64,000 nt of DNA from Pseudofrankia coriaricola (lineage in GTDB: Bacteria; Actinomycetota; Actinomycetes; Frankiales; Frankiaceae), in contig NZ_MBLO01000210.1 in assembly GCF_001854805.1 (NCBI RefSeq), positions 62,001-126,000 on the forward strand. Direction: 5' to 3'. Under the pieces are notes generated by a model that saw nothing but the letters and a program-made list of their open reading frames with translations, was not told where the DNA came from and did not search any database. The translations under genes and the position numbers were made by a program. Within the stretch, counting starts at the first letter, position 1. Every line of letters begins with the position of its first letter. Of this stretch, positions 1-64,000 are shown piece by piece.

Positions 1-364
1 GGGTCCGCATGTCATCCAGCGACGACTCCCCCGCGACCAGCTCGCCGGCGAACGCCTGCGCCGTCTGTTCGTACTGAGCCGCGGCGGCGGCGTCGCCGCT
101 CACGCGGGCGTTGTCGGCGAAGGCGAGCGCGGAGCGCGCCGACTCCGTGAGCATCGTGACGTTCTCGATCTGGCGCGCCATCCGCATCTCCAGCTGGCGC
201 TGGTTGCCCAGCACCAGGGCGGCCTGCTGGCGCAGCGCCTCGTGCTGACGACGGCCCTCAGTGATGGCCTGGTCGATCTGCACCCGCGGATCGGCCTTCT
301 CGTCGAACTTCCGGTTCGCCGACGCGGACAGATAGCGCAACGCCCGCCGGACGACATTCGCCAT
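1..364 (-). CDS. pspA: PspA/IM30 family phage shock protein (5' part only)
   Basis: The ATG is at 364 and the frame stays open to the window edge, so about 121 N-terminal residues are visible and the C-terminus is missing. They read MANVVRRALRYLSASANRK, then a long charged helix rich in Q, E, R and A with no Pro or Gly break. This is the amphipathic N-terminus and first coiled-coil helices of PspA/IM30 (mycobacterial 35 kDa antigen type). The family binds the inner leaflet of the cytoplasmic membrane and stabilises it under envelope stress. The upstream neighbour on the same strand is clgR, the conserved clgR-pspA order of actinobacteria, where ClgR activates pspA. Two perfect palindromes lie 70-115 nt upstream of the start. 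The rest of the coiled coil cannot be judged. Confidence 0.88.
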   Translation of the reverse strand, partial: MANVVRRALRYLSASANRKFDEKADPRVQIDQAITEGRRQHEALRQQAALVLGNQRQLEMRMARQIENVTMLTESARSALAFADNARVSGDAAAAAQYEQTAQAFAGELVAGESSLDDMRT

Positions 365-432
365 AGTCCGATCGTCGCACGTCACTGGCCCGTGCAGACA
401 GCCCTGTACGAACGTCACCGATCGACGGCATA

Positions 433-477
433 TGTCCGTTTTCGGACACCCGCCGTTCCGGGTGAGCCGGAACGGCG
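433..477. promoter_or_regulatory. Two back-to-back perfect palindromes upstream of pspA
   Basis: The 303-nt gap between clgR and pspA holds two adjacent inverted repeats. One is TGTCCG-TTTT-CGGACA at 433-448. The other has 11-bp arms, CGCCGTTCCGG and CCGGAACGGCG, around GTGAG at 451-477. They are separated by 2 nt and lie about 70-115 nt before the pspA start. The larger one has GTTC and GAAC half-sites, similar in spirit to published ClgR boxes with GTTC/GAAC ends, but its spacing is one base longer. It may be an operator for ClgR or another factor, or a clgR terminator. The rest of the gap shows nothing clear. Confidence 0.5.
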
Positions 478-667
478 ACTTCCCGCCGATTGCGCTCACA
501 GCTGATCCGCCGGCGTGGCATTGATCAGGTGCTGCGCGCGGAATCGACGGGGGCAACCAGGTCAATCTGGTACGCAGTGCGCCAGCGCCCGATATCGGCG
601 CGCCCAGCATTCGCTTTCGTGGGCTCCGCCCGATTTGTCTCGTCCGGCCGGCGGGGCCGGCCCGCGG

Positions 668-985
668 TCAGGCCGCGCGGTTGACCATGGGGGCCGGAGG
701 ACGGGCGGAGACGACCATCGGGGCGCCGACGCGGGGCGTCTCGGCGGCGAGCTCTGCCAGCTCGACGTCGTCGCTCACCTCGCGCAGCAGATCGGCCAGG
801 CCGACGCCGAGCGCATCACAGATCGACGCGAGCAGCTCGGAGCTGGCCTCCTTCTGCCCACGCTCGACCTCGGACAGGTAGCCGAGCGACACCCGGGCCG
901 CGGACGACACCTCCCGGAGCGTCCGGTGCTGATCCTGGCGGCGACGGCGGAGCGCCTCACCGATCATGCGTCGGAGCAGGACCAT
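668..985 (-). CDS. clgR: XRE-family transcriptional regulator, ClgR type
   Basis: A 105-aa DNA-binding protein. Residues 9-65 form a lambda-repressor/XRE helix-turn-helix, with recognition region [19 protein letters not shown], followed by a short acidic tail. I chose the ATG at 985 rather than one seven codons upstream because GGAGGAGG lies 6 nt before it. The C-terminus is RAA; a terminal AA is the known ClpP degron of Streptomyces ClgR, so proteolytic autoregulation is plausible. ClgR activates clp protease and pspA-type genes under envelope or misfolding stress. It lies downstream of cinA after a 284-nt gap, which probably contains its own promoter. An inverted GGTAT...ATACC pair lies at 1007-1028, about 20-40 nt upstream of the start. 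Confidence 0.85.
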
Positions 986-1269
986 CGCGCCTCCTCCTTC
1001 GTCCACGGTATGGGTTTCACCGTATACCTACCGGCACGGTCATCGAGTGGCCGTTGACGGGACCGTAGCTCTGTAACCACCGCGCGTCCGGCGAACAATC
1101 CCAGGAGTGCCCCGAAACGCGTCTTGGAAGCGTATCTACCTGCTTCAACGGTCGACATCCGCCATCGGAGCCCTCGGGCGCTCCTACTTGTGAGCCCACC
1201 GTCGACGTCGCACATAGGCGCGGTCGATGCACGATCACAAGGGGCAAGCATGATCGCACCTCCTCACCC

Positions 1270-2565
1270 CTAGCCGGCGGGGATCTCCGCACTCCCCAGC
1301 GGTCCGGCGCCTGCCACCGGCAGTCCCGAGAGCGTACGCCGTAACACGTCGAGCGCCTGCACAACCGCGAAGGTCTGAATAAGCGGCCGGTCCCCGGGCA
1401 GCCGTAGCGACCGGGTCACAGTGCCGTCCGGACCGGCGAGTCCCAGGTGGAGCGTGCCAACCGGCTTGCCCTCCTGCTCCTCGGGCCCGGCCACACCGGT
1501 GGTCGCGAGCCCCCAGGTGGCGCCGAACATCTCGCGCACGCCAGCCGCCATCGCGGCGGCGGTGCGCGCCGAGACCGCGCCCTCCGTCGCGAGGACGGCC
1601 TCGTCGACGCCGAGCACGGATGCCTTCGCGTCGGTCGCGTAGGCGACGACGCCGCCTCGGAAGTAGGCCGAGGCGCCGGGGGTCCCGGTGAAGGCCGCCG
1701 CCAGCCGGCCACCGGTGAGTGACTCGGCCACCGCGACGGTGCCCAGGCTGGCCGCCAGCTGGGCGCCGACGACGCCGGCCAGCGTGTCGTCGTCGGTGCC
1801 GTAGACGGCCGGGCCCAGCGCCGCGCGCGCCGCCGCCTCGACCGGGGCGATCAGGCGCCCCGCCTCCGCACGGTCGGCGGCCCCCGCGGTGATCCGCACC
1901 CGGGTCTGCCCCTCGCTCGCGAGGAACGCGATCGTCGGGTTACCCACGTCGCGCAGGCGCTCGACCTCGTCGGACAGCGCCTCGGCGACGGCGGACTCCC
2001 AGACGCCGGCCGTGCGCAGCACCCGATGCACGACGACGGACGGCTGCCCGGCTCGGCGCGACAGGTCCGGCAGCACGCTGGCGGTGAACATCGCGTGCAT
2101 CTCGCGCGGCACGCCGGGCATCGCGTACAGCACGGCGCGGCCGATCTCGATCCGGATGCCGGGCGCCGTGCCCGGCCCGTTCGGCAACGGCTCGGCGCCC
2201 CCGGGCAGGTCGGCCTGTCGGTAGTTCATGGCGGGCACGTCGCGGCGCAGCTCGGTGAACCGGCGCCGCAGCAGTGCCTCGAGGAACTCGTCCCGGCGCA
2301 GCGCCACCCCGGCGGCCGCGGCGATCCCCTCGCGGGTGAGGTCGTCCTGGGTCGGTCCGAGGCCGCCGGTCACGACCACGACGTCGCAGCGCTCAGCGGC
2401 CGTCCGCAGCGCCCGCTCGATCCGGTCGATGTCGTCGCCGACCACGACCGACGTGCCGACCCGGACACCTACGTCGGCGAGCTGGCGGCCAAGCCAGGCG
2501 GCGTTGCCGTTGATGATGTCGCCGTAGAGCAGTTCGTCACCGACCGCGACGATCTCAGCCAGCAT
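1270..2565 (-). CDS. cinA: CinA family protein, nicotinamide-nucleotide amidase
   Basis: A 431-aa two-domain protein. Residues 1-170 are a MoaB/MogA-like domain starting [13 protein letters not shown], with VVVTGGLGPTQDDLT. This domain is linked to ADP-ribose pyrophosphatase activity in some CinA proteins. Residues 265-415 are the PncC amidase domain, with AESLTGG, a YFRGGVVAYATDAK segment and TTGVAGP. It would deamidate nicotinamide mononucleotide in pyridine nucleotide salvage. I prefer the ATG at 2565 because the family begins at this MLAEI motif; another ATG seven codons upstream lies deeper inside pgsA. Both overlap the end of pgsA, so translation is probably coupled. Order pgsA-cinA-clgR is as in mycobacteria. 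Confidence 0.93.
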   Translation of the reverse strand: MLAEIVAVGDELLYGDIINGNAAWLGRQLADVGVRVGTSVVVGDDIDRIERALRTAAERCDVVVVTGGLGPTQDDLTREGIAAAAGVALRRDEFLEALLRRRFTELRRDVPAMNYRQADLPGGAEPLPNGPGTAPGIRIEIGRAVLYAMPGVPREMHAMFTASVLPDLSRRAGQPSVVVHRVLRTAGVWESAVAEALSDEVERLRDVGNPTIAFLASEGQTRVRITAGAADRAEAGRLIAPVEAAARAALGPAVYGTDDDTLAGVVGAQLAASLGTVAVAESLTGGRLAAAFTGTPGASAYFRGGVVAYATDAKASVLGVDEAVLATEGAVSARTAAAMAAGVREMFGATWGLATTGVAGPEEQEGKPVGTLHLGLAGPDGTVTRSLRLPGDRPLIQTFAVVQALDVLRRTLSGLPVAGAGPLGSAEIPAG

Positions 2566-3448
2566 CGGCGTTCCGTCCCGTGCCACTGGCGGCCTCCCCT
2601 GGCCCCTCGTCCGGCTCCTCGTCGAGCGTGCTGGGCGAGCCCGAGGCGCGCCGCAGCTTGAGCGCGCGGGCGACGTAGTCGACGCCGGTGGCGACGGCGA
2701 CGACCACCCCGGCCGCGAGCACCGCGTCGCTGACCGCCGCCGCCGGCCCGGTCAGCGGCAGCACAGCCAGCCCGAGCGAGATGTTGAGCAGCAACGTCTT
2801 GAGCTTGCCGCCCCGGCTCGCCGCGATCACGCCGTGCCGGATCACCCAGAGCCGAAGCAGGGTGACGCCCAGTTCCCGGCCGACGACGACCACCGTCACG
2901 GCCCAGGGGATCTCGTCGAGGATCGACAGCGACACCAGCGCCGCGCCGGTCAGCGCCTTGTCGGCGACCGGGTCGACGAACGCGCCGAACTCGGTGACCA
3001 GACCGTGGCGGCGGGCGACCGCCCCGTCGATCTGGTCGGTGATCGCGGCGACGGCATAGGCGGCGAAGGCGGCGATCCGCCAGCCGTCCTCGTGCGGGCC
3101 GACGAACAGGAACACGACGAACACCGGCACCAGGACCAACCGCATGATCGTCAGAATGTTGGCGATGTTGAGCAGCCTCGCGGGGGGCGGCGGTGCCGGA
3201 ACGTCGGACGGCGCCTGGCCGTGGGCCTCCCGGCGGGCCTCCCGAACCGGCTCGGCCGTTGAGCCGGCGGCCCCCGGCCTTTCCGAGCCCGCGGGAACCG
3301 CTGGCTGCGCGCCGCCCGGCGGCGCGGCCATGACGCCCGCGGCGCCCGCGGATGCCGCCGCCTGCGCGGGCAGGGTCTCGTCGGCCTGGGTGGGCACGCC
3401 GGACGTGACCCTCCGGCCGGCCTCGCCTGGCCGGCCCGCCACCGTCAC
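2555..3448 (-). CDS. pgsA: CDP-alcohol phosphatidyltransferase, PgsA-like
   Basis: A 297-aa membrane enzyme that would condense CDP-diacylglycerol with glycerol 3-phosphate, the first step towards phosphatidylglycerol and cardiolipin. The CDP-alcohol motif is complete: D138-x2-D141-G-x2-AR-x8-G155-x3-D159-x3-D163. Hydrophobic segments lie at about 98-116, 124-137, 165-182, 205-225 and 235-255. The first 90 residues are an Ala/Pro/Gly-rich, probably disordered extension not typical of the family. Its ATG forms an ATGA overlap with the rimO stop. A related actinobacterial phosphatidyltransferase with another acceptor cannot be excluded from sequence alone. Confidence 0.9.
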
Positions 3449-5151
3449 CGATGCGCCCCGACGGCCTGGACCTCCCAGCCGGCCTGCTGGACCGGCTTCG
3501 CCGATCCAGCAGGAACACCGGCGGCCGCGAACTCGCCGGCGCCCGGCGTGCCTGCCCGGTCCAGCACGGCGACGAAGTCGGCGACCAGGTCGACGCCTTC
3601 GACGTCGATCACCCGCGCGATCACCAGGTCGCCGACGGCGACCGGCGCGCCGGGATCGCCGGACCGACCGGTCGTGCCGGTCACCGCGGGAAGCCGCACG
3701 ACGCAGGCCCCGTCGACCTCGGGCTGCTGGTGGGCGGCGCAGCCGTGGGCCGTGCGGCCTGACGGCCCCCCGTCCCCGCCAGACCGGGCCGCCTGCGCGT
3801 CGGCTCCCGCGAGCACGTCGTCGGAGATCTCTTCGACGAGCACCTCCACGGTCTCGCCGACGCGCCGCTCAGCGCGCGCCGCGGTCAGCTGCTCGACCAG
3901 GTCGGCGATGCGAGCACGGCGGCGCTCGATGGCCCGGGGCGCGACCTTGCCGGACAGCCCGACAGCCTCGGTGCCCTCTTCGTCGGAGTATCCGAACACG
4001 CCGACCGCGTCAAGATCGGCCTGTTCGAGGAAGTCGGCCAGGATGTCGAGATCCTCGGCCGTCTCGCCGGGGAAACCGACGATCACATTGGAGCGGGCTC
4101 CGAGCGTGGGCGCGAGCGCCCGGCCCCGGCGAAGCAGGTCGAGGAAGTCGACCGAACCGCCGAAACGGCGCATCCGGCGCAGCACCGCCGGGCTCGCGTG
4201 CTGGAAGGACAGGTCCAGGTAGGGCGCGACCCCAGGCGTGGTCAGCAGCACCTCGAGGAGGGACGGGCGCGTCTCGGCCGGCTGCAGGTAGACGGTCCGG
4301 ACGCGCACGATGCCGGGTGTCGCGGCGAGCTGGGGCAACAGCTTCTCCAGAGCGCGCAGGTCGCCGAGGTCCTTGCCGTAGGAGGTGGAGTTCTCGCTGA
4401 CGAGCACCAGCTCGCGGGCGCCCTGCCCGGCGAGCCACTCCGCCTCGGCAAGGATGTCCCGCGGCGGGCGGGAGACGTGCGACCCGCGGAAGGACGGGAT
4501 CGCGCAGAAGCTGCACCGCCGGTCGCAGCCACTGGAGATCTTCAGGGCGGCCACCGGCCCTCGTTCGAGCCGCCGCCGGATCACCGCCGGCATCATCGGG
4601 ACGGCCGGGACGGCCGGGACGGCCGAGGCCGCCGGGGCCACGGCCGCGACGGTGCCGTGCCCCGGCACCACGACGTCGGCCGCGGCCGCCCTGCCCCGCT
4701 CCACTGGCGTGATCGGGAGCAGGGTGCGCCGGTCACGCGGGGTGTGGGCGGCCGGGCGCTCGCCGTCGAGCACGGCACGCAGCCTCGCCGCGATGTCCGG
4801 GTAGGCGTCGAAGCCGAGCACGGCGTCGGCCTCGGGCAGGCTCTCGGCGAGCTCGGCGCCGTAACGCTCGGCGAGGCAGCCGACCGCGACGACCGCCTTC
4901 GGGCCCTGCCCGGCGGAGTCGGGCGCGGCGCGCAGGCCGTCGGCGGCGAGCAGGGCGTCGATCGAGTCCTTCTTGGCGACGTCGACGAAACCGCAGGTGT
5001 TCACCAGCACGGCGTCGGCGTCGGCGGCGTCGTCGACCAGCTGCCAGCCGCCATCGGCGAGCCTGGCCGCCAGCTCCTCCGAATCGACCTCATTGCGCGA
5101 ACAACCAAGAGTGACGAGCGCGACGCGGCGGACTTGACCAGCGGACACCAC
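3445..5151 (-). CDS. rimO: Ribosomal protein S12 methylthiotransferase RimO
   Basis: A 568-aa radical-SAM enzyme that adds a methylthio group to an aspartate of ribosomal protein S12. The N-terminal MTTase domain carries three cluster cysteines, C17 ([12 protein letters not shown]), C53 (NTCGF) and C92 (VGCLAERYG). The radical-SAM motif is [10 protein letters not shown], with C209, C213 and C216, followed by a C-terminal TRAM domain. TLGCSRN rather than TFGCQMN favours RimO over MiaB. It is longer than the usual 440-500 aa. There is an Ala/Val/Pro spacer around 157-190, encoded partly by three tandem 9-bp GGGACGGCC units at about 4598-4624, and a Gly/Ser/His-rich insertion near the TRAM domain. 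It ends in an ATGA overlap with pgsA. Confidence 0.93.
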
Positions 5152-5285
5152 GTCAGGCTACCGGGCGACGGCCGCCGGGCGCGCCGCGCGGCCTCCCGGG
5201 GCGCGAAACACGCGCTCCCCAGCGGACACGAACGTGGTCCAGGACACGGCGGGAGACCTTGGGGCAAAGCGCGAACGCCAGTGGC

Positions 5286-5309
5286 GGCGCCCGTCGGGCG
5301 TCGGGCGCC
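5286..5309 (-). terminator. GC hairpin downstream of the RodZ-like gene
   Basis: Perfect 8-bp arms GGCGCCCG and CGGGCGCC flank an 8-nt loop, 23 nt past the stop of the RodZ-like gene and ahead of rimO. There is no T-tract, as in many actinobacterial terminators. It could instead be an mRNA-stabilising structure. Confidence 0.4.
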
Positions 5310-5331
5310 CGGCGCCGGTGGGCCGCCGGTA

Positions 5332-6429
5332 TCAGTTGCGCTGCCCCGCCGGCGCGGTGGCGCCGTCGACCGTGCAGTCGCCCGAGTCGCCGAGCGCCAC
5401 CAGCACCGTCACGACCTGTCCGGGCGCGCCCATCGTGCCCAGCTTGTGGCCGTTGCAGGACAGGTTCATCGCGCCCGCGTTGCCCATCTTGACCTGTAGC
5501 GCCTTGGCCGTGAGCGTTTTGGTGTCGCCCTTGGCCAGTATCTGGCGCAGCACGACGTGGTTGCTGTCGTCGCTGACCTCCAGCCAGCTCTGCGCGCTGA
5601 CCGCCTCGAGCCGCAGGTTCACCTCGGTGGGCGGGGCCGTCGCGGACGGGGCGCCACCGGGCGAGGTGGCCGGCGAGGCCGAGGCGCCCGGCGCCGCGGT
5701 CGCCGGTGTCGGTGTCGGTGCGTCGTGCCGCGACGAGCCCGGGATCAGGAAGGCGACCAGGGCCAGCAGGCAGAGTACGGCGGCGGAAATGACCATGGCC
5801 GTGCCCCAGTGGCGGCCACCGCGACGGCGCTCGCCGTGGCGCAGCGGGTCGAACGAGCTGGTCGGCGCGAGTGACGGAGCCGGCACCCGCTCGTGGCTGG
5901 CATCGTAGGCGGCGATCAGGGATTCCGGGGCGATGTCGAGCGTGCGGGCAATGCCGCGGATGTGGCCGCGGGCGTAGACGGCGCCGCCGACGCCGGAGAA
6001 GTCGTCCTGCTCGATCTGGCGGATCAGCGTCGCCCTGATCCGCGTACGGGCGCTGACCTCGTCGACCGACATGCCCGCGGCCACCCTGGCCCTGGCCAGG
6101 CGGGCACCAACGCTCCCGCCGTCGTCGACCTCCTGGGCGCCGCCAGCGGGCGTGGCTTCGCTCCGGTCCTCCCGGGCGGCGCCAGCCGGCGTGCCGCCGG
6201 TCCGGTCCCCCCGGACTGGCTCCCGGACCTCCCCGACCGCTGACCTCCCAGATCGGGCAGGGACCCCGGGTCCGGCAGGAGCCTCAGGGCTCGCCGGATC
6301 GGCGGGAACCTCAGGAGTCCCAGGAGCCCCGTCGGCCGCCGGTGCGGCCTGGGCCAGCCGGGCAGTGGTCTCGACGGGGTCTGCGCTGAGGTCACGATGG
6401 TGGTCGCGCGGTTCGTCGAAAGCCACCAC
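5332..6429 (-). CDS. RodZ-like helix-turn-helix/DUF4115 membrane protein
   Basis: A 365-aa bitopic protein. Residues 1-103 are a Pro/Ala/Gly-rich disordered cytoplasmic region. Residues 105-175 are a RodZ-type helix-turn-helix (LARARVAAGMSVDEVSART). One membrane helix spans 210-229, and a Thr/Pro linker leads to a C-terminal DUF4115 beta domain. This is the RodZ arrangement; RodZ links MreB and the elongasome, though its role in a filamentous actinomycete is uncertain. I chose the GTG at 6429 because GGAGG lies 7 nt upstream; a frame-compatible ATG at 6522 has no such site. Residues 40-69 are encoded by a copy of a dispersed repeat found elsewhere in the window. It lies between ftsK and rimO on the same strand. 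Confidence 0.82.
   Translation of the reverse strand: MVAFDEPRDHHRDLSADPVETTARLAQAAPAADGAPGTPEVPADPASPEAPAGPGVPARSGRSAVGEVREPVRGDRTGGTPAGAAREDRSEATPAGGAQEVDDGGSVGARLARARVAAGMSVDEVSARTRIRATLIRQIEQDDFSGVGGAVYARGHIRGIARTLDIAPESLIAAYDASHERVPAPSLAPTSSFDPLRHGERRRGGRHWGTAMVISAAVLCLLALVAFLIPGSSRHDAPTPTPATAAPGASASPATSPGGAPSATAPPTEVNLRLEAVSAQSWLEVSDDSNHVVLRQILAKGDTKTLTAKALQVKMGNAGAMNLSCNGHKLGTMGAPGQVVTVLVALGDSGDCTVDGATAPAGQRN
6224..6310. repeat. Dispersed composite repeat, family A, copy 1 (in coding sequence)
   Basis: The plus strand carries GACCTCCC modules followed by GGGCAGGGACCCCGGGTCCGGCAGGAGCC-type sequence. It matches copies at 45701-45781 (inverted) and 59859-59940. This copy lies in frame inside the disordered N-terminus of the RodZ-like protein. 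It lacks the central palindrome seen in the other two copies. Confidence 0.7.
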
Positions 6430-6644
6430 GGGCCAACCTCCGCACACATCCGACGCTGGCCGACGCGCGCCGCGGCACCGATGACCCGCATCGGGGGCCG
6501 CGTGGGGGCGACGGCCGGCCAATGACGATCAACGGGCAGCGGGGTTGCCAGGCCAACGGCAATGAATAGACGTTGCCTGAGTTTACGATTCCACGCCGCT
6601 CGTCGAAACCCGTCGCCGCTCCCGATGGGACCAACTGACCAACG

Positions 6645-9392
6645 TCAGCCACTCCGCAAGGTAACAAGAAGTCCTTCCAGCTCATCTGGCATCACCAGGA
6701 CATCACGAGCCTTCGAGCCCTCGCTCGGGCCGACGATCCCCCGGCTCTCCATCAGGTCCATGAGCCGGCCGGCCTTGGCGAAACCCACCCGCAACTTGCG
6801 CTGCAGCATCGACGTCGAGCCGAACTGGGTACTGACGACGAGCTCGACGGCCTGCAGGAACAGCTGCATGTCGTCGCCGATGTCCTCGTCGATCTCCTTG
6901 CGCGGGCCGGCATCCTCCTCGAACACGTCCTCGCGGAACGCCGGAGGGGCCTGCTCCTTGGTGTGGTCGACGATCGCGGCGATCTCGTCCTCGGAGACGT
7001 AGGCGCCCTGGATGCGAGCCGGCTTGCTCGCCCCCATCGGCAGGAACAGCGCGTCTCCCAGGCCGACGAGCTTCTCGGCACCGGCCTGGTCGAGGATAGT
7101 GCGGCTGTCGGCCAGCGACGCGGTGGCGAACGCCAGCCGCGACGGGACGTTGGCCTTGATCAGGCCGGTGACGACGTCGACCGACGGGCGCTGGGTCGCG
7201 AGCACCAGGTGGATGCCGACGGCCCGGGCCATCGCGGTGATCCGGCAGATCGCGTCCTCGACGTCGCGCGGGGCGACCATCATCAGGTCCGCGAGCTCGT
7301 CGACGATCGCCAGGATGTATGGGTAGGGCGTGTAGACACGCTCCGAGCCGGGCGGGGCGACGATCTCGCCGTTGCGCACCTTGCGGTTGAAGTCATCCAC
7401 ATGGCGTACACCGCAGGCCGCGAGATCCTCGTAGCGATTTTCCATCTCCTTCACGACCCACTGCAGCGCTTCGGACGCCTTTTTCGGGTTCGTGATGATG
7501 GGGGTGATGAGGTGAGGAATTCCCTGATAGCTGGTCAGCTCGACCCGCTTGGGGTCGACGAGCACCATCCGCACCTGGTCCGGCGTCGCGCGCGCGAGCA
7601 CGCTCGTGATGAGCGTGTTGATGCACGTCGACTTGCCGGCCCCGGTCGCGCCGGCGATGAGGATGTGCGGCATCTTCGCCAGGTTCGCCAGGACGTAGCC
7701 ACCCTCGATGTCCTTGCCGAGCCCGACCACCAGCGGGTGTGGGTTGCCGGTGGCGTCGGCGCTGCGCAGGACGTCACCGAGGGACACCAGCTCCCGGTCG
7801 GTGTTCGGGATCTCGACGCCGACCGCGCTCTTCCCCGGGATCGGGCTGATGATCCGCACATCCGGGCTCTTCACCGCGTAGGCGATGTTCTTCGCCAGCT
7901 GGGTAATCCGTTCGACCTTGACAGCGGAGCCCAGCTCCACCTCATACCGGGTGACCGTCGGGCCCCGAGTGAACCCGGTGACCCGGGCATCCACCTTGAA
8001 CTGGGAGAACACGTCCGTCAATGACGCGATCACCGTGTCGGTCGCGGCCGACCGCACCTTCGGTGGGGTGCCGGACTTCAACAACGTCGGCGACGGAAGC
8101 ACATAGTCACCCTCGACCGGCACCGGCACCAGGTGCTCGATCTCGCCGTCCGCCCCCGCGGTCGAAGCGGCTCCGGCCGTGGCGCCGCCCGCTCCAGCCG
8201 GCTTGCGCTGCCGCGGCGGCCGCCGCACGGGCGCGGCCGGCTCCTCGACATCGCCATCGGGGCCGAGGTCCAGGCCAAGGTCGAGGTCGAGGATGTCGCC
8301 GGAGGCCACACCGGCGCCGTGCCCGTCAGGCGGCGGAACCCTCCGGCCCGCCGGGCCGGTGAGCTCGGTGTCGGCGTCGTACACATCGGCGGCGGCCGCG
8401 CCGGCACGGCGCCGGCTCCGGCCCCTGCCGCGGCCCCCCGCGGGCGCGCCGCCGGCGAGCAGCTCGTCCGCGAGCCCGGCCCGGCCAGGCTCGCCGGCCA
8501 GCTCGTCGGCGTCGTCGAAGACGTCCGGGTCGTCGCCGGGACCGATAGCGCGGCGCGGGCCCCGGGCCGCCGTCCCCCGCTGGTTGTCGCGGTCTTCCCG
8601 GACGCCGGCGGCCAGCCGGTCGACAAGACCGCGGGTCAGCATCGGGACCTGCCTCAACGGCGTCCGCGTGATGACCAGTACGCCGAAGAGCGCGAGCAGG
8701 ATCAGCAGCGGCGCGGCGACGTACGGCGTGACCGCGGCCGCCAGCGGCGAGGAGGCGATGAAGCCAGCCGCGCCACCGGCGGCCCGCAGTTCCTTCGTCC
8801 CGTCGCCGAAGTCGGGGATCCCACGCACCACGTGGTAGAAGCCGAGCCCGCCGAGTGTCGCCGCGACCCAGCCGATAGTCACCCGGCCGCGGCTGTCCGG
8901 GTCGGCCGGGGCCCGTACCAGCCGCCATGACGCGCTGAACCCGATCACCGGCAACAACAGCGCTCCAGCACCGAACAGCAGGCGCAGCAGGGAACTCAGC
9001 GCGGTGCCGACCGGCCCGGCGGCGTGGAACCACAACGCGGCCATCGTGAGGATCGCCCCGCCAAGCGTCGCGAGCCCGGCACCGTCGCGCCGGTGCTCCG
9101 GGTCGATCCGCAGCTCTCGGCTGCCACGGCGAACATGCCGCAGCGAGGTACCGAACACGGTTGCGAGCGCCATCCACAGCCGCGCGACGCCCCGCAGCAG
9201 CCACGCGGCGACGGCAAGTGAGAAGGGTGTCCCCCCGGACGCGCGGCGAGCGCGCCCGCCGCCGGACCCACCCGACGGACGGCTCGCGCCCGCGCCACGT
9301 CCCCGGGCAGGCCGACTGCTAGCGCCGGCGGCCCGGGACGTGGCCGATCCTGCCCGGGGTCGCGCGCCCGCCCCGGTCGTGCGTGTGGCCAC
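6645..9392 (-). CDS. ftsK: DNA translocase FtsK/SpoIIIE
   Basis: A 915-aa septal DNA pump for chromosome segregation. The N-terminus is basic and Arg/Gly-rich (residues 1-55), followed by a membrane domain of about four to five helices between residues 60 and 245. A Pro/Gly/Asp-rich linker (270-425) contains an odd DLDLGLDLG acidic stretch. The motor has Walker [10 protein letters not shown] near residue 580 and Walker [12 protein letters not shown] near 697. The C-terminal gamma winged helix (845-912) has [19 protein letters not shown] and would read KOPS-like sites. The start is a GTG with no clear Shine-Dalgarno, so the N-terminal end is moderately certain. The 116-nt gap to rnj shows nothing specific. 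Confidence 0.95.
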
Positions 9393-9508
9393 ATGAGCAC
9401 GTTACAAGCCCGCCCCAGCCACTCCTGGCATCCCCGACCTTCCGGGCGCGCCGCGGCGGTCCCGGGAGGGCGCTCAGCGCCCGATCAACAGGGCGTCCCA
9501 GCGCCTTG

Positions 9509-11194
9509 TCAGACTTCGACGACGACGGGGACGATCATGGGGCGGCGGCGGTAGGTGTCGCTGACCCAGCGGCCGACGATGCGACGGACGAGCTGCTGGA
9601 GAGCGCTCGCGTCGGTCATGCCGTTGCGCATGCCGTCGGCGAGGCCGTCGGCGACCATCTTGCGCACCTTCTCGATGGCGGCCCTGTCGTCAGAGAAGCC
9701 ACGAGCGACGAAGTCCGGCCCGGCGACGACCTTGCCGGCCGCGGCGTCCACCACCGCGGTGATCGTGATGAAGCCCTCCTCGCCGAGGATGCGCCGGTCC
9801 TTCAGGCTCGACTCGCCGACGTCGCCGACGGCGACGCCGTCGACGTAGACGTAGCCGCACGGCACGGCGCCGGTGATCGACGCCTGGCCCTCGACGAGGT
9901 CGACGACCATGCCGTCCTCGGCGAGCACGATCCGCTCGGCGGGCAGTCCGGTCAGCTCGGCGAGCGCGGCGTGCGCCCGGAGGTGCCGCCACTCGCCGTG
10001 GATCGGCATCATGTTCGACGGCCGCGTGGCGTTGAGGACGTAGAGCAGCTCGCCGGCGGGCGCGTGCCCGGAGGTGTGCACCTTGGCGATGCCCTTGTGG
10101 ACGACCTTGGCGCCCCAGCGGGTCAGGCCGTTGATGACGCGGTAGACGGACTCCTCGTTGCCGGGGATCAGGCTGGAGGCGAGCACGACCGTGTCGCCGG
10201 CCTCGATCCGGATCGCGTGGTCGCGGTTGGCCATCCGCGACAGCGCCGACAGCGGTTCGCCCTGCGAGCCGGTCGAGATCAGGCAGATGTTGCGGTCGGG
10301 CAGCGACTCGACGTCACGGGCGTCGATGACCAGGCCCGGCGGAACCCGCAGCAGGCCCAGGTCGCGGGCGACCCCCATGTTGCGGACCATCGAGCGGCCG
10401 ATGAAGCAGACCGAACGGCCATGCGCCTCGGCGGCGTCGAGGACCTGCTGCACACGGTGCACGTGGCTGGCGAAACAGGCCACGATGATCCGCTTGCCGG
10501 CTTCGCGGAACACCCCGTCGAGCACCGGGGCGATCTCCCGCTCCGAGGTGACGAAGCCGGGGACCTCGGCGTTCGTCGAGTCGGACATCAGCAGGTCGAT
10601 GCCCTCCAGGCCGAGGCGGGCGAAGCCGCCGAGGTCGGTGAGCCGGCCGTCGAGCGGCAGCTGGTCCATCTTGAAGTCGCCGGTGTGCAGCACCAGCCCG
10701 GCGGAGGTGCGGATCGCGACCGCGACCGCGTCCGGGATGGAGTGGTTGACGGCGAGGAACTCGCAGTCGAACGGGCCGAAGCTGTGCCGCTCCTCCTCGG
10801 TGATCTGCAGCGTCACCGGCCTGATCCGGTGCTCCTGCAGCTTGGCGACCATCAGCGCCAGCGTCAGGCGGGTGCCGACCAGCGGAATGTCGGCCCGCTC
10901 GCGCAGAAGGTAGGGGACCGCGCCGATGTGGTCCTCATGCGCGTGGGTGAGGATGACCGCCTCGATGTCGTCGAGACGGTCCCGGATCGCGGTGAAGTCC
11001 GGCAGGATCAGGTCGACGCCCGGCTGGTCGGTCTCCGGGAACAGCACGCCACAGTCGACGATCAACAGCCGGCCGTCGTGCTCGAAGACGGTCATGTTCC
11101 GGCCGATCTCACCGAGACCGCCGAGCGGGATGATCCGCAGGCCCTCGACGGGCAGCGGCGGCGGGGCCCCGAGCCCCGGGTGCGGATGGCTCAT
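9509..11194 (-). CDS. rnj: Ribonuclease J
   Basis: A 561-aa metallo-beta-lactamase/beta-CASP ribonuclease with 5'-exo and endonuclease activity in mRNA decay and rRNA maturation. The metal-binding signature THAHEDHIG places H84, H86, D88 and H89. RIIPLGGLGEIGRN at residues 20-33 is diagnostic for RNase J. HTGDFKMDQ and SGHAPAGEL are further conserved motifs of the lactamase/beta-CASP core. Length fits the 550-560 aa norm. The ATG overlaps the dapA stop by 4 nt (ATGA), the conserved dapA-rnj pair of actinobacteria, so the two are probably co-translated. Confidence 0.96.
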   Translation of the reverse strand: MSHPHPGLGAPPPLPVEGLRIIPLGGLGEIGRNMTVFEHDGRLLIVDCGVLFPETDQPGVDLILPDFTAIRDRLDDIEAVILTHAHEDHIGAVPYLLRERADIPLVGTRLTLALMVAKLQEHRIRPVTLQITEEERHSFGPFDCEFLAVNHSIPDAVAVAIRTSAGLVLHTGDFKMDQLPLDGRLTDLGGFARLGLEGIDLLMSDSTNAEVPGFVTSEREIAPVLDGVFREAGKRIIVACFASHVHRVQQVLDAAEAHGRSVCFIGRSMVRNMGVARDLGLLRVPPGLVIDARDVESLPDRNICLISTGSQGEPLSALSRMANRDHAIRIEAGDTVVLASSLIPGNEESVYRVINGLTRWGAKVVHKGIAKVHTSGHAPAGELLYVLNATRPSNMMPIHGEWRHLRAHAALAELTGLPAERIVLAEDGMVVDLVEGQASITGAVPCGYVYVDGVAVGDVGESSLKDRRILGEEGFITITAVVDAAAGKVVAGPDFVARGFSDDRAAIEKVRKMVADGLADGMRNGMTDASALQQLVRRIVGRWVSDTYRRRPMIVPVVVEV

Positions 11195-12132
11195 GAGGCG
11201 GCCGCCCCCGCCGGCGCCGCGGCGAACGCCGGGACCGCGGGCGGCTCCAGCACGGCCGCGGCCAGGTCCAGGCGGAGCTGGTCGATCTCCGCGTCGGTGG
11301 CGTCGACCAGCGGTGGGCGCACCGGCCCAGCCGGTAGGCCTCGCAAGGTCAGGGCGGCCTTCGTCGTAATCACTCCCTGAGTTCGGAAAATTCCCTTGAA
11401 GATGGGCAGCATGCCCTGGTGCAGGCGTCGCGCGGTGACCGGGTCGCCCGCGTCGAAGGCGGCGATCATGGCCCGTAGGGAGGGCGCCCCGACGTGCGCG
11501 ACCACACTGACGAGGCCGACGGCACCGACCGAGAGCAGCGGCAGGGTGAGCGCGTCGTCGCCGGAGTAGTACGCCAGCGACGAGTTGGCTATGACCCGCG
11601 AAGAGCTCTCCAGGTCGGCCTTCGCGTCCTTCACCGCGACGATGTTCGGGTGCTCGGCGAGCGCGAGCAGCGTCTCGCTGGCCACCGGCACCCCGGAGCG
11701 GCCGGGGATGTCATAGATCATTACGGGCAGGCCGGTAGCGTCCGCGACCATCCGGAAATGCCGGGCGAGACCGGCCTGCGGCGGCTTGCTGTAGTAAGGC
11801 GTCACGACCAGCAGGCCGTGCGCGCCGGCCCGCTCGGCGGCCCTGGCCAGCTCGACGGTGTGCCGGGTGTCATAGGTGCCGACCCCGGCGATCACGCTGG
11901 CGCGGTCACCGACAGCCTTGAGGACCACGCGCAGCAGCTGGTCCTTCTCGTCGTCCGAGGTGGTGGGCGACTCGCCAGTAGTGCCACTGATCACCAGGCC
12001 GTCGCTGCCGGCGTCCACCAGATGGGAGGCCAGCGCCGCGGCGCCGTCGAGATCGAGGGCGCCGTCCGGGAGGAACGGCGTCACCATCGCGGTGATCAGG
12101 CGCCCGAACGGCGCGGGGGGCAACACTGACAT
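11191..12132 (-). CDS. dapA: 4-hydroxy-tetrahydrodipicolinate synthase
   Basis: A TIM-barrel aldolase of about 313 aa that condenses pyruvate with aspartate semialdehyde in lysine and diaminopimelate synthesis. Key motifs are GTTGES at 50-55, IYDIPGRSG with Tyr140, and NIVAVKDAK with the Schiff-base Lys168. The start is ambiguous. The ATG at 12132 fits the family best, and a GTG three codons upstream (12141) is 11 nt past a GGGAGG site. The reductase for the next step, dapB, is also in this window at 27 kb. The upstream region carries a copy of a short repeat (family C) at 12168-12186. Confidence 0.94.
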   Translation of the reverse strand: MSVLPPAPFGRLITAMVTPFLPDGALDLDGAAALASHLVDAGSDGLVISGTTGESPTTSDDEKDQLLRVVLKAVGDRASVIAGVGTYDTRHTVELARAAERAGAHGLLVVTPYYSKPPQAGLARHFRMVADATGLPVMIYDIPGRSGVPVASETLLALAEHPNIVAVKDAKADLESSSRVIANSSLAYYSGDDALTLPLLSVGAVGLVSVVAHVGAPSLRAMIAAFDAGDPVTARRLHQGMLPIFKGIFRTQGVITTKAALTLRGLPAGPVRPPLVDATDAEIDQLRLDLAAAVLEPPAVPAFAAAPAGAAAS

Positions 12133-12167
12133 ACCGGCCACGCTAGCTGGCACCTCCCACACCCCTA

Positions 12168-12186
12168 CTTCCCCACCGATCCGCCA
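12168..12186. repeat. Family C repeat upstream of dapA
   Basis: CTTCCCCACCGATCCGCCA is identical to the reverse complement of 37681-37699 and differs by one base from 59780-59798. Similarity to the 37.6-kb copy extends about 25-30 nt further. On the dapA strand it reads TGGCGGATCGGTGGGGAAG and runs into a GTAGGGG tract 25-35 nt before the start. Confidence 0.7.
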
Positions 12187-12364
12187 AGCGGTGGTCGGCG
12201 CTGGTCAGTACATCCGGCCCGGCCAGGCTCGGCCGGCGGGGACCCCTCGCGCCATCGACGCCAAAGTCAGCCGTCACGCCGGCGCCGCGCCTGTCGCACC
12301 GCCAGCGTCATTCTCCCGCCCAGTGCCCCGTCGCGCCCAAGAGCCCGCGGGGCTGCCGCCCGCG

Positions 12365-12532
12365 TTACCGCTGCGCGGAGGCGCGCGACCGGCGGGCACC
12401 CAGGCGGCCGAGGACGAGCATGTTGCGGTCGAGGCGCTGCCACAGCTCGCGGCGGCCCAGGCGGGCCAACGGCCGGCCGGCCACCACCGGGGACCTGCGC
12501 ACAGAGACACCAAGACCGAAGTTCTTCGGCAT
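12365..12532 (-). CDS. Possible small basic protein
   Basis: A 55-codon frame starting MPKNFGLGVSVRRSPV and ending ARRSRASAQR, rich in Arg and Leu. Its codons end in G or C almost throughout, as in neighbouring genes, and no obvious Shine-Dalgarno precedes the ATG. I do not recognise a family. It lies in the 770-nt gap between dapA (minus) and the unknown plus-strand gene at 12.9 kb. Apart from the family C repeat, that gap shows no other convincing content. It may be a real small gene or chance coding bias in GC-rich DNA. Confidence 0.35.
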   Translation of the reverse strand: MPKNFGLGVSVRRSPVVAGRPLARLGRRELWQRLDRNMLVLGRLGARRSRASAQR

Positions 12533-12934
12533 GATCAACCGTCCATTGCTTCTCAACCGTGCCGCCTCGACAGCAGCGCTGCCTCGACGGCCACCGCGTC
12601 GGTGACACTGGCCCTGGGTCTGCGATCAGGGTATCGGACGGCGCGCCGGTGCGCGGCCCGTCGGCACGCCTGGCGGCGTCAACCCGGTCCGCCGGGCGTC
12701 GGGACCGGTCCCGATCGCCCCCGCGGCCACCGGATCCCGGGTCCCGGCGGGACCGGCGATGCCCGTCGGCGACGAACGCGAAAGGTCCGCCGCGAGGACC
12801 ACGGGGCCGCGATCCGCCCCGCCTCAGGACTGGCGCGGAGCCAGCCGGGCCCGCCTTGAGCGGAATCGGCGGGAAAGCGCCTAATGTGCCTGCGTGACCA
12901 TCACCCTGACGACCGTGAACCTGACGGAGCGCTG

Positions 12935-14605
12935 ATGGCCGGAGCCAGCCCGCCGGGGAATGGTGCCGGGTCACGAGGCGCCGACCCGCGACGCCGCTGG
13001 CGCCGCCGGGACGACGCGGACGCGGCGCCGGTGCTCGACCTGACCGACGTCCACGAGGTCACGACGGCGCTGCTCGTGCCGCCGCCGGAGCTCCGCGGGG
13101 TGCGCCGCCGGGTCGTCGACCAGTTCACCCTCCTGTCGGCGAACCGGGCCGAGCTCGCCCGCTCGATCAACTGGGGCCCGCTGGACGGCCTGCTGAACGC
13201 GGTCGTGCCGGCCACCCACCGGCTCGACACCCGTGGCCGGCTACCCGCCGAGGTGTCGCTGCTGCTGCCGGTCTCGACGCTGCCGAAACGGGCGCTGGTC
13301 GCGTTCAACCTGACCGGCCCGAACGGATCCGACGCCCACCTGGTGCCCTATTCCACCTCGGTTGTGATTCAGGGATATGTGGTCGCCCTGCTGGCGAACG
13401 AGATCGGGTACCTGCCGCCGCCGGAAGCCCGGCGCATGGTGGACGCGATCAGCCGGTTCCGGCCCGGCCGGCTCTCGGGCAATCGGCCGGGCCTGACGCC
13501 CCGCCACCGCGCGCCGGACGGACGAACACCTCGGCCGCTGTCGCTGCGCGCCCTCGGGGAGTACCTGGCCAGGGAAGCCGACCTGTCGGTGCCCGAGCCG
13601 ACGCTGCGCCGCTGGACCGGGCGCGTCGAGGCGGTGCAGGACGCGCTTCTCACGGCGTTGGACGAGCCGTTCGACCCGCTGTCCAGCGCCGACACCCTGC
13701 TGCTCGCGGCCGGCGAACTGCGGCGCGACCCCGAGCTGCCCGATGAGCCCACAGTCGACGACATCGACCGGTATCTGACGGTCTTCGTCGACTGGGTCGA
13801 CGACCTGGTCGCCGCGGGGTCGCGGGCGGTGCCCGTGCTCTCGACGATCGCCGAGTACGGCCGGCGCTGGGAGGCGCTGGCACAGGTCACCCTCGACCCG
13901 TACCGGCCGTCACTGATCAAGATGGCCGAGGAGCGGCGCGCGCAGCTGGTCCGCCGCCCGCCCGCCCGCCATGCGTCCCGGTGGCGGGCGGCGGCCGGGG
14001 GCCTGGCGCTGGCCAATCCGGTGGCCCTGGTCGACCTGGACCCCGGCGTGGGCAGCTACCACGTCAGCATCGGCACCGACGACAGCAGTATCGAGATCAG
14101 CCACCCGGTCGTCCTCGACCTCTACAACCGCCCGGTCGAGCGGACGTACGTCGAGGATGTGCAGGACAACCGCGAGGTGTACGCCTACTACACGACGGAC
14201 GTGCGCAGGCCGAGCCGAGCGCGCCTGGCGGTCGGCCTGTCGGTCTCGCCGGACGTCTCCCGGGTGACTGTCGCCATCGGCGTCCTGATGGCGATGGCGG
14301 TGGGCCTCGCGGCGCTTCCGGTCGAGCTGGGCCCGGACGCGGTCGCGGTCATCACCGTCCCGTCGTCGTTCGCCGCGACGATCCTGCTCACCCGCGAGCG
14401 CAGCAGCCTCGCCGCCTGGGTCCTCGGCCCGGTCAAGGCCACCCTGCTCGCGCTGCTGGTGGCGCTCGCCATCCTCTCCGGCCTGCGTGCCCTCGGCTGG
14501 CACCGGCCGGCCGACTCGGCGGCGGGCACCGCGCGCCCGCCATCGGGCGCCGGGGCGCCCTCCCCCGTGGTCAGCGGCGGATGGACACCACCGCGGTCGA
14601 CCTGA
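12935..14605 (+). CDS. Hypothetical membrane-anchored protein
   Basis: I do not recognise this 556-aa protein. After a basic Arg/Asp-rich N-terminus, residues 30-425 look like a soluble globular region with Trp-, Tyr- and Asp-containing segments such as RSINWGPLDGLLNAVVP and VDWVDDLVAAGS. A YVEDVQDNREVYAYYTTDV segment near 410 precedes hydrophobic stretches at about 445-465 and 495-520, so the C-terminus is membrane-embedded, with a Pro/Ser tail. I chose the ATG at 12935 (GGAG 5 nt upstream); an ATG at 12884 is in frame but lacks a ribosome site. It is the only plus-strand gene among minus-strand neighbours and runs convergently into a terminator pair. Codon use is normal for the window. Confidence 0.72.
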   Translation: MAGASPPGNGAGSRGADPRRRWRRRDDADAAPVLDLTDVHEVTTALLVPPPELRGVRRRVVDQFTLLSANRAELARSINWGPLDGLLNAVVPATHRLDTRGRLPAEVSLLLPVSTLPKRALVAFNLTGPNGSDAHLVPYSTSVVIQGYVVALLANEIGYLPPPEARRMVDAISRFRPGRLSGNRPGLTPRHRAPDGRTPRPLSLRALGEYLAREADLSVPEPTLRRWTGRVEAVQDALLTALDEPFDPLSSADTLLLAAGELRRDPELPDEPTVDDIDRYLTVFVDWVDDLVAAGSRAVPVLSTIAEYGRRWEALAQVTLDPYRPSLIKMAEERRAQLVRRPPARHASRWRAAAGGLALANPVALVDLDPGVGSYHVSIGTDDSSIEISHPVVLDLYNRPVERTYVEDVQDNREVYAYYTTDVRRPSRARLAVGLSVSPDVSRVTVAIGVLMAMAVGLAALPVELGPDAVAVITVPSSFAATILLTRERSSLAAWVLGPVKATLLALLVALAILSGLRALGWHRPADSAAGTARPPSGAGAPSPVVSGGWTPPRST

Positions 14606-14696
14606 TCACGGCCAGGCAGGGTGATCGCGCCGGCACGGCCCTGATGGCGCGGTCATCCGCGCCGGGTGCTGACAGGCAAGGGGCAACGTCGCCGAG

Positions 14697-14770
14697 TTTC
14701 CGGGTCGGGACCCGGAAACGGGTCGAGGTGCCCCGGAGAGGCGAACGCACGCTCGCCGGGACACCTCGAC
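14697..14770. terminator. Two strong hairpins between convergent genes
   Basis: The first has 10-bp arms TTTCCGGGTC and GACCCGGAAA (14697-14718). The second has GTCGAGGTG (14722-14730) pairing with CACCTCGAC (14762-14770), with further inner pairing. They separate a plus-strand and a minus-strand gene that converge, so a bidirectional terminator is likely. Confidence 0.65.
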
Positions 14771-14807
14771 CAAAGACGGCACCGATCAGGTCGGCGCCTC
14801 CTACCGA

Positions 14808-15548
14808 CTACTGCTGGCCGCCCGGCCAGCCGCCCTGCGGCGGCTGCTGCTGCCAGCCGCCCTGCGGAGGCGGCGTCGGCTGCTGCCAGCCGCCCTGTGG
14901 CCGCCCCTGCGGCGGCTGCTGCTGCCAGCCGCCCTGGGGCTGCCCCTGCGGCGGGCCCTGCGGCCACGCGCCCGGCGGCGGGACCTGCTGCTGCCCCTGC
15001 GGCCACTGGCCGGGCTGCGTGCCCTGCGGCCACCCCTGCGGCTGGCCGTACGGCGGCTGAGGGCCGCCCGCCGGCGTCGTCGCGCCGCTGCGGAACCGGA
15101 GGAAGGCGAACGCGGTGAGCGCGATGGCGGCGATCAGGCCGAGGTACGTCCCAGCCCGCGCGCCGGCCTCGATCGACCCGCCGAAGAAGGCAGAATCCCC
15201 ACTGTCGGGCCGGTCGTAGGTCACCCAGCGGAGCAGGATCAGCACCACCGCGAGCCCACCGGCGCCAACGAACGCCAGCGCCGGCTGGACCGGGCCGAGC
15301 GTGGGCACCCGGAAGCCGGCGAACACCTGCGCGGCGACGAGCCCGGCGACAGCCAGGCAGAGCAGGACGGAGAACCAGGCGGCGAACCCCATGTGCCACG
15401 CGTTCGCGCTGGCGCTCGCGCCACCGACGCTCGTACCACCGACCTTCACGCCGTACCACGGCAGGAAACTGAAGATGAACATGAGGAGGCCAGCCCCCAT
15501 GACCCCGATGTCGCCGGTCGCGAGGTCGCGACCTCCGATTCTTGGCAT
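14808..15548 (-). CDS. Four-helix membrane protein with Gln/Pro/Gly-rich tail
   Basis: A 246-aa protein of unknown function. Four hydrophobic segments lie at about 15-35, 53-76, 88-108 and 131-151. They are followed by a 90-residue C-terminal tail of repeated PQGGWQQQPPQG-like units (155-246), almost without charge. Small actinobacterial membrane proteins with such tails are common and usually uncharacterised. A purine-rich AGAAGAAGGGG stretch precedes the ATG. The 285-nt upstream gap to ackA contains the most AT-rich stretch of the area (about 15675-15700), a likely promoter. The tail is encoded by imperfect tandem DNA repeats, so its length may vary between strains. Confidence 0.75.
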   Translation of the reverse strand: MPRIGGRDLATGDIGVMGAGLLMFIFSFLPWYGVKVGGTSVGGASASANAWHMGFAAWFSVLLCLAVAGLVAAQVFAGFRVPTLGPVQPALAFVGAGGLAVVLILLRWVTYDRPDSGDSAFFGGSIEAGARAGTYLGLIAAIALTAFAFLRFRSGATTPAGGPQPPYGQPQGWPQGTQPGQWPQGQQQVPPPGAWPQGPPQGQPQGGWQQQPPQGRPQGGWQQPTPPPQGGWQQQPPQGGWPGGQQ

Positions 15549-15833
15549 GACGCAACCCCTTCTTCTCCGGATGCCTGTGGCTCCGGAAGATCATGGCGTA
15601 TCCGCTCCGGCTCGCTGGCCAGCCCCCGCGACCGAGCCCGGCCGCGACAGCGATCCCCACCAGGATCTCTACCGATAAACAAAATAAGCAAAAACGGCGA
15701 TGCCAGACTTTCGTCCGGGGAAGCTACACCCGAATGGGAGATTTGTCGTCTTCTCGTACCGGGAGGCTGACGGGCTGTCAGGCCGCCGACATGCCCATGG
15801 CCGGGGTGCCACCCGTTTGGGCCGCCCCGGCAG

Positions 15834-16994
15834 TCACTCTTCCGACAGGATCTCGCGGACGCCGCGGGCTATTTCCAGGTCCTCGCGGGCGGCGATCACG
15901 AAGGTACGGACGGGAGCCCCGGCGGCCGTGAGGTCGGTGTCCTCGCCGGCGGCCGGATCGTGGCCCGCGTTGCGGGCCGGGTCGACGGCGACGCCGAGGA
16001 AGGCCAGGCCGTCGGCCGCGGCGGCGCGGACCTGGGCTGAGCGCTCGCCGACGCCGCCGGTGAACACCAGGGCGTCCAGGCCCCCGAGCGAGGCCGCCAT
16101 CGCCGCGATCCCGGCGCGCAGCCGGTGCAGGTAGACCGCCAGGGCCAGCACCGCGGCCTCCTCCTGCCGACCGGCGCGCTCGACGACGGCTCGCATGTCG
16201 GAGGTGCCAGCCAACGCGGCCAGCCCGGAGGCGTGAAAGAGCGCCTCGGTGAGCTCCTGGGCGCTCATCCCCGCCGATGTCTGCAGCCAGAGCAGCAGCC
16301 CCGGGTCGACGTCACCGGACCGGGTGGCCATGACCAGCCCTTCCAACGGAGTGAACCCCATGGTCGTGTCGACACTCACCCCGTCACGGACGGCCGCGAG
16401 CGACGCGCCCGAGCCGAGGTGGCAGGTCACGACGCGACGAGCGCCGGCGCCGCCGGCAGCGCCCGCGGCGGTCACGAGCTCGGCCGCGCGCCGGGACGCG
16501 TAGGCGTGCGAAAGCCCGTGGAAGCCATAGCGGCGGATGCCGTGCCGCTCCCGCCAGACCGCCGGCACCGCGTAGGTGGCGGCCGCCGGCGGCAGGGTGG
16601 CGTGGAAGGCGGTGTCGAAGCACGCGACCTGGACGGCGTCCGGCAGCACCTCGCACACCTCGCCGAGCGCGGCCAGCGCCGCCGGCTGATGCAGCGGCGC
16701 GAGCGCCGTCAGCTCGGCCAGGCGCGCGGCGACCGCGTCGTCGACACGCACCGGCGCGGTGAACGCGGTGCCGCCGTGCACGATCCGGTGGCCGACGGCG
16801 ACCGGGCCCGCGGCCGTCTCGCCCTGTTCGCCGCGCCGCCGGGCGAGCAGCTCGTCGACCGCCGCGCGGAGCTCCGTGAGGTCCGCGCGGCCGGCGGGAG
16901 CGGCCAGCTCACGCGCGCCGAACAGGGTGTCGTCGGGCGCGACGAGCGCGAGCTTGAGCGTCGCCGAGCCCGCGTTGACCACCAGCACATCCAC
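15834..16994 (-). CDS. ackA: Acetate kinase
   Basis: About 386 aa; it interconverts acetyl phosphate plus ADP with acetate plus ATP. ASKHA-fold motifs are VLVVNAGSATLK at the N-terminus, RYGFHGLSHAY, HLGSGASLAAV, GTSDMRAV and FTGGVGERSAQVR. The canonical NAGSSSLK is changed to NAGSATLK, a mild substitution. The start is uncertain. GTG at 16994 begins at the family's VDVLVVNAG; a TTG at 17024 would add ten residues but falls inside a hairpin. It follows xfp on the same strand, so acetyl phosphate made by phosphoketolase can be used directly for ATP. Two structured hairpins occupy the xfp-ackA gap and may set the ratio of the two enzymes. Confidence 0.93.
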   Translation of the reverse strand: MDVLVVNAGSATLKLALVAPDDTLFGARELAAPAGRADLTELRAAVDELLARRRGEQGETAAGPVAVGHRIVHGGTAFTAPVRVDDAVAARLAELTALAPLHQPAALAALGEVCEVLPDAVQVACFDTAFHATLPPAAATYAVPAVWRERHGIRRYGFHGLSHAYASRRAAELVTAAGAAGGAGARRVVTCHLGSGASLAAVRDGVSVDTTMGFTPLEGLVMATRSGDVDPGLLLWLQTSAGMSAQELTEALFHASGLAALAGTSDMRAVVERAGRQEEAAVLALAVYLHRLRAGIAAMAASLGGLDALVFTGGVGERSAQVRAAAADGLAFLGVAVDPARNAGHDPAAGEDTDLTAAGAPVRTFVIAAREDLEIARGVREILSEE

Positions 16995-17018
16995 GGCGGC
17001 ACCCGTCCCGGTCAGTAG

Positions 17019-17131
17019 GGCCAAAGGAGGCGCGACAATGCTCTTCCTTCGCGCCTCCGGCGGCCTGTTTCGGAAAAACTAGAGGGCCAAAGGGTGTGCG
17101 AAAATGATCTTCCTTCGCACACCCGGCGGCC
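17019..17131 (-). ncRNA. Tandem covarying hairpins between xfp and ackA
   Basis: Two 47-nt units, 17019-17065 and 17085-17131, have the same layout: 4-bp GGCC outer stem, 3x3 internal loop, 9-bp stem, 15-nt loop. The 9-bp stems are GGAGGCGCG/CGCGCCTCC and GGGTGTGCG/CGCACACCC (plus-strand reading). They differ at three positions per arm, every change matched on the other arm. The loops differ at two positions and the remaining bases are identical. On the gene strand the loop begins AAGGAAGA. The copy nearer xfp is followed by CTCTAGTTTTT, terminator-like. This is a structured RNA or palindromic element; I know no named family for it. Confidence 0.6.
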
Positions 17132-17147
17132 GTTGTCCCCAGGATCA

Positions 17148-19697
17148 CTAGTAGGGCCAGACCCAGTCGCGGATCTCGGGCGGGTCCTCGCCGTGCTCGC
17201 GGGTGTAAGCACGGACCCGTAGCCGCTCGTCGACCATCTCCTGGCGGACGTGCGCGGCCCGCGCGCCCAGCGACGGCACCCGGTCGATCACGTCGGCGAC
17301 CAGATGGAAGCGGTCGAGCCCGTTCATCATCACCATGTCGAACGGCGTCGTTGTGGTTCCCTCCTCGATGTAGCCGCGGACGTGGAGATTGTGGTGGTTG
17401 GTCCGCCGGTACGTCAGCCGGTGGATCAACCACGGGTACCCGTGGTGAGCGAAGATGACCGGCCGGTCGGGGGTGAAGAGCGCGTCGAACCGGGCGTCGG
17501 AGATGCCGTGCGGATGCTCGCTCTCGCTCTGCAGGGCCATCAGGTCGACGACGTTCACCACCCGGACCCGCAGCCATGGGAGGTGGCGGCGCAGCAGGTC
17601 CACGGCGGCCAGCGTCTCGAGCGTCGGCACGTCGCCGGCGCACGCCATCACCACATCCGGAAGCCCGTCACCACCGGCGCCGGCGCCACCAGTGGCGTCC
17701 TGGTCATTGCTGGCGAAGTCCCAGATGCCCAGGCCCCGGGTGGAGTGGGCGATCGCCTGCTCCATGGTCAGGTAGTTCAGCGCCGGCTGCTTACCGGCGA
17801 CGATCACGTTGATGTAGTTCCGGCTGCGCAGACAGTGGTCGGCGACCGACAGCAGCGTGTTCGTGTCCGGCGGCAGGTAGACCCGGACGACCTCCGCCTT
17901 CTTGTTGACGACGTGGTCGATGAAGCCGGGGTCCTGGTGCGAGAAGCCGTTGTGGTCCTGCCGCCAGACGTGGCTGGTGAGCAGGTAGTTCAGTGACGCG
18001 ATCGGGCGGCGCCACGGGATCTCGCGGGTGGTCTTCAGCCACTTGGCGTGCTGGTTGACCATCGAGTCGACGATGTGGATGAACGCCTCGTAGCAGGAGA
18101 AGAGGCCGTGCCGGCCGGTGAGCAGGTAGCCCTCCAGCCAGCCCTGGCACAGGTGTTCGGAAAGTACCTCCATCACCCGGCCCGCCCGGGCGAGGTGCTC
18201 GTCGGTCGGCAGGATCTCGCCTTCCCAGACCCGGTCGGTGACATCGAAGACGGCGCCCAGCCGGTTCGAGGCGGTCTCGTCGGGGCCCATCAGCCGGAAC
18301 GTGGTCGGGTTGGCCAGGATGACGTCGCGCAGCAGGTGGCCGAGCACGGTCGTCGCCGAGGTCGACGCGGTGCCGGGCGCCGCCACGTCGACGGCGTAGT
18401 CCCGGAAGTCGGGCAGGGTGAGGTCCCGCAGCAGCTCGCCGCCGTTGGCGTGCGGGTTGGCGCTCATCCGCCGCCGCCCCGCCGGCGCGAGCGCCGTCAG
18501 CTCCGGTCGCGGCCGGCCGGCGGCGTCGAACAGCTCCTCGGGGCGGTAGCCGCGCATCCAGTCGGCGAGTTCGGCGATCCGATCGGGGTTCGCTCGCGCG
18601 TCGGTGATCGGGACCTGGTGCGCGCGCCAGGTCCCCTCGACGGGCTTGCCGGCGACGGTACGCGGCCCGGTCCAGCCCTTGGGGGAACGGAGCACGATCA
18701 TCGGCCAGGCCGGGCGGGGCGCTTCCCCGCCCGCGGCCACAGCGGCCCTGGCCTCGCGCTGGATCCTGGTGATCTCGTCGAGCGCCTCGTCCAGGACGGT
18801 GGCGAGCCGGCGGTGCGCCTCGGCGATACCGGCTGGGCAGCCTCCGGGCGCGCCAGGCTCCGCCATCGTCGCGCGCCCTTCGGCCGGGTCGTCGCCGGCC
18901 TCGGCGGTGACGTGCAGCGGGGCATAGCCGTAGCCGCGCATCAGCGCGTCCAGCTCGGCCTCGGGGATGCGGGCGAGTACGGTCGCCTGCGCGATCTTGT
19001 AGCCGTTGAGGTGCAGGATCGGCAGGACCGCGCCGTCCCGGGCCGGGTCGAGGAACTTGTTCGAGTGCCAGCTGGCGGCGAGCGGGCCGGTCTCGGCCTC
19101 GCCGTCCCCGACGACGCAGGCCACCACCAGGTCGGGGTTGTCGAACGCGGCACCATAGGCGTGCGCGAGGGCGTAGCCCAGCTCGCCGCCCTCGTGGATC
19201 GAGCCGGGCGTCTCCGGCGCGACGTGGCTGGGAATTCCACCCGGAAACGAGAACTGCCGGAACAACCGGCGTATCCCGGCCTCGTCCTGGCTGACCGTCG
19301 GGTAGATCTCGGAGTAGGTGCCCTCGAGATACGCGTTCGCGACGATGCCGGGACCGCCGTGACCCGGACCGATGACGTACATCATGTCGAGGTCACGCGC
19401 CTTGATCACCCGGTTGAGGTGCGCGTAGATCAGGTTGAGGCCCGGGGTGGTGCCCCAGTGGCCGAGCAGGCGCGGCTTGATGTGCGCCGACTCGAGCGGT
19501 TCCCGCAGCAGGGGGTTGTCCAGCAGGTAGATCTGCCCGACGGACAGGTAGTTCGCCGCCCGCCAGTAGGCGTCAAGCAGCGCCACCTCCTCATCCGTGA
19601 GCGGCCCCGCGACGCTGGCGCCGGCGCGGGGCCTTGTTGCCGGATCGGCGGTGGACCTGGCTGGCTGGATGGTGGCGAATTCCGCCGCACCGGTCAT
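17148..19697 (-). CDS. xfp: Xylulose-5-phosphate/fructose-6-phosphate phosphoketolase
   Basis: About 849 aa, a thiamine-diphosphate enzyme that phosphorolytically cleaves xylulose 5-phosphate or fructose 6-phosphate to acetyl phosphate plus an aldose phosphate. Diagnostic motifs are [26 protein letters not shown], the ThDP signature [13 protein letters not shown] and [13 protein letters not shown]. Length is slightly above the usual 790-830 aa because of a Thr/Ala-rich N-terminus. The ATG at 19697 follows AGGAAAGGG; 28 further in-frame upstream codons look untranslated. ackA follows downstream. Together they form a short carbon-conserving bypass giving acetate and ATP. Neither is part of the usual thyX-dapA neighbourhood, so the pair looks inserted there, but codon use is native. 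Confidence 0.95.
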
Positions 19698-19937
19698 CGG
19701 CTGGCCCTTTCCTGTGGAGGCCGGCTCTCGGGGCTGTCGGGCTGGCTGGGACGCGAAGCCTCGTCGCTGGCACACGCACACCCCGCCAGCTCGGCTGGTT
19801 GGAGCCGGTCGGGCGCGTCCATTCGACCACCCTCCCGCCCCGCCGACGGCCTACCCGGCGGCCCTGGCCGTCATGACCTCTTTCCCTGGAAACGTGAGCC
19901 GCCAGACCTGACGCGCCGGTACGGTTCACCCAGTACT

Positions 19938-19991
19938 GCGCGGACCGTACCGGCGCGGACCGTACCGGCGCGGACCGTACCGGCGCGGACG
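19938..19991. repeat. 15-bp tandem repeat between thyX and xfp
   Basis: Three exact copies of GCGCGGACCGTACCG (19938-19982) plus a 9-nt partial copy. They lie in the 530-nt gap between thyX and the xfp start, roughly 240-290 nt upstream of xfp. A related inverted GGTACGGTTC occurs just upstream at 19918. This could be an operator array for xfp or slippage-prone DNA. A shorter CCACGACGG tandem pair is at 20131-20148. I see no gene in this gap. Confidence 0.75.
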
Positions 19992-20227
19992 GCTCAGCCC
20001 TTCGTGCCTGCCGGCTTCTCGCTCTCCGGAATCTCCTGTCTTTCCGGGATGCGGGCCACTGGGCCACTGGGCCGCTCGGTGCGGAGTCGACCACCTCGGT
20101 GGGAAGCTGGCGGCCGGTCGGGCCGGCCGCCCACGACGGCCACGACGGCCGCTCTGGCCCCGGTGTATGCGCTCACACATCTCTTTGCCCGATGCGGCCC
20201 ATCGGGTTCACGGGAGCGAGCGGCCTG

Positions 20228-20962
20228 CTACCCCTCGCCGACGAGCGGGCTGGAGGCGACCTCGGTGCCGTCATCGAGGGTGGAGAGGCTGAAGTCCGCG
20301 AACACGTTCGGGGCGACCTCCCGCAGCGCCTTCAGGACCGCGACGGCGAGCCCGCGGATCTCGACGTCCGCGGACTCGCTGGCGCGCATCGCGACGAAGT
20401 GCCGCCAGGCGCGGTAGTTGCCGGTGACGACGATCCTGGTCTCGGTGGCGTTCGGCAGCACCGAGCGGGCGGCCTGACGCGCCTGCTTGCGCCGCGACGT
20501 GGGGGCCGCGACCTCGGCGAAGTGCTTCTCCAGGCCTTCCAACAGCCTCGAGTAGGCGGCCAGGGACGCGGTCGTCGCCTCCTCGAAGATCGCGTGCAGC
20601 TCCGGGTCGGCGGCGATGACGTCCGGCTCGACCATCTCGGCGTCCCGCTCGGGCACGTAGCGCTGGGAGAGCTGGCTGTAGGAGAAGTGCCGGTGGCGGA
20701 CCAGCTCATGGGTGAGGCTGCGGGACACGCCGGTGAAGTAGAGCGTGACGGTGCCGTGCTCGAGCACCGACAGGTGGCCCACCTCGAGGATGTGCCGCAG
20801 GTAGCCGGCGTTCGTCGCGGTCGACGGGTTCGGCTTCTTCCAGCTCTGGTAGCAGGCCCGGCCCGCGAACTCGGCGAGCGCCTGCCCGCCGTCGGCGTCG
20901 GTCTCCCACGGCACGTCGGCCGGCGGGAGGAACTCCGTCCGCGCGATCACCTGAACTCGCAC
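20228..20962 (-). CDS. thyX: FAD-dependent thymidylate synthase
   Basis: A 244-aa flavin-dependent enzyme making dTMP from dUMP with methylenetetrahydrofolate and NADPH. The ThyX motif RHRx7S is present as [14 protein letters not shown] (residues 89-102). Other conserved segments are [16 protein letters not shown] and [13 protein letters not shown] chose the GTG at 20962 because GGAGG lies 5 nt upstream and the family begins near here ([11 protein letters not shown]); an upstream ATG at 20989 lacks such a site. It lies downstream of hisS on the same strand, with a 232-nt gap. In relatives thyX sits close to dapA; here they are 8 kb apart. Confidence 0.95.
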
Positions 20963-21194
20963 TGCCACCTCCACGAACGGTTCGACCATGCCGATCCACG
21001 GTAACCGGCGGGCAGACGGCCAGGTGCGGGCCCGGGCTCGCACCTGGCCGGACCGTGCCCGACCACACGCCCGACGGCCCAGCCCCGACGGCGCCGCCCG
21101 ACTCTGTGGCCGGACGTTGTTCAGGCAGTCGAGAATGGGGTTGGAGCGCCGCTTCCGGCCCCGATCTCACCTGCCCGACGAGCTGGGCCGAGCG

Positions 21195-22511
21195 TCAGGG
21201 CGTCCAGGTCTCCGGGTCCGCGGGGGCCTGGTCGCCGGTGGCCATGTCCTTGACCTCGTGGTCACGGCCGTCCTCGAACGGGGGGAACCACACCGCGCCG
21301 ATGCCCTTGCGGGAGGCGTAGCGGATCTGCTTGGCGAGCTTGTCGGCCTGGTGGTAGGTCTCGACCTTCAGGCCGCGGGCACGCAGCCGGGCCGCCGTCG
21401 CGACCGCGGCGCGCCGCCGCTCGTCGCTCGGGATGACGACCAGGACATCCGCCGGGCTCGCCGGGCCGGGCGTGATCAGACCCTCGGCGACCAGCTTGGC
21501 GAAGATCCGCGTGAGGCCGATGGAGATGCCGACGCCGGGCAGGCTGCGCCGGATGAACGAGCCCGCGAGGTCGTCGTAGCGGCCGCCGGAGCAGATGCTG
21601 CCGAAGCCGGGCCAGTCGACGAACTTCGCCTCGTAGACCGTGCCGGTGTAGTAGTCCAGCCCGCGGGCGATCGACAGGTCCGCGACGACGCTGCCCGCCG
21701 GCAGGTCGGCGAGCTCGTCGAGGACGAAGGACAGCTCGTCCAGGCCCTCGGTGAGCAGGTCTGACTTGACGCCCAGCCTGCCGACCGCCTCGACGACACC
21801 GGCCGACCCGTCGGCCCTGACCGCCGCCAGGTCGAGCACCGCGCGCGCCTGCGTGGCGGACAGGCCCACCGTCTCGACGAGCAGCTTCTCGACGCCGTCC
21901 GCGCCGATCTTGTCGAGCTTGTCCGCGGCCCGGATCACCGCCACCGGGTCGTCGATCCCGAGACCCTCGTAGAAGCCCTGCAGCAGCTTGCGGTTGTTGA
22001 CGTTCAGCGTCCAGGCCGGCACGCCGAGGTCGGTGAGCACCTCGTGGACGATGCGCGGCAGCTCGGCGTCGAAGTACAGCGGCACCTGGTCGACGTTGAT
22101 GACGTCGATGTCGCACTGGGTGAACTCGCGGAACCGGCCCTCCTGCGGCCGCTCGCCCCGCCAGACCCGCTGGATCTGGTAGCGGCGGAACGGGAAGGCC
22201 AGCTCGTTGAAGTGCGCGGCGACGTAGCGGGCGAACGGCACGGTCAGGTCGAAGTGCAGCCCGAGCCGGCCGCTCTCATCGCCGGGCTCGGCCTGTAGCC
22301 GGCGCAGCGCGTAGACCTCCTGGGAGGTCTCCCCCTTCGCCGCGAGCACGTCGAGCGACTCGACCGACGGCGTCTCCACCGAGCAGAAGCCGTAGCGCTC
22401 GAAGGTGGCGCGGATCCGGTCGAGCCAGTTCTGCTCGACAGCACGCACACCGGGCAGCCATTCGGGGAAGCCACTGATCGGGACGGGCCTCACGATCGGG
22501 GCATCGCTCAT
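21195..22511 (-). CDS. hisS: Histidine--tRNA ligase, divergent type
   Basis: A 438-aa class II synthetase charging tRNA-His. Motifs include a motif 2 region RYQIQRVWRGERPQEGRFRE, the histidine-specific ARGLDYYTGTVYE, GGRYDDLAGSF and a C-terminal anticodon-binding domain (VLVVIPSDERRRAAVATAA...). Typical bacterial HisRS has VRGLDYYTRTVFE; this ARGLDYYTGTVYE form, with an extended N-terminus, looks closer to the archaeal/eukaryotic-like branch. The ATG at 22511 is preceded by AGGTTCTGCCGCG. It is divergent from the Hsp70 gene and followed by thyX. Whether a second, standard hisS exists elsewhere cannot be seen here. Confidence 0.9.
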   Translation of the reverse strand: MSDAPIVRPVPISGFPEWLPGVRAVEQNWLDRIRATFERYGFCSVETPSVESLDVLAAKGETSQEVYALRRLQAEPGDESGRLGLHFDLTVPFARYVAAHFNELAFPFRRYQIQRVWRGERPQEGRFREFTQCDIDVINVDQVPLYFDAELPRIVHEVLTDLGVPAWTLNVNNRKLLQGFYEGLGIDDPVAVIRAADKLDKIGADGVEKLLVETVGLSATQARAVLDLAAVRADGSAGVVEAVGRLGVKSDLLTEGLDELSFVLDELADLPAGSVVADLSIARGLDYYTGTVYEAKFVDWPGFGSICSGGRYDDLAGSFIRRSLPGVGISIGLTRIFAKLVAEGLITPGPASPADVLVVIPSDERRRAAVATAARLRARGLKVETYHQADKLAKQIRYASRKGIGAVWFPPFEDGRDHEVKDMATGDQAPADPETWTP

Positions 22512-22730
22512 CGCGGCAGAACCTGGCCTCTCACATCGACTCGGATAGGTGGGAGACGACACACGGCACGAATCGCCGCGGTCGATCACCGATGTCGGGA
22601 GAGGTACACGCTGCGCACTCTACCGGTCATCGATGATCAGACGCGGGCCGAGCCACGGCGACGGGACGCCAACGGACGGCCGACGGCTGACGGCGCACGG
22701 TCCGATGCGACGTCGTACACCCGACGGGTA

Positions 22731-22742
22731 ACCACATGTGGT
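22731..22742. promoter_or_regulatory. 12-bp perfect palindrome upstream of the Hsp70 gene
   Basis: ACCACATGTGGT lies 24 nt upstream of the Hsp70 GTG, in the divergent gap with hisS. Its position near the expected promoter or leader suggests an operator. It has no resemblance to HAIR or CIRCE heat-shock boxes. Confidence 0.4.
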
Positions 22743-22766
22743 CCCGAAGCGGATAGGTTTCTGGCC

Positions 22767-24632
22767 GTGCGCGCACGACGAGGTGGCTCATCCGGGCTGT
22801 CCGGGATGTCCGGCGACGGGACAGTCTTCGGCATCGACCTCGGCACCACGTTCAGCTGCCTCGCGCGGGTCTCGCCCGCCGGCGAGGCCGAGATCGTGCC
22901 GCTGCTCGACGGCTCGATGACGCTGCCCAGCGTCGTGCTGTTCGTCGGCCCCGACGACTACATCACCGGCGAGACCGCCCGCCAGCTCTCCCGCTCCCGG
23001 CCGGACGACGTGTGCTCGCTGGTCAAGCGGAAGATGGGCGAGGGCGACTGGCGGTTCGTGCCGGCCGCCGCGCCGCCGGGGATGGCCTGGTCCGCCCCGG
23101 CGATCAGCGGCCTCATCCTGTCCGCGCTGGTCTCGGACGCCGAGCTCACCGGCGGCGAGCCGGTCCGCGACGTCGTCATCACCGTCCCGGCCTATTTCGG
23201 TGACGAGGAACGGCGCGCGACCGTGCTCGCCGGCGAGTACGCCGGGCTGAACGTCGTCGACGTCATCAACGAACCGACCGCCGCGGCGCTCTCGTATGGC
23301 TTCGCCCGTTTCGAGGTCGGCAACCGGCGCACGCTCGCGGGTCCCAGCGCCGCCGACGAGGAGGTCGCGCTCGTCTACGACCTGGGCGGCGGAACGTTCG
23401 ACGTGACGATCGTCGAGCTCGCCGACCGCCGGGTCTCCGTCGTCGCGATCGACGGCGACCACCAGCTCGGCGGCGCCGACTGGGACGAGAAACTGGTGCT
23501 GCATCTGGCGAGCGCGTTCACCGCCGCGCACCCGTCGCTGCCCGACCCGCTCGACGACGGCGAGGCCACGCAGGCCCTCGCGCTCATCGCGGAACGCGCC
23601 CGCCGCGAGCTCACCGACCAGACGGCCACGACCGCGCGGGTCGAGCACGCCGGCGCGGCGCTCGACGTGGAGCTGACCCGCGCCGAGCTCGAACGGCTGA
23701 CCAGCGGCCTGCTCGACCGCACCGTCACGCTCACGAACGCCGCTGTCGAGGCCGCCAGGGCCCGCGGGGTCCGCGGCGTGGACCGGGTGCTGCTCGTCGG
23801 CGGGGCGTCGAGGATGCCGGCGATCGCGCGGCGGCTGTCCGAGGAGTTCGACGTCCCGGTCGAGCTGAGCGACCCCGACCTGGCGGTCGCCAGGGGTGCC
23901 GCGCTCTACGGCGAGAAGAAGGCGCTCGAGCGCCTCGTCATCAACGACCTGGTGACCCGCGGCCAGCTGCCCGACGGCGCGGGCGTCGACGCCGCGGACC
24001 CGTCCGACCTGGAGGCGGCCTGCCGCCGGCTGGCCGAGGCACTGGGCCTGCCTGCGCCTCGGGTCCGCCGCACCGTCGAGGTGCAGGTCGTCAACGTCAT
24101 CTCGCGCGGGTTCGGCGTGCTCGCGCTCGACCGGTTCGGCGACCACGGCGCCGTCTTCCTGGTGCACCGCAACGACCGGCTGCCGGTGATCGTGCGCCGC
24201 CCGTTCGGCACCGTGCGCGACGACCAGGACACCGTCACCGTCTACGTCGTCGAGCAGGCGGGCGGCACCGAGTCCCGCCGGATCGAGGACAACAAGATCA
24301 TCGCCGCGGCCGAGATCACCGACATCCCGCCCGGCTACTCGGCCGGCACGGAGATCGAGATCACCTTCCGGATGGGCTTCGACGGGATGCTGGAGGTCAC
24401 CGCCCGGCACGAGGGGCTCGCCGACCAGCCACTGACCGTGCGGGTGGAGACGTCCGCGGCGCTGAGCCAGGCCGACGTGGCCAGGGAGCGCGAGCAGGTC
24501 GCGCGGGCGCGCCGCGCCAGGGACGCCGGCCGGGCCGCCCAGCCAGGCGAGAAGCCCGGAGACGGCCCACCCAAGCCAGGCCCGGGCTTCCGCGGCGGTG
24601 GGCTCGGCGACCCGCCGACCGGGTGGACCTGA
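22767..24632 (+). CDS. Hsp70-family protein (atypical DnaK paralogue)
   Basis: A 621-aa Hsp70 paralogue. The nucleotide-binding domain is intact: FGIDLGTTFSCLA at 21-33, a VINEPTAAALSYG segment near 168, YDLGGGTFDVTIV near 205 and VLLVGGASRMPAIA near 335. After residue 400 the substrate-binding region is diverged, with a long acidic/alanine linker and a RMGFDGMLEVTAR strand typical of the beta-sandwich. The helical lid is reduced to a basic Pro/Gly tail, with no EEVD-like end. It is thus not the housekeeping DnaK, and no grpE or dnaJ is adjacent. The start is GTG 22767 or ATG 22806; neither has a strong ribosome site. The next gene, 144 nt downstream on the same strand, encodes a J-like partner. 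Confidence 0.88.
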   Translation: MRARRGGSSGLSGMSGDGTVFGIDLGTTFSCLARVSPAGEAEIVPLLDGSMTLPSVVLFVGPDDYITGETARQLSRSRPDDVCSLVKRKMGEGDWRFVPAAAPPGMAWSAPAISGLILSALVSDAELTGGEPVRDVVITVPAYFGDEERRATVLAGEYAGLNVVDVINEPTAAALSYGFARFEVGNRRTLAGPSAADEEVALVYDLGGGTFDVTIVELADRRVSVVAIDGDHQLGGADWDEKLVLHLASAFTAAHPSLPDPLDDGEATQALALIAERARRELTDQTATTARVEHAGAALDVELTRAELERLTSGLLDRTVTLTNAAVEAARARGVRGVDRVLLVGGASRMPAIARRLSEEFDVPVELSDPDLAVARGAALYGEKKALERLVINDLVTRGQLPDGAGVDAADPSDLEAACRRLAEALGLPAPRVRRTVEVQVVNVISRGFGVLALDRFGDHGAVFLVHRNDRLPVIVRRPFGTVRDDQDTVTVYVVEQAGGTESRRIEDNKIIAAAEITDIPPGYSAGTEIEITFRMGFDGMLEVTARHEGLADQPLTVRVETSAALSQADVAREREQVARARRARDAGRAAQPGEKPGDGPPKPGPGFRGGGLGDPPTGWT

Positions 24633-24752
24633 CCGGATGCGTCGCACCATCGTCATTTCTGCCCCGGGCCGTCCGCGGGGACCCCGCCGGTTGGCTACCG
24701 AGTGGCATGAGGCCGAACCCGCCGACGCGGGCCGGGCCCCCGCCTAGCCAAC

Positions 24753-24769
24753 CGGTGGGGAAGGAGGGG
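24753..24769 (+). repeat. Family C-like repeat providing a ribosome binding site
   Basis: CGGTGGGGAAGGAGGGG is identical over 17 nt to the sequence just upstream of rlmN (on the minus strand). It sits 7 nt before the ATG at 24777, so the GGAGG inside it is the Shine-Dalgarno of the Hsp70-partner gene. Confidence 0.6.
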
Positions 24770-24776
24770 AGGCCTG

Positions 24777-27032
24777 ATGCGGCCGTTCGACGCCAACGAC
24801 TACCGGAGCCGGGTGCTCGCGCCCATTCACGCCCGCGGCGGCGCGGAGCACAGCGACCCGTTCGAGATCTACGACATACCGCTGGAGGAGGTCGCCGCGC
24901 TCGACGACGCGGCCGTCGCGGCGCGGATGGACGAGGTCTGGGCGTTCTGGCAGCGCAGCCGTGACCATCCCCGCTACCGGGGCGTGGTGCTGGCCCTGCT
25001 GGCCCGGCACAGCGAGCTCACGGACGCGCTGAGGACCCGGACCGCCCGGACGGAGCTCGCCACCCGGGTGGCGAGCGCCAGGGCGGAACGTGAGGACAGG
25101 CGGTTCGCCGCCGTGGACGCGGCCGTCGCGCGGCTCGTCGAGCGGTTCGGCGGGCTGCCCGAGGACAAGATCCCCGGCCTGCGGAAGATCGCCAGGGACG
25201 CCGGCTTCGGTGACGACGAGTTCGAGCGGCGCATCGCGCGGCACCCGCGGGTCGGCGCCGGCGCGGCCGAGCGCACCACCCGGCGGCCGGTGCCGCCGGA
25301 GGTGCTTCGCCAGGTCCGCTCGGACCTCGACGAGCTGGGCCGGATCGTCGGCGAGGACCCGCCGCGCAGCCTGTTCGAGCTGCTCGGCGTGCCGCCGGGC
25401 AGCGGCCGGGAGACGATCCGCGCGATGCGCGACGAGGCACTCGCGCGCAACCGCGCCCGCCGGCCCGACCGGCGCCGCGCGCTGCTGGACGACCTGCTCG
25501 CCGCGGTGACCACCCTGCTCGTCGACGGCGACCCGGAGGCCTACCTCGACGGGCTGGCCACGGCCGCCGCCGACCTGCTGCGCCCGCGGCTGGCGGCCGC
25601 GGTGCTGGTGGAGGACCGGCTGCTGCCGGCCGACGCCGCGGCCCTGGTCGCGGCCGCGCAGGCCGAAGGGCTTGACCCGGCGCGGGCGGCCGCGGTCGTG
25701 CGGGCCCTGGCCCGGGAGGCCGACGTCGACGACGCGGTCGTCACCGCCGCGGCACCCGGCCCGGACACCCGGCGCGCCGCTCCCCCGACGGTGCCTCGCA
25801 TCGACACACGCAGGACGCCGTCCACGCCCACGCGGCGATCCGGCGCGGACGACCGGACGGGTTCGGGTTCCGGTGCCGGCCCGCTGCCCGACTGGCGCGA
25901 CGCGCTCGCCCAGGCGCGGGCGGCGCTGGAGGCCGGAACGCCGATCGCCGCCAGCGACCAGCTCGCGCGCGCCCTGGAGATCGCCGGCAGCGCGCTGCCC
26001 CCGATCCGCTCGCTCGGGGACGAGATCGAGACGGCCGTCCGGCGAGCCGGCGAGCGCTGGGCGGAGCTGACCCGGGCCGTCGCCGACCGGCGCCTCGAGC
26101 AGGCCAGGCGGCTGGCCGCCGAGCTCGCGAGGACGGGGCGGGACGTGCCCGGGCCCGAGGGGGCGGAGCTCGCCGCCGTGACCGAGGCCGTCGAGGACGG
26201 TCACCGGCGCGCCGACGAGCTGCTCGCGGCCGCGGCCACCACCCCGCCGGCCGAACGCGCCGCCCTCGCGCTCGCGGTGCTCGGCCTCGTCGCGGACTCC
26301 ACCGCGGCGCGCGCCCTGCTCGCCGAGAACCTCGCCCCGCCGTCGGCGCTGGTCGTCATGCGCGGTGCCGGCGCCGTCGAGATCCGGTGGGCGCCCTCCC
26401 CCACCCCCGGAGCGCGCTACCGGGTCACGCGCGTCGGCGCCGACGGCGCGACCCGCACCGTAGGGATGACCGAGGCGACGTTCATCGAGGACGGCGGGGT
26501 CCCGGCCGGCGCCGAGCTACCGGGCTACGAGGTCCGCGCCGGCATCGGCGGCGCGTGGTCGCAACCGGCCGTCTGGCCGCTCCCCGCCGGCTCCGCCCAG
26601 GGGCAGGCGCCGGGCGCGCTGGCCGAACAGACCGGGGCCGCGTCCGGCACGGCCTCCGGCGCGTCGCCGGACGCCGCGGACGCCGACCGGACCCAGCTGA
26701 TCGCGCGCACGCCCGCCGACGCCCTGGAGCCGGCGAGTGACCTCGCCATCGTCGCGGGCAAGCTGCGGTGGACCTGGCCAGACGGCTGCACCGAGGTCAT
26801 CGTCACCTGGCGCCAGGACGCCCCGCCCATCGCCGCGAACGACCCGGTAGCCCAGTCTCGCAAGGTCACCAACACTCGCTACGAGCTCGACGGCGGCCTC
26901 GTGCTGCCAGCCGCGCGGCCCCTGCACGTCGCCATCTTCGCCTGCCTGCGCGACCCCGCCGGCCGCCTGGTCGTCGCTTCCACCGCCGTGCCCGCCGCCC
27001 GCCGCCACCTCCCGGCACGCGACCGGCTCTGA
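24777..27032 (+). CDS. Hsp70-partner protein with J-like region and FnIII-like C-terminus
   Basis: A 751-aa protein of a family I cannot name. The N-terminal 160 residues are helical and charged. Residues 197-250 resemble a J-domain: SLFELLGVPPGSGRETIRAM reads like the YELLGV-helix II entry, and RARRPDRRRAL follows where HPD would be, so His is replaced by Arg. A long Ala/Arg helical middle follows (270-500), with a disordered Pro/Arg/Thr linker at 330-375. Two beta-rich segments at about 505-590 and 660-745 look like fibronectin type III domains. There is no signal peptide or membrane helix. It is downstream of the Hsp70 gene on the same strand, which suggests it is a cochaperone or adaptor. 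The role is inference. Confidence 0.72.
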   Translation: MRPFDANDYRSRVLAPIHARGGAEHSDPFEIYDIPLEEVAALDDAAVAARMDEVWAFWQRSRDHPRYRGVVLALLARHSELTDALRTRTARTELATRVASARAEREDRRFAAVDAAVARLVERFGGLPEDKIPGLRKIARDAGFGDDEFERRIARHPRVGAGAAERTTRRPVPPEVLRQVRSDLDELGRIVGEDPPRSLFELLGVPPGSGRETIRAMRDEALARNRARRPDRRRALLDDLLAAVTTLLVDGDPEAYLDGLATAAADLLRPRLAAAVLVEDRLLPADAAALVAAAQAEGLDPARAAAVVRALAREADVDDAVVTAAAPGPDTRRAAPPTVPRIDTRRTPSTPTRRSGADDRTGSGSGAGPLPDWRDALAQARAALEAGTPIAASDQLARALEIAGSALPPIRSLGDEIETAVRRAGERWAELTRAVADRRLEQARRLAAELARTGRDVPGPEGAELAAVTEAVEDGHRRADELLAAAATTPPAERAALALAVLGLVADSTAARALLAENLAPPSALVVMRGAGAVEIRWAPSPTPGARYRVTRVGADGATRTVGMTEATFIEDGGVPAGAELPGYEVRAGIGGAWSQPAVWPLPAGSAQGQAPGALAEQTGAASGTASGASPDAADADRTQLIARTPADALEPASDLAIVAGKLRWTWPDGCTEVIVTWRQDAPPIAANDPVAQSRKVTNTRYELDGGLVLPAARPLHVAIFACLRDPAGRLVVASTAVPAARRHLPARDRL

Positions 27033-27066
27033 CCCGCCCGCCCGGCGGCGGCAGCGGGACACGGCG

Positions 27067-27861
<795 letters not shown>

Positions 27862-27906
27862 TCAGCGTAGTGCGACCTGACGCTGAAACATTCGATCTTG
27901 TGTGCT

Positions 27907-29259
27907 TCAAGAGACCAGCGCGGTGAAGTCGTTGTCGTTCTTGAAGGGGCCGATGACGCCGAGGCCCCAGGGCTGGGCGACGAGCTCGCCGGCGATCGCC
28001 TGGACATCCTCGAGGGTCACCTCGTCCACCCGCTCGAGCACCTGGTCGACGGAGAGCAGCTCGCCGTGGACCAGCTCACCCTTGCCAAGCCGGCTCATCC
28101 GCGAGCCGGTGTCCTCCAGCCCGAGGACGAGCGAGCCACGGGTCTGGCCACGGGCGCGGTCGAGCTCCGCCGGGGTGATGCCGTCCTGCGCGATCCGGCG
28201 GACCTCGTCGCGGCAGATCTCCAGTACCTCGCGGGCGCGCTTGGGCGTGCAGCCGGCGTACAGGCCGAACAGCCCGGCGTCGGCGAAGTGCGAGGCGAAC
28301 GAGTAGACGGAGTAGGCGAGCCCCCGCTTCTCCCGGACCTCCTGGAACAGCCGCGAGCTCATGCCGCCGCCGAGCGCGGTCGAGAGCAGGCCGAGAGCGA
28401 ACCGGCGCGGGTCTCGCCGCGACATCCCGGCGGTGCCGAGCACGACGTTGGCCTGCTCCGTCGGCCGGCGCGAGACCAGCAGGCCGGGCTTGCCGGGGTA
28501 GCCGTAGGCCCCGGCGCGCGGCGCGGCGGCGTCCGCCGGGCCGGAGAGCTTGTCGGCGAACGCCTCGGCGACCATCGCGAGCGTCCGGTCGTGGTCGATG
28601 TTGCCGGCGACGGCGACCACGAGCGCCGGCGGGGCGTAGCGGGCGCGGTAGTAGTCGGCGATCGTGTCCCGGCCGAGCGACTCGATCGAGGCGATCGTGC
28701 CCAGCACCGGCCGGCCGAGCGACGACGAGCCGAGCACGGCCTCGGCGAAGACGTCGTGGACCACGTCGCCTGGGTCGTCCTCGTGCATGGCGATCTCTTC
28801 AAGGATCACGCCGCGCTCGGCCTCGACGTCGTCTGCCGTGATCAGCGAGTTCGCGACCATGTCGCACACGACGTCGATCGCCATCGGCAGGTCCTCGTCT
28901 AGGACCCGCGCGTAGTAGCAGGTGTACTCCTTGGCGGTGAAGGCGTTGAGGTCGCCGCCGACCGCCTCGACCGAGGCGCTGATGGTCAGGGCGTCCCGGC
29001 TCGGCGTGCCCTTGAACAGCAGGTGCTCCAGGAAGTGCGAGCAGCCGGCCGTCGCCGGGTCCTCGTCGCGCGAGCCGACCCCGACCCAGATGCCGACCGC
29101 CGCGGAGCGAACGCCGGGAATGTGCTCGGTGAGCACCCGCAGGCCGCCGGGCAGCACCGTGCGCCGTACCGCCCCGGCCAGGAGCTGTTCGGTCGGCTGC
29201 CCGGCGAGCAGCGCCGCGGCCCGCGTCGGCGGGGCCTTGGTCGTGTCGGTCTGCGTCAC
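27907..29259 (-). CDS. M16 family zinc metallopeptidase (PqqL/mitochondrial processing-like)
   Basis: About 450 aa. The inverted zinc motif HxxEH occurs as SHFLEHLLFKGT (about H75, E78, H79), with the downstream glutamate region ERGVILEEIAMHEDDP. The second M16 half contains REKRGLAYSVYSF, the conserved R/Y pair for substrate binding. It is a cytoplasmic peptidase whose natural substrate in actinobacteria is not established. I chose the GTG at 29259 because AAGG lies 8 nt upstream; a GTG at 29277 and a longer start at 29352 are alternatives. It lies immediately after pnp, a conserved actinobacterial order, with a 19-bp hairpin between them that could limit read-through. Confidence 0.9.
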   Translation of the reverse strand: MTQTDTTKAPPTRAAALLAGQPTEQLLAGAVRRTVLPGGLRVLTEHIPGVRSAAVGIWVGVGSRDEDPATAGCSHFLEHLLFKGTPSRDALTISASVEAVGGDLNAFTAKEYTCYYARVLDEDLPMAIDVVCDMVANSLITADDVEAERGVILEEIAMHEDDPGDVVHDVFAEAVLGSSSLGRPVLGTIASIESLGRDTIADYYRARYAPPALVVAVAGNIDHDRTLAMVAEAFADKLSGPADAAAPRAGAYGYPGKPGLLVSRRPTEQANVVLGTAGMSRRDPRRFALGLLSTALGGGMSSRLFQEVREKRGLAYSVYSFASHFADAGLFGLYAGCTPKRAREVLEICRDEVRRIAQDGITPAELDRARGQTRGSLVLGLEDTGSRMSRLGKGELVHGELLSVDQVLERVDEVTLEDVQAIAGELVAQPWGLGVIGPFKNDNDFTALVS

Positions 29260-29395
29260 AGCCTCTACCTTGGTCACTCCGCTGGGTCCGGTGGGCCGTC
29301 CGCCCCTGCCGGCATGGGGATCATCCGTCGAGCGAGCCCGACGCGAAAGCAAAACTCCTCATCTCGGGGGGCATTCCGGGATGAGAGACGACGCG

Positions 29396-29433
29396 CCGCT
29401 CGTCACCGGCCCGCGGGTGCGGGCCGGTGACGA
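29396..29433 (-). terminator. 19-bp perfect hairpin after pnp
   Basis: Arms 29396-29414 and 29419-29437 are perfect reverse complements of 19 nt with a GGGT loop, 20 nt past the pnp stop (the pairing runs to 29437). It is the longest perfect stem noticed in the window. There is no T-tract. A second stem CTCATC/GATGAG follows towards the peptidase gene. It may be a terminator, an RNase III site or a 3' stabiliser of pnp mRNA. Confidence 0.65.
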
Positions 29434-29457
29434 GCGGGCGCGGCGTGCACTGGTTCG

Positions 29458-31641
29458 TCACGCACCAGCGGTGGCGTTCTCCTCGGCCGCGGGCGACAGG
29501 CTGATCTTGCCTCGACTGTCGATCTCGGTGATCTCGACCTGAAGCTTCTGGCCGACGTTGAGCACGTCCTCGACCTTCTCGACCCGCTTGCCGCCGGAGA
29601 GCTGCTTGAGCTTGCTGACGTGCAGCAGGCCATCCTTGCCCGGGGTGAGCGACACGAAGGCGCCGAAGTTCGTGATCTTCACGATCGTGCCGAGGTAGCG
29701 CTCGCCGATCTCCGGCATCTGCGGGTTGGCGATCGCATTGATGGCACTGCGCGCCGTCTCCGCCGACGTGCCGTCGGCCGCGCCGATGTAGATCGTGCCG
29801 TCGTCCTCGACGGTGATCTCGGCGCCGCTGTCGGCCTGGATCTGGTTGATCATCTTGCCCTTCGGCCCGATGACCTCACCGATCTTGTCGACCGGGATCT
29901 TCACGGAGATGACCCGCGGGGCGTGCTCGGACATCTCGTCCGGCCCCTCGATGGCCTCGGCCATGACGTCGAGGATCGCGAACCGGGCGGCGCGGGCCTG
30001 CTGCAGCGCGCCCGCCAGCACGTTCGCCGGGATGCCGTCCAGCTTGGTGTCCAGCTGCAGCGCGGTGACGAAGTCCCGGGTGCCAGCGACCTTGAAGTCC
30101 ATGTCGCCGTAGGCGTCCTCGGCCCCTAGGATGTCCGTCAGCGTGACGTAGCTGTCGCCCTCGCGGATGAGGCCCATCGCGATGCCGGCGACCGGCGCCC
30201 GCAGCGGCACACCGGCGTTGAGCAGCGACAGCGTGCTCGCGCACACCGAGCCCATCGACGTCGAGCCGTTGGAGCTGAGCGCCTCGGAGACCTGGCGGAT
30301 CGCGTAGGGGAACTCCTCGCGGCTCGGCAGCACCGGCAGCAGCGCCCGCTCGGCGAGGGCGCCATGGCCGATCTCGCGGCGCTTCGGCGAGCCGACGCGG
30401 CCCGTCTCACCGGTCGAGTACGGCGGGAAGTTGTAGTTGTGCATGTACCGCTTGGTGCGCTCCGGGTTGAGCGTGTCGACGTTCTGCTCCATCCGCAGCA
30501 TCGCCAGGGTGGTGACGCCCATGATCTGGGTCTCGCCCCGCTCGAACAGCGCCGAGCCGTGCACCCGCGGCACGTAGTCGACCTCGGCCGACAGCGCGCG
30601 GATCTCGGTGGTGCTGCGGCCGTCGATGCGCAGACCGTCCTCGACGACGCGCCTGCGGACCAGCTTCTTCGTCAGCGAGCGGTACGCCGCGCCGATCTCC
30701 TTCTCCCGGCCGTCGAACTGCGAGCCGACCTTCTCGACCGCGAGCGCCTTGACCCGGTCGAGCTCGCTCTCGCGCTCCTGCTTGCCGGCGATCCGCAGCG
30801 CCGCGGCGAGCTCGTCGCCCACGGCCGCGGAAAGCACCTCGAGCACGTCGTCGCCGTAGTCCAGGAACACCGGGTACTCGCGGACCGGCTTGGCCGCCGA
30901 GGCGGCCAGCTCGCGCTGGGCGCGGCACAGCTCGCGGATCGCGGGCTTGGCGGCCTCGAGGCCCGCCGCGACGATCTCCTCGGTCGGCGCCGGCGCGCCG
31001 CCCTCGATCAGCGCCACGGTGCCCGGCGTCGCCTCCGCCTCGACCATCATGATCGCGACGTCGGAGTCGTCCTCCAGGACCCGCCCGGCGACGACCATGT
31101 CGAAGGTCGCGCGGGCGAGCTCGGAGTGCGTCGGGAACGCCACCCACTGGCCGTCGACGTAGCCGACCCGGGTCGCGCCGACCGGGCCGGTGAACGGCAG
31201 GCCGGCGAGCAGCGTCGACGCGCTGGCCGCGTTGATAGCGACCACGTCGTAGAGCGTGTCCGGGTCGAGCGCGAGCACGGTCTCGACGACCTGGATCTCG
31301 TTGCGCAGACCCTTGGCGAACGACGGGCGCAGCGGCCGGTCGATCAGCCGGCAGGTCAGGATCGCGTCCTCGCTGGGCCGGCCCTCGCGGCGGAAGAACG
31401 AGCCGGGAATCCGCCCGGCCGCGTACATCCGCTCCTCGACGTCGACCGTCAGCGGAAAGAAGTCCAGGTTCTCCTTGGGCTGCTTGCTGACCGTGGTCGC
31501 GGACAGCACCATCGTGTCGCCCAGGTAGGCGACCACGGAGCCCGCGGCCTGCTTGGCCAGCCGGCCGGTCTCGAACCGGATCGTCCGGGTGCCCAGGGGG
31601 GTGGTGACGACCGCCTCGGTCGCCGTTGTCGAGTCATCCAT
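29458..31641 (-). CDS. pnp: Polyribonucleotide nucleotidyltransferase
   Basis: A 727-aa phosphorolytic 3'-exoribonuclease and polymerase. Two RNase PH domains (about 15-240 and 340-560) are followed by a KH domain ([15 protein letters not shown]) and an S1 domain ([18 protein letters not shown]). The second PH core carries [19 protein letters not shown] chose the ATG at 31641, with GGAGGAG 6 nt upstream; a further 69 in-frame upstream codons look like leader. rpsO is upstream across a 428-nt gap that holds repeat family B. Actinobacterial rpsO-pnp leaders are known RNase III targets that mediate autoregulation, and structured DNA in this gap is compatible with that. Confidence 0.96.
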
Positions 31642-31887
31642 GTGTTGCTCCTCCATCCTCTTCACCCGACCGGGACGAGGCGAGGGGATGCCGGTGCTCA
31701 GTCGTGGCCCCCGGGGCGGCACCGCCTCATCGGACGACAAGGCCTGGCCTGCCCGGGGGTCACGACCGAGGACCGGCGACTCGCGCCGCCAGGACCCGGT
31801 CAGGTCCTCCGCCACGCCGAGGGACCCTCCCTCGACGCCGCTATGCATTTCTCACATTCCGGCCGCTGGCTGCTGGCCGGGGCTTCG

Positions 31888-31974
31888 GCGATCCGCGCCA
31901 GCGGATCGCATCGGGGGTCCGGGGGTCGCCCCCCGGAGCAGCATCACGGGCTTCGGGAGCCGCCCGAAGGGCGG
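31888..31974. repeat. Composite palindromic repeat, family B, copy 1 (rpsO-pnp gap)
   Basis: Order: 9-bp stem GCGATCCGC-gcca-GCGGATCGC (31888-31909), a 35-nt core (31910-31944) containing CCGGGGG-TCG-CCCCCGG, then stem CCGCCC-gaa-GGGCGG (31960-31974). The core matches 39829-39863 at 34 of 35 positions, while the flanking stems differ. The rest of the 31642-32069 gap holds only leader sequence for pnp. Confidence 0.75.
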
Positions 31975-32069
31975 CGACCACGAATCGCCCACCTCGCCAG
32001 AACGGCAGCAACCGGACTTATCCGCCCACGACGCCAGAGGGAGCGGCCCACGGCCACTCCCTCTGCTAG

Positions 32070-32339
32070 CTACCGGCGCAGACCCAGTCTCTCGATCAGG
32101 GCCCGGTACCGGCTGATGTCCGTCTTCTGCAGGTAGTTCAGCAGTCGCCGGCGCCGCCCGACCAGCAGGAGCAGGCCACGGCGGCTGTGGTGGTCGTGCT
32201 TGTGCACCTTCAGGTGCTCGGTCAGGTCGCTGATCCGTCGGGTCAGCATCGCGACCTGCACCTCGGGTGAGCCGGTGTCGCGCTCGACCGTGGCGTACTC
32301 GGTCATGATCTTCTGCTTCACGTCGCTGGAAAGCGGCAC
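32070..32339 (-). CDS. rpsO: 30S ribosomal protein S15
   Basis: An 89-aa primary-binding 30S protein that contacts the 16S rRNA three-way junction. The sequence is typical: [21 protein letters not shown] then [21 protein letters not shown] and [12 protein letters not shown]. The start is GTG, with AAGG 6 nt upstream. It lies between ribF and pnp, as in other actinobacteria. The 255-nt upstream gap contains three CCCAGTG units, two inside direct GATCCCAGTG copies about 32447-32470 and one within CCCAGTGCTGGG near 32492, possibly promoter-associated. Confidence 0.97.
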
Positions 32340-32594
32340 GATCCACCTTCATCTGTCATGCGGGGTGGCGCGCTCGGGGTCTCAGTCACCCGAGCAAAGT
32401 GGAGTTCCAAGTGCTGTGGGCCCTCATGTGGTCCCTCGTGCTAAAGATCCCAGTGTGAGATCCCAGTGCGAGGCCCCCGCGAGGAGTCCCCAGTGCTGGG
32501 AACACACCACTCCCGTCTTGACTACGAAGCCTATCAACTCCGGGGAACCGACCCGCTACCGAGCTTCCTCGCCGAGCCCAGCCTCCCCGCTGGG

Positions 32595-33536
32595 TCAGGT
32601 GGAGGTGGTCGCGGTGCGGGTGGCCTCCACGTCCAGGGCCATCTGGCGGACGAGCTCCTCGACCGAGTCGAACCGCAGCGTCGGACGCAGCAGGGCGACG
32701 AACTCGAAGGCCATGTACTCGCCGTACAGGTCGCCGTCGAAGTCGAGCAGGAAGGCCTCCACCCGCCGCTCGCGGCCAGCGAACGTCGGGTTCGTCCCGA
32801 TCGAGATGGCGGCCGGCTGACGCCGGCCCTGCCAGCAGGCGAACCCGGCGTACACGCCGTCGGCCGGGATGGCCGCCCATGGCGTCACCCGCAGGTTCGC
32901 CGTCGGGTAGCCGATCGTGCGCCCGCGCGCGTCGCCGTGCACGACGACACCCTCTACGCGGTGCAGCCGGCCCAGGCCGTGGGCGGCGCCGGCCACGTCG
33001 CCCTCGGCGACCTGCGCGCGGATGTGGGTCGAGGACACCACCACCTCGCCCTCGGGCTCGTCGTCACTCAGCAGCGACATGCCCTCGACCTCGAATCCGA
33101 GCTCGGCGCCGGAGTGGACGAGGGTGTCCACTCTGCCGGCGGCGCGGTGGCCGTACGTGAAGTTCCGGCCGACGACCACCACCCTGGCGCGCAGCGTCTC
33201 GGCGAGGATCTTGGCGGCGAACTCGTCCGCGGTGACCTCGCTGAACTCCAGAGTGAACGGCTGGACGCACAGCGCGTCGATGCCGATGGCCCCGAGCAGC
33301 TCGGCCTTGAACTCCAGCGTGGTCAGCAGCGCGGGATGGCTGCCTGGGCGCACGACCTCGGCGGGGTGCGGGTCGAAGGTGAGCACCAGCGACGGCACGC
33401 CCAGCGCCCTGGCCCGCTCGACGGCGAGCCCGATGATCTTACGGTGTCCCACGTGCACGCCGTCGAAGAAGCCGATCGTGACAACGCCACCACGCCAGTC
33501 GACGGGTGTGTTGTCCAGCCCTCGCCACCACCGCAC
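32595..33536 (-). CDS. ribF: Bifunctional riboflavin kinase/FAD synthetase
   Basis: A 313-aa enzyme converting riboflavin to FMN and then FAD. The N-terminal adenylyltransferase has TIGFFDGVHVGH and VVVGRNFTYGHRAAG. The C-terminal riboflavin kinase has GRTIGYPTANL and ADGVYAGFA with an EAFLLDFDGDLYGE segment. Length and domain order match the prokaryotic family. It normally follows truB. Here the plus-strand hsdMS pair is inserted between truB and ribF, so ribF must have its own promoter in the 171-nt divergent gap with hsdM. Confidence 0.95.
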   Translation of the reverse strand: MRWWRGLDNTPVDWRGGVVTIGFFDGVHVGHRKIIGLAVERARALGVPSLVLTFDPHPAEVVRPGSHPALLTTLEFKAELLGAIGIDALCVQPFTLEFSEVTADEFAAKILAETLRARVVVVGRNFTYGHRAAGRVDTLVHSGAELGFEVEGMSLLSDDEPEGEVVVSSTHIRAQVAEGDVAGAAHGLGRLHRVEGVVVHGDARGRTIGYPTANLRVTPWAAIPADGVYAGFACWQGRRQPAAISIGTNPTFAGRERRVEAFLLDFDGDLYGEYMAFEFVALLRPTLRFDSVEELVRQMALDVEATRTATTST

Positions 33537-33707
33537 GTCCGAAGCCTAGGGCATGCCAGCCACAAGCCTCCGCGGGTGGGACGAACACCATGATCATAAT
33601 CTGTCGCGGAAACTCGGGCCCGAGCCGGCCATGGCCAGGGGTGGGCGTCCGCCGCCCGGTCCCGGTCCGTCTGGGCAACACGTCTGGGCAACACGGTCGA
33701 GGTCGCG

Positions 33708-35273
33708 GTGACACGCGCCGGTGGCGCCGCTACCTGCCAGTACGCTCCCTTCGTGCTGGCAGGTGATCTACGGAGCGGGATCGACCGGGTCTGGGACACG
33801 TTCTGGTCCGGGGGGATCTCCAACCCGCTCGAGGCCATCGAACAGATCACCTACCTGATACTCCTCCGGCGGCTGGACGACATCCAGGCCGCCAAGGAGA
33901 GCAAGGCCCGGCTCACCGGGCAGCCGATCAAGAACCCGGTCTACACGGACGCGACGCGGCACCTGCGCTGGTCGCGCTTCAGGGACCTGAGCGACCCGGA
34001 GGCGGCGTTCGCCCTGGTCCGGGACGAGGTGTTCCCCTGGCTGCGCGGCCTCGGGACCGAGAACTCGACCTACTCGCACCACATGGGCGGCGCTCGGTTC
34101 ACCATCCCGACGGCCAGCCTGCTGTCCAAGGCCGTCCACCTGCTCGACCGACTGCCTCTGGGCGACCAGGACACCAAGGGCGACCTGTACGAGTACATGC
34201 TCAGCAAGATTGCCACCGCTGGGCAGAACGGGCAGTTCCGAACGCCGCGGCACATCATCCAGCTGATGGTGGAGATGGCGGCTCCCACGCCCGGCGACAC
34301 GATCTGCGACCCGGCCTGCGGCACCGCCGGCTTCCTGGTCGCCAGCGCCGCGTACCTGGAACGCGCGCATGGCGACGCGCTGCTCTCCGCCGCCGCGCGC
34401 CGGCATTTCGACCACGCGATGTTCCACGGCTTCGACTTCGACAACACGATGCTGCGCATCGGCAGCATGAACATGCTGCTGCACGGTGTCGAACGGCCCG
34501 ACATCCGCTACCGCGACTCCCTCGCCCAGAGCGCCGCGGGTGACGCCGGCGGGTACTCGCTGATCCTCGCCAACCCGCCGTTCGCCGGCAGCCTCGACTA
34601 CGAGACCACCGCCGGGGACCTGCTCGCGGTCGTCAGGACCCGCAAGACCGAGCTGTTGTTCCTCGCGCTGTTCCTGCGGCTGCTCAGGCCCGGCGGCCGG
34701 GCGGCCGTCATCGTTCCGGATGGCGTGCTCTTCGGCTCGACCAGGGCGCACCGGGACCTGCGGAAGATCCTCGTCGAGGACCACGAGCTCAACGCCGTGG
34801 TGAAGCTGCCCGGCGGTGTTTTCAAGCCGTACGCGGGGGTCTCGACCGCGATCCTGTTCTTCACCCGCACCGACCGCGGCGGCACCGATGACGTCTGGTT
34901 CTACGAGGTGACCGCCGACGGCTGGAGCCTCGACGACAGGCGCGGTCCCCTGCTGCCCGCGGAGAAGCTCGGCGCGCTGCCGACCAGCGCGCTCGACGAG
35001 GCTGAGCACTCGAAGAACAACCTTCCCGACGTGCTGCGCCGCTGGGGCGGCCGTCTGGGCGCCGAGCGCGCCCGCGCCCGCACCGAGCAGAGCTTCTGCG
35101 TTCCCAGGGCGGAGATCGCCGCGAACAACTACGACCTGAGCCTCCACCGCTACCAGGAAGTCGTCCAGGCCGAGGCCGCGCACCGCTCACCCCTGGAGAT
35201 CCTCGAGAACCTGGAACGGCTTGAATCCGAGATCCAGGCTGGCATATCCGGGCTTAAAGGCATGCTGGGATGA
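33708..35273 (+). CDS. hsdM: Type I restriction-modification DNA methyltransferase subunit
   Basis: A 521-aa N6-adenine methyltransferase subunit. An N-terminal HsdM_N domain (VWDTFWSGGISNPLEAIEQI at about 29-48) precedes an N6 Mtase core with SAM motif I DPACGTAGFLVASA, FHGFDFDNTMLRIGSMN and catalytic NPPF (ILANPPFAGS). With HsdS it would methylate a bipartite site. GTG 33708 has GAGG 5 nt upstream; GTG 33753 matches the usual family start (VLAGDLRSGIDRVW), so the first 15 residues are doubtful. Its TGA overlaps the hsdS ATG by 4 nt. No hsdR nuclease gene is adjacent: ribF and truB flank the pair. Confidence 0.93.
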   Translation: MTRAGGAATCQYAPFVLAGDLRSGIDRVWDTFWSGGISNPLEAIEQITYLILLRRLDDIQAAKESKARLTGQPIKNPVYTDATRHLRWSRFRDLSDPEAAFALVRDEVFPWLRGLGTENSTYSHHMGGARFTIPTASLLSKAVHLLDRLPLGDQDTKGDLYEYMLSKIATAGQNGQFRTPRHIIQLMVEMAAPTPGDTICDPACGTAGFLVASAAYLERAHGDALLSAAARRHFDHAMFHGFDFDNTMLRIGSMNMLLHGVERPDIRYRDSLAQSAAGDAGGYSLILANPPFAGSLDYETTAGDLLAVVRTRKTELLFLALFLRLLRPGGRAAVIVPDGVLFGSTRAHRDLRKILVEDHELNAVVKLPGGVFKPYAGVSTAILFFTRTDRGGTDDVWFYEVTADGWSLDDRRGPLLPAEKLGALPTSALDEAEHSKNNLPDVLRRWGGRLGAERARARTEQSFCVPRAEIAANNYDLSLHRYQEVVQAEAAHRSPLEILENLERLESEIQAGISGLKGMLG

Positions 35274-36412
35274 CCTGCCCGACGCGCCGGCTCGACAATG
35301 TCTGCGAAATCATCATGGGCCAGGCGCCACGGGGAGAGTCCTACAACACGGAATCCGAAGGATGGCCGCTGATCGCCGGCGCCAGTGACTTCGGGCCCGC
35401 GCGTCCCGCGCCGAAGAAATTCACGCGAGAGGCCTCAAGGATCTCAAGACCCGGCGACGTGATCCTCGCGATCCGGGCGTCGATCGGGCCCAAGGTCCTG
35501 GCCGACGGCGCCTACTGCCTCGGACGAGGAGTCGCCGCCCTGCGTCCGCTCCCCGGCCTGCACCCCCGATTTCTGTGGCACTGGCTCGGCCAAAGCTCGG
35601 CGGCGCTGGCCGGCAAAGGAAGGGGGGCCACATTCAAGCAGGTGAACCGGGACGACCTGGGAGAGCTGGAGATCCCGCTGCCCCCCGTCGAGGAACAGGC
35701 TCGCCTCGCGGGGATCCTCGATCAGGGGGACACGCTGATGACGCGGCGACGGGAGGCACTCACCCTCGTCGACGACCTCGCGCGGTCCATCTTCGTCGAC
35801 ATGTTCGGCGACCCGGCCTCGAACTCCCGCCAGTGGAGATCGGCGACCGTCGAGCGGGTGGCCGAGCAGGTGACCGACGGGGAGCATCGCACCCCCAGAA
35901 GACAGGCCGAAGGAATCAAGCTGCTGTCCGCCCGCAACGTCCGGGACGGGTGCATCGACTTCGAGAACGTCGACCACATCGGCCCCGAGGAGCACGGGCG
36001 AATCAGCCGGCGCTGCGATCCCCGCCGGGGCGATGTTCTGATCTCCTGTTCGGGAACCATTGGCCGGGTGGCTCCGGTGGAGACCGACGAGCCTTTTTCG
36101 CTCGTTCGTAGCGTGGCGCTGGTGAGGCCCAGGACGTCCGTCGTCACAACGGACTACCTGGCCAGCTACCTCCGGACTCCGGCGCTCAGGGCTCACATGC
36201 TGCGAGAGGCGCGATCATCGAGCCAGGCGAACCTCTTCCAGGGCCCGATAAGGAATCTTCCCGTTCTTTGCCCGCCTCTCGATCTGCAGGTCGCGTACGG
36301 GCTGAGGCTGCGGAGCCTCGCACGGCTGCAAGCCGTTCACGTCACCCACCTCGCCGAGCTCGAAGCCCTTTTCGCCTCGCTCCGGCACCGCGCGTTCCGG
36401 GGCGAGTTGTAG
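35270..36412 (+). CDS. hsdS: Type I restriction-modification specificity subunit
   Basis: A 380-aa specificity subunit with two target-recognition domains, each followed by a conserved helical spacer. TRD1 runs about 1-140 and ends in DDLGELEIPLPPVEEQARLA; its spacer is RREALTLVDDLARSIFVDMFG. TRD2 runs about 190-335 (ending IRNLPVLCPPLDLQVAYG), and its spacer ends LEALFASLRHRAFRGEL. This is the pseudo-symmetric HsdS layout. TRD1 and TRD2 are dissimilar, so an asymmetric bipartite site is expected. Codon use is slightly less extreme in GC than that of neighbours (codons such as AAA, GAA, ATC mixed), compatible with horizontal acquisition. It converges with truB; no invertible repeats or second hsdS were seen. 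Confidence 0.92.
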   Translation: MTCPTRRLDNVCEIIMGQAPRGESYNTESEGWPLIAGASDFGPARPAPKKFTREASRISRPGDVILAIRASIGPKVLADGAYCLGRGVAALRPLPGLHPRFLWHWLGQSSAALAGKGRGATFKQVNRDDLGELEIPLPPVEEQARLAGILDQGDTLMTRRREALTLVDDLARSIFVDMFGDPASNSRQWRSATVERVAEQVTDGEHRTPRRQAEGIKLLSARNVRDGCIDFENVDHIGPEEHGRISRRCDPRRGDVLISCSGTIGRVAPVETDEPFSLVRSVALVRPRTSVVTTDYLASYLRTPALRAHMLREARSSSQANLFQGPIRNLPVLCPPLDLQVAYGLRLRSLARLQAVHVTHLAELEALFASLRHRAFRGEL

Positions 36413-36563
36413 AGCCGATCCGAGACGAGCCTGGTTCACCTTCACCCAGATGATCGGCCGGGGCACCCGTTCAGCCAGCTGGCTGGCCTGGCACCCGGCT
36501 CCGGCTGTGCGCCGGCCCCGACGGATTCCGGGCAGGCGACCCACCCGGCGGCGGCCGAGGAGG

Positions 36564-37553
36564 TCAGCCGGCCGGGGCGAAGACGACCAGGTAGCGGCAC
36601 TCGCCGGCATGGTCCTCGGCGAGCGCGAGGGCAGCGCCGTCGGCGGCGAAGACGCCGTAGGGGCCGGAGATGCCGGCGGCGGGGAGGCGACGACCGTGGG
36701 CCACCGCGGCTGCCTGGGCGTCGTCCACCCGCCGGCTTGGGAAGGCGGTCGCCACGGCGTCGGCGAGCGGCCTCACGGCCGCGGCGGCGCGCTCGGCGAA
36801 GGCGTCCATGTCGAGCGCCTCCGTGACGGCGAACGGACCGACCGAGGTACGCCGCAGCGCGGTCAGGTGGCCGCCGCAGCCGAGCGCCGCCCCCAGGTCA
36901 CGGGCGAGCGCCCGGATGTAGGTGCCGCTGGAGCACGCGACCCGGACGGCGAGGTCGGTGCCAGCCGGGTCGGGCGCGCCCGTGGCGCGGTCGAGCCGCC
37001 CGCGCAGCTCGAAGGCACTGACGGTGACTCGGCGCGCGGCGAGCACGACATCCTCACCGGCGCGGACGCGGGCATAGGCCCGTTTCCCGTCGACCTTCAC
37101 GGCACTGACGCTGGACGGGACCTGGTCGATGTCGCCTGTCAGCGCCGCCACGGCGGCGGCGAGCTTCTCGGGCGGGGCGTCCACCGGGCGCTCGTCGACC
37201 ACCTCGCCCTCGGCGTCGTCGGTGATCGTGGTGGCGCCGAGGCGGATGACCGCCTCGTACTCCTTGCTGGTGAGCGCGAGGTGCCCGAGCAGCTTCGTCG
37301 CGCGCCCGACGCCGAGCAGCAGGACCCCGGTCGCCATCGGGTCGAGGGTGCCGGCGTGGCCGATCTTGCGGGTGCGCAGGACCCGGCGCGCCCTGGCGAC
37401 GACGTCATGCGAGGTCCAGCCCTGCGGCTTGTCCAGGACGACCAGCCCATCGAGCACGGCCGGGGCAGCCGCGGCCGAAGCAACGCCGGTCGCCGCCGCG
37501 CGGGGCGATTCGGCAGTCGCGGACACGTCCGCGGACGTCGTTGGCAGGGTCAC
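36564..37553 (-). CDS. truB: tRNA pseudouridine(55) synthase
   Basis: About 329 aa; it makes pseudouridine 55 in the T-loop of tRNAs. Conserved motifs are LDKPQGWTSHDVV, the catalytic KIGHAGTLDPMATGVLLLG (Asp nucleophile), KVDGKRAYARVR and SSGTYIRALARDLG, followed by a C-terminal PUA-like region. The GTG at 37553 is preceded by GGAG with 5-nt spacing; an upstream GTG at 37574 is the alternative. A 35-residue Ala/Ser/Thr-rich N-terminus precedes the catalytic domain. It follows nrnA across a gap filled by a nested palindrome, and its 3' end faces hsdS. Confidence 0.94.
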   Translation of the reverse strand: MTLPTTSADVSATAESPRAAATGVASAAAAPAVLDGLVVLDKPQGWTSHDVVARARRVLRTRKIGHAGTLDPMATGVLLLGVGRATKLLGHLALTSKEYEAVIRLGATTITDDAEGEVVDERPVDAPPEKLAAAVAALTGDIDQVPSSVSAVKVDGKRAYARVRAGEDVVLAARRVTVSAFELRGRLDRATGAPDPAGTDLAVRVACSSGTYIRALARDLGAALGCGGHLTALRRTSVGPFAVTEALDMDAFAERAAAAVRPLADAVATAFPSRRVDDAQAAAVAHGRRLPAAGISGPYGVFAADGAALALAEDHAGECRYLVVFAPAG

Positions 37554-37622
37554 CAGGGCTCCGTTCACATCCACGGCCGGGCGATAGTCAATCTTTGCAC
37601 CTGGTCAGGCGCGGGGTCCCCG

Positions 37623-37699
37623 CCGATCCGCCGGCCGTGTCGGAACAAGCCGCACATACGGCCAGGCGCAGACCACTGTCTGGCGGATCGGTGGGGAAG
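37623..37699. repeat. Nested palindrome with family C repeat, nrnA-truB gap
   Basis: CCGATCCGCC (37623-37632) pairs with GGCGGATCGG (37682-37691). Inside, GGCCGT (37633-37638) pairs with ACGGCC (37658-37663). The right arm lies within a family C repeat (37681-37699), identical in inverted orientation to the one upstream of dapA. The structure abuts the nrnA stop codon, so it may end or process the nrnA transcript. Confidence 0.65.
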
Positions 37700-38815
37700 C
37701 TAGAGGTCGGGCAGCCGCGTGACGCGGACTGTGCTCCAGCCCATGGGGCCCAGGCCACTGTGGCCCGAGACCAGACGCCGTACCTGGTTGAGGATCTCTG
37801 TGACGATCTCGCCGACGCGCCGCTCCTGGTCGGGCTGCCCGCCGCTCGGCCGGTTTCCGCCCGGCTCGCCCTCCCCGCGTCCGCCGACGAGGAAACCGGC
37901 CTTCTCCCGGTGGCCGCCGCCGCCGAGCTCCGCGGCGAGGGCGCCGGCGTCGATCGGCCCCCGCGAGCGCAGCGAGACGGTCCACCCGCCGTCGGGGAGC
38001 TCCTTGGCCACCGCGGCGAGATCCGCCTCCAGCACGCCCCACAGCACGTCGACCACGCCTTCGACGTGCTCCAGCCGCAGCCCGCGCTGAGCCAGGTCCG
38101 CGTGGGTGATGTAGGTCCATACCAGCCTGTGCCCCTCGGCGTCAGAGGACTCCGAGAGGCCGGCGCGGCCGAGCACCTCGGAGAGCAGGCCGAGGTAGCC
38201 GAACCGGTGGATACCCCATACCGACCAGCCGATCACGGTCGGGTCGGCGCCGGCCTCCACCAGCCGAGCGGCGGCCCGGTGCGCGGTGGGGCTCGCCGTC
38301 GCCTGCCGGAACGAGCCGGTGTCGGTCGCGAGCCCGGCGTAGAGCGCGGTCGCGACGGCGGCGTCCAGCGGCAGCCCGAGCTGGTCGAGCAGCTCAAGCA
38401 CGACCGTCGACGTCGACGGCGCATCCGGGTCGACGAGCCTGACCTGCCCGAACTCGGCGCTGGAGCGATGGTGGTCGACGACGAGGGTGCGTGGGGCGGC
38501 CGCCATCCGGGCCGCGAGCGCGCCCAGCATGTGCGGCGCCGCGGCGTCGAGCGTGACCACCAGGTCGAGCGCGCCAGGCAGGTCCGCGGGTGCGACCAGC
38601 AGCTCCTGCCCCGGCAGGAAGGCCAGCCCGTCGGGCACCCGGAACGGGTCGGCGTCGAACGAGACCAAGGCGTCCACCCCGGCGCCCCGTAACGCCAGCC
38701 CCAGCGCGAGCGCCGAGCCCAGGGTGTCGGAGTCCGGGTTGACGTGGGCGAACAGCCCGACGGCCCAGCCGCCGGCGACGGCCTGCCGCAGCAGGGCGGC
38801 CGCGTCGGGGCTCAT
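37700..38815 (-). CDS. nrnA: DHH-family oligoribonuclease/pAp phosphatase
   Basis: A 371-aa NrnA-type phosphoesterase that degrades nano-RNAs and dephosphorylates 3'-phosphoadenosine 5'-phosphate. DHH motifs are FAHVNPDSDTLGSALAL, VTLDAAAPHM, the signature VVDHHRSSAEFG and the C-terminal DHHA1 motif ELGGGGHREKAGFLV. The pAp function would link to sulfate assimilation, whose transporter operon lies about 10 kb away. Its ATG overlaps the rbfA stop (ATGA). A short Gly/Glu/Arg-rich insertion occurs after the DHHA1 glycine motif (GRGEGEPGGNRPSGG). Order rbfA-nrnA is conserved in actinobacteria. Confidence 0.93.
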   Translation of the reverse strand: MSPDAAALLRQAVAGGWAVGLFAHVNPDSDTLGSALALGLALRGAGVDALVSFDADPFRVPDGLAFLPGQELLVAPADLPGALDLVVTLDAAAPHMLGALAARMAAAPRTLVVDHHRSSAEFGQVRLVDPDAPSTSTVVLELLDQLGLPLDAAVATALYAGLATDTGSFRQATASPTAHRAAARLVEAGADPTVIGWSVWGIHRFGYLGLLSEVLGRAGLSESSDAEGHRLVWTYITHADLAQRGLRLEHVEGVVDVLWGVLEADLAAVAKELPDGGWTVSLRSRGPIDAGALAAELGGGGHREKAGFLVGGRGEGEPGGNRPSGGQPDQERRVGEIVTEILNQVRRLVSGHSGLGPMGWSTVRVTRLPDL

Positions 38816-39366
38816 CGCCCGACGCCTCCCACGGGCCGCTCACGGCCTGCTTCGTCGTCGAGGCCGTCGGCGTCCTGGGCGGGACCGTCGAGGTCGTCGA
38901 AGTCATCCGCGAAGCCGTCGAGATCCTCGAGATCGTCGTCCTCGGCGACACGCGGGTGCCGGTACGGGTCGGCGTCGCCGGCCGGGCTCGCGCCCTCGCG
39001 GGCGGTCGCGACCTGGGCGTCCCTGGCCTTGGCGACCTCGATCAGATCGTTGAGGTGACGGGCGTCGTCGGGCAGCCGGTCGTGTATGAAGGTCAGCGTC
39101 GGCGTCGACTTCACGCCGGTCGCCCTGCCCACCTGGGAGCGCAGCAGGCCTTTCGCCGACTCCAGGGCGCGCGCCGACGCGGCACGGGCCTCGTCGTCGC
39201 CGTAGACCGTGTAGAAGACGGTCGCCTCCATCAGGTCCGGGGTCACCCGGGCGTCCGTGATGGTCACCATCCCCAGCCGAGGATCCTTGACGCCACGCTC
39301 CAGCGCCGCGGCGACGACCTCCCGGACACGCACCGCCAGCCGACGCGCGCGGGCGGGGTCAGCCAT
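38812..39366 (-). CDS. rbfA: 30S ribosome-binding factor A with acidic tail
   Basis: A 184-aa assembly factor binding the 16S 5' helix during 30S maturation. Residues 1-115 are the KH-like RbfA domain (ADPARARRLAVRVREVVAAA, DARVTPDLMEATVFY, TLTFIHDRLPDDARHL). The last 55 residues are a strongly acidic tail (EDDDLEDLDGFADDFDDLDG) beyond the usual 120-150 aa. Start ATG 39366 has GGAGGAG upstream. It is followed by nrnA with a 4-nt overlap. RimP in this window also has a long acidic tail, a shared feature of two 30S assembly factors. Confidence 0.93.
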   Translation of the reverse strand: MADPARARRLAVRVREVVAAALERGVKDPRLGMVTITDARVTPDLMEATVFYTVYGDDEARAASARALESAKGLLRSQVGRATGVKSTPTLTFIHDRLPDDARHLNDLIEVAKARDAQVATAREGASPAGDADPYRHPRVAEDDDLEDLDGFADDFDDLDGPAQDADGLDDEAGRERPVGGVGR

Positions 39367-39387
39367 CGTTCACTCCTCCATGCCCCT

Positions 39388-39717
39388 TCAGGCCCGGTAC
39401 GGGGCCTCCCGGGGCGCCTCGTCGACGTCGTCCTCGGCGAGAAGACGACGGCGCGACTCCAGAATCTCCAGCTCGGGGCGGTCGGCAACCAGACGCTCGC
39501 AACCGTCGAGCACGTCGACGCAGAAGCCTCTGTCCGCGGCCACGACCGCGATGCCGATCTTCACTCGCCGGTGCAGGTCGTGGTGGTCCACCTCGGCCAC
39601 GCTCACCGGGAACCGCTTGCGCAGCTCGGCCACGACCGGCCGCACGAGCGACCGTTTCTCCTTCAGCGAGTGGACGTCACCAAACATCCCGTCCACGCTG
39701 AGCAGACCTATCCACAT
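39388..39717 (-). CDS. ylxP: DUF503 family protein YlxP
   Basis: A 109-aa small protein found between infB and rbfA in most Gram-positive bacteria. It has the DUF503 core MWIGLLSVDGMFGDVHSLKEK and VSVAEVDHHDLHRRVKIGIA, plus a short C-terminal extension. Function is unproven; a link to ribosome maturation is suggested only by context. The ribosome site is weak: AGGA about 10-11 nt before the ATG. It is preceded by a direct-repeat pair (39738-39780) and the infB 3' structures, so a separate promoter is possible. Confidence 0.88.
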   Translation of the reverse strand: MWIGLLSVDGMFGDVHSLKEKRSLVRPVVAELRKRFPVSVAEVDHHDLHRRVKIGIAVVAADRGFCVDVLDGCERLVADRPELEILESRRRLLAEDDVDEAPREAPYRA

Positions 39718-39737
39718 ATATGTCTTGTCCTGCTAGC

Positions 39738-39780
39738 TGGTCACTAGATCTCGTGCGACTTGTTGGTCACTAGATCTCGT
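39738..39780. repeat. Direct 17-bp repeats upstream of ylxP
   Basis: TGGTCACTAGATCTCGT occurs exactly at 39738-39754 and 39764-39780, a 26-bp period, 21 nt before the ylxP start. Each contains a CTAGATCT core. This looks like a tandem operator or a small duplication. Confidence 0.7.
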
Positions 39781-39807
39781 CCGAGGCAGCGGCCCCCAGA
39801 CCCCCAG

Positions 39808-39916
39808 GTCGCGCGCTCAGCGCGCGACATCGGGGGTCCGGGGGTCGCCCCCCGGAGCAACATCTGACCGGCGCCCCCGGCGAAGCTGCCGCAAGGCAGC
39901 GAGCAGGGGGCGCCGG
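39808..39916 (-). repeat. Family B repeat copy 2 plus infB terminator-like hairpin
   Basis: Stem GTCGCGCGC-tca-GCGCGCGAC (39808-39828) precedes the 35-nt family B core (39829-39863). Then 11-bp arms CCGGCGCCCCC (39868-39878) and GGGGGCGCCGG (39906-39916) enclose an inner CTGCC/GGCAG stem. The last structure begins 14 nt past the infB stop and is a likely infB terminator or 3' stabiliser. Confidence 0.7.
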
Positions 39917-39930
39917 CCCGAGCCGGTCAC

Positions 39931-42900
39931 CTACGCGCGCGGGATCTCGCGCTGCTCGAAGGTTTCGATGACGTCCTCGATCTTGATGTCGTTGAACGAG
40001 CCGAGCCCGATACCGCACTCGTACCCGTCGCGAACCTCGGTGACGTCGTCCTTGAACCGCTTGAGCGACTCGACGGTGAGGTTGTCGGCGACCACGACAC
40101 CGTCCCGGATCAAGCGCGCCTTGCTGTTGCGCCGGATGAGGCCGGTCCGGACGATGCAGCCGGCGACGTTGCCGATCCGCGGCACCCGGAAGACCTCGCG
40201 GACCTCCGCGGTGCCGAGCTGGGCCTCCTCGTAAACCGGCTTGAGCATGCCCTTGAGGGCGTTCTCGATGTCCTCGATCGCCTGGTAGATGACCGAGTAG
40301 TACCGGACCTCGACACCCTCGCGGTCGGCCAGCTCGGTCGCCTTGCCCTGCGGGCGGACGTTGAAGCCGATGATCAGCGCGTCCGACGCCGAGGCCAGCA
40401 TGACGTTGGTCTCGGTGATCGCGCCGACGCCCCGGTCGATGATGCGCAGCCCGACCTCGTCGCCGAGGTCGATCTTGAGCAGCGCGTCCTCGAGGGCCTC
40501 GACCGAACCGGACACGTCGCCCTTGAGGATGAGGTTGAGCTGGGTCTTCTCGCCCTCCTTCATCCGCTCGAGGATCGTCTCCAGCGTCGGGCGGCCACGG
40601 CTCATCGCCAGCTCGGCGTTGCGCTCGCGCGCCTGGCGCCGCTCGGCGATCTGCCGGGCAACCCGGTCCTCGGGGACAACCAGGAAGTTGTCGCCCGCGT
40701 CCGGGACGCTGGTGAAGCCCAGCACCTGGACGGGACGGGCCGGGCCCGCCTCGGTCACGTTCGCGCCGTTCTCGTCGAGCATCGCCCGGACGCGGCCGAA
40801 GGCCTCGCCGGCGACGATCGAGTCACCGATGTGCAGCGTGCCGCGCTGTACCAGCACGGTCGCCACCGGGCCGCGGCCGCGGTCGAGCCGGCCTTCGATC
40901 GCGACACCCTGGGCCTCGACGTCGAAGGCCGCCTGCAGGTCCAGCGACGCGTCGGCGGTCAGGACGATCGCCTCGAGGACGCCCTCGATGTTGGTCCGGT
41001 TGCGCGCCGACACGTCGACGAACATGGTGTCGCCGCCGTACTCCTCGGCCACCAGCCCGTACTCGGTGAGCTGCCCGCGGACCTTCGCCGGGTCGGCGCC
41101 TTCCTTGTCAATCTTGTTGACCGCGACCACGATCGGCACGCCGGCCGCCTGGGCGTGGTTGAGCGCCTCGATGGTCTGAGGCTTCACGCCGTCGTCGGCC
41201 GCGACCACCAGCACCACGATGTCGGTCACCTGCGCGCCACGGGCACGCATGGCGGTGAACGTCTCGTGGCCCGGGGTGTCGATGAAGGTGATCGGCCGCT
41301 CATCGCCGTCGACCACCGCCCGCACCTGGTAGGCGCCGATGTGCTGGGTGATGCCGCCCGCCTCGCCGGCCACCACGTCGGTGGACCGGATCGCGTCGAG
41401 CAGCTTCGTCTTGCCGTGGTCGACGTGACCCATGACGGTCACCACCGGCGGCCGGGTGGTCAGGACGACGTCGTCGCCGTACTCGCCACCGAACGACAGG
41501 TCGAAGCTCTCCAGCAGCTCCTTGTCCTCGTCCTCGGGGCTGACGATCTGCACGTCATAGCCGAGCTGGACGCCGAGCAGCTGCAGGGTCTCGTCGGTGC
41601 ACGACTGGGTCGCGGTCACCATCTCGCCGAGCTGGGTGAACACCACCTGGACCATTGCGCCCGGGTTGGCGTCGATCTTGTCGGCGAAGTCGGCAAGCGA
41701 CGCGCCGCGCGGAAGCCGGATGGCCTGCCCGTTGCCACGGGGGACCATCGCCCCCATGCGCGGCGCCTCGAGCCCGCTCTCCCACTCTTGACGCTTCGCG
41801 CGCTTCGACTTGCGCTGACGACCCGGACGGCCACGACCGCCGGGACCGAACGCGCCCGCCGTCGTGCCGCCGCGACCACGACCGCCGGCCGCGGGACGGC
41901 CGCCACCGGCGCCGCCACCACCACCGGGACCGCCGGGACGACCTGCGCCGCCACCGCCGGGAGCGCCGCCGGGACGACCGGGAGCACCGGCGCGGCCGGC
42001 GAAACCGCCGCCGCCGCCGGGACGACCCGCGCCGCCACCGCCGCCGGGACGCGGGCCCGGCGCGCCGGGCCGACCGGGAGCGCCGCCGGCCGGGCGCGGG
42101 GCGAACATGCCGGGGCCGGGACGCGGGCCACCGCTGCCACCCGGCCGCGGCGGCATGCCGCCACCCGCCGGGCGCGGGCCGCCGCTGCCACCCGGCCGCG
42201 GCGGCATGCCGCCGGGACTCGGGCGCGGGCCACCAGGGCCGCCCGAGCGCGGAGCGCCGGGAGCGCCGCCAGGGCGCGGCGCGCCAGTTCGCCGGTCGCC
42301 GGGCGCCGACGGCGGCCCGGGACGCGGGCCGGCGGCGGCGGCGGAACCAGGCGTTGTGTACGGGTTGTTGCCAGGCCCAGCCGGCCGGGGGCCGGGACGC
42401 GGGCCGGGCCGGGGACCGCCACCGGGCCGGCTGGGCGCGGCGGAGGGACCGCCGGCCGCCTGCACGGTTCCGGGAGCCCCCGGGCCGGCGGGACCGCCGG
42501 GCGCGGAGGGACCACCTGAGCGCGGCGGACGCGCCCCGGAGGGAGCGGGTGAGGCAGGGCGCGGGCCGGGACGCGGCCCGGCCTGCGACGGGGACTGAGG
42601 CGCGGCCGAAGCCGCCGCGGCGGCTGGGCGCGCCACCTCGGGACGCGGCGCGGCCTCCGGACGGGCGGGCACGACCGGTGCGCCGGCACCACCGGCGGGC
42701 GGGCCGCCGACGACAGCCGGGCCGCCGACGGACGGGCGGCCGGGCGGCGGCAGCGGGGCACCGGCGCCAGACACGCCGGCTACGGGGCTCGCCGGACGGG
42801 CCGCCGGGCCGGGACGGCCGTTCGCGGGGCCTGGACGCGGCCCCGGGCCTGGACGGGCCGGAGCCGGACCGGGCACAGGACGGGGGCCGGCGCCTGGACG

Positions 42901-43125
42901 GGCGCCGTTGCCGGCCGGACCGGGAACGGCGCGACCAGCCGAACGGGCGGGCGGAGCCTCACCCTCGCCGCCGAGCCGCTCCTTGAGCTTGCGCACAACG
43001 GGCGCTTCGACGGTGGACGAGGCGGACTTCACGAACTCGCCCATTTCCTTCAACGTGCCAAGCACGGTCTTGCTGTCGACGCCGAGCTCCTTCGCGAGCT
43101 CGTGTACGCGGGCCTTACCTACCAC
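39931..43125 (-). CDS. infB: Translation initiation factor IF-2
   Basis: A 1064-aa GTPase positioning initiator tRNA on the 30S subunit. An N-terminal IF2_N domain ([18 protein letters not shown]) is followed by about 390 residues of Pro/Gly/Arg/Ala low complexity, then a second IF2_N ([20 protein letters not shown]) and the G domain. GTPase motifs are [14 protein letters not shown] (near residue 567), DTPGHETF and [10 protein letters not shown]. Domains II, III and C2 follow. The length exceeds most bacterial IF-2, as in Streptomyces and Frankia. The low-complexity part contains near-exact repeats of [15 protein letters not shown], so its size may vary between strains. Start GTG 43125 follows GAAGGAG. 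ylxR lies upstream. Confidence 0.96.
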
Positions 43126-43335
43126 GGTGCTCCTTCGTTCGGCCCGCGGTTCAGCGCCCGCGTGACCTCGTTACCTGCTGGTCGCGATCATGGCTGCGTG
43201 CTCATTGCGCGGTCATCGCTCTCGACCTGCTTCCTGTCGGCGTCATCCGGCGTCTATCCGGCGACGCCCCCATCGGGTGGGGCACTCCCCCACCCTCCTG
43301 CTCAGGGCAGCGCGCCTAGGCGCACCACCCCCTGG

Positions 43336-43662
43336 CTAACAACGTCCGGGCCCGCCATCGTCCCGCGCGGAACCATGGACCTGCCGGACGTGAGCCCGGA
43401 CCCGCTCGAGACCGAGCGGACCGGGTACCCGCAACGCTCGCGGGAACGCACGACGGCGCTCCGCGAGATCAAGGCATGCCATGTCGGGGTGCACGTGCGC
43501 TCCCCGGCCAGGCATACGACGGCGCGTGTCCGGCAGAAGTTCGCCATCCACCACGACGATACGCAGCAGGTCGGACCGCGCCGCCCGGGTCCGGCAACCA
43601 ACACAGGTACGCACGACAGCAGTCGTGGCACCAGCGATGTGCGGCTCCGCACGGCGCGCCAC
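43336..43662 (-). CDS. ylxR: YlxR (DUF448) RNA-binding protein
   Basis: About 108 aa. Core RTCVGCRTRAARSDLLRIVV, then RMPGRGAHVHPDMACLDLA and RRRAFPRALRV, the classical YlxR signature; its positive face binds nucleic acid, possibly RNase P RNA. The start is inferred: GTG 43662 lies 7 nt past the nusA TAG and has purine-rich ACGGGATAG ahead of it. A GTG at 43614 closer to RTCVGC is possible. Order nusA-ylxR-infB is strongly conserved, so these form one operon. The C-terminal 25 residues are basic and Gly-rich. Confidence 0.87.
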   Translation of the reverse strand: MARRAEPHIAGATTAVVRTCVGCRTRAARSDLLRIVVVDGELLPDTRRRMPGRGAHVHPDMACLDLAERRRAFPRALRVPGPLGLERVRAHVRQVHGSARDDGGPGRC

Positions 43663-43669
43663 GGAGAGT

Positions 43670-44830
43670 CTATCCCGTTGCGCCCCTGGGCTGCCCGCCC
43701 GTGGCAGGCGAGCGCCGTCCGGGTGCCCCCCCAGCGGAGGTCGCGGCGTCGGATCGCCGCAGGTCCGCCGGCCCGGCTCCGGCCCGGCGCGGCGGGTCCG
43801 CGGGGCGTCGCCCGGCGCCACCATTGTCACCTTCCGTGTCGGAGTGGATGTCGATCCGCCAACTGGTCAGCCGCGCGGCAAGCCGGGCGTTCTGGCCCTC
43901 ACGGCCGATGGCGAGTGAGAGCTGGTAGTCCGGCACGGTCACCCGCGCCGAGCGGCCGGCGAGGTCGGTCACCTCGACGCGCGACACCCGGGCGGGCGAG
44001 AGCGCGCTGCCGACGAACGTGGCCGGGTCGGCGGACCAGTCGACGATGTCGATCTTCTCGCCGTGCAGCTCGGCCATCACGGCGCGCACCCGGCTGCCCA
44101 TCGGTCCGATGCAGGCTCCCTTGGGGTTCACCCCCGCGACCTTCGAGCGAACCGCGATCTTGCTGCGGTGCCCGGCCTCGCGGGCGATCGCCGCGATCTC
44201 CACGGTGCCGTCGGCGACCTCCGGGACCTCCAGCCGGAACAGGCCCTTCACCAGCTCGGGGTGGGTCCGCGAGAGCGTGACGGCCGCGCCGTGCGGCCCC
44301 CGTGCGACGTGCACCACGTAGCACTTGATGCGGTCGCCGTGCTCCAGGCGCTCGCCGGGGACCTGCTCCGCCGGCGGCAGCACACCCTCGACGGTGCCGA
44401 GGTCGACGAGCACCACCCTCGAGCCGGCGCGCTGCTCGTGGTGCTGCACCACACCGGAGACGATCTCGTGCTCGCGGTCGGCGTACTGGCCGTAGGTGAC
44501 CTCCTGCTTGGCCTCCCGCAGGCGCTGCATGATGACCTGCTTGGCGGTCATCTGGGCGATCCTGCCGAAGTCCGCGGGAGTGTCGTCCCACTCCCGGGCC
44601 GTGCCATCCTCCCGGGTCTCCTTCGCCAGCACGGTCACCTCACCGGTCTGGCGGTCGACCACCACCCGGGCGTCGGCGGCCGGGGCCTCATCGGCCGAAC
44701 CGGCGGCGTGCGCGCCGTGGGTGTGCTGGTAGGCCTTGAGCAACGCGGTCTCGATCGCCTCGACCAGGGTCTCGAAGGAGAGGTCGTACTCCCGTTCGAT
44801 CCCGCGCAGCTCGGCGACGCTGATTTTCAC
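43670..44830 (-). CDS. nusA: Transcription termination/antitermination factor NusA
   Basis: A 386-aa RNA-polymerase-associated factor. Order: N-terminal domain (ELRGIEREYDLSFETLVEAI), S1 (EIVSGVVQHHEQRAGSRVVL), then KH1 and KH2 with IAVRSKVAGVNPKGACIGPM and DYQLSLAIGREGQNARLAARL. There is no C-terminal acidic repeat, as usual in actinobacteria; instead there is a 45-residue Gly/Pro/Arg tail. Start GTG overlaps the rimP stop (GTGA). The insert HGAHAAGSADEAPAADA in the N-terminal domain is Ala-rich. It regulates pausing and antitermination and may act on its own rimP-nusA-infB operon. Confidence 0.95.
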   Translation of the reverse strand: MKISVAELRGIEREYDLSFETLVEAIETALLKAYQHTHGAHAAGSADEAPAADARVVVDRQTGEVTVLAKETREDGTAREWDDTPADFGRIAQMTAKQVIMQRLREAKQEVTYGQYADREHEIVSGVVQHHEQRAGSRVVLVDLGTVEGVLPPAEQVPGERLEHGDRIKCYVVHVARGPHGAAVTLSRTHPELVKGLFRLEVPEVADGTVEIAAIAREAGHRSKIAVRSKVAGVNPKGACIGPMGSRVRAVMAELHGEKIDIVDWSADPATFVGSALSPARVSRVEVTDLAGRSARVTVPDYQLSLAIGREGQNARLAARLTSWRIDIHSDTEGDNGGAGRRPADPPRRAGAGPADLRRSDAATSAGGAPGRRSPATGGQPRGATG

Positions 44831-45906
44831 CGGTCTGTCTCCTCACCTGGGCTTGGGCCGCTGTCCTCATGACCTCCGCCGGCTCGCCCCCGCCGAGCCC
44901 CTCCCAGGTCGTTGCCGGTGGCTGGGCCGCCCGCGGGCGCGTCCTGTCCGAGCCCTCTCGGGCCGTCGTCCCAGCCGCCGTCGTCATTCCCGTCGTCCTC
45001 GTCGAGATCCTCGTCCTCGTCATCCCAGACGTCGTCGGCGCCGGCCAGGTCCTCGTCCTCGCCTGGCCCCTCGTCCTCGCCCACCTCGTCGTCACCGCCG
45101 AGCTCGTCGTCACGGTCGTCGACGTCCCCACTCGCCCCGGCCTCCGGGCGCCCCTCTCCCGTCCCGGACCGACCTGCGTCGGCGGAGGCGGCACGGGGGA
45201 CGTCGGCGTGGCCGAACTCGATCTGCACGACCGCGCGGGCCACGTCGGCGAAGCGCAACCGCTCGAGCTGAGTCCGCACGGGACGCCCGCGCCGCGCGGC
45301 GCCGGCGGCCACGGCGAGGTCCACACCGTCGTCGTCGGCGCCGAGCACCCGGCCCACCACCACGGTGCCGTCCGCGCGGCTGGCCTCGACCAGGCGGCCA
45401 CGCGCCCGCAGCCAGTGCCGCGGCTGGGTGAGCGGCCGGTCGACGCCAGGCGAGGTCACCTCCAGCACGTACGCGCCGACGAGGCCCGCCTCGTCGGCCA
45501 CGCGGTCGAGCAGGTCGGAGATCAGCCGGCTGGCATCCGCGACCGCGTCCAGGTCGACGCCGCCGTCACGATCGACCGCGACCCGCAGCACACTGCGCGA
45601 GCCCGCGCGCGACAGGTTCAGGTCCTCCAGGTCGAAACCGGCCTCGGCAAGCGCGGGGGTGAGCCGTTCGCTGACCGCGGCCCGCAGCGCCGCCGTGCTC
45701 GGGGTTCCTGCCGGATCGGCGGCAGGGTTCCTGCCGGATCCGCGAAGCGGATCTGGGAGGTCGGCGATCTGGGAGGTCCGGTCCGCGGCCGCCGCGGGCT
45801 GGCCGGAACCCTGCTGCCCAGCCCCGGCGTCGGTGTACGCGGCCTTCCCAGGCCGCGCCGAGCCGCTCGGCGGCCGGCGGCCAGTACGGCCCGCGTCCCG
45901 TGCCAC
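44827..45906 (-). CDS. rimP: Ribosome maturation factor RimP with long extensions
   Basis: About 359 aa, twice the usual 150-200. The RimP core spans about 62-215: LRAAVSERLTPALAEAGFDL, LRVAVDRDGGVDLDAVADAS and VLEVTSPGVDRPLTQPRHW. The N-terminal 60 residues are low complexity, and about 26 of them (SQIADLPDPLRGSG region) are encoded by a family A repeat. The C-terminal 135 residues are strongly acidic (DDEDEDLDEDDGNDDGGWDD) with no known domain. Start GTG 45906 has AAGGA 9 nt upstream. RimP binds free 30S subunits during maturation. It heads rimP-nusA-ylxR-infB and is divergent from the DUF4439 pair; that 312-nt gap shows no further gene. Confidence 0.9.
   Translation of the reverse strand: MARDAGRTGRRPPSGSARPGKAAYTDAGAGQQGSGQPAAAADRTSQIADLPDPLRGSGRNPAADPAGTPSTAALRAAVSERLTPALAEAGFDLEDLNLSRAGSRSVLRVAVDRDGGVDLDAVADASRLISDLLDRVADEAGLVGAYVLEVTSPGVDRPLTQPRHWLRARGRLVEASRADGTVVVGRVLGADDDGVDLAVAAGAARRGRPVRTQLERLRFADVARAVVQIEFGHADVPRAASADAGRSGTGEGRPEAGASGDVDDRDDELGGDDEVGEDEGPGEDEDLAGADDVWDDEDEDLDEDDGNDDGGWDDGPRGLGQDAPAGGPATGNDLGGARRGRAGGGHEDSGPSPGEETDR
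45701..45781 (-). repeat. Family A repeat copy 3, inside rimP
   Basis: On the minus strand: two GACCTCCCAGATC modules, a GATCCGC-TTC-GCGGATC palindrome, then two GATCCGGCAGGAACC modules. It is open and in frame through rimP codons about 42-69, in the disordered N-terminal part, and does not disturb the RimP core. Confidence 0.75.
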
Positions 45907-46218
45907 GTCACCCAGTCCTTTCCGCGAATTCCACCTGCCGACCAGATATCGACCAGCACCCACCACTGGCATGCCCCGCGCGCGGGCAACGCCACACGGT
46001 TCCCGCCCGAACAGCCCACCCCACCATGCCCGCTGCGTCATGCGAGCAGGGATGATGGTCAAGACGGCTATCGGCGAGGCTTCAGGCATCTTCCGAGATC
46101 CATAGCCTACGTCCGTCGCGGTGGGGCTCCAATCGCGGCCTGACCGTGGTCGGCGCTTTGCGGCGCAGGGACGTATCCACCCTCCGGCCGGCAAGCGCCC
46201 CGGCGGTGCACGGGGGCC

Positions 46219-46899
46219 ATGCTCATGGCACCGACGTGTGATTGGCTGCGAGGCGTGGCTGGGGGCGGCATGGGTGGGGTCGGCGTGCGCGGCGCGCCGT
46301 CCAGGCGGGCCGTGCTCGCGCTGCCGGCGGCGGGGGTGGCCGCGGCGGGGCTGGTGACGGCCGCCGGCTGCAGCGAGTCACGGCCGGCAGGCACCCCCGC
46401 GCCACCGCCGGTCGACCTCGCGGCCGCGCAGGCCGCCGCCCGCGCCGAGCGGGACCTCCTGGTCGACTATGACGCCGCGATCGCTCGCCACCCCGCGCTC
46501 GCCGCGCTGCTGGGTGGCCTGCGGGCGCACCACGCGCAGCACCTGGCCGCCCTCGCGACGCAGGTGCCGGCCCTGGCGACCGCGACCCCGGACGGCACGG
46601 TGACCTCGGGCGGCAGTCCGTCCGCCTCGGCCCCGGCCACCCCGTCGGGCGCCGCGACGGCCCCCGCCGCGGGCACCTCGCTGCCCGGGAGCGCCGGCCC
46701 ACAGCCCGGCGCGGACGACTCGCCGGCGGCGAGGGCCAGCGCGCTGGCCGAGCTCGCCACCTCCGAACGCGCGGCGGCCGACGAACATCGCGCGGGCTGC
46801 CTCGCCGCGACGGGTGGGCTCGCCCCGCTGCTGGCGAGCCTGCGCGCGGCGGAGTCCTGCCATGCCGACCTGCTCTCCCTGGCCGGCTCCGCTGGGTGA
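46219..46899 (+). CDS. Putative Tat-exported lipoprotein, ferritin-like
   Basis: A 226-aa protein. The N-terminus SRRAVLALPAAGVAAAG followed by LVTAAGC is a twin-arginine signal with a lipobox, so a membrane-anchored lipoprotein is likely (Cys near 51). The mature part has Ala-rich helices (ERDLLVDYDAAIARHPALA, RAHHAQHLAALA, LATSERAAADEHRAGC) split by a Ser/Pro/Gly linker. These resemble ferritin-like DUF4439 helices. Start ATG 46219 or ATG 46270 are both preceded by G-runs. It lies 81 nt upstream of a DUF4439 gene and divergent from rimP, an arrangement also found in mycobacteria (Rv2843-Rv2844 beside rimP). Metal binding is not shown by clear residues. Confidence 0.75.
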   Translation: MLMAPTCDWLRGVAGGGMGGVGVRGAPSRRAVLALPAAGVAAAGLVTAAGCSESRPAGTPAPPPVDLAAAQAAARAERDLLVDYDAAIARHPALAALLGGLRAHHAQHLAALATQVPALATATPDGTVTSGGSPSASAPATPSGAATAPAAGTSLPGSAGPQPGADDSPAARASALAELATSERAAADEHRAGCLAATGGLAPLLASLRAAESCHADLLSLAGSAG

Positions 46900-46980
46900 G
46901 CAAGACTCATCGATCTACCCCAGACCCGCACCGATCCGGCCGACTCTGGCCCCAGCCGACGAGGAAGACAGACAGGCACG

Positions 46981-47496
46981 ATGGTGGCGACCAGCCGGCC
47001 GGCGACCGCGCCCAGCGCCAAGGGCTCGCCCATCGCGGCGCTGGATGCGCGCGCCGTCACCGCGCTGTCGGCGCTGGTGGCGGTCGAGCACGCGGCGGTG
47101 TACGGAGCGGCCTCCGCCGGCGGGGCGCTCGCGCCGCTGGGCGCGAGCGCGCGTGACGCCCGCGGCCTCGCCACCGCCGCCTTCACGGCGCACCGGCAGC
47201 TGCGCGACGCGCTGACCGCGCTGCTCCTGGACGCGGGCGCGAAGCCGCCGGCGGCGCAGCCCGCGTACACGCTGCCGGTGAGCCCGGCCAGTGTGGGGGC
47301 CGCGCTCACGCTGCTCGCCGAGCTGGACGACCGGACCGCGGCGAGCTCCTACGACGCCGTCGGCCTGGTCACCGGCAAGGCCCGCGAGCTCATCGTCGAC
47401 GCACTCGCGCAGGCGGCCCTACGTGCCCAGCGCGCCCGGCTCACCGCCGACGTGAGCCCCGGGACGGCGGTCAAGGCGCTCCCCGGCCGCCTCTGA
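46981..47496 (+). CDS. DUF4439 ferritin-like domain protein
   Basis: A 171-aa helical protein without a signal peptide. The DUF4439 core ALSALVAVEHAAVYGAASAG is followed by AFTAHRQLRDALTALLLDAG and TLLAELDDRTAASSYDAVG, an up-down helical bundle with acidic and His positions reminiscent of ferritin-like proteins (E32, H33 and later H, D, D). Function is unknown. Start ATG 46981 lies about 7 nt after an ACAGGCACG purine tract. It pairs with the upstream lipoprotein and converges on the Rrf2 gene 33 nt away. Confidence 0.82.
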   Translation: MVATSRPATAPSAKGSPIAALDARAVTALSALVAVEHAAVYGAASAGGALAPLGASARDARGLATAAFTAHRQLRDALTALLLDAGAKPPAAQPAYTLPVSPASVGAALTLLAELDDRTAASSYDAVGLVTGKARELIVDALAQAALRAQRARLTADVSPGTAVKALPGRL

Positions 47497-47529
47497 CCCA
47501 CGGCTCCTGACCCGCGGCTCCCTGTTCCG

Positions 47530-47985
47530 TCAGCGCCTGGCCCAGGCGCCGGGCGCCCTGCCGCGCTCGCGGACGATCTCCGGAAGGTCACCGCTCGCGA
47601 TGTCGGCGAGGGTCACGGCCTCAAGCACCTGACGCAGGCTCACCCGGACGGCGATCCAGACGTCCTGCAGGTTCTTGGCCGCGCCGTCGTACGTGACCTC
47701 CTCCGGCCGGCGCCCACGCACGCCGGCCAGCGGCCCGTCGGTGACCCTGATCACGGTCGCCACGTCGATCTCGTGAGCCGGCCTGGCGAGCTGGTAACCG
47801 CCGTCGGCTCCGCGCCTGCTGGTCACCAGGCCGCTGCGTCGCAGGTCGGTCAGGATGTTCTCGAGGAACCGCAGCGGCAGGTCCTGCGCCGAGGCAAGCG
47901 TCTCGCCCTTGACGAGGCCGCCGTCGCTGGCGGCCAGCGTCAGCAGTGCGCGCAGGGCGTAGTCGGCGCGCGCGGAGATCTGCAT
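47530..47985 (-). CDS. Rrf2-family transcriptional regulator
   Basis: A 151-aa winged-helix regulator. MQISARADYALRALLTLA opens it, with LENILTDLRRSGLVTSRRG and GADGGYQLARPAHEI typical of Rrf2, and a C-terminal amphipathic dimerisation helix. It has no cysteine at all, so it cannot bind an Fe-S cluster as IscR or NsrR do; the cysteine-less group includes CymR-like regulators of sulfur metabolism. It lies next to the sulfate ABC operon, on the same strand, which makes a CymR-like role attractive. A weak AAGATGGTGGT site precedes the ATG. Effector and operator cannot be read from the sequence. Confidence 0.85.
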   Translation of the reverse strand: MQISARADYALRALLTLAASDGGLVKGETLASAQDLPLRFLENILTDLRRSGLVTSRRGADGGYQLARPAHEIDVATVIRVTDGPLAGVRGRRPEEVTYDGAAKNLQDVWIAVRVSLRQVLEAVTLADIASGDLPEIVRERGRAPGAWARR

Positions 47986-48227
47986 ACCACCATCTTGCCG
48001 GGTAGCCGGCGATCACGCCCATGGCGGGTGTCCCCAGCAGGTTCGGTGCTGGACCTGCCTCGCGGACGCGGGCCCGGTGCCTGATCCGCCGGCACCCGTC
48101 GGCCCCGCGTCAAAGGCCGCCCGCATCCAGCGCCAGGAGGAGCCCTGACGGATGGACGGCGGCGTCCGCACAGCCGCCGGCCACGGCACCCAGCTACCGG
48201 CCACACCGCCGCCGGCGGTCGGTTCCC

Positions 48228-49163
48228 TCAGCGGGTGGCGCGGATCCACACGTGTTGGCCGATCGCGAGGCGGAGGTCCTCGGCCTGCCCGCGGGTGAGC
48301 TGCGCCCAGGGCTGCTCGGCCCCGGCGTCCAACGTGAGCCGGACCTCGAAACCGATGCGCTGCAGGCCGGTGACCTCGGCGGGTGTGGTGTCGGGGGCCT
48401 CGGAGGTCAGGATCTCCAGGTCGTGCGGGCGGACCAGCCGGCCGGCGAGGCGGGTGACGGGGCCGAGGAAGCCCATCACGAAGTCGTTCGCGGGCTTGTC
48501 GTAGACGTCGGCGGGGGTGCCGACCTGCTCGATGCGGCCCTGGTTGATGACGACGAGCTCGTCGGCGACCTCGAGTGCCTCCTCCTGGTCGTGGGTGACG
48601 AAGATCGTGGTGACGTGCACCTCGTCGTGCAGGCGGCGCAGCCAGTCGCGCAACTCCTTGCGGACCTGGGCGTCCAGGGCGCCGAACGGCTCGTCGAGCA
48701 GGAGCACGGTCGGCTCGACCGCGAGGGCGCGGGCCAGTGCCATGCGCTGGCGCTGCCCGCCGGAGAGCTGCTCGGGCAGCCGGTCCGCGAACTGCTCGAG
48801 GTGGACCAGGGCCAGCAGTTCCTGCACCCGCGCGCGTATTTCGGCCTTGGGACGCTTGCGGATCTCCAGGCCGAAGGCGACGTTGCGGTAGACCGTCAGG
48901 TGCTTGAAGGCCGCGTAGTGCTGGAACACGAAGCCCACGTTGCGGCGCTGCGGCGGGACCCGGGTGGCGTCCTTCCCGTTGATCCGCACCGTGCCCGAGT
49001 CCGGCTGCTCCAGGCCGCCGATGATGCGCAGCAGCGTGGACTTGCCGCCACCGCTCGGCCCCAGCAGCGCGGTCAGGCGACCGTCGGCCACGGTCAGGTC
49101 GACGTCGTCGAGCGCGACGAAGCTGCCGAACCGCTTGCCGACCGAGCTGACCTCGATGCTCAC
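48228..49163 (-). CDS. cysA: Sulfate/thiosulfate ABC transporter ATP-binding protein
   Basis: A 311-aa ATPase. Walker [10 protein letters not shown] at about 36-44, the Q-loop [19 protein letters not shown], signature [16 protein letters not shown], Walker [15 protein letters not shown] and H-loop [11 protein letters not shown]. Residues beyond 235 form the C-terminal regulatory beta domain of the CysA/MalK type ([10 protein letters not shown]), which fits the sulfate subfamily. GTG start overlaps the cysW stop by 4 nt. It energises import of sulfate or thiosulfate through CysT/CysW. Confidence 0.94.
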
Positions 49164-50098
49164 CTGAGCCCACCTTTTTCCTGTGCGACGTCGTTCGACG
49201 CGACGTTGTTCAGCGCGAGGGCGGCCGGCGCGGGGTCGGCCGATAGGGCGAGGTCGTCCGGCACCACGGCCGGCGGCTCGCTGTGCTTCGACTCGCTCTC
49301 GCGCCGGCGGAGGAACACGAGCACGATGACGAGCACGGTGACGACGATGAGCAGGAACGCCAGCTGGAAGGCCCCTGGTTCGAGCTGCTGGACCCGCTCG
49401 CCGACCAGCAGCGGCACGGTCTGGGTCTGGTTCTCGCCGCTGACGTTGCCGGACACCACGAGCACGGCGCCGTACTCACCGATCGAGCGGGCCAGGCTCA
49501 GCACGATCCCGTACAGCAGCGCGGGCCGGATGACCGGCAGCGTGATCCGCAGGAAGCGCTGCCAGGCGTTGGCGCCCAGCACCCGGGCGGCCTGCTCCTG
49601 TTCGATCCCCTCCTCCGCGAGGACGGGGACCACCTCACGCAGGACCAGCGGGAACGAGACGAAGGTCGTCGCGAGGATCATGCCGGGCAGCGAAAAGATG
49701 ATCTCGATCCCGGCGCTGTGCAGGGTGCCGCCGAACCAGCCGTCGACCGGGCCGTAGACCAGCACCAGCGCGAGGCCCACCACGATCGGCGAGACCGAGA
49801 GCGGCAGGTCGGCAAGCGCGCTGAGCAGCCGGCGCCCTGGGAAGCGGTAGCGGGTGATCAGCAGCCCGAGGCCCACTCCGAACACGGCGTTGAGCGCGAC
49901 CGAGGCCAGCGCGATCTCCGCGGTCAGCCGGAACGCGGTCACCGCCTGCTGGGAGCTGATGGCCGACCAGAAGGCCGACGGCCCGGGGCTCACCGTCTTC
50001 CAGGTAACGACCACCAGCGGGACCAGCACCAGGACCGCGACGTAGAGCAACGCGATGGTGCGCTGGACCAGCCTGGTGGCGGAACGGCGGTTACCCAC
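49160..50098 (-). CDS. cysW: Sulfate ABC transporter permease
   Basis: A 312-aa permease with about six membrane helices (15-32, 60-82, 98-118, 138-158, 205-222, 245-268). The EAA loop is present as [22 protein letters not shown] 45-residue cytoplasmic tail beyond the last helix is unusual ([16 protein letters not shown]) and ends at the CysA start. It overlaps cysT by 8 nt, so the two permeases are probably made together. The shape fits the CysW half of a sulfate transporter. Confidence 0.92.
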
Positions 50099-50948
50099 GG
50101 CGGGCCGCCGCGCGCTGCAGCAGGTCCAGGCCGACGATCACGAGCAGGCTGACCGCCAGCAGGACGGTCGCGGTCGCCGCGGCCGCGGGGAAGTCGAAGT
50201 TCTCGATCTTCTGGTAGGCGTACATCGAGGACACCTTGGTACGGCTGAGCCCGCCTGAGATCAGCAGCACCGAGCCGTACTCGCCCATCGCCCGGGCGAA
50301 CGCCAGCGTCGCCCCCGACGCGATCGCCGGCAGCAGCAGCGGCAGCACCACTCGCCGGAAGATCGTGAACGGCGACGCGCCGAGGCAGGCGGCGGCCTGT
50401 TCGACCTCGGTGTCCAGCGCCATGAGGACCGGCTGGACCGACCGCACCGCGAACGGGAGCGTCACGAAGAGCAGCCCGAGCACGATCGCCCGCTGAGTGC
50501 CGAGCAGATGGATCCCGACCGGGCTGTCGGTGCCGTACACGGCGAGCAGCACCAGCCCCGCGACGATGGTCGGCAGCGCGAACGGGATGTCGATGATCAG
50601 GTCGACGAGCCGCCTGCCGGGGAACGGGTCGCGCACCAGCACCCACGCCAGCAACGTCCCCATCACCGCGTTGATCGCGGCCACCAGCAGCGAGCTGACC
50701 ACGGTAAGGCGCAGCGCTCTCACGGCACTGGGGTCGGTGATGTTGTCCCAGAAGCCATTCCACCCGCCAGTGAACCCCCGGGCGACGACCGCCGCCAAGG
50801 GGATCAGCACCAGCAGGCTCAGCCACAGGACCGCCATGCCGAGCCCAAGCCCCGACCCGACCCCGAGCCGCGCGGCGCCGGAGGCGTCCCGCGCGGCCCG
50901 GGTGCGAGCCGGTGAAGCCGCCGTCGCCGGCTCCACCACCGTGCTCAT
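50091..50948 (-). CDS. cysT: Sulfate ABC transporter permease
   Basis: A 285-aa permease, partner of CysW, with six predicted helices (about 32-52, 75-95, 113-135, 148-168, 205-222, 258-278). Its EAA loop reads EQAAACLGASPFTIFRRVVLP, and SPVGIHLLGTQRAIVLGLLFV lies between helices 3 and 4. The ATG overlaps the sbp stop (ATGA). Gene order sbp-cysT-cysW-cysA is standard for actinobacterial sulfate uptake. Confidence 0.92.
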   Translation of the reverse strand: MSTVVEPATAASPARTRAARDASGAARLGVGSGLGLGMAVLWLSLLVLIPLAAVVARGFTGGWNGFWDNITDPSAVRALRLTVVSSLLVAAINAVMGTLLAWVLVRDPFPGRRLVDLIIDIPFALPTIVAGLVLLAVYGTDSPVGIHLLGTQRAIVLGLLFVTLPFAVRSVQPVLMALDTEVEQAAACLGASPFTIFRRVVLPLLLPAIASGATLAFARAMGEYGSVLLISGGLSRTKVSSMYAYQKIENFDFPAAAATATVLLAVSLLVIVGLDLLQRAAARRG

Positions 50949-52000
50949 CCGGTAGCGTTCTCGATCTTCGTGACGACGCCGTTGTCGGCGTCGAAGAACT
51001 CCTTGTTGACCTTGCTCCAGCCACCCAGGTCCGTGATGGCGGTCAGCTTCTCCACCGTCGGGAACGGCTTGGAGGGGTCGTTCGCGCCCTCGACGGTGCC
51101 GACGGTCGCGTTCTTGTCGGTCGGACGGAAGCCATGGCTGGCGAAGATCGCCTGACCCTCGTCACTCTTGGCGTACTCCAGGAACGCCTTGGCCGCCGGC
51201 GAGGCGGACACGGTCACCGCGGCCGGGTTCTCGATCAGGAACGTCTCCTTGGGGATGACGTAGTCGATGTCGACGCCCTTCTGCCGGGCCCCGATCGCCT
51301 CGTTCTCGTAGGAGATCAGCACGTCACCGGTGCCCTGGGTGAACGTGGTGGTCGCGTCCGCGCCGCTCGCGGGCTTGCTCACGACGTTCTTGAAGAAGGA
51401 GGTGAGGTACTCCTGGGCCTGCGCGTCCGTGCCGCCCTCGGCGAGGGTGTGGGTGTAGGCCGCCAGGATGTTCCACTTCGCCGAGCCGGACGAGGCCGGA
51501 TCCGGCGTGACGATCTTCACGTCCGGCTTGATCAGGTCATCCCAGCCGGTGATGTGCAGCGGGTTCCCCTTGCGCACCGCGATCACCACGACCGAGTTCG
51601 AGATCTGGCCCTTCGTACTGTCCGCGTTCCAGTTCTCGGCTACGAACTTCGGCACCAGGCGAGTCATGTCCGGATCAAGCGAAAAGGTCACAAAGTCGGC
51701 CTTCTGCCCACTGGCCACCGACTTGCTGACGGTACCGCTCGCCCCGAAGGTCTCCGAGAACTTCACGCCCTTGCCGGCGTCGGTCTTGACGAACGCGTCC
51801 TGCAGCGCCTCGTAGGCAGGCTTGGGCACCGAGTACCCGACGATCGCGATCGACTGGCCCGCGTTCGGACCGGCGCCGGCGCTCGCCCCGGAGTCGTCGC
51901 TTCCCCCGGAGTCACCGCCGCAGGCGGTCACCGCCAGCGCGAGCGCCGCGCCAGCAGCGATCAGGGGCGCACCATGGCGCCACAGCCTCCTCGGCTTCAT
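50945..52000 (-). CDS. sbp: Sulfate-binding lipoprotein
   Basis: About 351 aa. The signal peptide ends ALALAVTACGGDSGG with a lipobox (Cys27), followed by a Ser/Gly linker and the Sbp fold: YSVPKPAYEALQDAF, GASGTVSKSVASGQKADFV, NSVVVIAVRKGNPLHITGW and DPASSGSAKWNILAAYTHT. It captures sulfate (or thiosulfate) for CysTWA. I chose the ATG at 52000, with GGGGAGG 9 nt upstream. Two palindromes at 52041-52118 may be operators. Confidence 0.95.
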   Translation of the reverse strand: MKPRRLWRHGAPLIAAGAALALAVTACGGDSGGSDDSGASAGAGPNAGQSIAIVGYSVPKPAYEALQDAFVKTDAGKGVKFSETFGASGTVSKSVASGQKADFVTFSLDPDMTRLVPKFVAENWNADSTKGQISNSVVVIAVRKGNPLHITGWDDLIKPDVKIVTPDPASSGSAKWNILAAYTHTLAEGGTDAQAQEYLTSFFKNVVSKPASGADATTTFTQGTGDVLISYENEAIGARQKGVDIDYVIPKETFLIENPAAVTVSASPAAKAFLEYAKSDEGQAIFASHGFRPTDKNATVGTVEGANDPSKPFPTVEKLTAITDLGGWSKVNKEFFDADNGVVTKIENATG

Positions 52001-52040
52001 GCCTGTTCCTCCCCGGACTTGCACACCACAACGGACCCGT

Positions 52041-52118
52041 AAGTCGATCGGACTTGTCGGGAACGCCAGCATGCCAGATGGGACGGACCATGACCAACAG
52101 CTTGTTGCATCCGCAACA
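52041..52118 (-). promoter_or_regulatory. Palindromes upstream of the sulfate operon
   Basis: AAGTC-GATCG-GACTT (52041-52055) and TGTTGC-ATCC-GCAACA (52103-52118) lie 41 and 103 nt upstream of sbp in an otherwise AT-richer stretch, including AAATTTTCC near 52131. They are good candidates for the sulfur-responsive operator. The nearby Rrf2 gene is an obvious candidate ligand, unproven. Confidence 0.5.
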
Positions 52119-52199
52119 CAGACCAGTAACAAATTTTCCGTTTTCCCGATGGGCTTTATCGAGAATACAGGTCAGCAGACGCCCGCCGGAGGCGAAGAT

Positions 52200-53051
52200 C
52201 TAAAACAGGATCGAGGCGAAGGTGCCGACGCGGCGGAAGCCCACCCGCTCGTAGGCGCGGCGGGCGGGCAGGTTGAAGTCGTTGACGTACAGGCTGACGA
52301 CCGGCGCGTACATCGCCTGCGCGAGCGCCACGACGCTCGCCGTGCCGGCGGCGCCGAGCCCGCGCCCGCGCAGCTCCGGCGCGACCCAGACGCCCTGCAC
52401 CTGGCTCACCCCGCCGGCGATCGCGCCGATCTCGGCCTTGAACAGCACCCGCCCGTCCTCGATGTGCGCGAACGAGCGGCGCTGCCCGACGAACTCCGCG
52501 ACGCGGGCGCGGTAGAGCGCGCCGCCGTCGGCGAGGATCGGCGACACGCCGATTTCCTCGGTGAACATCGCGATGCTCGCGGGCATCAGGATGTCCAGCT
52601 CGTCCGGGCGCACCAGCCGGACGAGCGGGTCGGGAGCGATCAGCGGCGGGGAGTCGATGACCAGTAACGGCTGTTCGCTTCGCACCTCGCGCGCCGGGCC
52701 CCAGGAGGGTTCCAGGCTCCGCCACAGCTGGCCCACCGAGCTCGCCTCGCCGACGATCGACGAGCAGCGCCGGCCGGCACGGCGCGCCCGCTCGGCGAAC
52801 AGCCGAACGGACGCGGCACCCGCGCCGACCGGCCACAGGTTCGCACCCGAATAACACAGCGCCGCGATCCTGCCGTCGACGATGTGCCCCCACACCTCCG
52901 CGCCCAGCCGCCATGGGTCAAGCCCACAGGCCTCCACCCGGGACGCGACGAACACGTCGGTGACCGGGTCCCGGGCCAGCAGCTGGCGGACCGCGGGCAG
53001 GTCGCGGTCGTCGAGCAGCCGGACCGGGCTAGACCGTAGTGGCAGACCCAT
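52200..53051 (-). CDS. GNAT-family N-acetyltransferase (Rv2867c-like)
   Basis: A 283-aa protein: an N-terminal DUF4081-type region (DRDLPAVRQLLARDP, then a W-rich segment EVWGHIVDGRIAALCYSGAN), then a C-terminal GNAT domain with acetyl-CoA loop VWVAPELRGRGLGAAGTAS and YVNDFNLPARRAYERVGF. The neighbour ispG is 20 nt away upstream on the same strand. The GNAT-ispG-rseP-dxr order is conserved in actinobacteria, but the acetylated substrate is not known. A GTG or ATG start near 53051 fits; the first residues MGLPLRSSPVRLLDDRDL look acceptable. Confidence 0.9.
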   Translation of the reverse strand: MGLPLRSSPVRLLDDRDLPAVRQLLARDPVTDVFVASRVEACGLDPWRLGAEVWGHIVDGRIAALCYSGANLWPVGAGAASVRLFAERARRAGRRCSSIVGEASSVGQLWRSLEPSWGPAREVRSEQPLLVIDSPPLIAPDPLVRLVRPDELDILMPASIAMFTEEIGVSPILADGGALYRARVAEFVGQRRSFAHIEDGRVLFKAEIGAIAGGVSQVQGVWVAPELRGRGLGAAGTASVVALAQAMYAPVVSLYVNDFNLPARRAYERVGFRRVGTFASILF

Positions 53052-53070
53052 CCGGCATCATGATCCGCGG

Positions 53071-54225
<1,155 letters not shown>

Positions 54226-54300
54226 GTTGTCCTCACTGGGATGGGTATGCGGTTGCGCGCACGACAGACCGATGCCCGGAGCGGCGCGCCTCGCGGATCA

Positions 54301-55482
54301 CTACGGATGGATCGGGTTGACGATGTCGGCGGACAGGATAAGCAGGCTGAACCCGAGCAATACGACGACCGTCGCGTACGTTGCTGGTAACAGCTTGACG
54401 AAGTCCACCCGCTGTACGGGGCCACGGTAGCCACGCAGGCGCCGCAGGCCGTGCCGCGTCTGCTCGAACGCGAGGACGGCGATGTGGCCGCCGTCGAGCG
54501 GCAGCAACGGCAGCAGATTGAAGATCCCGACGGCCAGGTTGATCGCCGCCACCAGGACCAGGAAGTTTCGGATCCGGTCTGGCCAGGAGCTGTCCGGCGC
54601 GGCGACGACGTCACCGCCGATGCGGGCCGCGCCCACGACGCTGACGAAACCGGCGGGGTCACGGTTGTCGCTGAACAGGTTGCCCAGTTCGTCGAGACGG
54701 TGGGTCAGCGTGTCGTACATCCCGGTGACGCCGGACCAGATGACCTCACCGGTGCGCGGGATCGCCGCAATCGGGCCATAGCGCTCGGAGTCAAAGCCCG
54801 GCTTCACGCCGAGAGCCCCGACCGGGTCGGTCCCCGCCGCGCCGGTCTGCCGGTTGCGCAGCACCTGCACGAGGTCCGGGCGCAGGGTGACCTGCTTGCC
54901 GTCCCGGTCGACGACCACGGTCGCGGCGCCCGCGCCGTGGTCACGCACGAGCTGGGTGAACTGCTTCCAGCTCGTGACCCGCACGCCGTCGAAGGACAGC
55001 ACCCGGTCGCCGACCTTCATGCCGGCGGCGGCCGCGGGTCCATCGCCCGAGCACTGGTCGCTCGTCGACACGCAGCTGGTCGCGCCGATCTTGTTCTCGC
55101 TCACCTTCGCCGGCGCGCCCAGGGCCAACAGGACGACGTAGATCAGCAGAATGGCGATAATGAAGTGCACGACCGAGCCGGCCGACATCACCACGAGCCG
55201 GGCTCGCGCCGGCTTGTTGTAGAACGCCCGCGGAACGTCGTTCGGGTCGATCTCCTCGAGGGGGGTCATCCCCTCGATCTTCACGAACCCGCCGGCGGGG
55301 ACCAGCTTGAGGCCGTACTCCGTCTCGCCGCGCTTGCGCGACCACACGGTCGGGCCGAAGCCGACGAAGAACCGGGACGCCTTCATCCCGTAGTGGCGGG
55401 CCGTGAAGAAGTGCCCCGCCTCGTGCAGGCAGACCGAGACCAGCAGCGCCACCGCGAAGGCGACGATGCCCAAGGCCATCAC
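54301..55482 (-). CDS. rseP: Site-2 intramembrane metalloprotease (M50, RseP/Rip)
   Basis: A 393-aa membrane protease. HEAGH in the first helix ([20 protein letters not shown]) binds zinc and [12 protein letters not shown] supplies the third ligand. A PDZ domain spans about 140-230 ([19 protein letters not shown]). Four membrane helices are visible at about 4-22, 97-119, 305-330 and 368-388. Actinobacterial homologues (Rip1) cleave anti-sigma factors. Start GTG 55482 overlaps the dxr stop (GTGA). It is longer in the loop between PDZ and the second half ([19 protein letters not shown]). Confidence 0.93.
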
Positions 55483-56720
55483 CGTGACACCACCGAGCCT
55501 TCGTCGGCCACCGCGCGTTCGATGAGGCGGCCGGCGGCGGCCCGCGCCTCGCGCTCGGTGGCGAAGACCTCGTCGAGCGAGGGCTTCTCGATCACCTCGT
55601 GCGCCGAGAGGACCTCGGCGACGATGTCGACGATCCGGACGAACGGCAGCTTCCCGGCGAGGAAGGCTCCGACCGCCTCCTCGTTCGCCGCGTTGAACAC
55701 CGCTGGCGCTGTCCCGCCTCGCTTGCCCGACTCGCGGGCGAGCCCGACGGCGGGGAACGCCTCGTCGTCAAGCGGGAAGAACGTCAGGTTCTGGGCGGTG
55801 GTCCAGTCCATCGGGCGTTGCGCCTCGGGCACCCGGTCGGGCCAGCCGAGCGCGAGCGCGATCGGCAGCCGCATGTCCGGCGGCGACACCTGGGCGATCG
55901 TCGAGCCGTCGTAGAACTCGACCATCGAGTGCACCAGCGACTGCGGGTGCACGACCACGGCGATGTCGTCGTAGGGCACGCCGAAGAACAGGTGCGCCTC
56001 GATCAGTTCCAGCCCCTTGTTCATCAGGGTGGCCGAATTGATCGTGACGAACGGGCCCATGTCCCAGGTCGGGTGGGCCAGAGCCTGCTCACGGGTGACA
56101 GCGGCGAGCTCCTCACGGCGCTTGCCACGGAACGGGCCGCCGCTGGCGGTCAGCACCAGCCGGCGCACCTCGTCGCGCCGGCCCCCGCGCAGGCACTGCG
56201 CGAGCGCCGAGTGCTCGGAGTCCACCGGGATCAGCCGGTCCGGGTTGCCCCCGAGCGCGTCGAGCACCAGCGGCCCGCCGGCGACCAGGGACTCCTTGTT
56301 GGCGAGCGCCACCGTCCGGCCGGCGGCGAGCGCCGACAGCGTCGGCGCGAGGCCGACCGAGCCGGTGATGCCGTTGAGGACGATGTCCGACTGCCAGGCG
56401 GCGATCTCGATGGCGGCCTCGGGGCCGGCGAGGATCTTCGGGACCGCGAACCCACCGCGGCGGTAGCCACGCTTGGCGGCCTCGGCGTAGAAGGCCAGCT
56501 GGAGATCCTGCGCGGCGGACGCGGCCGCCACACCGACCACCTCGACACCCAGGTCGAGGGCCTGCTGCGCGAGCAGGTCCACCCGCCCGCCGCCGCCGAG
56601 CAGACCGACGACGCGGAACTTGTCCGGGTTGCGCTGGACTACGTCGATCGCCTGAGTTCCGATCGATCCCGTCGACCCGAGCAGAACGACCTCACGAACG
56701 ACCCGTGGCTGCGACACCAC
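55479..56720 (-). CDS. dxr: 1-deoxy-D-xylulose-5-phosphate reductoisomerase
   Basis: About 413 aa, the second MEP-pathway enzyme, NADPH-dependent. [18 protein letters not shown] is the nucleotide-binding motif, and [12 protein letters not shown] plus [13 protein letters not shown] and [10 protein letters not shown] carry the metal and substrate residues. The last part ([14 protein letters not shown]) is the C-terminal helical domain. GTG 56720 or 56717 is the probable start; the ribosome site is weak. Seventy-odd in-frame upstream codons are low in coding quality. Two 12-nt direct repeats lie 38-64 nt upstream. Confidence 0.94.
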
Positions 56721-56757
56721 CCCATTGTCGCAGGCTCGTCCGCGGCCCGACGACGGC

Positions 56758-56784
56758 CTGTTCGGTTCACCCCTGTTCGGTTCA
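56758..56784. repeat. Direct 12-bp repeats upstream of dxr
   Basis: CTGTTCGGTTCA at 56758-56769 and 56773-56784 (15-bp period), 38-64 nt before the dxr start. The rest of the 338-nt gap to the esterase-like gene shows no gene; this pair could be a regulator site near the dxr promoter. Confidence 0.55.
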
Positions 56785-57058
56785 TGACACCCCGCGCCCG
56801 CCGACTGGCTGGTGACGTCTCGGCCCGCGCCGCCGGGTTCGGCGTTCGTTCCATTCCGTAGCCAGTCGGCGAGGACGCCGTGAACAACCTGAAGCAGAAG
56901 TGACGAGCTCGGGAACAGCCTCGGACACGCGGACGGCTGCCGCACCGTGAACCTGCCCGGATCAGGCTCACAGGTGCCGCGAACCGTCGATTCCCACCCG
57001 GCCCGCGCCGGGCACGAACCCCTCAGGACCGGGCGCGGCGGGATCGGGGTGAGACCGC

Positions 57059-58468
57059 TCAGCCGCCGGCGAGGGCGCGGCCCAGGGAGTCACCGATGCT
57101 TGGGGAGTCCGCCGAGACGACCGAGCCAACCACCGGGTGGGCCTGGAAGTAGAGAAGGCTGACCACCGTCGCGCTGAACGACGTCGCGGTCGGGCCGAGC
57201 TCGGGGCGCGCCTCCGCCTGGGGCCAGGTATGCCCGCCGCCGGTGACCGACAGGGCGCCGACGTCGGGTTTGCCGTCGCAGGTCCAGGCGGTCAGCTGGC
57301 CCAGCCCTGGCAGGGGCTGTGCCTTGGGCGCGGCGGAACAGCCGACGGCCTGGGCATAGCGGCCGAGGCGTTCGGGCACCGGCTGCGCGGTGACCCCGGT
57401 GAACGGGGCGGCCCGCGGCGCGCCACCTCCGTCCCAGGGAGCAATCTGGTCGGCCGCGCCATGGACCTCGAGAAGGTTCGTGACCGACTTCGCGCAACTG
57501 GCCGGCACCGTGCTGCCGGCAACGGAGACGATCGCCGCGATCCGCCCGGGCAGCGCGCAGCTCGCGGCCACCGCCATGTCGGCGCCGTCCCCGAACCCGG
57601 AGGCGAAGACCCGGCCGTCGGCAAGGCAGCCCCGGCCGCGCACGTCGTTCAGCAGCGCGGCGACGAACGCGACGTCGTCCGGCCCGACGGCGCTCGACCG
57701 GATGAAGTTCCACCGGTTGTTGACCCCGGCCGGGTCGACGACGACGTAGCCGCGCTTCGTCGCCTCGCCCGCCAGCCCGGTGTAGGCCTCCTGGTCGGTG
57801 GGCGCCTGGCCGTCGGCATGGAAGTTGAGGATCAGCGGCCGCGGCTGGGTGTCGCCGGCGGCGGCGGGCGGGACCGCGAGCAGGTAGCTGCGCTTCGTCG
57901 AGCCGACGGTGACGGTCTCGGTGGTCACGCCCGCCCGAAGTGTCTTGCCGGTCTGGCAGCCGCTCGGACCGGGGGTGGCCGCGACGACCGTCGCGTCGCC
58001 GTCGCCGTTCCCGTCGGCGGCCGTCCCCGCGGCGTCATCGGGAAGGCCCGCCCGCGCGGCGGCGGCGATGTTCTCCCCCGCCCCGCCCGGCGAGTCGGCC
58101 GGGCCGCGCGCGAGTGCGTACCAGAGCAGCATCAGGAGCACGATGGCGGCGGCGGCGATCGGTACCAGGGTCGTGCTCCTGGACGTGCCCGCCAGCAGGC
58201 CGCCGCGGCGCGCGGCCTGCCCGCGCCGCGCCCCGGAGGCACGATGCCCCCGTCCGGGGGTGGCATCGCGCGCGCCGGGCTCAAGGCGGCTGGCCAGGCC
58301 ACGACCGGTCGAGGAACGCGCCGAAACCCGACGGGCCGAGACGTCGCCGGCCCGGCCTGCGCCGCCGCCCCTGCCAGCGGCGCCACCCCTGCCAGCGGCG
58401 CCACCGCGGCTGGCGGCACCGTCGCGGCCGGCGGCACCGGCCCTGGACGACGGGTTATTGAAGGCCAC
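57059..58468 (-). CDS. PHB-depolymerase/LpqC-like esterase-fold protein lacking the catalytic serine
   Basis: About 469 aa. Residues 1-95 are disordered, with Gly/Ala/Arg repeats ([18 protein letters not shown]). One membrane anchor lies at about 102-120 ([21 protein letters not shown]), followed by an extracytoplasmic alpha/beta-hydrolase domain. The family's nucleophile motif GLSxGG is replaced by SGFGDGADM, so Gly stands where Ser should be. The acid region [16 protein letters not shown] and the His region [10 protein letters not shown] are kept. It is therefore probably non-catalytic unless another residue serves. The GTG start at 58468 overlaps the end of rlmN by 14 nt. It sits between rlmN and dxr. 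Confidence 0.8.
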
Positions 58469-59771
58469 GGCCCACGTCGGCGTCGTCGAGGCCCAGGACG
58501 CCCTCAAGGTTGTCGGTGACGCCCGGAGTGGCGTCGCCCGCGCGGCGGGGGCTGGCGGCGTCGTCAGCGGCGAGTTGGCCGCAGGCGGCCGCGATCTCGC
58601 GCCCGCGGGTGTCACGGACCGTCGTGGTGATCCCGCGGGCGCGCAGCCGAGCGACGAACTCCCGCTCGGCTGCCGCGGCGCTGGCGTGCCAGCTCGATCC
58701 CCGGGTCGGGTTGAGCGGGATCAGGTTGACGTGCACGGGTCGCCCGGCGAGACGCCGAGCGAGCAGATCGGCCCGCTCGGGCTGGTCGTTGACCCCGTCG
58801 ATGAGGGCGTACTCAATGCTCACCCGCCGTCCCGTCAGCGACGCGTACTCCCAGGCGGCGTCGAGCACCTCGGCCACCTTCCAGCGGGTGTTGATCGGGA
58901 CGAGGGTGTCGCGCAGCTCGTCGTCGGGAGCGTGCAGGGAGACCGCGAGCCGCACCGGCAGCCCCTCGCGGGCGAGCCTGTCGATCGCCGGGACGAGGCC
59001 GACCGTGGAGACGGTGAGCGCGCGGGCGGAGATCCCCAGGCCGTCCGGGGCCGGGTCGCTGATCCGGCGCAGCGCGGTGACCAGCGTCCGGTAGTTCGCG
59101 AGCGGCTCGCCCATGCCCATGAACACCACGTTGGACAGTCGGTCCCGCGGCCTCCCGGAGCCCGACGAGGAGTCAGCCTCGCGCCCCGCCTGGCCGGGAT
59201 GCCCATCATCACCGGGCAGCTCGCCGCGGCGCAGCACCCTGGCGGCGTCCACGACCTGTTCGACGATCTCGGCGACCGTCAGGTTGCGCGTGAGCCCGCC
59301 CTGGCCGGTCGCGCAGAACGGGCAGCCCATGCCGCAGCCGGCCTGGCTGGAGACGCACACGGTCGCCCGGTCCGGGTAGCGCATCAGCACCGACTCGATG
59401 GTCGCGCCGTCGACGGTGCGCCACGCGGTCTTGCGGGTCGCGCCGTTGTCGCAGGTGAGCGTCCCGCCGGCGGTCAGCAGCCTCGGCAGCAGCGCGTCGG
59501 CCAGCACGTCGCGGGCGGCGGTCGGCAGGTCGGTCATGCCGGCCGTGTCGCCGGGCGCGGCGAGCCGGGCGAAGTAGTGCCGGGCGAGCTGGTCGGCCCG
59601 GAAGGCCGGCTGACCGAGCTCGACCGCGGCGGCGCGGCGCTCGTCGCGGGAGAGGTCGGCCAGGTGCCGTGGTGGCTTCACCCGACGAGGCGTGACGGTG
59701 AGGCCCACCGCCCGCCCGGCTGGACCATCGGTCCTGCCGGCATGGCCGGTTCCGGCGCTGATGGCTGTCAT
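58455..59771 (-). CDS. rlmN: 23S rRNA (adenine2503-C2)-methyltransferase
   Basis: A 438-aa radical-SAM methyltransferase modifying A2503 of 23S rRNA and tRNA A37. The iron-sulfur motif C-x3-C-x2-C is [30 protein letters not shown]-like [27 protein letters not shown] and [10 protein letters not shown] follow; the mechanistic Cys355-equivalent lies in [19 protein letters not shown] 25-residue hydrophilic insert follows the cluster ([19 protein letters not shown]). Start ATG 59771 has an excellent GGAAGGAGGGG, part of a family C repeat. A much longer frame continues upstream through cdsA but is not translated as one gene. Confidence 0.95.
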
Positions 59772-59779
59772 AGCCCCTC

Positions 59780-59940
59780 CTTCCCCACCGATCTGCCAAT
59801 GCGCTACCCGGTGCTGGTCCGCAGGCTCACCCCAGATCTGGCTAGGCAGACAGATCGCAGACCTCCCAGATCGGCTTCCAGACCTCCCCGATTGGCTTCG
59901 CCAATCGGGCAGGGACCCCGGATCCGGCAGGAACCCCGGG
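59780..59940. repeat. Family C and family A repeats in the rlmN-cdsA gap
   Basis: The 304-nt gap between rlmN and cdsA holds a family C copy (59780-59798) and a full family A copy (59859-59940). The latter has two GACCTCCC modules, the palindrome CCGATTGGC-TTC-GCCAATCGG (59888-59908) and GGGCAGGGACCCCGGATCC-GGCAGGAACC. No gene is seen. Confidence 0.75.
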
Positions 59941-60075
59941 GACCCCGCGGGCAGCTCGAGGCAGAAGCAGGGATACGGCCAAGGCAGAAGCAAGGATATC
60001 CCGAGACAAGGCGGTGCCCTCCCGGCCGCCCGCGGCCCGCGAGGGCGGGCAACGCGGGTCGGGACCGGGCGGCGG

Positions 60076-61200
60076 TCAGCTCGGTGGCAGGAAGGAGTTG
60101 ATGAGCAGCCAGGCGACCGGCGCGGTGCACAGCAGGGAGTCGAGCCGGTCCATGACCCCGCCGTGACCGGGCAGCAGGTTGCCCATGTCCTTGATGCCGA
60201 TGTCGCGTTTGAGCAGCGACTCGCCGAGGTCGCCGACCGTGGCGGTGCACACGACGGCGAGCCCAAGGAGAACCCCCTGCCAGACGTGCCCGCCGAGCGG
60301 CCAGCCGACGACCACGCTCGCCACCACGACGCAGGCGAGGGCGGAGCCGGCGAAACCTTCCCAGGACTTGCCCGGTGAGACCGACGGCGCGAGCTTGTGG
60401 CGCCCGCCGGAGAGCACGCCGGCGGTGTAGCCACCGATGTCGCTGGCGACGACCGTCCCGAGGAAGGCCACCACCCGCCAGCTGCCGTCGGCCGGCGCGG
60501 TGAGCAGCGCCGCGAAGCCGGCGGCGAACCCGACATAGACGGCGGCGAAGATCGTGGCTGCCAGGTCGGCCGGCAGCCCCGCCGGCTCGCCGACGGCCCG
60601 GACCGCAACGGCGAGCAGCACGGTGAGCGCGAGCGAGCCGACCAGCGCCCCGGGCCCGCCGGCGTAGGCGGCGATCGGCATCGCCACCGCGCCGGCGACC
60701 AGCGGTGCCAGCGGCGGCCGCAGCCCCGCGAGCCGCAGCGCCCGCACGACCTCGAAGGTGCCGATCGCGACGGCAAGGCTGATGACGCCGACGAACCCGG
60801 CCTTGAGCGTGAACAGCGGCACCAGGATCAGCGCACCGAGCACGGCGCCGACGGCGATGGCCGCCGGCAGGTTGCGGCCAGCCCGGATCCGCCGGCGGGC
60901 GGGCCGGGCCGGCTCGTCGGCGGGGCCGGTTTGATCCGCCTGCCCCACATGGTTCTGAGGGGAAGGCTCACCCTCGGCGGGCGGGCTCACGACCACGCCA
61001 TCCGGCGCGTCGGCCGCGGCCGGCGCGACAGGCTCGCCGACGGGCCCGCTGACGCGGAGCCGTGAGGCTGGGTCCTCCGGGGCCCCTCCGAGACCGGCGG
61101 AGCCGTTCTCGGAGGTCCGGATCCGCGCCGATGGATCGGCGGGGGCGGATTCGTGGCCCAGCCCGTCGGCCGGCGCCGTGGCGCGCAGACCTTCGCTCAC
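60076..61200 (-). CDS. cdsA: Phosphatidate cytidylyltransferase
   Basis: About 374 aa, making CDP-diacylglycerol, the precursor used by PgsA (3.4 kb). The CDS signature is complete: [13 protein letters not shown] then [15 protein letters not shown]. Roughly eight membrane helices lie between 110 and 370. A 100-residue disordered acidic/Pro/Ser N-terminus precedes them. Start GTG 61200 has GAAGGGGCGAG upstream. It sits downstream of frr with a 326-nt gap containing one hairpin (61234-61248), and upstream of rlmN. Confidence 0.94.
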
Positions 61201-61233
61201 CTCGCCCCTTCGCTGACCTTGCGTCGTTGGTCC

Positions 61234-61248
61234 GGGGGATCGTCCCCC
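61234..61248 (-). terminator. Short hairpin upstream of cdsA
   Basis: GGGGGA-TCG-TCCCCC lies 33 nt before the cdsA start in the frr-cdsA gap. It could be a weak terminator or leader hairpin. Nothing else recognisable is in the gap (61201-61526). Confidence 0.35.
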
Positions 61249-61526
61249 AGCCAGGCATGATGGGCCACTGGGGGCCGCCGAGGAACATCCCCTCGGATTC
61301 GTCCACGTGGATTCGGAGGGGACCCTGCCGCCCTGCCGAACGAGGCTCCGCGCTCGCGGCGGATCCCCGCACGTCGCCCTCGGCGCCATGCGGGGGCTCG
61401 CCGCCGGCCGTCGTGGACCGGCCCGGAGCCGACCCCGACTGGCCGGCCGGCTGACCGGACGGCCGGCCCGGCCGTGGAGAACGCTAGGACCGCCGCCTGA
61501 GGACCGCCCAGACCAGCTGGAAGCGC

Positions 61527-62084
61527 TCAGACCGACAGGAGGTCGGACTCCTTGGCCTTGAGTAGCTCGTCGATCTGGGCGACATAGCGGTGGGTCGCCT
61601 CGTCCAGGTCCTTCTCCGCCCTGCGGCCGTCGTCCTCGCCGGCCTCGCCGTCCCGGACGATCCGGTCCAGTGCCTCCTTGGCATGGCGACGCACGTTGCG
61701 GACGCTGATCCGGGCGTCCTCGGCCTTTCCGCGGGCCACCTTGACCAGGTCACGCCGCCGCTGCTCGGAGAGCTCCGGGAAGACCACACGGATGATCGAG
61801 CCGTCGTTGCCCGGGTTCACGCCGAGGTCGGAGTCGCGGATCGCCTTCTCGACGGCGGCCAGCGACGACTTGTCATACGGCGTGATAATGACCATGCGGG
61901 GCTCGGGGATGTGGAACGATGCGAGCTGCTGGACGGGGGTGGGCGCGCCGTAGTAGTCGACGAGGATCTTCGAGAACACGGCGGGCGTGATCCGGCCCGT
62001 CCGGATGTTGGCGAAATCCTCTTTGGCGACCGAGACGGCCTTGTCCATCTTCTCCTCGGCCTCGAGGAGTGTGTCGTCGATCAC
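61527..62084 (-). CDS. frr: Ribosome recycling factor
   Basis: A 185-aa factor that, with EF-G, splits post-termination ribosomes. Typical sequence: [56 protein letters not shown] and [21 protein letters not shown]-terminal [18 protein letters not shown]-like end ([16 protein letters not shown]). Start GTG overlaps the pyrH stop (GTGA). pyrH-frr coupling is universal in bacteria. Confidence 0.97.
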
Positions 62085-62860
62085 CGCTGTCCTTCCGTTC
62101 CGTAGGCGTCGACACTAACCAGAGTCCCGATCTTCTCACCCCGCACGGCGCGCGAGATGTTCCCTTCGGTCAGCAGGTCGAAGACGACGATCGGCATCGC
62201 GTTGTCCATGCAGAGGCTGATCGCGGTGGCGTCCATGACCTTCAGCCCACGAGTGAGGACTTCCCCGTAGGTGAGCGTGTCAAAGCGCACCGCGCCCGGG
62301 TTGGTCCGCGGGTCGGCGTCGTAGACGCCGTCCACCTTCGTCGCCTTGAGCACGGCCTGTGCCTTGACCTCCAGGGCCCGCTGCGCGGCGGTGGTGTCGG
62401 TCGAGAAGAACGGCGCGCCGAGACCGGCTCCGAAGATGACGACCCGCCCCTTCTCCAGGTGCCGGATGGCGCGCAACGGCAGGTACGGCTCGGCGACCTG
62501 GCCCATGGCGATCGCCGTCTGGACCCGGGTGACCGTGCCTTCACGCTCAAGGAAGTCGGCCAGGGCGAGACAGTTGATGACCGTGCCGAGCATGCCCATG
62601 TAGTCGGCTCTGGCCCGGTCCATCCCGCGTTCGGCGAGTGCCTGGCCCCGGAACATGTTGCCCCCGCCGACGACGATCGCGACCTCGATGCCCGACCGGG
62701 CCACGTGCGCTACCTGCCGCGCGATCGTCGAGATGGTCACGGGGTCGATGCCCAGCTGATCGCTGCCGGCGAACGCCTCACCAGACAGCTTGAGCAGGAC
62801 ACGCGGCCACCTGGGCTCGGTGCTCTCAGGCCCGGTGGCCACCTCGGCTTGATCGATCAC
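62081..62860 (-). CDS. pyrH: UMP kinase
   Basis: About 259 aa, hexameric bacterial UMP kinase of the amino-acid-kinase fold. [13 protein letters not shown] near the N-terminus, [46 protein letters not shown] and [17 protein letters not shown] are present. Start GTG 62860 has GAGAGGG upstream; in-frame codons back to 63034 are not plausible. It lies 438 nt downstream of tsf with two strong hairpins between, so read-through from tsf may be limited. Confidence 0.95.
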
Positions 62861-63087
62861 GGGTGGCCCTCTCCCCACAGGGGCCGCCGGAGGTGCGCGC
62901 GTGGAGCATCGCGCCTCCTTTGGCCGCGCCAGCGGCCGTGATGTTCGGCCGGAGGTCTTCGCTGACTGCCAGTCTGCCCCATCCGGGGCCGTCCCTGGTG
63001 GCCCGGCCCCACCGGCGGCAGGTCGCCCGGTCATTTCAGTAGGACTGATGCCCGTGTACGGGCGGGCAACCGGAGACGCGGGGCAGT

Positions 63088-63255
63088 CGGCGGGCCATTC
63101 TGTCGGCGGCCCGCCGTTGAAGGGAACGTCGGCCTCCGGCCGGGGCCGCGTTCACCGCCCCAGCCAAGCGCCGACGACCGAGTAACCAGGAGGCGAAACC
63201 AGACGCGGCTCCGGGGCTGTCTCCCGAGCATCACTGCCCAGAAACCCCGGAGCCG
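63088..63255 (-). terminator. Two hairpins between tsf and pyrH
   Basis: CGGCGGGCC (63088-63096) pairs with GGCCCGCCG (63108-63116), and CGGCTCCGGGG (63206-63216) pairs with CCCCGGAGCCG (63245-63255), an 11-bp perfect stem with a 28-nt loop. Reading the gene strand, the long-loop stem comes first, 43 nt after the tsf stop. Together they may separate tsf from pyrH transcription. Confidence 0.5.
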
Positions 63256-63298
63256 GTCCCAAAGGATGCCTAAACGGGCGAATCCCGCGGCGCCTGCC

Positions 63299-63913
63299 CT
63301 ATGACTGGCGGATGTTGAAGCGAGCGAAGCGCCCGATCTCGATCTTCTCGCCGAGCGACGCGCCCGCGTCCTCGACGAGCGCACCGATGGTGATCTTTCC
63401 GTCCTTCACCCACGGCTGGTCGAGGAGCGCCACGCTCTTCCTGTAGCCGTTCAGCTTGCCCTCGACGATCTTGGTGATCGCGGGCTCCGGCTTGCCCTCC
63501 TCGCGGGCGGCGGCCGCATAGATCCGCCGCTCCTGCTCGACGACCTCGTTCGGGATCGCGTCCGCGGTCACGTACAGCGGGTCGGCGGCCGCGATGTGCT
63601 GCGCGATGTCGCGGGCGAGTTGCTGGAACTGTTCCGTCTTGGCCACGAAGTCCGTCTCGCAGCGCAGCTCGACGAGCACCCCGATGGTCGGCGGGAGCTG
63701 CGGGTCGGTGCGATGCAGGTAGGAGTCGACCAGGCCGTTCGCGGTCGAGCGGCCGGACCGCTTGGCGACGCCCGCGAGGCCTTTCTCGCGCAGCCAGGCC
63801 TTCGCCTTCTCGAAGTCGCCGTCGTGGTCGACGAGCGCCCTCTTGACATCGCTCATCCCGGCCCCGGTTACTTCACGGAGCTTGCGGATCTCGCCGGCAG
63901 TGATCTGTGCCAT
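63299..63913 (-). CDS. tsf: Elongation factor Ts
   Basis: A 204-aa nucleotide exchange factor for EF-Tu. N-terminal UBA-like TAGEIRKLREVTGAGMSDVK, then LVELRCETDFVAKTEQFQQL (the TDFVA region contacting EF-Tu) and EGKLNGYRKSVALLDQPWVK, end ASLGEKIEIGRFARFNI. It is shorter than the 270-280 aa of Streptomyces and mycobacterial EF-Ts and closer in size to the compact Thermus type, so part of the second core subdomain is missing. The ATG follows a GACAAAGACG purine stretch. rpsB should lie upstream outside the window. Confidence 0.95.
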   Translation of the reverse strand: MAQITAGEIRKLREVTGAGMSDVKRALVDHDGDFEKAKAWLREKGLAGVAKRSGRSTANGLVDSYLHRTDPQLPPTIGVLVELRCETDFVAKTEQFQQLARDIAQHIAAADPLYVTADAIPNEVVEQERRIYAAAAREEGKPEPAITKIVEGKLNGYRKSVALLDQPWVKDGKITIGALVEDAGASLGEKIEIGRFARFNIRQS

Positions 63914-63939
63914 CGTCTTTGTCGTCCCGTTCTGGGTGT

Positions 63940-63977
63940 GACGGGCGTTCCCGCCCGTCGTCGGGCGCTTCGCGCCC
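63940..63977 (-). promoter_or_regulatory. Two hairpins upstream of tsf
   Basis: On the gene strand, GGGCGC-GAA-GCGCCC (63963-63977) is followed by GACGGGCG-GGAA-CGCCCGTC (63940-63959), 27 nt before the tsf ATG. They are in the presumed rpsB-tsf spacer and could act as an attenuator or a processing site between the two genes. Confidence 0.5.
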
Positions 63978-64000
63978 TCCTGCGCTTATTGCGGTTCAGG

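Follow-up and report, generated by a model that had tools for sequence, protein, structure and literature searches.

Two hairpins between xfp and ackA of Pseudofrankia coriaricola are copies of a dispersed small mobile DNA repeat

Small repeats that insert at stop codons within operons are known in actinobacteria from the MIRU of Mycobacterium, which, to our knowledge, have not been described as covarying hairpins. Elements of the IS200/IS605 group insert without duplication. In these elements, hairpins are read in single-stranded form beside a short target tetranucleotide that is chosen by a guide sequence (PMC6006769, in excerpt). In turn, the GTAG REPs are described, in the excerpt of PMC3733652 used here, as high-copy and mostly intergenic palindromes, some of them inside ORFs, whose ends often give the TAG stop codon to the flanking ORFs. 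The TnpAREP transposase of Escherichia coli cleaves at a CT on the 5′ or the 3′ side of the REP and requires both the bulge of the hairpin and the tetranucleotide at its foot (PMC8266576, in excerpt).

The window, that is, the whole stretch of 64,000 nt analysed here, comes from P. coriaricola (positions 62,001–126,000 of contig NZ_MBLO01000210.1; this genome is designated G000). The two hairpins lying between its genes xfp and ackA are copies of a dispersed small mobile DNA repeat, and both probably stem from insertion of a mobile palindromic repeat of Frankia-type bacteria, REP-like and non-autonomous. The features in the window are the following:

17148–19586, minus strand: xfp, phosphoketolase, the upstream gene (Pfam XFP_N, XFP and XFP_C; start from our own gene-calling script)
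18825–18884, minus strand: related second hairpin repeat inside xfp, a 60-nt in-frame insertion
17148–17150, minus strand: xfp stop codon TAG, left junction of copy 1 (this codon is TGA in the eight aligned relatives)
17132–17147, minus strand: left arm of copy 1, TGATCCTGGGGACAAC, immediately 3′ of the xfp stop codon
17085–17131, minus strand: hairpin of copy 1 (nearer xfp), stem GGGTGTGCG/CGCACACCC
17079–17084, minus strand: right end of copy 1, CTCTAG
17079–17147, minus strand: whole copy-1 unit, 69 nt
17066–17078, minus strand: left arm of copy 2, TTTTTCCGAAACA, origin of a T-run seen earlier
17019–17065, minus strand: hairpin of copy 2 (nearer ackA), stem GGAGGCGCG/CGCGCCTCC, with a diverged counterpart at the same place in relative G005
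17013–17018, minus strand: right end of copy 2, CTACTG
15834–16988, minus strand: ackA, acetate kinase, the downstream gene (Pfam Acetate_kinase; start from our own script)
62882–62925, plus strand: diverged family member, intergenic (covariance model, 39.5 bits, E 1.1e-7)

The two 47-nt hairpins are in register on the minus strand, with a spacing of 66 nt and 84% identity over 49 nt. Both consist of GGCC, a 3 × 3 internal loop (GCC–TTT), a 9-bp stem, which could grow by one or two A-U pairs, and a loop that opens with AAGGAAGA; between the 9-bp stems, GGGTGTGCG in copy 1 and GGAGGCGCG in copy 2, there are three differences, each with its compensating change. A first-pass annotation, made from the sequence alone, had described this two-copy tandem with its 66-nt period and shared architecture, the three compensated differences and the start of the gene-strand loop, and had named the neighbours as phosphoketolase and acetate kinase genes; alignment and folding bear out the tandem, the stems and loop read as described, and Pfam supports both neighbours. 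The 151-nt stretch with both hairpins folds with −67.4 kcal/mol (z −3.0), and 1 of 200 shuffles was equally good. For ackA there is an alternative longer frame opening at 17024.

The 11.2-Mb genome contains 85 sequences that fit a strict pattern derived from both copies (46 and 39 on the two strands), and the reversed pattern, used as a control, has 0 matches. The covariance-model scan that had been proposed with the annotation was run with a model built on 29 copies from the own genome; it gives at least 150 matches in this genome, a lower bound, the weakest listed having E 3.1e-11, as well as matches in relatives from one family only. At E 0.01, 17 of the 41 genomes formed by G000 and 40 relatives have a match, all 17 in the same family, and there is no match among the 16 of these genomes that belong to other families. 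With stricter filters, a sample of the class yielded matches at E 1e-4 in 10 of 296 genomes, all from the same family. A match in an Acidobacteriaceae MAG (L186) has no paired stem and is probably fortuitous. Plasmid and phage collections gave no match with the 138-nt locus as query, and a search of the locus against Rfam found no family above its gathering score (the overlapping match reached 22 bits, where 53.7 would be needed). Literature searches among open-licence PMC papers found no paper on this repeat, and the excerpted text of a paper on Frankia insertion sequences (PMC2770080) makes no mention of it.

Eighty genome stretches (0.79 Mb) around listed copies were examined, with some further copy-bearing contigs outside this set; they contain 138 copies in 105 clusters, as found by the loop motif, which misses diverged copies. 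Single copies make up 81 of the clusters; 88 clusters are intergenic, nine lie within a called gene and eight are at the edges of the examined DNA. Draft contigs C14, C40, C56, C65, C255, and C265 begin no more than 100 bases from a copy, so that further copies may hide in assembly breaks.

The repeat had been sized as a 47-nt hairpin, which is real, but the unit that moves is larger: the conserved DNA comprises the left arm TGATCCTGGGGACAAC, the hairpin and the right end CTCTAG, amounting to 69 nt, and the period of head-to-tail copies is mostly 66 or 69 nt. Searched by itself, the left arm occurs 74 times exactly in the genome and 92 times when up to two mismatches are allowed, versus two for the reversed control. 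Outside the unit, the left flank shows the consensus CCnYYAG among the 62 clusters with a GATCC arm (C in 85% at position −23, A in 81% at −18 and G in 87% at −17). The ends of the unit are not inverted repeats of each other, since TGATCC... and CTAGAGGGCC... differ, by eye, beyond the TAG. Likewise, the left and right 6-mers are identical in 3 of the 51 clusters usable for this comparison (those with AG at both ends, the remaining 54 being excluded), where about two are expected, and there is therefore no sign of target duplication. A MITE derived from a DDE-type insertion sequence would also be small, non-coding, high in copy number and different in presence among relatives, but the lack of terminal inverted repeats and of a target duplication makes this origin very unlikely. 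The shared consensus of target and right end (CCnYYAG and GGCCCTCTAG), the absence of duplication and the head-to-tail tandems of 66–69 nt would all suit a unit borne on a circle and inserted by an IS110-type enzyme or a tyrosine or serine recombinase into a short target like its own right end; we nevertheless consider this unlikely, because it explains less well the conserved pairing of the hairpin and its internal loop.

Variants of the unit occur as well. The subfamily with GGAGG stems has a different left arm. An extra module (CAGATCGCTTCGCGATCCGGCAGGAACCCC or alike) stands between left arm and hairpin at L096:6964, L123:4184, L070:2714 (minus strand), L191:975 (minus strand), and L196:803 (minus strand), and it is expanded in L096. 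The copy at L123:5043 is without the inner hairpin, its left arm being followed by GGCCGCCGG and then by CCCTCTAG, a form that replication slippage across the stem would leave.

Comparison of the xfp-ackA gap with eight aligned relatives showed copy 1 in none of them and copy 2 in one, G005, where it scores 52.9 bits with the covariance model; the other matches in the stretches from the eight relatives have E 0.26 or worse. Two other loci gave near-precise empty sites. At L081:8293, GCCGTTAG is followed by CGACTCC in G005, and in G000 the unit is flanked by TTAG and CACTCC; at L072:13143, the gene of G005 ends with CTGACGAGCTGACG, and in G000 the unit stands before CTGACGAGCTGACG. The unit of this second locus is absent from G006 too, with a changed flank. 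At two of the three L091 sites, divergence of the intergenic DNA left the empty sites untidy. The first-pass annotation had offered two readings of the pair, one of which, two landings of a mobile palindromic element at this place, is borne out by the at least 150 copies, by their varying presence among relatives and by the near-precise insertions. The best reading of the copy pair is one recent and one older insertion.

The other reading, control of the phosphoketolase/acetate kinase ratio, is not supported in view of the relatives and of about 100 other loci that carry the repeat in both orientations. Of the marks of a structured cis-regulatory RNA, the covarying stem is found here, and a conserved position beside orthologous genes is not (0/8 relatives for copy 1 and 1/8 for copy 2). 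A cis-acting RNA, either a riboregulator or an mRNA stabiliser, that tunes phosphoketolase versus acetate kinase would accord with the covarying stem and conserved loop and with a position between two genes of the same pathway, some 30 nt before the start called for ackA, but we regard it as most improbable: copy 1 is missing in 8/8 relatives and copy 2 in 7/8, the many other loci have the repeat with (23) or against (37; p 0.09) their co-directional neighbours, the gene strand shows no G-U preference, and no Rfam family exceeds its gathering score.

Some related sequences were seen in the same comparisons. At L081:4295-4342 of G000, a PrmC/HemK-like gene, named by eye, contains an older in-frame copy of the main repeat; this copy is also in G005, and is absent from G006 and G004. 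The insertion at 18825–18884 (minus strand) in xfp amounts to 20 codons and is absent from the seven relatives that align there (G002 does not align); the inserted repeat has 14 other matches with E 1e-3 or better in the examined G000 stretches, some of them partial and two in called genes. In the xfp-ackA gap of G006 (L159), the end of xfp, TCTGGCCSTRCTGA, occurs three times in tandem, with no hairpin there.

The strength of the hairpin and its frequent placement exactly at gene ends would also fit a dispersed intrinsic terminator, or a 3′-end mRNA stabiliser, amplified by chance. We consider this very improbable, as TTTT occurs within 14 nt downstream in 1/103 clusters on the hairpin strand and 0/103 on the other, a terminator scan of the locus, which allows loops of 3–8 only, gave none, and 11 of the 88 intergenic clusters lie between divergent genes. 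The T-run reported after the copy nearer xfp is indeed present, but corresponds to the left arm of copy 2 and is not shared by the other clusters. Another 17 clusters are between convergent genes, and the avoidance of divergent gene pairs is not significant (11/88 versus 92/550, p 0.35). The repeat thus does not look like a terminator, a gene-specific RNA switch or a dedicated metabolic switch, and it may have a stabilising side effect.

Among 137 copies with the standard geometry, the 9-bp stem is perfect in 108, with 16 different stem sequences; the stem of copy 1, GGGTGTGCG/CGCACACCC, is the commonest in the copies examined and is perfect in 33/137. The GCC/TTT internal loop is kept in 118/137 and fully paired in one, at L065. 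We counted 46 double-sided changes in 28 sequences from several genera, versus 15.8 (sd 2.8) after shuffling, and 36 versus 11.1 in 29 copies of the own genome; free variation is confined to four pairs, and the remainder is inflated by relatedness. In both sets, the cells paired, the double-sided changes and the covariation score were reached by 0/500 shuffles, and in the 28 sequences the structure beats slid versions of itself in these three measures. There was no excess in the number of pairs with a double-sided change (4 in both sets, versus 3.4 for the own-genome copies and 4.1 for the 28 sequences after shuffling) or in further pair types (11 in both sets, versus 11.4 and 13.3, respectively).

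Since the compensatory change is real and genome-wide, the fold matters. This part of the argument for a fold selected at the RNA level stands, but RNA-level selection on the gene strand is not supported by the wobbles: the non-Watson-Crick stem cells of the gene strand comprise 23 A-C or C-A, 9 G-U or U-G and 9 other mismatches (23 versus 9, p 0.02 with all copies; 19 versus 9, p 0.087 with distinct copies). If anything, this pattern points, as a weak preference, to the strand opposite to the genes, and a fold of single-stranded DNA is at least as likely as one of RNA. Compensatory changes could also arise unselected, by template switching between the arms of the hairpin, and the copy at L065 with a fully paired internal loop is what such arm correction would give. 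However, the GCC/TTT mismatch is retained in most copies though the same process would remove it, which argues against mere arm-to-arm copying, and we deem this explanation quite unlikely.

The motif YYAG holds stop codons in both directions, TAG on its own strand and TGA, TAA or TAG on the other. A gene reads toward the element in 77 of the 88 intergenic clusters not at edges, and in 35/77 the end of the element is exactly the stop of the facing gene (11/40 on the left and 24/54 on the right), a number that may include shortened genes because a gene running into the element can end there by construction. The same DNA contains 385 CCCnYYAG sites outside elements, of which 260 lie in coding sequence, 16 at stops and 109 in intergenic or other positions, and the insertions are distributed as 35 at stops, 53 in other intergenic positions, nine within called genes and eight at edges. 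The odds ratio for insertion at stops versus other intergenic positions is 4.5 (p 8e-6), with gene calls from our own codon-usage script; this enrichment is partly circular, since the element can create a stop where a gene is called to end. At five of the eight aligned sites (xfp, L081:8293, L072:13143, L072:4309, and L091:9292) the element end is at the stop of a gene, and in 5/5 of them the readable genes of relatives stop, by eye, at that very codon, which is TGA, TAA or TAG (TGA in relatives versus TAG in G000 for xfp), indicating that the unit keeps or restores the stop.

A search for the Y1 REP transposase domain PF01797 gave no match in G000, a 280-contig draft, or in the copy-bearing genomes G001–G006, G009, and G011. 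The domain was positive in 6/25 genomes, with the controls positive in 5/14; the copy-bearing G007, G008, and G015 have one or two Y1 genes each, and G016, G018, G021, G023, and G024 were outside this test. The covariance model finds no match next to the Y1 genes in G007 and G015 (L126 and L127). A Y1 transposase was thus set aside as the mobiliser, being not found in G000–G006 and with weak matches near the Y1 genes of 10 loci, the best of which (E 0.019, in a genome from outside the family) covers the hairpin foot only. In the seven intervals between neighbouring copies, no transposase gene was recognised by eye. Contig C1 of G006 shows no replichore bias (8:6 versus 16:16, p 0.75, among 46 listed loci and leaving out contig C2), with dnaA at C1:1410373 and the terminus assumed half-way, in rough agreement with 20 skew samples; this counts against a lagging-strand route, which might give such a bias.

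On the strand opposite to the genes at this locus, the unit begins with CTAGAG and then GGCC, and ends with GGATCA before the target CTRR. We suggest that a folded single strand of the REP-like repeat would be moved by an enzyme that reads the hairpin, with its conserved 3 × 3 internal loop and its loop. On this same strand, the enzyme would cut in front of CT, both between element and target (...GGATCA/CTRR) and at the element start (/CTAG), so that both putative cut points precede CT, much as REP transposases cut. The junctions offer TAG to genes on either side, and the facing gene keeps its length at the sites compared; the copies between xfp and ackA would be passengers, and any effect on ackA expression incidental. 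It is conceivable, although we hold it doubtful, that this is a Frankia-type element read as a hairpin and moved by an enzyme distinct from the REP transposases known so far, which targets the stop motif YYAG and leaves stops at both junctions, being harmless at gene ends, with loop and internal loop as recognition marks.

No metabolic switch need be postulated to account for this striking pair of hairpins, whose case shows that covarying stems outside coding sequence can be the sign of a mobile element. The near-exact insertions at stop codons offer a testable case in which target and ends together spare host proteins. Moreover, several many-copy genomes, one of them in two contigs, gave no match to the usual REP transposase, a situation comparable to that of the CGTC REPs, which are without an associated transposase.

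The MIRU differ from the repeat described here in sequence and target. IS200/IS605 elements resemble it in that their hairpin is read as a single strand, as proposed for the repeat, and in the absence of duplication, but they have a hairpin at each end, whereas the unit found here has a single one and no transposase gene within it. The CGTC-tagged REPs and the Rickettsia palindromic elements are similar in having no associated transposase and in lying in part inside ORFs, as does the repeat inserted in xfp, although the CGTC REPs have stems of 8–9 bp and loops of 4–5 nt, and no CGTC tag is present here (PMC3733652, in excerpt). With the GTAG REPs, the repeat shares a palindrome in high copy number (at least 150), mostly extragenic (88/105 clusters intergenic), and an element end that gives a TAG stop to flanking ORFs (35/77 eligible clusters). 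It differs in that GTAG is at the 5′ foot of their hairpin, while here CTAG stands two bases from the foot; in the 16-nt left arm that moves along with the 47-nt hairpin; in its head-to-tail tandems, as most GTAG families have few or no head-to-tail dimers according to the excerpt of PMC3733652; and in that a cognate Y1 transposase (RAYT/TnpAREP) was not found in G000. We call the repeat REP-like, and not a REP, because the GTAG foot and the Y1 transposase, two defining features, were looked for and not found. The likeness extends to the E. coli REPs, whose stem has a conserved unpaired region where the repeat has its 3 × 3 internal loop and whose cleavage at CT is matched by the putative cut points proposed here (PMC8266576, in excerpt).
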